DNA of 27,154 nucleotides from a virus. Shown piece after piece: positions 1-27,154 of this stretch. Positions within the stretch are counted from its first letter, which is position 1. Each line of letters opens with the position of its first letter. The stretch spans positions 1 to 27,154 of IMG/VR virus record IMGVR_UViG_3300005731_000104. One strand, given 5' to 3'. The notes under the pieces were generated by a model. It was not told the origin of the DNA. It ran no database searches and worked only from the letters and a program-made list of their open reading frames with translations. The translations under genes and the position numbers were made by a program.

Positions 1-534
1 GGCAACCGCAACACTGCCAATGGATACCAGGCACTCTTCTCCAACACAACCGGCGACCACAACACCGCCAATGGGTATCTGGCACTCCTCAACAACACAA
101 CTGGCATCAACAACTTTGCAGTAGGTAGCAACGCAGGAACAGACGCAGTCTTTAATGTCACTACGGAAGATAATCGAGGCATCCTTGGTGATAACAATAT
201 AACCAACATTTATGCAAAAGTTGCAGTAACGGTCACTTCGGACATCCGTGACAAAGTCGTCCATGCACCTGTTAATCATGGTCTGAATTTCGTCAATGCA
301 GTGACCCCAATTGAATATAATTTCCGCAAGGCGCGTGGGAGCGACGAAATCACAGGTCGCAGGCATTTCGGTTTCTCTGCACAAGAGTTACTGGAAAATC
401 TGGATACAGAGTCTGTTATAGACAACTCTGATCCTGAAAATCTGAAACTTAAATCAGATGAATTACTTCCAATCTTATGGAATGCAGTAAAAGAGCTTTC
501 ATCACAATTGGAGGAATTAAAAAATGGAAATTGA
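1..534 (+). CDS. Tail fibre C-terminus with S74 intramolecular chaperone domain (5' partial)
   Basis: Only the last 177 codons are in the window, open from base 1. The visible start is a run of fibre-type repeats of the form GNxNTANGYxALxxNTTG, followed by a peptidase S74 chaperone domain beginning at the SDIRDK motif (Ser codon at 238-240) and containing the typical GFSAQEL and a C-terminal coiled coil (LKSDELLPILWNAVKELSSQLEEL). In this family the domain drives trimerisation of a beta-structured fibre or spike and then cuts itself off just before the Ser of SDxRxK; Ser and Lys form the catalytic dyad and both are present. The protein would sit at the tail tip for receptor binding. Its composition is AT-rich (20 of 60 bases G+C at 421-480), unlike the gene that follows, which points to recent acquisition as a module. 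Confidence 0.85.
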   Translation, partial: GNRNTANGYQALFSNTTGDHNTANGYLALLNNTTGINNFAVGSNAGTDAVFNVTTEDNRGILGDNNITNIYAKVAVTVTSDIRDKVVHAPVNHGLNFVNAVTPIEYNFRKARGSDEITGRRHFGFSAQELLENLDTESVIDNSDPENLKLKSDELLPILWNAVKELSSQLEELKNGN

Positions 535-555
535 ACAGCGCCGAGCAGGACGACG

Positions 556-1572
556 ATGACCCTGCAGTCTGACCTGTACAGCGGCAAACCCCGCATTGCG
601 GTCACCGGTCGCCACGTCGTCAGCGAGAGCATCGGCGGGCAGATCGGTCACAGCATCGAAATCCACTTTGAACCCGGCGCGCAGCTCATCGCCGCAGACG
701 GCCTGCGCCGCCCGGTGCTGGACCTGACGGGCAACGGCACCAACACGATAAAGATCGTGTCTCCTGCGGTTGACGTTTCCCACGGGGCTTACGGCGGCGG
801 GCAAACCAACACCGCAATCGCCCTGATGGGCTTCCGCAAGGCCACCGTTGCCGACGTGGACCTGTTCGGCGGTGAAGACTGGGCCAGCCGGAACGGCGAT
901 TCGGGCATATCCACAGTAGACATCGAGTACACGCTGATCGACGGTGGCGTGATTCGCGGGTTTCGCGACACGGCGGTTTATCCGGGCGGCAACAACGCGC
1001 TGGGCCCCGACGGCGACGGCGGCGTGTGCGACATCACCGGCTTGCATGTCTACGACTGCGAACACGCAGTTACAGCCAAGCGCGAAATGACCATGTGCCG
1101 TATAGACCGGATGCACGCCGAGAACTGCACTGCTGGAGTGATTCAGTCCAGCGTAATCAATGGGCACTACGTCGGCCCAGCACGCCGGATGCACGTCACC
1201 AACTCCACGTTCAAGCGCATCACCGCCAACGTCGCCCGCTTTCTGTCCGAAGGCACCGGGAAGTTTGCGGACAACACCATCGAGGACTGGGGCCGCTACC
1301 AGGACAGCACGCGAAACGCCGGAAACAACGCGGTGGCCATTTCGGTGCTCGGCGCGCAAGACGTGCGTGTCCGCGACAACGACCTGTTCGAGCGCGATTG
1401 GGTAGGTGCCGGGCGAATCGGCTTGCTGATCCGCGATCACAAGGACATCGACGGGCGACACCGGGTGGCCGGTGGCGTTGTGAGCCACGGGAACGACTAC
1501 GGCGCGAGCCAGGTGCTCGATACCGGCTCGATCCGGTCGCACTTCCGCGACGTGAGTCGATACCAGAAATAA
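556..1572 (+). CDS. Beta-helix (pectin-lyase-fold-like) tailspike or receptor-binding protein
   Basis: The 338-residue product has the pattern of a right-handed parallel beta-helix: short hydrophobic strands alternating with Gly/Asn/Asp turns (GGVIRGFRDTAVYPGGNN, VTNSTFKRITANVARFL, FADNTIEDW, VRDNDLFERD). Such proteins are phage tailspikes that bind or cut surface polysaccharide; no catalytic residues can be assigned by eye. It lacks an obvious N-terminal head- or tail-binding domain and may be the C-terminal part of a once longer spike, or may attach through a partner. The start at 556 has AGGA five bases upstream. It also overlaps the stop of an 11-codon ORF (ATG 524, MEIEQRRAGRR) as ATGA. 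It is GC-rich (39 of 60 bases at 601-660), in contrast to the fibre gene just upstream. A hairpin terminator follows the stop. Confidence 0.7.
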   Translation: MTLQSDLYSGKPRIAVTGRHVVSESIGGQIGHSIEIHFEPGAQLIAADGLRRPVLDLTGNGTNTIKIVSPAVDVSHGAYGGGQTNTAIALMGFRKATVADVDLFGGEDWASRNGDSGISTVDIEYTLIDGGVIRGFRDTAVYPGGNNALGPDGDGGVCDITGLHVYDCEHAVTAKREMTMCRIDRMHAENCTAGVIQSSVINGHYVGPARRMHVTNSTFKRITANVARFLSEGTGKFADNTIEDWGRYQDSTRNAGNNAVAISVLGAQDVRVRDNDLFERDWVGAGRIGLLIRDHKDIDGRHRVAGGVVSHGNDYGASQVLDTGSIRSHFRDVSRYQK

Positions 1573-1578
1573 GTTTCA

Positions 1579-1600
1579 GCCCGCCGAGAGCGGGTTTTTT
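1579..1600 (+). terminator. Intrinsic terminator after the tailspike gene
   Basis: Stem CCCGC / GCGGG (1580-1584 with 1590-1594), five-base loop CGAGA and a run of six T. It is followed within 8 bases by the AGGAGGG ribosome binding site of the next gene. The same stem recurs at about 9015 and 13,897. Confidence 0.8.
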
Positions 1601-1621
1601 ATTGCTTAGGAGGGCGGACGT

Positions 1622-3526
1622 ATGCCGCTACTGACACCAGAATTACCCGACCCGACCAAGCAATTGAAGCTGCCGGGCGTGCCCGATAACAGTTTTGCTA
1701 CGGGCAGCGCAAAATCGACGGGCGTACCTCAGATGGGTGAGCTGCCGACCGGAATGTCGGTGCAGGGGCGGCTTGATCGTCTGCTCAAATCCACGTCACC
1801 CTACATGCAGACCGCGAAACAGCAAGGCCTGCAGACAGCGAACCGTCGCGGGTTGCTGAACAGCAGCATTGCGGCCGGGGCAGCGCAGGGCGCGGCCATT
1901 GACCGGGCGCTACCGATTGCCCAGCAGGACGCAGGGCTATCCGGGCAGTTTGGCCTAAACCAGCAGAACTACGGTATCCAGTCGAATCTGTCGCGCCAGA
2001 GCGCCGCACAGAATCTGCGGGCGCAGACCCAGGCCGAGGGCTTCCAGAGTGGGCTATCGAGCCAGGAGGCGGCACAACGCCTGGCTGCGCAGACGCAATC
2101 TGAGAAGTTCCAGGGCGGCCAGTCGGCACTTGACCGACAATTGCAGCGCGAACAGCAACTCAAGCAGATCGAGGCACAGTACGGATTATCTCGTCAGGAG
2201 GCGGAACAACGCCTAGTTGCGCAAACGCAAGCCGAGGGTTTCCAGAAGTGGCAAACGACTGCTCAACTGGACGCAGCGAAAGAGAGCCAGATTCGTCAGA
2301 TTCAAGCTCAGTTCGGTCTGTCTCGTCAGGAAGCAGAGCAACGGCTGCAGGCGCAAACGCAAGCCGAGAGCGCGCAACGCGAGTCGCAAATTCGCAGCAT
2401 CGAGGCGCAATACGGGCTATCGCGTCAGGAGGCCGAGCAGCAACTGCGGTTTAACGAGCAGAACTACAACTTCGACATCGGCCGGATGGAGAAGCAGTCG
2501 GCGATCAACATCGAGAACCGCGAGGATGTGCAGGCTTACAACCAGGCGCAGGCACTTCTGCAGGGCGACATCAACGCCGGCCTGGTCGAACTGTCATCGA
2601 ACCTGCAGCAGCGCAAAGACGAGTACATGCGCAACTGGGCGATTGCCGATCGCGACTTCAGCGCGAACCGCGATGCCCTGAACGAGTACGCCACCTACGT
2701 GGACAAGGCGCAGATGGAGCTACGTGACGCGATTACACGAATCTCGACATCGCCTGACCTGAACGAAGACGCCAAGACGTACATGATCCAGCAGTACATC
2801 GAAGACACCAACTACCAGATCGGTATGCGGGAGGGTCTGCTGGCCGAGTTCGGCCTGACCCCGCCCGAGTCGGGGTACGGGCGCGAGCAGGGTGCGTCAG
2901 GTGTGTTTGAAAACTGGGACTTCGGTGACGCCTATGGGCAGCCCATCGAGGTCAGCGAGCCAGAGGTTCCCGACCTGGGTCCGAACTGGCAGGAACTGAT
3001 CGACCTGCTGCTGCCGTATCTCGACCAGGTTGACCCCGGAAGCACCGTGACGGGCTTGCCGGATGTGCGCACGGACGGGACCAGCGGCAACGGCAACGGT
3101 AACGGCGAGACCAACGGTAACGGCAGCGGTAACGGTGTATTCGTTCCGCTGGGACCCGGAACATTCATCTCCCCGGCACCCACCCCGCACACCAACGCCC
3201 AGCCCACCTACCAGCCTACGGGTACGCAGGTTGGCGGCAGCACCCCGGTGCGCAACACAACCCCGCGAAATCCTTGGAGTGAACTGCCAATCGGCGGGAC
3301 GGACAACCGTGGGTACACCAAGTACGAATTCGGCGCACTGGGACCGAATCAGGGTGACTACATCGTAGACGGGTCCAGCGGCCGGATTATCTCACGCGGG
3401 GCGAACGGGCAAATCTCCGAACGCATGATGCGCCCCGGCGAAGTGATCTCGGACCAATCCGGCACCACCTATCGCATGGACGAAAACGGGAACATGGGCG
3501 GCGGCGGCTCAGGTTTTTATTACTAG
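1622..3526 (+). CDS. Coiled-coil repeat virion protein, putative internal/structural
   Basis: A 634-residue protein of no recognised family. Residues about 123-278 are a Gln/Glu/Arg-rich helical repeat region with units such as SRQEAEQRL followed by AQTQAEGFQ, predicted to be long coiled coil. Residues about 280-420 are still helical and charged. The C-terminal third is low-complexity: a Gly-Asn tract (GNGNGNGETNGNGSGNG, about residues 487-505), a Pro/Thr-rich stretch, and a glycine-rich end (GGGGSGFYY). The start has a near-perfect Shine-Dalgarno (AGGAGGG at 1608-1614, 7-base spacing). The position between tailspike and ejection-type genes, and the helical, low-Cys make-up, suggest a virion structural or DNA-ejection protein. 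That role is inference from context. Confidence 0.7.
   Translation: MPLLTPELPDPTKQLKLPGVPDNSFATGSAKSTGVPQMGELPTGMSVQGRLDRLLKSTSPYMQTAKQQGLQTANRRGLLNSSIAAGAAQGAAIDRALPIAQQDAGLSGQFGLNQQNYGIQSNLSRQSAAQNLRAQTQAEGFQSGLSSQEAAQRLAAQTQSEKFQGGQSALDRQLQREQQLKQIEAQYGLSRQEAEQRLVAQTQAEGFQKWQTTAQLDAAKESQIRQIQAQFGLSRQEAEQRLQAQTQAESAQRESQIRSIEAQYGLSRQEAEQQLRFNEQNYNFDIGRMEKQSAINIENREDVQAYNQAQALLQGDINAGLVELSSNLQQRKDEYMRNWAIADRDFSANRDALNEYATYVDKAQMELRDAITRISTSPDLNEDAKTYMIQQYIEDTNYQIGMREGLLAEFGLTPPESGYGREQGASGVFENWDFGDAYGQPIEVSEPEVPDLGPNWQELIDLLLPYLDQVDPGSTVTGLPDVRTDGTSGNGNGNGETNGNGSGNGVFVPLGPGTFISPAPTPHTNAQPTYQPTGTQVGGSTPVRNTTPRNPWSELPIGGTDNRGYTKYEFGALGPNQGDYIVDGSSGRIISRGANGQISERMMRPGEVISDQSGTTYRMDENGNMGGGGSGFYY
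1988..2455 (+). repeat. Tandem coiled-coil-coding repeats in the virion protein
   Basis: In-frame degenerate repeats encode SRQxAxQxL-AQTQAE units at residues 124-142, 146-164, 190-208, 234-252 and 267-275. Spacers are irregular (22-44 residues between unit starts), with segments such as QIEAQYGL and QIQAQFGL in between. DNA identity between copies is visible, for example cgtcaggaggcgga-type segments near 2192, 2325 and 2422, so the array could expand or contract by recombination. Confidence 0.75.
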
Positions 3527-3534
3527 GAGCGCAC

Positions 3535-4356
3535 ATGAGCAACCCACACGGACTGTCCGACGCGGACTACACGAAACTGATTGACGCCGGCATGACCGAT
3601 GAGGTGATTGCCTCGTTTATCGCCAACGGAATAAACCCGATGTCTATGATCGGCATTTCCGGGGCGGACATCCCCGGCGACCTTTCGGGGCTCGGTGACC
3701 CGCTTGAGGGCGCCATCCGCGACAACCTTCCCGCTGATGACGCTGTCAACGATGGTGCGACCAACGGAGCCACTGGCGGAATTAACGGCAACAGCACACC
3801 CAACGCCGATATTTTCGGTGGCATCGATCTGCAGGCGATCTTTGATGAGTTCGGCATCGGGGATGTCCTCAAGAACAATGGCGATGCCAAGAAAGCATTC
3901 GTCAACGCGATCATCGGGCAAATTCTCGGCGACCAAATGTCCGAGAAGAACTTCGAGCGTGACCAGCGGGCGCTGGACATGGCTGATCAACGTGCCGCGA
4001 AAAACGCGCAGCAGAAACGCGACCGGGTGGATGACTCGATGTTCGGCTACCGCGACAAGGATTCCACTGGCCGGCTGACTGCATACCGTTCTGGCATCGG
4101 TCTGGCCGAGGGCTACGGAAAGGACGCAGACGGGAACTACAGCAAAGACAGCGGCGTGGGCCTGCTGAACCTGAACGCCAACCTGTACCGACCGGGCAGC
4201 GGCCAACGGTCGCCGGGTAACGAATCAGTACGCACCGGTTCGGGGCTGCTGACGCAAGTGAAATCCACCACGGGCAGCAGCGCTATGGCCGGGGGCAATG
4301 CCTTCGCCGAGCGGTATGCCGAATTGCAAAACAAGAGGATGAGCGATGGGCTTTAA
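3535..4356 (+). CDS. Hypothetical virion-associated protein
   Basis: A 273-residue acidic, Asn/Gly/Asp-rich protein that I do not recognise. The N-terminus (LSDADYTKLIDAGMTDEVIASFIANGINP) looks like a small helical UBA-like or helix-turn-helix hairpin. The middle is an Ala/Lys/Arg-rich helix (MADQRAAKNAQQKRDR) and the C-terminus is Gly/Ser-rich and probably flexible. The AGGAG at 3524-3528 overlaps the upstream TAG stop, so the gene is translationally linked to its neighbour. It overlaps the next gene by 11 bases. Lying inside a block of late structural genes, it is probably a virion component; nothing in the sequence shows an enzymatic function. Confidence 0.7.
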   Translation: MSNPHGLSDADYTKLIDAGMTDEVIASFIANGINPMSMIGISGADIPGDLSGLGDPLEGAIRDNLPADDAVNDGATNGATGGINGNSTPNADIFGGIDLQAIFDEFGIGDVLKNNGDAKKAFVNAIIGQILGDQMSEKNFERDQRALDMADQRAAKNAQQKRDRVDDSMFGYRDKDSTGRLTAYRSGIGLAEGYGKDADGNYSKDSGVGLLNLNANLYRPGSGQRSPGNESVRTGSGLLTQVKSTTGSSAMAGGNAFAERYAELQNKRMSDGL

Positions 4357-5221
4357 TCTCAAGCGTTCGCTGCGTAAAGCGGGCCTGACCAAAAAGCGGT
4401 TCAAGCGGTGGCAGGACTTCAATACCCCATTTGGCGAAGGATCGATCTCGCGCAAGATTTGGGAAAATCCCATCGGGCGTCAGGCCACCCAACTGGTAGC
4501 TGGCGCTGTTGGCGGGTACTTTGCTGGCCCATGGGGCGCTGCAGCCGCTGGTGGTGCTGTTAGCGCCGCAGCGGACGCACAGACTGGGCAGAAAGTCACC
4601 GCGCACACCGTTGGGCAGGGTGCCCTTACGGGCTACGCTGGCGGCCAGCTCGGCGCGTCGCGGGGGTTCACGCGCACTGCAGCAACACCACCAACAAGCG
4701 GCGGGCTACAGGCTCCCGCCATGGAAGGCGGTATGGGTGACTCCACGCGCCTGATGATTGATTCCGGTGTAGACACAACATTCGCACCAAAGTCTGAATC
4801 TTCGTTTGGGCTGAAAGGTATGGATCTTGGTTCATCTGTTAGCGGGTCGCCAGCTCCGGCGCCAACTGGCGGTCTACAGCTACCTGCCAGCACGGGCTTG
4901 GCAGGCGTGGCCGATCCTACCCCCAAAGCGCCGGGCGGTGGTCTGCTTAAGTCAGCATCGAACTTCGCCGCCGAAAACCCCGGAACGATTGCCACCGTTG
5001 CCGGCGCCGGAATTTCCGGTGTCGCTGGCAGTATGCAGCAGCGTGCGGCCGACGAAGAAGCCGCGAAACGCCAGAAGGCCGCAGACATGCAGGCCATGAT
5101 TCGTGAGTACCTGGCGAATGCCTCGCGCTCAGGCGATTTGAACAAGTTGCTGTCGCAGATTCTGCTGCAGCAAAACATCCAGCAACCGGGCGGCATTAGC
5201 GGCCTGTCATTCCGAGGTTAA
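4346..5221 (+). CDS. Glycine-zipper virion protein, possible DNA-ejection/membrane-interacting
   Basis: A 291-residue protein with a basic N-terminus (LKRSLRKAGLTKKRFKRW) followed by an Ala/Gly-rich hydrophobic segment (GAVGGYFAGPWGAAAAGGAV, about residues 53-72) with glycine-zipper spacing. A second Gly/Ala segment follows (about 205-225, TIATVAGAGISGVAGSM) and then a charged helix (QQRAADEEAAKRQKAADMQ). Glycine zippers in phage late proteins are typical of ejected internal proteins that line a channel through the envelope, so an ejection role is plausible but not proven. The start lies inside the upstream gene (11-base overlap) with AGGA six to seven bases ahead. No enzymatic motif is visible. 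Confidence 0.7.
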   Translation: MGFNLKRSLRKAGLTKKRFKRWQDFNTPFGEGSISRKIWENPIGRQATQLVAGAVGGYFAGPWGAAAAGGAVSAAADAQTGQKVTAHTVGQGALTGYAGGQLGASRGFTRTAATPPTSGGLQAPAMEGGMGDSTRLMIDSGVDTTFAPKSESSFGLKGMDLGSSVSGSPAPAPTGGLQLPASTGLAGVADPTPKAPGGGLLKSASNFAAENPGTIATVAGAGISGVAGSMQQRAADEEAAKRQKAADMQAMIREYLANASRSGDLNKLLSQILLQQNIQQPGGISGLSFRG

Positions 5222-5224
5222 GTC

Positions 5225-5647
5225 ATGGCGCTACTGCAACCCGAACCGCAGCAACCTGCGATCGACCCCCAGGCGATCAAGCAGGAGGCGGAACCGCTGG
5301 AAGATGCGACCCCCGAAGAACAGGAAATCTACGACACCGTCGTCGCTGAAACCGTCAAGGCGGTGATGGCTGACGGGATGATCTCGAAGGTGATCCGCCG
5401 TATGACCAAGGGCAACCCCGCCGAGGTTGCGGCCAAGACGGCTGTCGGCGCGGTCAAGACCTTTATCGCTGCGATGGGGGGCACGGTGGACCCCGAAATC
5501 GCCATCAATGCTGCCGTTGAGGTGGCTACGCAGATTCACGAAGTCGCCATTGAAGGCGGGCTGATGAAGAACGACGCCAATACCGCGCAGATGCTTCTCG
5601 GCATGGTCGTGGCCGAGGCAGAGAAGGAGTTTGGCAATGGCGAATAG
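5225..5647 (+). CDS. Small helical virion-type protein, hypothetical
   Basis: A 140-residue acidic and largely alpha-helical protein of unknown function. It has a Pro/Gln/Glu-rich N-terminus (about 1-32), followed by Ala-rich amphipathic helices (VVAETVKAVMADGMISKVIRRM; AAVEVATQIHEVAIEGG). GAGGT precedes the ATG and overlaps the end of the gene before it, only 3 bases separating the two frames. The stop lies 11 bases inside the next gene. Proteins of this kind commonly occur beside ejection/internal virion genes in phage late operons; that assignment is from context only. Confidence 0.7.
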   Translation: MALLQPEPQQPAIDPQAIKQEAEPLEDATPEEQEIYDTVVAETVKAVMADGMISKVIRRMTKGNPAEVAAKTAVGAVKTFIAAMGGTVDPEIAINAAVEVATQIHEVAIEGGLMKNDANTAQMLLGMVVAEAEKEFGNGE

Positions 5648-6743
5648 TGCAGATTGGCTGGCCGGTATCGGTGCAGCCCTCCAGACGGGCGGGCTGCTCG
5701 GGCTTGATATTGCAAAAAACAAGGAAAAAGTAGCTGCTGAACAGCAAAGAATCGGGCTTCAGCAAGAAACGATTCAGATCAGCCGCGAGAATCTTGAGCT
5801 TGCCCGGCAGGAAGCAGCGCGCAGGCACGATGAAGCTAAACAATTGCTGGAATTCAGGTTGAAGCAGCTACAGCCTGACTCGTATCGTCAGTTCAATCTG
5901 GAGCAGGAAAACCCAGACTATCGTGCGGCGATGCAGTCAGCACGACAAAGTGCACTGACTAAGCCTGAGGGAAAGCCATTTGAGGCCACCGATAAGGATG
6001 GGAACCGCGTTCTTGTGCAACGTAATGCCGATGGGTCATTGACTCCCGTTGAAGGTTTCGGGCCAGCGGCAAAAAGTGGCGGGATATCGCTGACAACACC
6101 TGACGGGTCAACAGTACAGATCGGTGGGCCGCAAAATGGTGGAAGCAGTGAGTTAAGCAATCCGACAGTCAACAAGCTGCAGGAATCGATGGTCAACTAC
6201 CAGGGCGGCCTTGATCGCCTTCGTTCCATTCGTGAAAAAGCGGCCCCAGGGTTTCTGACATATCAGGGGAAGATTGACGCCGCGCTGCTGAATGCAAAAG
6301 ATAAGGCGCAATTGTTCGGCATGCGCCCGTTTGGCGCTCTAGACGAAAAAGACAAGGACTTCCTTGTCGGGTATACCCAGTTCAAGAGCGACACCACGAA
6401 TAACCTCAATCGGTACATCAAAGAGATTACCGGCGCGGCGATGACGCAAGCGGAAGCCGAGCGCATCATGTCCGCCGCTCCTACTCTGGATGACGGCCCC
6501 ACTACTTTTACGGCGAAGCTCGACTCAACGGTTAATCAACTATCGAAGGCCATGGCGCGCGCGCATTGGACACTCAAGAACGGCGTGTCTGTCGATTCAA
6601 TACCGCTCGAAAACATGGATCAGGTTGTTCAGGAATACGGCAACAAGGTCGAATCTCAGATTCGGGCATCGAATCCAGATATGCCAGCGGATGAAGTTGA
6701 AAAGCTCGCCATATCGCAAGTCCGTCGCGCGTTTGGGATGTAA
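5637..6743 (+). CDS. Putative internal virion/ejection protein
   Basis: The product is 368 residues from ATG 5637. I prefer this over the in-frame TTG at 5631 because AAGGAG (5624-5629) lies 7 bases from the ATG but only 1 base from the TTG. Residues about 25-80 form a charged helix (KEKVAAEQQRIGLQQETIQISRENLELARQEAARR, coiled coil). The middle is a Gly/Asp/Gln-rich linker and the C-terminal half is globular and helical (NNLNRYIKEITGAAMTQAEAERIM). It overlaps the previous gene by 11 bases. The family is not recognised; its place before a large Ala/Gly-rich protein suggests an ejection-apparatus component. Base composition drops here compared with the genes to the left, so a module boundary may lie near 5640. 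Confidence 0.65.
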   Translation: MANSADWLAGIGAALQTGGLLGLDIAKNKEKVAAEQQRIGLQQETIQISRENLELARQEAARRHDEAKQLLEFRLKQLQPDSYRQFNLEQENPDYRAAMQSARQSALTKPEGKPFEATDKDGNRVLVQRNADGSLTPVEGFGPAAKSGGISLTTPDGSTVQIGGPQNGGSSELSNPTVNKLQESMVNYQGGLDRLRSIREKAAPGFLTYQGKIDAALLNAKDKAQLFGMRPFGALDEKDKDFLVGYTQFKSDTTNNLNRYIKEITGAAMTQAEAERIMSAAPTLDDGPTTFTAKLDSTVNQLSKAMARAHWTLKNGVSVDSIPLENMDQVVQEYGNKVESQIRASNPDMPADEVEKLAISQVRRAFGM

Positions 6744-6745
6744 CT

Positions 6746-8734
6746 ATGGCTGACTACGCAAACGCCCTCTTTGGGGCTGAAAAAGATGCTCCTGCCGATG
6801 ACGGCGTGAGCAAAACCGATTACTCCGCGCGCCTGTTCCAGTCCGCTGGCGACGGTAATCGTCAGGAAGCTCCCATGGCCCCCGCTACAGGCGAGGGCGC
6901 GGGTTTCACAACGATCATAAAGGCCAACATCCCAGAAGACCAGGAAACAAAGCTGCGGGTTCTCGCTAACTCATTATTCCCGAATGACCCCGACGCGCGC
7001 AGCAAGGTTGCGATGCATGACGGGAAGATGGTCTTCAAAAATGACCAAAACCAGTTTGAGTACGCAAGTACAGGTGGGTCAGGGCTTGCGGCAGGTATTG
7101 TGTCAAGCCTCCCTGAGATTGCTGGAGGTGCTATTGGGTCTTTTGCTGGCAACCCCTATCTCGGTGCAATTTTAGGAGGTATTGCCGGGAAAGGCTTGAA
7201 GCAAGTGGCGTCAAATATTCTCTTTGATGAGCCGCAAACAGTAGGCGGCAACGTCAAAGGGATGGCAGCCGAGGGCGCAATTGAAGCCGTTGGCGGCGCT
7301 ATCGGCAGAACCGCCTCGTCACTTTATACGCGTACAGCAGTCCGCAATGCGGAAAAGCTCAGCGTTCCGGTTGCAGATGCGACAAAGAGACGAATCGCAG
7401 CGAGCACAGGGATTGACCTTGACTATGCCCAGGTAGGGAATATCAGGCAGTTGCGCGACCTCAAAAAATGGGCGTCAAAGTTCCCCAGTGAATCCGCAGA
7501 GATCATTGAAGAACTCGACAAAAAGCAGCTTGGGCAATCCATGGATGCCGTGCAGAATAAGGTTCTTGACGTGCTATCGCGTGAAACAGACCCGAACATG
7601 CTGGCAAGCCGAGGAATCAATGCAGCACAAGCGGCGATCGATGCTGCCAAGGTCCGTCGTGCTGAACTCACACGCGACTTGTACAAGCAGGCATCGTCAG
7701 AAACGCTTGGGCCTACGGCGCTTGGATTGTTCAAGACGAACCCTGTTATTACCGCGGCGGCAAAGAGAGCCAAGGCGGACCCGGCTTACAGGGCGCTGAT
7801 GGACGATGCCGGCGAAAAAACAGTGGGGTACTGGCATGTCGTAAAGCAGGTCATGGATGACATGGCAGATGGTGCGGCGCGAGATTCTGCGAAAACGCGT
7901 GCGTCGTCAATTTCCCAAGCGAAAAGCACCCTTTTGAACGCGTTGGACGATGCCAGCCCGGCGTACAGAGAGGCGCGAATCAAATTCCGCGAGGCATCGC
8001 AACAACTGGTGGAGCCACTGGAAAACGGCGTTATTGGCGCCCTGGCGAAAATTAAAGGGCACCGCGTAGCAAAGGCGGCAGCCGGTGTTGTTGACGATGT
8101 TTTTGCGAACCCAACGACAACCGCGCTCGTTCGGGCGCAAATCGTGAATTCAAGCGGCGAGCAGGCATGGAAAGATATTCTAAAACTTTCCATGACAAAG
8201 CAGTTTGAAAAGGCCGCGAGAGAGGCACAATCGGGTGAAGTTGTTAACTTCGCCGGGAAGTTTCGACAGTCAGTGATTGGCACGCCCGAGCGGAAACGCG
8301 CTATGCAGAGAGCGCTTGGCACTCAGGGATACGCCGTATTCAACGATATCATGGATGCCTTTGGGTTAATTGCGAAAGACCTCCGTGGCCGGTCAGGTTC
8401 AGACACGGCCTTTAATCAGGCAATCACAATGCACCAGGCAGAGGCTGCGAAATCTCTCGGACAAAAAGGGCTTCAGGCTGTAACAAAAGCAGCGAACCCA
8501 TTTGAGTGGGCCAAGGGCGTTAGTGAATTTGGCGGGAAAGACGCGCTAGAAAAGCGGAGCGTAGCCATTGCTGAGGCATTGACAGACCCTGGCAAGCTGG
8601 CCCGGCTGCGTGAGTTGCGAAGAATTCCCAAAGGCCCCCAGAGGGCGATTCTTACTTTGTCAGTTCTTGGTATTCACGCAGTAGATCAGCAGATGCCTTC
8701 TTCCGACGACTCCGATCTACAAACGTTCCAATAA
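6746..8734 (+). CDS. Large putative internal virion (DNA-ejection) protein
   Basis: A 662-residue protein. It has a short acidic N-terminus, then a compact domain at about 50-110 (IIKANIPEDQETKLRVLANSLFPNDPDARSKV). A glycine-zipper hydrophobic segment follows (GLAAGIVSSLPEIAGGAIGS through GAILGGIAGKG, about residues 112-152), and the remaining 450 residues are helical and rich in Ala, Lys, Arg and Glu. This architecture (hydrophobic zipper plus long helical rod) resembles ejected proteins of short-tailed phages, but I see no catalytic motif such as a lytic transglycosylase. The upstream Shine-Dalgarno is weak. The 3' end overlaps the reverse-strand gene 8652-8921 by 83 bases, a convergent tail-to-tail overlap. 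Confidence 0.65.
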   Translation: MADYANALFGAEKDAPADDGVSKTDYSARLFQSAGDGNRQEAPMAPATGEGAGFTTIIKANIPEDQETKLRVLANSLFPNDPDARSKVAMHDGKMVFKNDQNQFEYASTGGSGLAAGIVSSLPEIAGGAIGSFAGNPYLGAILGGIAGKGLKQVASNILFDEPQTVGGNVKGMAAEGAIEAVGGAIGRTASSLYTRTAVRNAEKLSVPVADATKRRIAASTGIDLDYAQVGNIRQLRDLKKWASKFPSESAEIIEELDKKQLGQSMDAVQNKVLDVLSRETDPNMLASRGINAAQAAIDAAKVRRAELTRDLYKQASSETLGPTALGLFKTNPVITAAAKRAKADPAYRALMDDAGEKTVGYWHVVKQVMDDMADGAARDSAKTRASSISQAKSTLLNALDDASPAYREARIKFREASQQLVEPLENGVIGALAKIKGHRVAKAAAGVVDDVFANPTTTALVRAQIVNSSGEQAWKDILKLSMTKQFEKAAREAQSGEVVNFAGKFRQSVIGTPERKRAMQRALGTQGYAVFNDIMDAFGLIAKDLRGRSGSDTAFNQAITMHQAEAAKSLGQKGLQAVTKAANPFEWAKGVSEFGGKDALEKRSVAIAEALTDPGKLARLRELRRIPKGPQRAILTLSVLGIHAVDQQMPSSDDSDLQTFQ

Positions 8735-8921
8735 TAGCGACAATCAGTCCAATTCCAGAGCCGAACGCAAAAAACACCAACCAAGCCATGTAATCAGTGA
8801 TGTTGTCAAACAACATCTCTACTGAGTGGGCCCCGGTAATAATGAAGCCAGTTGCGAAGTATCCGCTTTTATCAACAAACCAGTTTTTAAGTGCGTTTAT
8901 TAGCTTATGGATCAGATTCAT
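8652..8921 (-). CDS. Small two-segment membrane protein on the reverse strand (moron candidate)
   Basis: An 89-residue product that runs against the surrounding late genes. It has an amphipathic basic N-terminus (MNLIHKLINALKNWFVDKS), one moderately hydrophobic segment (YFATGFIITGA), a strong transmembrane helix (MAWLVFFAFGSGIGLIVAIIGTFV), then a basic tail (DRSRRKKAS) that fits the positive-inside rule. Such hydrophobicity is unlikely in a random shadow frame. The DNA is less GC-rich than its neighbours (28 of 60 at 8821-8880). No good Shine-Dalgarno lies upstream of ATG 8921, which lowers confidence. A gene inserted between late modules, opposite in direction, is typical of a moron expressed from the prophage, and membrane morons often block superinfection. 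That role is inference. Confidence 0.5.
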   Translation of the reverse strand: MNLIHKLINALKNWFVDKSGYFATGFIITGAHSVEMLFDNITDYMAWLVFFAFGSGIGLIVAIIGTFVDRSRRKKASADLLREYQELTK

Positions 8922-8966
8922 GTGTGCGCCAACGGCGTAATACGTCGTGTTCTACGTGGCTTTTCA

Positions 8967-8995
8967 GGCTAGATCAGTCTCCTAATACCTGTCAA
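8967..8995 (-). promoter_or_regulatory. Possible promoter for the reverse-strand membrane gene
   Basis: A perfect -35 hexamer TTGACA lies on the minus strand (plus-strand 8990-8995), about 70 bases ahead of ATG 8921. The best -10 options 16-18 bases away (TCTAGC, TAGCCT) match only 3 of 6 consensus positions, so this is weak. Confidence 0.25.
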
Positions 8996-9014
8996 CAAAC
9001 CATTCATTAACCAA

Positions 9015-9037
9015 ACCCGCCTTGTGCGGGTTTTTTT
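9015..9037 (+). terminator. Intrinsic terminator before the collagen-like gene
   Basis: Stem CCCGC / GCGGG (9016-9020 with 9026-9030), loop CTTGT and seven T. The T-run is directly followed by ATGCCCGGAG, which contains the GGAG used by the gene starting at 9053. It is nearly identical to the copy at 13,897-13,919. Confidence 0.8.
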
Positions 9038-9052
9038 ATGCCCGGAGTATTG

Positions 9053-9829
9053 ATGGACCCCTACGATTTTGACGCACGCATTACGCCTGCGGGACGACTG
9101 GAAATTGGCTTCGGCGGCAACATTCTGTCGTTGGGGCGCGTGCGGGGCCGGGACGGGCTGGACGGACGCGATGGCAAGGACGGGCGTAATGGCGCGGATG
9201 GGGCCAACGGGCGTGACGGCAAGGACGGCAAGCCCGGCCAACCCGGTGCCCCCGGTAAAGACGGCCAACCCGGCGCCCCCGGAGCGCCTGGCAAGGATGG
9301 GCGGGACGGCAAGAACGGAGCGGACGGGCGCGATGGCGCACCCGGCAAGCACGGGAAACCGGGGCGAAACGGGAAAGACGGTCAGGACGCGCTGCCGCTG
9401 CGCTACGAGTACGACGAAACACAGACCCGGTTCCGCCTGGGGCCGGTGCTCAACGCCGAAGGCAAGCGTCGGAAGTGGTCCGAATGGATGCACCTGGGCT
9501 CCAAACTCATTAAGCCGAGCGGAGCGATTGCCACCGGCCACGGAACGCTGCTCAAAGAGCAGGACATCGTTCGGCTCATCGAAAGGAATACAACCATGAA
9601 TGCGATCGACGGGTACGTCCTATCGGACGAGGAATCGCCGGGCGACGTGGACTACTTCGGCTATCAAAAACCTGACGGCACGGGCTGGTACATCCGCCGA
9701 ATCGACCACACCACCACACCGATCACCCACCGCTTCGCCTCGAAAGTATCAACCGGTGACACCTATGCCGATGGCTGGGCAAACCGCGCCGGCCTGTCTT
9801 ACGTCACCCTTCCGGATGCCTACCTATGA
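9053..9829 (+). CDS. Collagen-like tail fibre protein, possibly fused to a small fibre-associated domain
   Basis: 258 residues from ATG 9053. An ATG at 9038 is also in frame, but it overlaps the terminator T-run end and would place GGAG inside the gene; GGAG at 9043-9046 fits ATG 9053, as in the parallel arrangement at 13,937. Residues 32-112 are 27 uninterrupted Gly-X-Y triplets (RDG, KPG, APG, KDG types), expected to form a triple helix in a trimeric fibre. Before it is a short N-terminal domain (FDARITPAGRLEIGFGG). After it is a globular region with aromatic residues (RKWSEWMHLGSKLI). The last 77 residues (MNAIDGYVLSDEESPGDVDYFGY...) resemble a small protein usually encoded alone near phage fibres. 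Its ATG (9596) has its own AAAGGA, so it may also be made separately. Confidence 0.8.
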   Translation: MDPYDFDARITPAGRLEIGFGGNILSLGRVRGRDGLDGRDGKDGRNGADGANGRDGKDGKPGQPGAPGKDGQPGAPGAPGKDGRDGKNGADGRDGAPGKHGKPGRNGKDGQDALPLRYEYDETQTRFRLGPVLNAEGKRRKWSEWMHLGSKLIKPSGAIATGHGTLLKEQDIVRLIERNTTMNAIDGYVLSDEESPGDVDYFGYQKPDGTGWYIRRIDHTTTPITHRFASKVSTGDTYADGWANRAGLSYVTLPDAYL

Positions 9830-11946
9830 GTGACAATGCTGCCATTCTGAGCTGGCTCCAGAAGATTGACGCCAAGCTCGACCTGATCGACGGGAACACC
9901 GACGAACTGGAACTGAAGGCCGAATCGATCAACCTCAACACGGATGACGTGGAAGGCAAGCTCGACACGATTGCAGGCAATCAGCTCTCTGATAACCACC
10001 AGGTTACGGTGTCGAACCCAACCGCTGACCCTGAGACCGGTCTTGCCAAAGAGGTAACACTTCAGTCTATTGATACGGAATTAGCAGCACAACAGAAGGA
10101 TGCTCTCACCGATACAGAGTTACGTGCTTCGGATGTAGCGATTACATTAGATGGAGAGCAGGTTGCCGTCAGTAATTTCCCTGCTGTGCAGCCTGTCTCT
10201 GACAATGGTGGATCGCTGACAGTAGACAACCCCACCTTGTCGGTGGTAGGTGCTGGTGCTGCTGCAACAGCCCAACGGGTGCATCTATCCTCTGAATCAC
10301 TGGCTGCACTTGAAGATATAAATGTCACTGTTTCATCTGAGATAGAGATTAAGAATGATTCAGGAAACCCAATACCGGTTAGTGGGACTATTTCAGCAAA
10401 CCAGAGTGGTTCGTGGGAAGTGGCACTTGATGCTGCATCACTAGCCGCGCTTGAAACAATTAATGTCGGCAATGAGGTAGAGGTCACACTGAATGGTGAG
10501 GCTGTCACCGTAAATGGCACAGTGTCCGCAAACCAATCAGGTGCTTGGGAGGTATCCCTATCGGCTGCGTCCTTGGCGGCTCTTGAGACAACAACAGTAA
10601 ATCAAGGCACAAGTCCGTGGGTAGTTTCTGGAACAGTTACATCAACACCCTCTGGTACACAGAATGTTGACGTAGTTGGCAACACGATTGGGCTGGCTAC
10701 CAGCGCTAACCAGTTGCCTGATAACCATCAAGTTACTGTCAGCAATCCCATCACGGGTTTTGCGACAGCGGCTAACCAACTGCCCGATAATCACCAAGTC
10801 ACTGTAAGTAATCCAACTGCTGATCCGGAAACAGGGTTAGCCAAAGAGGTAACACTTCAGTCTATTGACACGGAGCTGGCTACTCAGCAGAAAGATGCAT
10901 TAACCGATGCCGAATTGCGTGCATCAGACGTAAACGTATCTCTGGATGGTGAAACCGTTGCAGTTTCAAATCCCTCTTTATCCGTTACTGGAGCAGGCGC
11001 AGGAGCAACAGCACAACGAGTTCAGTTGTCCGACGAGTCTCTTGTTGCTCTAGAAAATATTACTGTCACGATTGACAATGAAGTCGAAGTAAAAAATGAC
11101 GCGGGAAACCCCATACCGGTTTCTGGAACGATTGCGGCTACGCAGTCAGGCGGGTGGGAGGTTTCTCTTGACACAGCCACCCTAGCTTCGCTTGAAACGA
11201 TCAACGTCGGCAACGAGGTTGAAGTCACGCTAAACGGCGAGTCGGTCACAGTCACTGGCACCGTAGCGGCTACGCAGTCTGGGTCGTGGGAGGTTAGCCT
11301 CGATGCGGCTTCTCTGTCTGCGCTGGAAACGGTCACGGTCGAGCAGGGCACAAGTCCCTGGGTGGTAAGCGGCACGGTCACAGCGACGCCGAGTGGCACG
11401 CAGGATGTCAATATCGTCAGCGATGCGGCAGGCCTGGCAACAGCAGCGAACCAGTTACCAGACGGCCACAACGTCACTGTAACGAACCCAACCGCCGACC
11501 CTGAGACTGGCCTTGCCAAAGAGGTAACACTTCAGTCCATTGACACGGAGCTTGCCGCCCAGCAGAAGGACGCCCTGACCGATGCGGAGCTTCGTGCGTC
11601 TGCTGTCGATGTGTCGGATTCTTCTGTTCTGGCTGCGCTGGTCAACCGCTACGGCGGCGGCAAGAGCGCGGCCAGCGCAACGCTGACGAACACCACCGAA
11701 ACCGCCATTCACACACCGGCAGCAGGAAACGCGGTGCGCGTGTACTGGGTGAGCGCCATCAACCGCGACCCGGCGACCAGCTTCCCAGCCGTGACCATCC
11801 GCATCGGTAGCACGGTGATCTACAAGGCCAGCGCCGTGTCGCACTGGGAAAAGTTCGTCGGTGCAGCTGACGAAGCCGTGACCGCGCAACTCAGCACCAG
11901 CGGAACGGTAGACGTAACCATTCACTACGAGGAATTCACCCCATGA
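9826..11946 (+). CDS. Repeat-rich tail fibre/receptor-binding protein
   Basis: A 706-residue protein with a helical N-terminal part (residues 1-50: AAILSWLQKIDAKLDLIDGNTDELELKAESI), which is a likely trimer coil and attachment region. Long beta-rich repeats built from Thr, Val, Ser, Asn and Gly follow (GTVSANQSGSWEV, NVGNEVEVTLNGE, QGTSPWVVSGTV). The C-terminal knob (about 610-706, ATLTNTTETAIHTPAAGNAVRVYWVSAI...HWEKFVGAADEAV...VTIHYEEF) is a domain I associate with phage fibre ends. A 53-residue unit occurs three times. The start overlaps the previous stop as ATGA, implying translational coupling to the collagen-like gene. Codon use changes sharply inside the gene, AT-rich near 10,050-11,100 and GC-rich after about 11,140, so it is a mosaic. 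It is probably a host-range determinant. Confidence 0.75.
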   Translation: MSDNAAILSWLQKIDAKLDLIDGNTDELELKAESINLNTDDVEGKLDTIAGNQLSDNHQVTVSNPTADPETGLAKEVTLQSIDTELAAQQKDALTDTELRASDVAITLDGEQVAVSNFPAVQPVSDNGGSLTVDNPTLSVVGAGAAATAQRVHLSSESLAALEDINVTVSSEIEIKNDSGNPIPVSGTISANQSGSWEVALDAASLAALETINVGNEVEVTLNGEAVTVNGTVSANQSGAWEVSLSAASLAALETTTVNQGTSPWVVSGTVTSTPSGTQNVDVVGNTIGLATSANQLPDNHQVTVSNPITGFATAANQLPDNHQVTVSNPTADPETGLAKEVTLQSIDTELATQQKDALTDAELRASDVNVSLDGETVAVSNPSLSVTGAGAGATAQRVQLSDESLVALENITVTIDNEVEVKNDAGNPIPVSGTIAATQSGGWEVSLDTATLASLETINVGNEVEVTLNGESVTVTGTVAATQSGSWEVSLDAASLSALETVTVEQGTSPWVVSGTVTATPSGTQDVNIVSDAAGLATAANQLPDGHNVTVTNPTADPETGLAKEVTLQSIDTELAAQQKDALTDAELRASAVDVSDSSVLAALVNRYGGGKSAASATLTNTTETAIHTPAAGNAVRVYWVSAINRDPATSFPAVTIRIGSTVIYKASAVSHWEKFVGAADEAVTAQLSTSGTVDVTIHYEEFTP
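9979..10137 (+). repeat. Fibre repeat unit, copy 1 (53 codons)
   Basis: It encodes NQLSDNHQVTVSNPTADPET through ELRASDV, the first of three copies of the same 159-base in-frame unit (others at 10,774 and 11,449). A segment starting aaagaggtaacacttcagtc is almost identical in all three. Confidence 0.85.
10774..10932 (+). repeat. Fibre repeat unit, copy 2 (53 codons)
   Basis: It encodes NQLPDNHQVTVSNPTADPET through ELRASDV. It is preceded by a partial extra copy of its first 12 residues (NQLPDNHQVTVSNP at 10,711-10,752). The codons are largely those of copy 1. Confidence 0.85.
11449..11607 (+). repeat. Fibre repeat unit, copy 3 (53 codons)
   Basis: It encodes NQLPDGHNVTVTNPTADPET through ELRASAV, the same 159-base length as copies 1 and 2. 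It is more GC-rich, with many synonymous changes, but keeps the aaagaggtaacacttcagtc stretch. Confidence 0.85.
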
Positions 11947-12140
11947 CGCAGCAAACGGCACTTGGCCCTGCAGAGGGCGAGCTGCACATCAAGGTCACGC
12001 GGGCAAATGGCCGCGTGGAGCATCACACGGGGTTCATTGTGGCTCCCGACCCCGACACAGACTTGAGCGGATGGGCGATGAACCGCGCCGTTCGCCATTT
12101 ATTGACAACCCAGCAACAAGAACGTGAGAGGTACGCCTAA
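11943..12140 (+). CDS. Small hypothetical late protein
   Basis: A 65-residue protein, not recognised. It is soluble and mixed alpha/beta in appearance (ELHIKVTRANGRVEHHTGFIVAP, then a helical end AMNRAVRHLLTTQQQERERYA). The start overlaps the fibre-gene stop as ATGA, and the stop shares one base with the next start (TAATG), so it is translated as part of the fibre gene chain. It is probably a fibre-associated or assembly protein, judging only from position. Confidence 0.65.
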   Translation: MTQQTALGPAEGELHIKVTRANGRVEHHTGFIVAPDPDTDLSGWAMNRAVRHLLTTQQQERERYA

Positions 12141-12523
12141 TGGGTACAGCAGTATGGGCCGACGATGGCCAAGAGCAAGCGATCGACCTACTTGACCCGG
12201 CCACGCGCTCGGGTGTCAGCGCCAACTATTACATCGCCTGGGGGTCATCAGCGACCGCCGAAGCGGTCACGGACACATCACTCGGCACTGAGAACCCGGA
12301 AAGCCGGGTGTCAGCAACCATTTCCCAGCCCAGCGCAAACACCATCCGGTATGTCGGTGAAATCACCGCAACGGGCAACCGGACGGTGAACGAGGCCGGT
12401 GTGCTGGACGCCACCACCGCTGGCACGCTGATTCTGCGAGGCACGCACGCCACGCTCAACATCGAAACCAGCGACCGGGTGGAATACACCTTTGACCTGA
12501 CGCTGAAAGATTCGAGCGAATAA
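12140..12523 (+). CDS. Hypothetical fibre-associated protein
   Basis: A 127-residue beta-rich protein (GVSANYYIAWGSSATAEAV, SRVSATISQPSANTIRYVGEITATGNRTVNEAGVLDA, RVEYTFDLTLKDSSE). The pattern (YIAWGsG...ns...l..E, then gevt..e.nEaGLfd) resembles a widespread small phage tail-region protein, probably a structural or fibre-adjacent domain with an immunoglobulin-like sandwich. I cannot name the family with certainty. It shares the TAATG junction with the gene before it and is followed 2 bases after its stop by a GTG-start gene. Confidence 0.65.
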   Translation: MGTAVWADDGQEQAIDLLDPATRSGVSANYYIAWGSSATAEAVTDTSLGTENPESRVSATISQPSANTIRYVGEITATGNRTVNEAGVLDATTAGTLILRGTHATLNIETSDRVEYTFDLTLKDSSE

Positions 12524-12525
12524 CC

Positions 12526-12681
12526 GTGGGTGCTTCGGTGACAGTGCGTGTGGAAATCGATGCGGACACGCAGGAAGAACATGACAGCATCAAAGCCGAC
12601 ATTGAGGCCGCTGAGTTCACGGTAACTCTGGAGGACGTGCAGGCAAAGCGCATCGAGGCTGAAAGGGTAATTCAGGTCTAA
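12526..12681 (+). CDS. Small 51-residue hypothetical protein (GTG start)
   Basis: A short gene of 52 codons including the stop, filling the otherwise empty gap between two late genes. It encodes an acidic peptide with a strand-helix pattern (GASVTVRVEIDAD, then HDSIKADIEAAEF, then a helical end QAKRIEAERVIQV). The GTG at 12,526 follows the upstream stop by 2 bases, and the TAA at 12,679 shares its last base with the next ATG (TAATG). This matches the coupling style of its neighbours and supports a real gene. An in-frame GTG at 12,538 is an alternative start. Function unknown. Confidence 0.6.
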   Translation: MGASVTVRVEIDADTQEEHDSIKADIEAAEFTVTLEDVQAKRIEAERVIQV

Positions 12682-13880
12682 TGGCAACGATCGCGCAGAC
12701 GTTCTACCCCGACAACCAGGACCAGGATCAGGCCTGGGGCACGGACATCGACAAGCTGGACGAGTCGGTGGGGGCGCTGGTCAGCACGACGATTGCCTCG
12801 CACCCCAACAGCTCAGGCACGACGCAAATCACGCTAGACCCGTACACCACGCGGAGCACAAGCGGCGACTCGACAAGCTCCTACGGGTGGGCGTTTGATG
12901 AGTCAGGGGCCGAGGGTATCGGGAGCGCAGCAAATAACCGGCGTTTTATCCCGGCGGGAACATGGACGTTCCAGAACCGTGTGCAGATTCCCGCTGGCGG
13001 GGCTGTTACCGGGTCGCACAATGTCACGATCACCTACAAGGTTTATCGGGTCGCGGCCTCGCCATCGTTCGCACGCACGCTGCTGTTTACTGCGACATCC
13101 AGCGAGCAGGGTGGGGGGCTGCTGGGTTCAACGGTGACATTCAGCACGACATCAGCGAGCCAGCCTGAGATTTTGCTGGAACCCGGCGAAACCGTGCATG
13201 TCGGGTATCTGTCGCAAGACCGGCAAGTGGCCGGGCTGCTGGGGGCAACGACTGCCGGGACACTGACTTACCACACTGGGACAGAGGGCGGGGTGAACAT
13301 TTCCGTTCAGGTTCCGTCGCCGGGGGTTCGCACCTTCTACGAGCGTGACCAGGCAGGGAACGGCATCGGCACGTCTGCCCAGCAGCCGAAAGGTATAGCA
13401 AAGGCCGCCACCACATCAACCGGCATCGGCGCCACGGCAATCAGCCGGATCTGGCAGGCGTACCGCGATGCGCAAGCGACCGGGGTCGGATCGGCAAGCG
13501 ACACGAAGGCGCTGACGAAAGACACATTGATCGCTGACGGTGTGGGAACGGGCCTGCGAACGCTGGGCATCACGAAAGACGAAATCATTGCAACTGGCGT
13601 GGGCACCGGCAGCCGGTCAACGCAGGTCAGCAAAGCACCCGCCGCAGCAACTGGGGTGGGCACCCCGGCAGTGGGCCGGACGTGGCAGGCCTATCGCTCG
13701 CTGAGTGCGGATGGTGTGGGCACACCGGCATTCGACCGCATTGTGACATTCGTACGGCAGCTTGACGCCGAAGGCACTGGGACAATCAGCAGTTTCCGCC
13801 TGTGCCTTGACGCCGACGAACTACCCAGTGCTGGCGGCGGCACGACCTACGTCTACCCGCTCAACGTGTTCGACGACTGA
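12681..13880 (+). CDS. Repeat-containing late structural protein
   Basis: A 399-residue protein. Residues about 1-215 form a beta-rich domain (FIPAGTWTFQNRVQIPAGGAVTGSHNVTITYKVYRVA...) with the look of a jelly-roll or carbohydrate-binding-like fold. Residues about 224-377 contain about eight degenerate units of about 20 residues, each with a [AS]xGxGT core (STGIGA, ATGVGS, ADGVGT, ATGVGT and so on), two of them including RxWQAYR. The C-terminus ends with LPSAGGGTTYVYPLNVFDD. The protein probably belongs to the virion surface or tail. It is followed 16 bases after its stop by a hairpin terminator, so it is the last gene of the fibre block. The start is coupled by TAATG. Confidence 0.65.
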   Translation: MATIAQTFYPDNQDQDQAWGTDIDKLDESVGALVSTTIASHPNSSGTTQITLDPYTTRSTSGDSTSSYGWAFDESGAEGIGSAANNRRFIPAGTWTFQNRVQIPAGGAVTGSHNVTITYKVYRVAASPSFARTLLFTATSSEQGGGLLGSTVTFSTTSASQPEILLEPGETVHVGYLSQDRQVAGLLGATTAGTLTYHTGTEGGVNISVQVPSPGVRTFYERDQAGNGIGTSAQQPKGIAKAATTSTGIGATAISRIWQAYRDAQATGVGSASDTKALTKDTLIADGVGTGLRTLGITKDEIIATGVGTGSRSTQVSKAPAAATGVGTPAVGRTWQAYRSLSADGVGTPAFDRIVTFVRQLDAEGTGTISSFRLCLDADELPSAGGGTTYVYPLNVFDD

Positions 13881-13896
13881 TTCCCCAAACGCCCAA

Positions 13897-13919
13897 GCCC
13901 GCCACGAGCGGGTTTTTTT
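13897..13919 (+). terminator. Intrinsic terminator before the endolysin gene
   Basis: Stem CCCGC / GCGGG (13,898-13,902 with 13,908-13,912), loop CACGA and seven T. It is followed by the ribosome binding site of the endolysin gene. It shares 22 consecutive bases, from the right stem arm to GGAG, with the copy at 9026-9047. Confidence 0.85.
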
Positions 13920-13936
13920 ATGCCCGGAGCCACCAC

Positions 13937-14440
13937 ATGCGCGACGTAACCCTGCTGGTCATCCACTGCACCGCCACACCGCCCAGCGCCGACATCGGGC
14001 TGGCCGAGGTGGACGACTGGCACTGGCAGCGCGGCTGGCGCAGCCCCTCGGGCATCCACTGCGGCTATCACTACATCATCCGCCGCGATGGCCGGGTGGA
14101 GCTGGGGCGCCCGGAGCATGAGCAGGGCGCGCACGCCAAACGCTACAACCACAACAGCCTGGCCATTGCGCTGGTGGGCGGGGTCGATGCGAACAACCGG
14201 CCGGAGAACAACTTCACCGGGGCGCAGATGAAAGCCCTGCGGGAGCTGGCCGACCGGATTGCCGAGGACTACCCCGGCATCACTGTGCTCGGGCACCGGG
14301 ATTTGCCCGGCGTGGCCAAGGAGTGCCCCTGCTTCGATGTCAAGTCGTGGTGGGCAGGTGGCGCGTTCAAAGAGCCCGCCGACTTACCCAAGGAGCAGCC
14401 GTGGATACCCGACCCTGTAATTCCCGCGAGCCTGCTGTGA
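13937..14440 (+). CDS. Endolysin: zinc N-acetylmuramoyl-L-alanine amidase, T7-lysozyme type
   Basis: This 167-residue Amidase_2/PGRP-fold enzyme cuts the bond between MurNAc and the stem peptide of peptidoglycan at lysis. The zinc ligands are visible: H10 (VIHCTAT), H120 (GHRDLPG) and C130 (KECPCFDV). K128 and the Tyr of GYHYIIRRDG (Y44 or Y46) match the catalytic Lys and Tyr of T7 lysozyme. There is no signal peptide, so the enzyme needs a holin, which is encoded just downstream. The GGAG at 13,926-13,929 sits 7 bases before the ATG. The stop overlaps the GTG start of the holin gene. The last 30 residues (ADLPKEQPWIPDPVIPASLL) are an uncharacterised tail. Confidence 0.93.
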   Translation: MRDVTLLVIHCTATPPSADIGLAEVDDWHWQRGWRSPSGIHCGYHYIIRRDGRVELGRPEHEQGAHAKRYNHNSLAIALVGGVDANNRPENNFTGAQMKALRELADRIAEDYPGITVLGHRDLPGVAKECPCFDVKSWWAGGAFKEPADLPKEQPWIPDPVIPASLL

Positions 14441-14640
14441 ACGCACCCGACAGCAACCGCCACTGGCGCAACCGGCGCCGGATGGCGTGGATTGCCCTGC
14501 TCGGCGGCATGGCCTACCCGGCCCTGGTGCTGCTGACAGACAACGACGCCATTGCCGGCATCGCCCCGCATTACTACCTCTTTGCCGGGGCGGTGGTGGG
14601 GGCATACATCGGTTTTGCGACGTGGGGTGACAAGCCATGA
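14437..14640 (+). CDS. Holin-like protein, two transmembrane segments (GTG start)
   Basis: 67 residues from GTG 14,437, which overlaps the endolysin stop (GTGA). The N-terminus is charged (NRHWRNRRR). Two hydrophobic segments follow (about 16-33, AWIALLGGMAYPALVLLT; 44-62, HYYLFAGAVVGAYIGFATW), separated by a short acidic loop. This is the size and topology of a class II holin, which forms the inner-membrane lesion that lets the amidase reach the cell wall. The gene order endolysin, holin, Rz, Rz1 supports it. The stop overlaps the next ATG as ATGA. Class and identity are inferred from topology and context. Confidence 0.75.
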   Translation: MNAPDSNRHWRNRRRMAWIALLGGMAYPALVLLTDNDAIAGIAPHYYLFAGAVVGAYIGFATWGDKP

Positions 14641-15002
14641 AATGGCTGCTTGGAAACCCCTACGCCATTGGCGTACTGGTCATGTCTCTGCTCGCCCTGG
14701 TCGGCGGCAATGTCGCCCTGTACTACCGCAGCGAAGCGGCCACCGAACGCGCCGCCAGCGCAACCCGGCAGGCCGAGCAAGCCCAGCACCAGATTGACGA
14801 AATGGGGCAGCGCCTGTTTCGCACGAATCAATCCCTCTCAGCCCGAGAAGCCGCGCTGCAGCAGTTGAGATCACGCTATGAAACCGACTCCCGCGCCTTG
14901 CGCACCGCACCCGATCCCAGCGGTTGCGCTGACTCTCGCGTGCCTCGCCCCATTATCCGCTTGCTCGCTCCTGCCAACGCAGACGGTGACGGTCGTGATT
15001 AG
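14637..15002 (+). CDS. Rz-like i-spanin
   Basis: A 121-residue protein with one N-terminal transmembrane helix (AIGVLVMSLLALVGGNVALYY, about residues 10-30). A long periplasmic Ala/Gln/Arg-rich coiled coil follows (SEAATERAASATRQAEQAQHQIDEMGQRL...), and a Pro/Asp-rich end. This is the Rz inner-membrane spanin design: with Rz1 it bridges and fuses inner and outer membranes, the last step of Gram-negative lysis. The start overlaps the holin stop (ATGA). The o-spanin gene starts inside this one in another frame, the usual nested Rz/Rz1 arrangement. The C-terminus (SGCADSRVPRP) contains one Cys. Confidence 0.85.
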   Translation: MKWLLGNPYAIGVLVMSLLALVGGNVALYYRSEAATERAASATRQAEQAQHQIDEMGQRLFRTNQSLSAREAALQQLRSRYETDSRALRTAPDPSGCADSRVPRPIIRLLAPANADGDGRD

Positions 15003-15153
15003 CCCGCCCGACGCGCTCATCCAGGCCCGGCCCGAGCCAGTCATGCCGGGAGACACCTGGCGCGATGTCGCTGATTACGCGCTCAGACTGAGGGAGTGGG
15101 GCGGGGCGTGCGAGGCGGACAAGTCGGCTCTGCGGGAGTGGGCAGATGAATGA
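14878..15153 (+). CDS. Rz1-like o-spanin lipoprotein, overlapping Rz
   Basis: The 91-residue ORF starts 125 bases before the Rz stop in a different frame. It begins with a signal sequence ending in a lipobox (LSAC, Cys29), after which the mature chain (CSLLPTQTVTVVISPPDAL) is short and Pro-containing, as expected of an outer-membrane-anchored Rz1. The C-terminal half (TWRDVADYALRLREWGGACEADKSALREW) is helical and longer than in typical Rz1. This may be an extra region that binds Rz. Its stop overlaps the start of the next membrane protein gene by 8 bases. Family assignment rests on lipobox, overlap and position. Confidence 0.85.
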   Translation: MKPTPAPCAPHPIPAVALTLACLAPLSACSLLPTQTVTVVISPPDALIQARPEPVMPGDTWRDVADYALRLREWGGACEADKSALREWADE

Positions 15154-15391
15154 AAAAGTCAAGGTCGCCCTGATTTCCGGGGTGTGCGGGTTGCTCGCGG
15201 CGGCGATGCCGTTATGGCTCGCAAAGCGTCAGGCCGAGTCCGACATGCGCGTGATGCTGATTGCCGCACAAGCCGAGCTGCAGGTTCTGCGCAGCAAGAA
15301 CGGGGAGCAGGACCAAGACATCCGCGAGAACCGCAACGACATAGACGTGCTCGAAAAAGGGCAGGCTCGAATCGAGGGCAGACTGCAATGA
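15146..15391 (+). CDS. Small membrane-anchored coiled-coil protein
   Basis: An 81-residue protein with one transmembrane helix near the N-terminus (VALISGVCGLLAAAMPLWLA, about residues 7-26), then a charged coiled coil (AAQAELQVLRSKNGEQDQDIRENRNDIDVLEKGQARIEGRL). It is encoded at the end of the lysis cassette and overlaps Rz1 by 8 bases. The next gene starts within its stop codon (ATGA). It could be an accessory spanin, an antiholin or an unrelated late membrane protein; the sequence does not decide. Confidence 0.7.
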   Translation: MNEKVKVALISGVCGLLAAAMPLWLAKRQAESDMRVMLIAAQAELQVLRSKNGEQDQDIRENRNDIDVLEKGQARIEGRLQ

Positions 15392-15771
15392 CTGGTAAAG
15401 AGCTTTTCCTTATCGGGGCGCTCGCTCTGCCCGCTGTCGTAGGCACTGTGCAAGTGGCGAGCCTGAGCATGGAGCAAGTCTGCTCCAGTAGACCGATGTC
15501 CGTGCTGTTCATTGATGAGAACGGTGACGCGATCCGCCCGCAACCGCGAGAAGCCATTTTGTTGCGCCGGGCATCCGACTCAGCGGTCGAGGTGATGCGG
15601 TACTCAAACAGCCGCCTGCACGGCTTTGTGTCGTGCGCTAAAGAGCTAAAAAACTTCGACATCGTTCAGCGTTACCAGATTTACAAGATGAGTAGTGGGC
15701 TGCCAGTTGCTGGCATCCGGTGGGATTCCAATAGAGGCCGCTGGGTCGCTGAAATCGAGTTTCAGGAGTAG
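15388..15771 (+). CDS. Hypothetical exported or membrane-anchored protein
   Basis: 127 residues from ATG 15,388, which overlaps the preceding stop (ATGA). The N-terminus is hydrophobic (ELFLIGALALPAVVGTVQVASL, about residues 4-25) and could be a signal peptide or anchor. The rest is a small domain with two Cys (C32, C82) and a beta-rich pattern (VLFIDENGDAIRPQPREAILL, VQRYQIYKMSSGLPVAGIRW, RGRWVAEIEF). It is not recognised. The two Cys fit a periplasmic location with a disulfide. The setting between lysis genes and a metallophosphoesterase gives no firm clue to its job. Confidence 0.65.
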   Translation: MTGKELFLIGALALPAVVGTVQVASLSMEQVCSSRPMSVLFIDENGDAIRPQPREAILLRRASDSAVEVMRYSNSRLHGFVSCAKELKNFDIVQRYQIYKMSSGLPVAGIRWDSNRGRWVAEIEFQE

Positions 15772-15775
15772 TCAC

Positions 15776-16921
15776 ATGCCAACGCCACCGCTCGACTGGG
15801 AACTGGCCCGCGAGGCCTTTGAGCTTGCTCAGGAACTCGGCTCGGTAACAGAAGCCGCAGCAAAGGCGGACATTCCGCGCAGCACATTCAACCACCGAGT
15901 GCAGCGATGGCGAAACCGGGCACGGTTCGGGTACTCGCCCGAGCACGACATGCACCACCCGGCGCCGGATGGGTTCAAGGTCAAGGGCATTTCGACCTAC
16001 TACAACGACGAGGGCCAGCCGACCGGGCAGTGGGTCAAGACCACCGCCGACCAGGAGCGGCAGCGGGAAATGATGCTGGAGGCCGTGCAGGCGATGGCCG
16101 AGGACTTGCCCCGGCAGCCGCGCATCGACCCACCGGGCTTCGCCGACGCCGACCTGCTCAATCTCTACGTCATCACCGACTACCACCTTGGCATGCTGGC
16201 GTGGGGCGAGGAAACAGGCGACGACTGGGATACGGACATTGCCGAGAACACGCTGGTCGCATGGTTTGCCCAAGCCATAAAAGCATCTCCAGAGTCGGAG
16301 CTTGGCGTCTTCGCACAACTCGGAGACTTCATGCACTGGGACGGCCTGGACGCCGTGACCCCAACAAACCGGCACGTTCTCGACGCCGATACCAGATTCC
16401 AGAAACTGGTACGGGTAGCAATCAGGGTCATCCGCCGCGTCATCAACATGCTGCTCGAAAAGCACAACAAGGTCCACGTGTTGATGGCAGAAGGCAACCA
16501 CGACCTGGCCAGCTCGATATGGCTGCGTGAATGGCTCGCCGCGATTTACGAAAATGAGCCACGCATTACCGTGGACACAAACCCCGACCCCTACTACTGC
16601 GTAGAGCACGGGAAAACATCGCTGTTCTTCCACCATGGGCACAAGCGACGGCCCGCACAAGTGGATGCCGTCTTTGCCGCCAAGTACCGCGACGTATTCG
16701 GGCGCACACAGCACTCATACGCCCACATGGGCCATTTGCACCACGTAGAGCAGAAAGAGACCAGCCTGATGATTGTGGAGCAGCACCGCACGCTCGCGGC
16801 GTCTGACAGCCATGCCAGCCGTGGAGGGTGGATGTCAGGGCGCGACGCCAAGGTCATCACATACAGCAAGCAGCACGGCGAAGTCTCCCGGTCAATCATC
16901 AACTACCAGATGGTCGCATGA
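15776..16921 (+). CDS. HTH-linked metallophosphoesterase (calcineurin-like)
   Basis: 381 residues from ATG 15,776, chosen because GGAG lies 8 bases upstream. Residues 1-46 look like a helix-turn-helix of the small-terminase/Psq type (SVTEAAAKADIPRSTFNHRVQRW). Residues about 128-345 carry the full metallophosphatase signature: D135-x-H137 (ITDYHLGM), G183-D184 (QLGDFMHW), G240-N-H-D243 (EGNHDLA), H287 (FFHHGHK) and G319-H320-x-H322 (MGHLHH). Enzymes of this fold use two metal ions to cut phosphate esters in nucleic acids, nucleotides or proteins, so DNA or RNA processing is plausible but the substrate is unknown. An HTH fused to such a domain suggests DNA targeting. The stop overlaps the next ATG as ATGA. 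Confidence 0.85.
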   Translation: MPTPPLDWELAREAFELAQELGSVTEAAAKADIPRSTFNHRVQRWRNRARFGYSPEHDMHHPAPDGFKVKGISTYYNDEGQPTGQWVKTTADQERQREMMLEAVQAMAEDLPRQPRIDPPGFADADLLNLYVITDYHLGMLAWGEETGDDWDTDIAENTLVAWFAQAIKASPESELGVFAQLGDFMHWDGLDAVTPTNRHVLDADTRFQKLVRVAIRVIRRVINMLLEKHNKVHVLMAEGNHDLASSIWLREWLAAIYENEPRITVDTNPDPYYCVEHGKTSLFFHHGHKRRPAQVDAVFAAKYRDVFGRTQHSYAHMGHLHHVEQKETSLMIVEQHRTLAASDSHASRGGWMSGRDAKVITYSKQHGEVSRSIINYQMVA

Positions 16922-17031
16922 GCGACTTCGGTTTATTCGCGCTCGGGTTATTTGCCGGCGCATTCGTTCTGGCTGTCGTCTTGCGATGCCTCTACATTCG
17001 CTATTTGGAAAAATACTTGCATGGACAATGA
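16918..17031 (+). CDS. Tiny 37-residue single-pass membrane protein
   Basis: A short gene starting in the stop of the metallophosphoesterase gene (ATGA). It encodes a peptide that is nearly all one transmembrane helix (GLFALGLFAGAFVLAVVLRCLYI), then a basic tail (RYLEKYLHGQ). The stop lies 11 bases inside the next short gene. The coupling on both sides supports that it is real. It could be a late membrane accessory; there is no basis for a precise function. Confidence 0.6.
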   Translation: MSDFGLFALGLFAGAFVLAVVLRCLYIRYLEKYLHGQ

Positions 17032-17170
17032 ACCCAACCAAGCCGCAGAAATTGACCATAAGGCCAGACCGTGCCCATGCGGTTGCGGTGACACTGTGGT
17101 GACAGGAACCGACAAATCAACCGGGCATCCGTTTCAGGTCTGCGCCGTGTGCAGGTGGCCGCATAAGTAG
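17021..17170 (+). CDS. Tiny Cys-rich (zinc-ribbon-like) protein, 49 residues
   Basis: The peptide begins with an acidic stretch (MDNEPNQAAEIDHKARP), followed by CPCGCGDTVV and, 18 residues after that cluster, CAVCRW. The spacing CxCxC...CxxC fits a small zinc knuckle that could bind nucleic acid. It overlaps the preceding gene by 11 bases and ends the rightward operon: the terminator lies 25 bases downstream. In-frame codons extend further upstream, but ATG 17,021 is the only start that follows the membrane-protein gene's frame without a long overlap. Confidence 0.6.
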   Translation: MDNEPNQAAEIDHKARPCPCGCGDTVVTGTDKSTGHPFQVCAVCRWPHK

Positions 17171-17195
17171 AGGCAGGCAGCAATGATGATTCATT

Positions 17196-17222
17196 CCCCT
17201 GGCCGAAAGGCCGGGGGTTTTT
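17196..17222 (+). terminator. Strong terminator ending the late operon
   Basis: CCCC-T-GGCC stem (17,196-17,204) pairs with GGCC-G-GGGG (17,209-17,217, one T-G wobble) around a GAAA tetraloop, and five T follow. It would stop late transcription before attP. Confidence 0.9.
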
Positions 17223-17351
17223 GTTGTTTCTGGGGTGGGCGATAGGTGGAATACGCAGTGGTGCGTAATGGTGCCCAGTGGGACGAAACGCCCACCTGTC
17301 GTTAGGATGCAAGTTAATCAATCACCAAAAACAACAACTTACAATGCATGC

Positions 17352-17401
17352 CCTGATTTGTAATCAGGGGGTCGGGGGTTCGAATCCCTCAGCCGGCACC
17401 A
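17352..17401 (+). tRNA. 3' half of tRNA-Thr(UGU), attachment core (not a complete tRNA)
   Basis: From the anticodon arm to the CCA end, the bases fold as expected: stem CCTGA / TCAGG around loop TTTGTAA (anticodon TGT = UGU, Thr). A variable loop follows, then a T arm with GTTCGAATC and a 3' acceptor strand AGCCGGC ending ACCA. The 5' half (D arm and 5' acceptor strand GCCGGCT) is missing upstream. This is how phages integrate into a tRNA 3' end: the copy they bring restores the host gene. It is not expected to make a functional tRNA here. Confidence 0.85.
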
Positions 17402-17421
17402 TTTAAAACAAAGGGTTACGG

Positions 17422-17447
17422 GAGATTTCGGAATCAGCCAAAATCTC
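17422..17447. repeat. Short inverted repeat beside the attachment core
   Basis: Perfect 7-base inverted repeat GAGATTT / AAATCTC with a 12-base loop, between the tRNA fragment and the right arm-type site. It may be a protein-binding site or a weak hairpin at the integrase 3' end; there is no T-run for a clear terminator on either strand. Confidence 0.35.
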
Positions 17448-17470
17448 AAGTGGGCGATAAGTGGAACGCA

Positions 17471-18613
17471 TCACGCTTTCACGGCCCTCAAAAGCACCCC
17501 TTCCTTCTGCACGCAAATCGCCTCAACAGCGCCGATCAGTTCTTCCAATTCGGCCTGACTGTAGTGCGTCGTGATGTCTCCCGTTGTATGCCCGAGCAGT
17601 GCGGAGCGGGTTTCTTTGCTGATTCCTGCGGCGCGGAGCCTGCGGCCAAAAGTGTGCTTCAGGTCGTGGAAGTGCAGGTCGCCAAGTTTTGCCCGTTCCC
17701 TGGCGCTACGCCATGCCTTCGTGTTGATCCTGAGTACAGGGTGCCGCTCCGGCTGCTTGTCCTTGTTGGGGCCGCTCTTTGGCGTGGGTGGCTGGTAGGT
17801 AAAAACGTGCGTCTTGTGTAGCCCCCGCTGTCGGTCAACGGCCTCAGCGGCGATCTGGTTCAGAACGATTACGCGGGGCTCGCCGTTTTTCGTTACCTTG
17901 CCGGGTAGTTCGAACATGACGTTCTTCACGCCTTGAGCCCGTCGCTCCCACTCCCATTGCAGCCCCGTTATTTCCTGTTCGCGGCATCCGGTGTTGAGCG
18001 CATACAGGGCCATGTCATGGAGGTGTGGTGGAAGCTCGTTCATCAGCTTGGCTTGCTCCGCCCAGGACAGGGCATAGGGCGGGCGCTGGTCGGTCTTTGG
18101 TAGCAGTACGATTTTCGGCGGATGCTCAAGCCACGTCAGCCCGCCAGGGTCGCGCCATGTGCCTGCGCACAGATTGAGTATTCGGCGAACCACAGCAAGG
18201 TGGAGATTGATCGTGTTCGCTTTGTTCCCGGCGGCTCTGGCGTCATCAATGAACTTTTGCAGGGTTCCCATGTGCACTTGGTGCAGCGGGAGGTCGCCAA
18301 TATAAGGTCGCAGACGCTTTATCTGCGAGGTGTCATCGGCAATACTTTTCTTGTGCTGGTGTTCGCTGATGAATTTTGTGGCTGCTTCAAGGAAAGTTCG
18401 CTGGGGCCGGGTGCCGAACTGGGCGGATCGGCGGGTTTCTTCGACGAGCCTTGCGAGGTACGCCTCTGCTTCTTGCGGATCGTCCGTTCGGCTACTGCAT
18501 CGAAGTCGCTGGCCGAAAATCTTTTTGTCAATGAACCAGTAGCCTCCGGCTCCGTCCGCGTGCTCACGCCAGATGATTCCTTTGGTCCGATGCTTTCGAG
18601 CTGGTCCGCCCAT
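17471..18613 (-). CDS. int: Tyrosine recombinase phage integrase
   Basis: The 380-residue enzyme cuts and joins attP to the host tRNA-Thr attB. Residues about 1-65 form a DNA-binding arm domain (GIIWREHADGAGGYWFIDKK..GQRLRCSSRTDDPQEAEAYLA), about 72-165 a core-binding domain, and 180-355 the catalytic domain. The catalytic set is R211 (NTGCREQEI), K242, H316 (FHDLK), H342 (LLGHTTG) and Tyr351 (THYS). The usual second Arg of HxxR is Lys (K319). The gene ends 5 bases from the attP arm site, the common arrangement. Its ATG lies within the upstream Xis-like ORF in another frame. Expression would come from the early leftward operon. Confidence 0.95.
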   Translation of the reverse strand: MGGPARKHRTKGIIWREHADGAGGYWFIDKKIFGQRLRCSSRTDDPQEAEAYLARLVEETRRSAQFGTRPQRTFLEAATKFISEHQHKKSIADDTSQIKRLRPYIGDLPLHQVHMGTLQKFIDDARAAGNKANTINLHLAVVRRILNLCAGTWRDPGGLTWLEHPPKIVLLPKTDQRPPYALSWAEQAKLMNELPPHLHDMALYALNTGCREQEITGLQWEWERRAQGVKNVMFELPGKVTKNGEPRVIVLNQIAAEAVDRQRGLHKTHVFTYQPPTPKSGPNKDKQPERHPVLRINTKAWRSARERAKLGDLHFHDLKHTFGRRLRAAGISKETRSALLGHTTGDITTHYSQAELEELIGAVEAICVQKEGVLLRAVKA

Positions 18614-18774
18614 GCGTCAAGGTCTTGCTTATCCCAGAAGATTACCGATGCTACCCGTTTGCGTTTGACCGTGGTAGCGACAAGCTCATCGAATAGCGTC
18701 AAACCCAGGCCACAGTACGCCGCTGCGACCTTGCGGCGCATGAGGCGTGGAGTGACTGCTACTTGGGCGTTCAT
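18319..18774 (-). CDS. AlpA/Xis-like helix-turn-helix protein overlapping the integrase gene
   Basis: Residues about 10-58 fit a MerR/AlpA-like winged HTH (PRLMRRKVAAAYCGLGLTLFDELVA..., then VASVIFWDKQDLDAWADQL). This fold is used by excisionases and operon activators, and it is placed just upstream of the integrase, so it is probably a directionality factor. The frame stays open for another 90 residues after the HTH, overlapping the start of integrase by 295 bases. That C-terminal part is Pro/Ser/Lys-rich and low in predicted structure, so it may be partly accidental coding. The ATG at 18,774 has no strong Shine-Dalgarno, and the same frame is open further upstream but without a start codon. 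Confidence 0.6.
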   Translation of the reverse strand: MNAQVAVTPRLMRRKVAAAYCGLGLTLFDELVATTVKRKRVASVIFWDKQDLDAWADQLESIGPKESSGVSTRTEPEATGSLTKRFSASDFDAVAERTIRKKQRRTSQGSSKKPADPPSSAPGPSELSLKQPQNSSANTSTRKVLPMTPRR

Positions 18775-18881
18775 GTGGGTCCGTGTTTTCTCGTCTTGCT
18801 CGTGCTTATACGGCCACGCGATGGCGATGACCTGTGGCTTTGCTGGGTTTTTGTGGCCGTGTTTCGCTCATTTTTCGGTGG
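18775..18881. other. Gap between methyltransferase and HTH gene
   Basis: 107 bases with no gene I can support. A minus-strand ATG begins a 21-codon ORF (start near 18,867) without a ribosome binding site. The frame of the downstream HTH ORF is open here too, but has no start codon. Confidence 0.4.
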
Positions 18882-19454
18882 TTATACGGAGTTGGAGTCG
18901 GGATAACGATTGTTAGCCACCAAGTGCGGCTTTGGTCGCAAAATGAATGCCGCAATATGCCGGCCTGTTCCTTTGCCAGTGGATCCGTCCTCAGTGGCGC
19001 ACCATTTCACGTCTCCAAGGTTGCGAATGTCGGCTGCTCCTACAGCGTTTGCCATCATCAAAATCCACTTGTCAACTGGGTACACAATTACCACCAGCTT
19101 GCCCTTGCGGTTTTCCTCAATGGCCTTGCGCATCCATGCGGTCGGTCCTTTCTTCTTTGGCTTCTTGTCGCCGGGGCCTTGGTGCCAAATGGATCCAAAT
19201 GGAGGGTTTACATAATTCCGCTGGCCCCACTCGCATGTCAGGCCGTCGAAGTCGTCAGGCTTCGGGTAGGGGCATGGGTCGAAGTCAAAACAAAACTCCT
19301 CATCCAATTCGGCGTACAGGTCAGGAGGAGTCAACCAGTAGTGCTTGCCGTCATCGCCATTGCCACTGTGGAACTTGTTTTGCTCCGGGCGCAGTTGGTT
19401 TTGGTGCCTAACAGGTCGTTGCAGGCGACATTCGTTTTGCTGCGCTTCACTCAT
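18882..19454 (-). CDS. Phage DNA adenine N6-methyltransferase (Dam family)
   Basis: 190 residues from ATG 19,454, preferred over the in-frame TTG at 19,490 because GGAG (plus-strand 19,464-19,467) lies 9 bases ahead. It carries the phage Dam signature: YWLTPPDLYAELDEEF, then DFDPCPYP, and the catalytic NPPF (residues 83-86) in GQRNYVNPPFGSIW. Such enzymes transfer methyl groups from S-adenosylmethionine to adenine N6, often protecting phage DNA from host restriction; the exact target sequence (GATC or other) cannot be told from here. It overlaps the next gene upstream in the operon by 8 bases. A short tail runs up to 18,882. Confidence 0.9.
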   Translation of the reverse strand: MSEAQQNECRLQRPVRHQNQLRPEQNKFHSGNGDDGKHYWLTPPDLYAELDEEFCFDFDPCPYPKPDDFDGLTCEWGQRNYVNPPFGSIWHQGPGDKKPKKKGPTAWMRKAIEENRKGKLVVIVYPVDKWILMMANAVGAADIRNLGDVKWCATEDGSTGKGTGRHIAAFILRPKPHLVANNRYPDSNSV

Positions 19455-19665
19455 GCGCCTGAACTCCAGTGTTATCCTTCCCCCGCTCAAACCCCACCAT
19501 GTAGGCCGCAGTCAGATCGGCTTCACGGGCGTCATAGGCGGCTTGCCAGTCACGCAAAAGCTGGAGTAAGGACGTTTGCGGGCAGCACTCGTGCCCGAGT
19601 TTCTTAGCCACGCCGTGCATGGCCCTCGTCTGGTCGCGGAGTTGTTGGATTTGGTTATCCATCAC
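19447..19665 (-). CDS. Small hypothetical early protein
   Basis: 72 residues, helical (QIQQLRDQTRAMHGVAKKLGHE..., LLQLLRDWQAAYDAREADLTAAYMVGFERGK), with two adjacent Cys (CC at 27-28). ATG 19,665 follows GGAGG with good spacing and overlaps the preceding stop (ATG/TGA). The last 8 bases overlap the methyltransferase start. Function unknown. Confidence 0.7.
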   Translation of the reverse strand: MMDNQIQQLRDQTRAMHGVAKKLGHECCPQTSLLQLLRDWQAAYDAREADLTAAYMVGFERGKDNTGVQAHE

Positions 19666-19859
19666 TCGTCCTCCAGTGGGTCAAGTATTAGTCGCTCACC
19701 AGCCGGAAGAACTGCTCGCTCCGCCCCCGCAACATCGCGCATGAACTGGGCCGCGAATGATGCTGATTCACGGACTGTTTTGCGCACGTTCGGATTCGTC
19801 GCCGTTGTTACTTCCAACACCTCTGCATGACGCAGCAGGTCGGATTTGGTTGGCTTCAT
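19662..19859 (-). CDS. Small hypothetical early protein (MKPTKSDLL start)
   Basis: 65 residues, mostly helical (KSDLLRHAEVLEV, then RESASFAAQFMRDVAGAERAVLPAGERL), with no Cys. A strong Shine-Dalgarno (AAGGAGGG) lies 5-6 bases ahead of ATG 19,859. Its first eight residues are the same as the first eight of the next upstream gene, and the encoding DNA is nearly identical, so the start region was duplicated. The stop overlaps the start of the following gene. Unknown function. Confidence 0.75.
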   Translation of the reverse strand: MKPTKSDLLRHAEVLEVTTATNPNVRKTVRESASFAAQFMRDVAGAERAVLPAGERLILDPLEDE

Positions 19860-19999
19860 TTTTTCCCTCCTTCTACTACTTCACCTGTTCCTTTACACCT
19901 TGGGCATTCAACTCTTGAGGCCCACTTAATCTTTTTTGCTGCACTCAACAACCTATCGAGGTGATTGCACTGAGGAAGGTCGGATTTGGTTGGTTTCAT
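19856..19999 (-). CDS. Small 47-residue protein with CxxCxGxG knuckle
   Basis: The ORF from ATG 19,999 runs 48 codons to a TGA that overlaps the next ATG (ATGA). Its own ATG overlaps the preceding stop in the same way, and GAGG sits 7 bases upstream. The peptide starts MKPTKSDL, has a helical lysine-rich middle (RLLSAAKKIKW) and ends with CPRCKGTGEV, a DnaJ-like CxxCxGxG zinc knuckle (one pair only). It may bind nucleic acid or a partner. The gene is shorter than typical ORF cut-offs and would be missed by many annotations; coupling on both sides supports it. Confidence 0.65.
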   Translation of the reverse strand: MKPTKSDLPQCNHLDRLLSAAKKIKWASRVECPRCKGTGEVVEGGKK

Positions 20000-20379
20000 T
20001 TCATTGCCTCGTCAACCGCAGCCCGCACATCACGGTGCGTACCACCACCCCAGTAAATAGACCGACTCAGATACCGTTCCGAATCGGCAACACGCGTGCA
20101 GTGTTTGTCCAGCCAGTCAAGCCGTGCCTTGTCTTCACGCAACCGCTCAATCTCCTTCGCCTGCTCAACAAACTGGCGGGCGATTGTTGGGGCGGCGGCG
20201 ATGAACTCGGCGGTAACTCTGTCGTAATTCAGAAGCACCGTGCAGCCGCCTTCATGGACTTCCCACCGTGGCCGACCGATAGAATCTTCTGGGCCTTCAT
20301 GCCAGCCCCAGTCTCCACCATCCGTAGCCACCTCCAACAATTCCTCAACCTCGGCGTGGGTGTATTGCTTGTCGGTCAT
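19996..20379 (-). CDS. Hypothetical early protein
   Basis: 127 residues from ATG 20,379, chosen over an upstream in-frame TTG because it shares one base with the preceding stop (TGATG). It has a GGAGGGGG stretch ahead. The first part (YTHAEVEELLEVATDGGDWGWHE...) is acidic, and the second half holds a helical segment (KEIERLREDKARLDWLDKHCT) and an Ala-rich end (DVRAAVDEAMK). This end pattern, LDWL...RAA.DEAM, is common in small phage early proteins of unknown function. It overlaps the next gene as ATGA. Confidence 0.7.
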   Translation of the reverse strand: MTDKQYTHAEVEELLEVATDGGDWGWHEGPEDSIGRPRWEVHEGGCTVLLNYDRVTAEFIAAAPTIARQFVEQAKEIERLREDKARLDWLDKHCTRVADSERYLSRSIYWGGGTHRDVRAAVDEAMK

Positions 20380-20600
20380 CACTCCCCCTCCCGCTTCGCA
20401 ATCTCGCAATCAGTTGTGGGTTTCTCAATTGGGTATGCGGTGCAGTGGATGTAAGGCGTGGCAAAGAAAGCCCCGACCTTATAAGCGGGCTTCCACCCGG
20501 CATCACGGCATTTGTTCATCGCGGCTATTTGTGCGTCTGCGTCCATGTTGTTGCCGCACGCAGTCAAAGCCATTGCTGCAATTACAACGATAATCTTCAT
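20379..20600 (-). CDS. Small lipoprotein encoded in the early operon
   Basis: 73 residues with a lipoprotein signal: basic start (MKIIVV), hydrophobic core (VVIAAMALTA) and lipobox LTAC (Cys15), followed by GNNM. The mature part (about 58 residues) has three more Cys (KCRDAGW, IHCTAY, TDCEIA), likely disulfide-bonded in the periplasm. ATG 20,600 has GGGAGA upstream and overlaps the preceding stop (ATGA). Early-expressed phage lipoproteins are sometimes superinfection-exclusion or receptor-masking factors, which would fit; that role is not shown by the sequence. Confidence 0.75.
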   Translation of the reverse strand: MKIIVVIAAMALTACGNNMDADAQIAAMNKCRDAGWKPAYKVGAFFATPYIHCTAYPIEKPTTDCEIAKREGE

Positions 20601-20773
20601 TCTTGATTCTCCCGCTTCGCAATCTCGCGCAAATGATCGAGAATGGAATTGCAGTACTCACGCGTGCCGTGGCACACGAAGTTCTCAGCATCCCCGCCGA
20701 AATTAGTCGGCACGATTGACCACAACTCGCATGGGGCGTGCTGGCCCTTGCGGATTTCGTATTTGATAATCAC
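20597..20773 (-). CDS. Small hypothetical early protein (GTG start)
   Basis: 58 residues from GTG 20,773, which overlaps the preceding stop as GTGA with GAGGT just upstream. Another in-frame GTG at 20,803 would overlap that gene by 34 bases and is less likely. The product (IIKYEIRKGQHAPCELWSIV...CHGTREYCNSILDHLREIAKRENQE) has a beta start, a helical end and three Cys. Not recognised. Confidence 0.6.
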   Translation of the reverse strand: MIIKYEIRKGQHAPCELWSIVPTNFGGDAENFVCHGTREYCNSILDHLREIAKRENQE

Positions 20774-21492
20774 TTCGCCACCTCGCGCTGGCTCATCAAA
20801 CACTCAGCCTCAAGGCACGCATAAGCCACCGCGTCCTCGGCTGAGTCCCGGTGCGCCTCTGGTGCGGATGCCTGACGAACCCGCTTGAGCAGGCTCATCA
20901 GCAGCCAGCCTTCCCACTCGGTTAGGTCACGCCCGGTCACGGAATTGAACGCAGCCACCGTGCGACCCATGCTCCGCTCGCTGCCCTTTCGGTCGTAGGT
21001 CTTTCCGCGCTCTGCTAACAGATCGGCGGCTTTTGTGGCGAAGGCAGCGGCAGTGTGCTGGTCGTCGTACAGACCGAGTTTCTGACTTTCACATACCAGC
21101 TCATCGAGTCGCTTTGATTCAATCTCGGAAAACGCTTCGTCTTCTTCGGGGGTGGTGACGCTGGGTTGTTGGGCTAGGCGGGAGCGGGTTATGCAGCAAC
21201 CATCAAACCATTCAATCTGTTCAGAAACGTCGGTGTAGTACTTATCACCTTGGGTGTCGCACTCAACAACCGCGTCATTAGGCCACACGTTAAATCCGGG
21301 GTTCTGTACCCAGCCTTCGGCGTCTGGAACTGCACGTGAATGCGTGTTGAGTGTTGTGTTAATCCATACCCACTCGCATGCCGGCAACGGTTCTTCCCAG
21401 TCTGGCTCGCATTCAACAATCATCAAGTCAGGCCACGGATTCACCCCAGTGTTCTTGATCCACTTCGTCCCGTAATCACTGCGACCGCTCAT
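20770..21492 (-). CDS. Two-part early protein: WP-repeat N-terminus plus DUF6378-like C-terminus
   Basis: 240 residues. The N-terminal 100 contain a duplicated motif: VNPWPDLMIVECE (residues 17-29) and FNVWPNDAVVECD (67-79), each with flanking Gly and Trp. This is probably a small beta domain present twice. The C-terminal half (about 147-240: AADLLAERGKTYDRKGSERSMGRTVAAFNSVTGRDLTEWEGWLLMSLLKRVRQA..HRDSAEDAVAYACL) matches the pattern of the phage DUF6378 domain (RGK.Y...E...; LL.K..R; DS..DA..Y); its function is unknown. The Shine-Dalgarno GGAGGCG precedes ATG 21,492. It is coupled to the following gene by GTGA. Confidence 0.7.
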   Translation of the reverse strand: MSGRSDYGTKWIKNTGVNPWPDLMIVECEPDWEEPLPACEWVWINTTLNTHSRAVPDAEGWVQNPGFNVWPNDAVVECDTQGDKYYTDVSEQIEWFDGCCITRSRLAQQPSVTTPEEDEAFSEIESKRLDELVCESQKLGLYDDQHTAAAFATKAADLLAERGKTYDRKGSERSMGRTVAAFNSVTGRDLTEWEGWLLMSLLKRVRQASAPEAHRDSAEDAVAYACLEAECLMSQREVAK

Positions 21493-21595
21493 AACTCGCC
21501 TCCAATTTATCGTCTACCCACGTCACAAACCGCGACCAGTGGGCGTCTGCCCAGTGGCACACGTCGCTGGCGGTTTCCAGCAATAAAACCATCAT
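21476..21595 (-). CDS. Small 39-residue hypothetical protein
   Basis: ATG 21,595 shares a base with the preceding stop (TGATG), and the 39-residue frame ends 17 bases inside the next gene. It encodes a hydrophobic-helical peptide with several Trp (VLLLETASDVCHWADAHW, FVTWVDDKLEAS). The upstream bases contain only a weak Shine-Dalgarno, so translation probably depends on coupling. Too short for a family assignment. Confidence 0.5.
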   Translation of the reverse strand: MMVLLLETASDVCHWADAHWSRFVTWVDDKLEASYERSQ

Positions 21596-21933
21596 CACCG
21601 CACCCCGTACTTCTTCATTGCCGCAAGCTGGTCGGGCGTTTCCTTGCCTCTTTTTGCGTGCCAGCCCCGAAGGGCGTGGCCGATGAACTTCCGGGGCGGG
21701 CGGGAGCCGGGGAGTTTCAGTTCGACAAGGGCGGCTGCAGGCGCGTGAGCACCGATGGGGGTGTTCACGGCCTCTTCGTGGGTCCACCCCGCGTATCGCC
21801 GGGTCCGGTACGTCGCACGCTTGATGTGCCCCGGCACGATGTGCGTTTCACCGCGCACCGTCACCTCGTAGTCGGGCGGTGTGGATGGCGGCTGGATGTC
21901 CATCGAGAGGACTTTTTTGAATCGTGGGTTCAT
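21595..21933 (-). CDS. Hypothetical basic early protein
   Basis: 112 residues from ATG 21,933, which overlaps the helicase stop (ATGA). It is basic and Pro-rich (VRGETHIVPGHIKRATYRTRRYAGWTHEEAVNTPIG...KFIGHALRGWHAKRG). The stretch RTRRYAGWTHEEAVNTP resembles the small 'GWxxEEAL..P' motif that recurs in phage DNA-binding or nuclease-associated proteins, so a nucleic-acid role is possible but weakly supported. An internal ATG (M11) is an alternative start. Confidence 0.6.
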   Translation of the reverse strand: MNPRFKKVLSMDIQPPSTPPDYEVTVRGETHIVPGHIKRATYRTRRYAGWTHEEAVNTPIGAHAPAAALVELKLPGSRPPRKFIGHALRGWHAKRGKETPDQLAAMKKYGVR

Positions 21934-23576
21934 GCCGCCGCCTCGAAGAAACGCACTTCATCGACTTGAAAAAAGCGTCCGTTCTGGCTGACACAAATAC
22001 GCCGTGGTTCGCGCAACTCATGCGAACGGTGCAATGCGTCATCAACGCTAGTTGGCGTCGGGATGTTGCCCCCACGGTCTGACCACCAGCGTGCTGCACG
22101 AATGCCAGCCCCGCCGTCGCGCCCAATCGTCACCCACTCGTTGAACGTCTGCAGGCCGCATACATACGAAACCTTCATGGATTCCGCCCCTGTCGCCTGC
22201 TTGACGTGCTTGCTGTACCGGGCTCGCTTTACGTCGTGCCAGCGCGGTTCGGCTGTTGCTGCCATCGGGCTGGTGCTGTCTGCAGTTAGGTCGAGTTTGT
22301 CCCAGTGGTCTTTTTCTGCGTCCGATGCAAATGAATGGCCGCACTCAGGGCATTCGCTCGCATTCATGGCAATCAGTGCCTCACACTCTGGGCATTCTTT
22401 GGTCTGCGGCTCATCAACGCCGCGCTTCTTGCGGCGATGCACTTTGATCTTGTCGATGGGGCCGTGTCGCCTGACATTGCTGCCATAGTCAAGAAGGAGG
22501 CAATACTCCTTACCTGGCGCCACACGCATGCCCCGCCCGATAATCTGCACATGAAGAACGGTTGATTGCGTGGCACGCAACATCACCACCATGTCCACAT
22601 CCGGCACATCGAATCCCGTGGTGAACACAGCGCAGTTAACTAATGCCTGAAACTCGCCAGCCTTAAAACGACGGACTGTTTCATCGCGTTCGGCAATGGA
22701 ATGCGTGCCGACCACATAATCGGCTGCAATGCCGCGCTGCTCTAGACCGGCGACGGTCTGCTCTACGTGTTCAACATTGCTGCAGAAAATGATCCACTTC
22801 TTGCGATCACAGGCATTCCCGCGCTTGACCACTTCGTCAAGGATCGGGCCAGATGCGGACATAAATGCGTTGGCCATCTGGTTTTCATCGTATTCGCCAC
22901 GCACGATCTTGATACTGGACAGGTCAACCGATGACTTGCTTCCAACAGACTTCACCGGGGCAACCCGTTTGAGATCGAGCAATTCCTTGACCGAAATGCT
23001 GTGGCAGATATCGTCAAAGACGTACTTCGACAATTCTTCTGGGTCTGTCTCGCCATCACGAACAATCGGCCCGCCACCAGTCCGGTACGGGGTCGCAGTC
23101 AGCCCCACTACAACCGGGTTCCCTAGTCGCTCGAATACTTGCTGGTACTGGCTCTTTGGCTTGTCCTCATCGTCTGTGACCAAGAACGGTACGCGATGGC
23201 ACTCGTCAACAATCACGACATCAAAATGCGGCAGGCTTTTTGCCCGCGCCAGTGATTGCACGCTGGCGAAAACAATGGGCTGGTCCAGTTCCTTGCGCTT
23301 CATGCCTGCTGCGTAAACGCCGACCGGGGATTCCGGCCAGACATCGAGCAGGCGTTCTTCGTTCTGGGCGACAAGCTCTTTGACATGCACAAGCATCAAG
23401 ATGCGCTGGTTTGGCCAGGCCTTGAGAACTTCGGAGCAGAACCAGGCAACGATGACGCTTTTGCCCGATGCAGTCGGCGCTTCAACAACCGTGGACTTGC
23501 CAGGGTTTGCGTACAGGTACGCCATCAGGTCTTCATAGGCGCGTTGTTGAAATGGGAATGGGGTGACGAGACTCAA
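21930..23576 (-). CDS. SF2 DNA helicase with C-terminal zinc ribbon (TTG start)
   Basis: 548 residues. The start is TTG 23,576, which overlaps the preceding stop as TTGA with GAGGT upstream; the next Met is 18 residues in and would remove the conserved PFPFQQRAYEDL. Motifs in order: Walker A APTASGKS (33-40), DECH (124-127), TATP (160-163), then the C-terminal RecA domain with motif VI QIIGRGMR (344-351). A zinc ribbon follows (C395, C398, C409, C412 in CPECEALIAMNASECPECGHSF). Such helicases unwind DNA, often in replication or recombination. It lies directly downstream of a nuclease, an ssDNA-binding protein and a RecA-fold ATPase. Confidence 0.92.
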   Translation of the reverse strand: MSLVTPFPFQQRAYEDLMAYLYANPGKSTVVEAPTASGKSVIVAWFCSEVLKAWPNQRILMLVHVKELVAQNEERLLDVWPESPVGVYAAGMKRKELDQPIVFASVQSLARAKSLPHFDVVIVDECHRVPFLVTDDEDKPKSQYQQVFERLGNPVVVGLTATPYRTGGGPIVRDGETDPEELSKYVFDDICHSISVKELLDLKRVAPVKSVGSKSSVDLSSIKIVRGEYDENQMANAFMSASGPILDEVVKRGNACDRKKWIIFCSNVEHVEQTVAGLEQRGIAADYVVGTHSIAERDETVRRFKAGEFQALVNCAVFTTGFDVPDVDMVVMLRATQSTVLHVQIIGRGMRVAPGKEYCLLLDYGSNVRRHGPIDKIKVHRRKKRGVDEPQTKECPECEALIAMNASECPECGHSFASDAEKDHWDKLDLTADSTSPMAATAEPRWHDVKRARYSKHVKQATGAESMKVSYVCGLQTFNEWVTIGRDGGAGIRAARWWSDRGGNIPTPTSVDDALHRSHELREPRRICVSQNGRFFQVDEVRFFEAAA

Positions 23577-24628
23577 AACGGCACCTCGCCAAGCAGAACT
23601 TCCTTCATCTCTGCCAGCAGCATGTCAAGCGTGCCGGCCTGTTCGATAGCCTTGCTGCTTAGCTCGTAATCAGCATTCATAAATGTCTGTTCGCCAGATT
23701 TGTAGCGAATCCATGCGCCTTTCTCGTCGGCGGCATCAACTTCTGCGTGGACAAGCGGAGGAATAAAACGGTGGTCCCGGCAGGCTTTTTCCTGGGTGTA
23801 GGTGTCGAGCATGTCGCGGTTGTGCTTTTCGCAGAACCATGCCGCCTCGTCATAACCATCCGTCAACGGCGTGGCATGAATGCATGTGCGGCAGCTCACC
23901 TTGGGCAGTGCATCACCGTGGCAAATGTCCCCGAAATTGCACCACTTGCATTTGTAGAATGAGGGGTCATCACTCAGCTTTTCCAGAGGGACAGGCGAGG
24001 ACACGATCTGCCCTGCACGACGGTGCAAGGCGTCATAAATCTTGGGTTGGTAATCGGTGCGAACCGATACCGTGCGCCGACCACCAGCGCTGTCAACGGT
24101 CATGTAGTGCCGTTTCATACCCGTCAGGCCCATGTATCCCTGCGCCTGGCCGAAGTAGGTTGTATTCCAGTTCTGCAGGGCGTCTTTCTCGCCGTGCTTC
24201 TCGATACAGCGTTCGAGGTCTTTCACGACCTTCTCGTCACAGGTCTTGTGTTCCCAGACATGCCAGGTATTCGGAGCCTGAACAATCCCGAGGATGGCTC
24301 CGTCCATGTGGCCGCGCACATGGCCAGCCCAGGTGGTGACACCGAATTGCTTGCCGTCAGGACCGTGCGTGTGCAGTTCCAGGCTGGGAACCTTGCGCAA
24401 GTCATCAGCGCGCACATCCTCGGTACGGTGCCCGTCCGCGAACTTGCGCAGGGTGTCGGCAGCAAATACTTCCGGCGAGACCCAGCGGAAGCGATACCAG
24501 AGCTTGCGGGCGCAGTCATCGGCCCAGGAACTCAAGCCCAGGTAATTCCTGGGCTTGGTGTCCTGCTCTTGCTCGATGGCCTTGTCCATCGCTTCGAGCG
24601 TGGGGTCGCTGTGAACAGCAACTTTCAT
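23573..24628 (-). CDS. Cas4-like PD-(D/E)XK exonuclease with Fe-S cysteine pattern
   Basis: 351 residues. The nuclease motifs are D109 (GHVRGHMDG), E126-x-K128 (WEHKT) and the downstream Gln (YFGQAQGYM). Cys39 (DDCARKLWY) and the C-terminal C227-x2-C230-x5-C236 (CKWCNFGDICHG) reproduce the four-cysteine layout that holds a [4Fe-4S] cluster in Cas4/AddB-type nucleases. A second Cys group lies beyond it (CRTC 246-249, C266, C283). Such enzymes digest DNA ends to make ssDNA for annealing recombination. The gene lies between the DUF669 and helicase genes. ATG 24,628 follows the preceding stop by 2 bases. Confidence 0.85.
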   Translation of the reverse strand: MKVAVHSDPTLEAMDKAIEQEQDTKPRNYLGLSSWADDCARKLWYRFRWVSPEVFAADTLRKFADGHRTEDVRADDLRKVPSLELHTHGPDGKQFGVTTWAGHVRGHMDGAILGIVQAPNTWHVWEHKTCDEKVVKDLERCIEKHGEKDALQNWNTTYFGQAQGYMGLTGMKRHYMTVDSAGGRRTVSVRTDYQPKIYDALHRRAGQIVSSPVPLEKLSDDPSFYKCKWCNFGDICHGDALPKVSCRTCIHATPLTDGYDEAAWFCEKHNRDMLDTYTQEKACRDHRFIPPLVHAEVDAADEKGAWIRYKSGEQTFMNADYELSSKAIEQAGTLDMLLAEMKEVLLGEVPF

Positions 24629-24630
24629 CG

Positions 24631-25110
24631 TTACGCAGCCCAGGGCGGTGTGCTGGCGGCAGGCTTGGCTTGCTGCGGGGGTTGCTGCATGGGACGGGGT
24701 TCCGCTGGTGCGCCACCAGCCTGGAGAGGCGCGTAGTCCGCCACTTCATTGCTGTCGCTGTACCCTGGTGAGGATGTCACCTTGACCTTGAGCATGGCGA
24801 ACTTGTCCTGCAGTTCGATGGTGTCACCGATTGCGCCAGCGCCGGTTGCGATGCAGATTCTCTTGAGCGTCCGCTGCGCGATATCGACGGCCTTCGGCTT
24901 GGGGTTGTCGAGGTTCAGGCGGTCCCAGATCAGACGGTTCGCATAAGGGCCGTCAACGACCTCCCAGGTCAGCTCCGTGTACGAGCCGGTTCCTGCCTTG
25001 GTAATTTTGTCCTCTATGTACTTGATGCGAGCCGGATAGATACCCGCAGGGAGTACGTCGCGTGCCGATACGGACTCGACAGCATTCAAATCAAAGTTCA
25101 GTTTTGCCAT
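24631..25110 (-). CDS. Single-stranded DNA-binding protein of DUF669 type
   Basis: 159 residues. The pattern LPAGIYPARIKYIEDKITKAGTGSY..LTWEVVDGPYANRLIWDRLNLDNP..A..IAQRTLKRICIATGA is typical of the DUF669 phage proteins that act as ssDNA-binding proteins beside Sak4 or other annealing systems. The last 35 residues are Pro/Gln/Ala-rich and flexible and end WAA, rather than the acidic tail of bacterial SSB. GGAGG lies about 10 bases upstream of ATG 25,110, just inside the end of the ATPase gene. Confidence 0.85.
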   Translation of the reverse strand: MAKLNFDLNAVESVSARDVLPAGIYPARIKYIEDKITKAGTGSYTELTWEVVDGPYANRLIWDRLNLDNPKPKAVDIAQRTLKRICIATGAGAIGDTIELQDKFAMLKVKVTSSPGYSDSNEVADYAPLQAGGAPAEPRPMQQPPQQAKPAASTPPWAA

Positions 25111-25112
25111 GT

Positions 25113-25889
25113 TTACGCGGCCTCCTTGGCCGTATTTGTTTGGTTGGTGATTGAGTTTTGAAGGGCGGCGTCGAATGCGGCCCATGACAGCTCGATGGTT
25201 TCCGGCAGGCCAAAACGGTTCTTGGCCAGGTAAGCCGGTTTCTCGGTGGTGTGGAGCAGGCGCTTTCCGGTGGTAATTCCGCGTGCTACCTGCTTGTTGA
25301 AGCCAGCGTCGGCCTTGGTAACGCTGGTGTGCCAGTTGGCAAACAGCACAGCGTCTGCCCATTCCTGAACCAGTGCGGACGCACTACGGTGCAGCTTGAT
25401 CTGGTGACGGTCATACGGGTCCGTTTCCGGGTTCTCGTAGCGTTTCACCTCGTTGTGTGCGATGAGTATCACCGCCATGCCGCGATCCCGCACGGCCGTA
25501 AAGCCAGACAGTATTTCCCGCCAGTAGTCCAGGGCGTGGACATAGCCCTTGCCGTAGCCCAAGTCCTCTACGGATTCCTTCCCGTGGTCATCTGCCACCC
25601 GCTTCCAGATCAGCGGTTCCAGGTGGTCCAGACTGTCCAAAAAGACCGTGTTGTACGGGTGGTCTTCTTTGGCCAGGGTGCCGATGGCCTCGACCAGTTC
25701 TTCGTAGGTACGAATCAGCGGGAAGTGCGGAACGTCCAGCACGCCGAGTCCGTCCTCGGTAAGCAGGCCCACCGGGTTCGGCGCGTCAGATGCAAGCGTC
25801 GTTTTACCGACGCCAGCCACGCCATAGAGGACGATCTTCGGCGGCTTGAGCTGGACGCCGGTTGTGATGGAAGAAAGATCGAAAGCCAT
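25113..25889 (-). CDS. Sak4-like RecA-fold ATPase (AAA_24), recombination protein
   Basis: 258 residues. Walker A is GVAGVGKT (23-30) in IVLYGVAGVGKTTLASDAPNP, and Walker B is TVFLD (81-85) in NTVFLDSLDHLE. Residues 130-150 (GMAVILIAHNEVKRYENPETDPYDRHQIKLHRSASALVQEWADAVLFA) match the AAA_24/Sak4 pattern. Sak4 proteins are Rad51-related phage recombinases that anneal DNA with the help of their SSB. The adjacent DUF669 gene, nuclease and helicase fit that role. It shares TAATG with the gene upstream and lies 2 bases ahead of the SSB gene. The C-terminal Asn/Thr/Ala tail is likely flexible. Confidence 0.88.
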   Translation of the reverse strand: MAFDLSSITTGVQLKPPKIVLYGVAGVGKTTLASDAPNPVGLLTEDGLGVLDVPHFPLIRTYEELVEAIGTLAKEDHPYNTVFLDSLDHLEPLIWKRVADDHGKESVEDLGYGKGYVHALDYWREILSGFTAVRDRGMAVILIAHNEVKRYENPETDPYDRHQIKLHRSASALVQEWADAVLFANWHTSVTKADAGFNKQVARGITTGKRLLHTTEKPAYLAKNRFGLPETIELSWAAFDAALQNSITNQTNTAKEAA

Positions 25890-26296
25890 TACGACGCCAC
25901 CTTCACCGTCAGCGACGGTTTCTTCGGGGTGGTGGTCATTGCTGCATACAGCGCATCCAGGCTGTCAGGCTCGTTCTCCTGCAGGTACTTGAACTCCTTG
26001 GCTTCCAGTTCGTACTTGCGACGGAGCAGGCGCTCCGCGTTCGGCAAACGCTTCCAGTTGGCCTCGACAATTTTGCTGTCGAGCTTGCGGGTGTACCCTG
26101 TATTCACCGAGATCGTCAGGTCTTCGGCTTTCACAGTCGTTGTGCCTTCGTCTTTGAGATTGATCTGAGCTACCAACTTCTGCTCAATCTTCAGACGTGC
26201 CTCGCGGGCGGCGTTCTCGGCCTTTTTGGCCTCCAGGTACAGATGGCCAAGTTCCATCAGGGATGGCTCAACCTTCAGTTTTACTACGGGTGGCAT
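25889..26296 (-). CDS. Small protein of the recombination operon
   Basis: 135 residues, highly charged and helical (EPSLMELGHLYLEAKKAENAAREARLKIEQKLV, RKYELEAKEFKYLQ), with the pattern seen in small proteins encoded beside Sak4-type recombinase genes. The exact family is not certain to me. The Shine-Dalgarno AAGGAGG lies 6-7 bases from ATG 26,296. It is coupled to the ATPase (TAATG) and overlaps the gene upstream by 13 bases. Confidence 0.7.
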   Translation of the reverse strand: MPPVVKLKVEPSLMELGHLYLEAKKAENAAREARLKIEQKLVAQINLKDEGTTTVKAEDLTISVNTGYTRKLDSKIVEANWKRLPNAERLLRRKYELEAKEFKYLQENEPDSLDALYAAMTTTPKKPSLTVKVAS

Positions 26297-26517
26297 TGTT
26301 TGCCTCCTTGGTCGGTGGGTTGTTTGTGTGCTTGGCGGACGAGCTTGAATGCCGCCTGCCGATGCTCGCGTTCAACCAGTCGCTGGACCTCAAGCAGTCC
26401 GATGGCGATCTGGTTTTCAAGCCACAGCACCTTGCTGTCGCTGATTTCCAGCTTCGGGTGCGTGGCAATATTTCGGGCGATGTCGATTGCCCGCTGCGGG
26501 ATCGTTCGCTGATTCAT
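26284..26517 (-). CDS. Small hypothetical early protein
   Basis: 77 residues, helical (PQRAIDIARNIATHPKLEISDSKVLWLENQIAIGLLEVQRLVEREHRQAAFKLVRQA). ATG 26,517 overlaps the preceding 27-residue gene's stop (ATGA). The frame ends 13 bases inside the next gene. No recognised domain; the even hydrophobic pattern suggests helical bundles. Confidence 0.65.
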   Translation of the reverse strand: MNQRTIPQRAIDIARNIATHPKLEISDSKVLWLENQIAIGLLEVQRLVEREHRQAAFKLVRQAHKQPTDQGGKQCHP

Positions 26518-26597
26518 CCGATCACCCCCGCTATGAACAAGAGAATCCCGGCAGTGCAGGACGCCGTTGTCAGCGTGATTCCGATGGCGTCGATCAC
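26514..26597 (-). CDS. Tiny 27-residue membrane peptide
   Basis: A 28-codon ORF begins with GTG inside the stop of the gene before it (GTGA) and ends in ATGA with the next gene. A strong AAGGAGG sits four bases ahead. The peptide is almost entirely a transmembrane helix (IGITLTTASCTAGILLFIAGVIG). Two-sided overlap coupling plus a strong ribosome binding site in front argue for a real gene, well below usual length cut-offs. Function unknown. Confidence 0.55.
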   Translation of the reverse strand: MIDAIGITLTTASCTAGILLFIAGVIG

Positions 26598-27040
26598 GCT
26601 GCCTCCTTGCGTGCCTTGATCATGTGATCGGCTGCTGCAAGCAGGTCAGCCAGGGGGTCAAAGCTGCGGCGGACCATCCAGTCGCCAAGCGTCTTTTCGG
26701 CCCAGTCGGAAGCCAGTGTCTTGACGTTCTGGCAGAACATCCGGCCAGCCAGGTTGGCGTTGATGTCGCTGTGGCTGTTGGCCACGGCTTTGGCGAAAAC
26801 GATGTTTCCGCTTTTCACTTCGCTGTTCGATCCCGCGATGAAAGGGGTCAAATTCTGGTTGTCGTTGAAGTACTCCCAGAACTCCGCAATCAGGGGAGCG
26901 TTGTCGGCCAGCAGCGTGACGATCTCGTCAGCCTGGTCATTTTCGATCTCGCCGCGAGGGTCGATCTCAAGCAGTTCGCAGATCGAGGTCACACATGCCT
27001 CGGCTACAAATGTTGTCAGTTGGTTCGGTCGGTTGGTCAC
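26594..27040 (-). CDS. First gene of the leftward early operon, hypothetical
   Basis: 148 residues from GTG 27,040, chosen because AGAGGTG lies 5 bases upstream; another in-frame GTG at 27,082 would lie inside the promoter. The protein is helical (CVTSICELLEIDPRGEIENDQADEIVTLLADNAPLIAEFWEYF..., LAGRMFCQNVKTLASDWAEKTLGDWMVRRSFDPLADLLAAADHMIKARKEA) with no recognised motif. Being first after the promoter, it will be expressed early. The C-terminal stop overlaps the GTG of the tiny membrane peptide. Confidence 0.65.
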   Translation of the reverse strand: MTNRPNQLTTFVAEACVTSICELLEIDPRGEIENDQADEIVTLLADNAPLIAEFWEYFNDNQNLTPFIAGSNSEVKSGNIVFAKAVANSHSDINANLAGRMFCQNVKTLASDWAEKTLGDWMVRRSFDPLADLLAAADHMIKARKEAA

Positions 27041-27072
27041 TTGTTCACCTCTGTGTTCGGTTGGTGAGACAC

Positions 27073-27101
27073 ATGAAAACACGAACGTGTGGCTGTGTCA
27101 A
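27073..27101 (-). promoter_or_regulatory. Leftward sigma70-type promoter of the early operon (pL-like)
   Basis: On the minus strand there is a perfect TTGACA (plus 27,096-27,101), a 17-base spacer and TTTCAT (27,073-27,078; 4 of 6 match to TATAAT). It lies about 33-61 bases ahead of the first gene start and faces the int/recombination operon, as pL does in lambda. Confidence 0.6.
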
Positions 27102-27105
27102 CACG
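27079..27105. promoter_or_regulatory. Operator-like palindromes in the early promoter
   Basis: A perfect inverted repeat ACACG-AA-CGTGT (27,079-27,090) lies in the -35/-10 spacer. A third ACACG half-site is at 27,101-27,105, and GTGT-CA-ACAC (27,095-27,104) covers the -35. They are good candidates for repressor or Cro binding; no repressor gene is in the window. Confidence 0.5.
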
Positions 27106-27132
27106 CTTGTGATTATTTTTATCGCAGGCATG

Positions 27133-27154
27133 AAAAAACCCCGCCGTGGCGGGG
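27133..27154 (-). terminator. Leftward intrinsic terminator at the window edge
   Basis: On the minus strand CCCCGC pairs with GCGGGG (plus 27,139-27,154) around a CACG loop, followed by six T (plus-strand A at 27,133-27,138). It ends a leftward transcript arriving from the right, just ahead of the early promoter. Confidence 0.85.

Follow-up and report, generated by a model that had tools for sequence, protein, structure and literature searches.

A tRNA-Thr(UGU) 3' half between paired repeats and beside an integrase gene as the probable attachment site of a temperate tailed phage

The stretch of viral DNA analysed here, 27,154 nt in length and hereafter called the window, carries half of a threonine tRNA gene in the gap between rightward late genes and a leftward integrase gene. 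The question raised by this locus is whether the half gene is the attachment site (attP) of a temperate phage and, if so, at which bacterial gene, and in which bacteria, integration would take place. The features on which the argument rests are listed below, with (+) and (-) indicating the strand.

13937-14440 (+): endolysin (amidase), a late gene of the left flank (phrog_822, 2.8e-58)
15695-16921 (+): phage DNA repair exonuclease/phosphoesterase, the last large gene to the left of the proposed attP (phrog_704, 1.7e-135)
17196-17217 (+): terminator-like hairpin followed by a T run, at the end of the rightward late genes and just left of the proposed attP (pattern scan)
17235-17251 (+): putative arm sites for the integrase on the left (P) side, GTGGGCGATAGGTGGAA; one copy of a 17-nt direct repeat, matching 17,450-17,466 at 94% identity
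17352-17401 (+): attP core, a tRNA-Thr(UGU) 3' half extending from nt 27 (base 1 of the anticodon stem) to the CCA (sequence; exact genome matches)
17357-17363 (+): anticodon loop TTTGTAA, candidate 7-bp strand-exchange (overlap) region between the inverted half-sites CCTGA and TCAGG (from relatives)
17450-17466 (+): putative arm sites for the integrase on the right (P') side, GTGGGCGATAAGTGGAA, immediately next to the end of its gene (direct repeat)
17471-18613 (-): tyrosine integrase of 380 aa, its gene running towards the tRNA half (Pfam Phage_integrase 5.8e-13; PHROG integrase 1.4e-50)
21930-23576 (-): helicase, one of the early (leftward) genes of the right flank (phrog_16, 2.2e-97; RadD-like, below the curated cut-off)

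The tRNA half and its surroundings

Read directly, the core consists of the stem CCTGA, the loop TTTGTAA with the anticodon TGT, the stem TCAGG, the variable GGGTC, the T arm GGGGG-TTCGAAT-CCCTC, the acceptor 3' strand AGCCGGC and the terminal A-CCA. Both the D arm and the 5' acceptor strand are absent from the bases 5' of 17,352, and neither ARAGORN nor Rfam retrieved a complete tRNA in the window. The first-pass annotation, which had described these 50 bases as the anticodon-to-CCA half of tRNA-Thr(UGU) devoid of its 5' half, was thus confirmed, and the complete tRNA-Thr upstream of the core that would speak against it was not found by ARAGORN. The half-tRNA pattern (both stems perfect, plus CCA) occurred once in the window and in none of 60 shuffled windows.

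Phage genes lie on both sides of the core, as had also been proposed. To the left, the rightward late genes, including the amidase, a spanin and the phage exonuclease (57-58% identical to coliphage proteins), are followed by the terminator-like hairpin, which is weak evidence if taken alone because three such patterns occur in the region against 2.9 expected. To the right, the leftward genes code for the tyrosine integrase, the helicase, a Cas4-type exonuclease and a Sak4-like protein, the last three being functions of replication or recombination; a search with the helicase returned only relatives of 28% identity. Farther from the core, the large genes of the structural region (556-8734) are almost without database matches, the best, at 28.6% identity, being to a protein of a P22-like podovirus, uncultured and originating from a spring (MW202691), and the large structural gene at 1622-3526 had neither a phage match nor a confirmed relative among the viral contigs. 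The gene at 9038-9829 codes for a probable tail protein with collagen-like triple-helix repeats, and the open frame at the left edge (1-534) resembles, by eye, the C-terminal chaperone portion of a spike or tail fibre.

The outer bounds assigned to the site in the first-pass annotation, 17,235 and 17,466, coincide with the limits of the 17-nt direct repeat that surrounds the core. The two copies lie 215 nt apart and the pair scored 14, the maximum in shuffled sequence being 10, so that the core is bordered on both sides by arm-like repeats, as in a lambda-type attP. A similar placement was detected at 10 of the 23 other scorable attP-type sites of the same integrase clade, such repeats being absent from some related sites. 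In those ten sites the left end falls 104-112 nt before the core and the spacing is 206-227 nt; at several of them the repeat is made of two units, 11-12 nt apart. On the basis of sequence and placement, the flanking repeats are predicted to be arm sites to which the integrase would bind.

Bacterial genes matching the core and the probable host

The exact 50-mer was found in 20 of approximately 85,000 species genomes, always as the 3' end of an intact tRNA-Thr(UGU) gene, and in all 20 the identity to the genomic tRNA gene ends precisely at 17,352. Relatives of the integrase were also found beside this gene: two of them (L226 and L241, with approximately 51% identical integrases), which belong to the family that includes nine of the exact-core genomes, adjoin an intact tRNA-Thr(UGU). 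For L226, a far-end copy was not found within the roughly 42 kb searched. In genome G948, where L241 is located, the element measures 11.5 kb: the intact gene lies at about 3,179,470 and a displaced copy, exact over 45 nt, near 3,190,990, the copy having as its first base nt 32, with which the anticodon loop opens. This island is thus an integrated relative with the duplicated ends predicted for such an insertion, namely a regenerated gene at one end and a displaced 3' copy at the other.

These results bear out the earlier reading of the locus as an attP directed at tRNA-Thr(UGU), including the expectation that bacterial genes of this type would end in the same 50 bases. The accompanying proposal, that prophages with this integrase would be found beside the same tRNA, held for these two relatives, one of them being that of the G948 island. 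Neither a prophage with a near-identical integrase nor an integrated copy of the window's own phage was found in the genome searches, and that the window's integrase acts at this very site is therefore inferred.

As for the host, 11 of the 20 exact-match genomes are titled as alphaproteobacteria, mostly Hyphomicrobiales. The other nine, titled as gammaproteobacteria or merely as proteobacteria, all belong to one family (217 genomes in the collection) whose titles give names such as Steroidobacteraceae, and a sample of gammaproteobacteria yielded one additional exact 50-nt match. Since exact cores are present in alpha- and gammaproteobacteria alike, the host is ambiguous on this evidence, and G+C content (58% in the window, 48-72% at the candidate loci) does not discriminate. 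The distribution of the integrases is more informative: clade members were detected in 2 of 249 Hyphomicrobiales genomes at E 1e-40, as against 24 of 196 genomes of the gammaproteobacterial order at the stricter E 1e-60, which makes Hyphomicrobiales the less likely host. Steroidobacteraceae-type gammaproteobacteria thus appear more likely than Hyphomicrobiales to harbour the phage. The exact host species was not found among the approximately 85,000 species genomes scanned, and a scan of viral contigs for the exact core gave no match.

The integrase clade and the position of strand exchange

A scan of viral contigs with the single integrase protein did not retrieve any relative, and a profile scan was therefore needed; together with bacterial genome searches, it led to relatives up to 54% identical. 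The presence of a tRNA was scored in the 105 relatives having at least 260 nt of DNA past the integrase gene, these loci being non-independent. A tRNA gene or a tRNA 3' half was found beside the integrase in 92 of them by the automatic test and in a further 10 when the T arm alone was required, with three negative. These three clade integrases, L134, L150 and L151, have no tRNA gene or half nearby, possibly reflecting other targets or decayed ends. At another locus (G938:C160), two clade integrase genes (L232 and L242) are arranged in tandem with less than 1 kb between them, which suggests elements stacked at one tRNA gene. In the window's integrase, the motif HDLKHT near residue 316 has a lysine in place of the second catalytic arginine (usually HxLR); the lysine version occurs in 140 of 160 clade members and arginine in 15.

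The target tRNAs of the clade comprise Met, Phe, Arg (ACG, TCG, CCG), Pro (GGG, CGG), Lys, Ala, Thr(CGT), Thr(UGU) and, in one case each, Gln and Val. Relatives located at other tRNAs do not contradict the attP reading, because the core of each matches the tRNA concerned. Trees built from 65 and 63 integrases required at least 18 changes of tRNA identity, compared with about 42 when the labels were shuffled, and the tRNA label is therefore clustered and yet often switched; indeed, of two integrases 83% identical to each other, one uses Met and the other Phe. The window's integrase itself sits on a long branch, and its placement on these trees is unreliable for that kind of reason, long branches. 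Taken as a whole, this proteobacterial clade probably combines a fixed architecture (crossover in the anticodon loop, arm sites in pairs separated by about 210 nt, integrase gene convergent with the tRNA half) with frequent target swaps, at least 18 among 12 tRNA identities, to which the window adds Thr(UGU). Were this the case, the clade would be a natural series for studying how integrases get retargeted.

The position of the crossover was considered in the light of the same relatives. When ten distinct clade sites of the attP type with a tRNA-Pro(GGG) core were compared with the intact gene, the identity ran without exception (10/10) from nt 32 through the loop and the following stem, and before nt 32 it was imperfect and irregular. 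This homology boundary at nt 32, shared by the tRNA-Pro(GGG) sites and by the G948 island, fits an exchange in the anticodon loop. The identity of the window to the bacterial genes at 17,352-17,356 exceeds the minimum seen among the relatives. By analogy with them, the 7-bp crossover of the window most likely corresponds to the anticodon loop, 17,357-17,363.

Integration model and comparison with known systems

The locus is almost certainly the complete attP of a temperate tailed phage, composed of a left pair of putative arm sites, the core formed by the tRNA-Thr(UGU) 3' half, a right pair of putative arm sites and the convergent integrase gene, and serving for integration into the tRNA-Thr(UGU) gene of the host. 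According to this model, the integrase would recombine the core with the 3' half of the host tRNA-Thr(UGU) gene, with strand exchange probably occurring across the 7-nt anticodon loop. The 5' half of the host gene, joined to the 3' half borne by the phage, would then make up a whole tRNA-Thr next to the integrase gene, the original 3' half of the host gene being pushed to the far end of the prophage. A second half carried by the phage, which keeps the tRNA gene whole after insertion, is a common and well-understood arrangement.

The alternative that survives best, and one we regard as unlikely, is that the contig derives from a chromosome with prophages in tandem, or with one prophage next to a remnant, the attachment site lying between two phage genomes. 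The P-core-P' structure of such a junction would be identical to that of free phage DNA, circular or concatemeric, and the record is indeed classed as a linear virus contig and has no terminal repeat. However, the two sides match a single phage map, in which late genes, attP, integrase and early genes follow one another, and both arm-like repeats are retained around the core; moreover, tandem prophages are the rarer case.

A tRNA-dependent lysogeny, in which the host tRNA is disrupted on integration and replaced by one that the phage provides, is very improbable here. It is a known mode for phages whose integrases act at tRNA genes, and it involves a core of about 10 bp, a tRNA gene left broken and a phage-borne tRNA of the same isotype (PMC10865867). 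The core of the window, by contrast, is 50 nt long and would restore the whole gene, and no tRNA gene for the disrupted isotype, or any other, is present in this partial contig. Least credible of all is a phage tRNA gene in decay, or else an element unconnected with integration, whether regulatory or due to chance, since, even if phages do carry tRNA genes and their tRNA-Thr genes resemble the core, the half starts at a boundary of the recombination type, keeps every base of the bacterial gene, and lies between arm-like repeats beside an integrase gene in a position and polarity shared with about 100 relatives.

With the attP reading, the integration site of an otherwise poorly related phage is fixed and the range of its probable hosts is reduced. 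The reading also gives one more tRNA identity to a clade in which the attachment architecture is constant and the target is not, which is useful for studying or choosing integrases; the rest is textbook phage biology.

Among named phages, the closest integrases are those of phiPSA1/PSA-2T of Pseudomonas syringae and CF418P1 of Achromobacter, with identities of 39-43% by tblastn and 42-45% over the alignment. As in the window, PSA-2T and CF418P1 carry a tRNA 3' half of the same polarity beside the integrase gene, and their paired arm-like repeats are 207 nt and 209 nt apart, respectively, compared with 215 nt. Unlike the window, the core of phiPSA1/PSA-2T and CF418P1 is that of tRNA-Pro(GGG) and the arm sequences differ, the likeness noted here being that of the integrase and attP. 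The tRNA identity is instead shared with the Burkholderia phage KL3, its relative Carl1 and the Pseudomonas phage UFJF_PfPro, all having an attP with a tRNA-Thr(UGU) 3' half near the integrase. For KL3, sequencing placed the integration in a threonine tRNA gene at the boundary described above, the identity covering nt 32-76 (PMC3091744). These three phages, however, are P2-like (Peduoviridae), and their integrases are not among the listed best matches of the window's integrase. The G948 island (L241, L253) resembles the window in both respects, having an approximately 51% identical integrase and tRNA-Thr(UGU) as target, and differs in being an integrated element and in the T stem of its core.

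More generally, tDNA sites centred on the anticodon loop (class A), in which the crossover is placed at that loop and the 3' fragment travels with the element, form a class described in the Islander catalogue (PMC4383910; Williams 2002 as cited). The window carries the tRNA gene from around the anticodon loop onwards and lacks the 5' half, its core equals over 50 nt the intact host gene with the same anticodon, and the end of a tyrosine integrase gene, recognized by both Pfam and PHROG, lies about 70 nt from the core; the integrated form is represented by the relative in G948. Nothing essential sets the window apart from class A sites, to which it contributes a further tRNA identity for this integrase clade.
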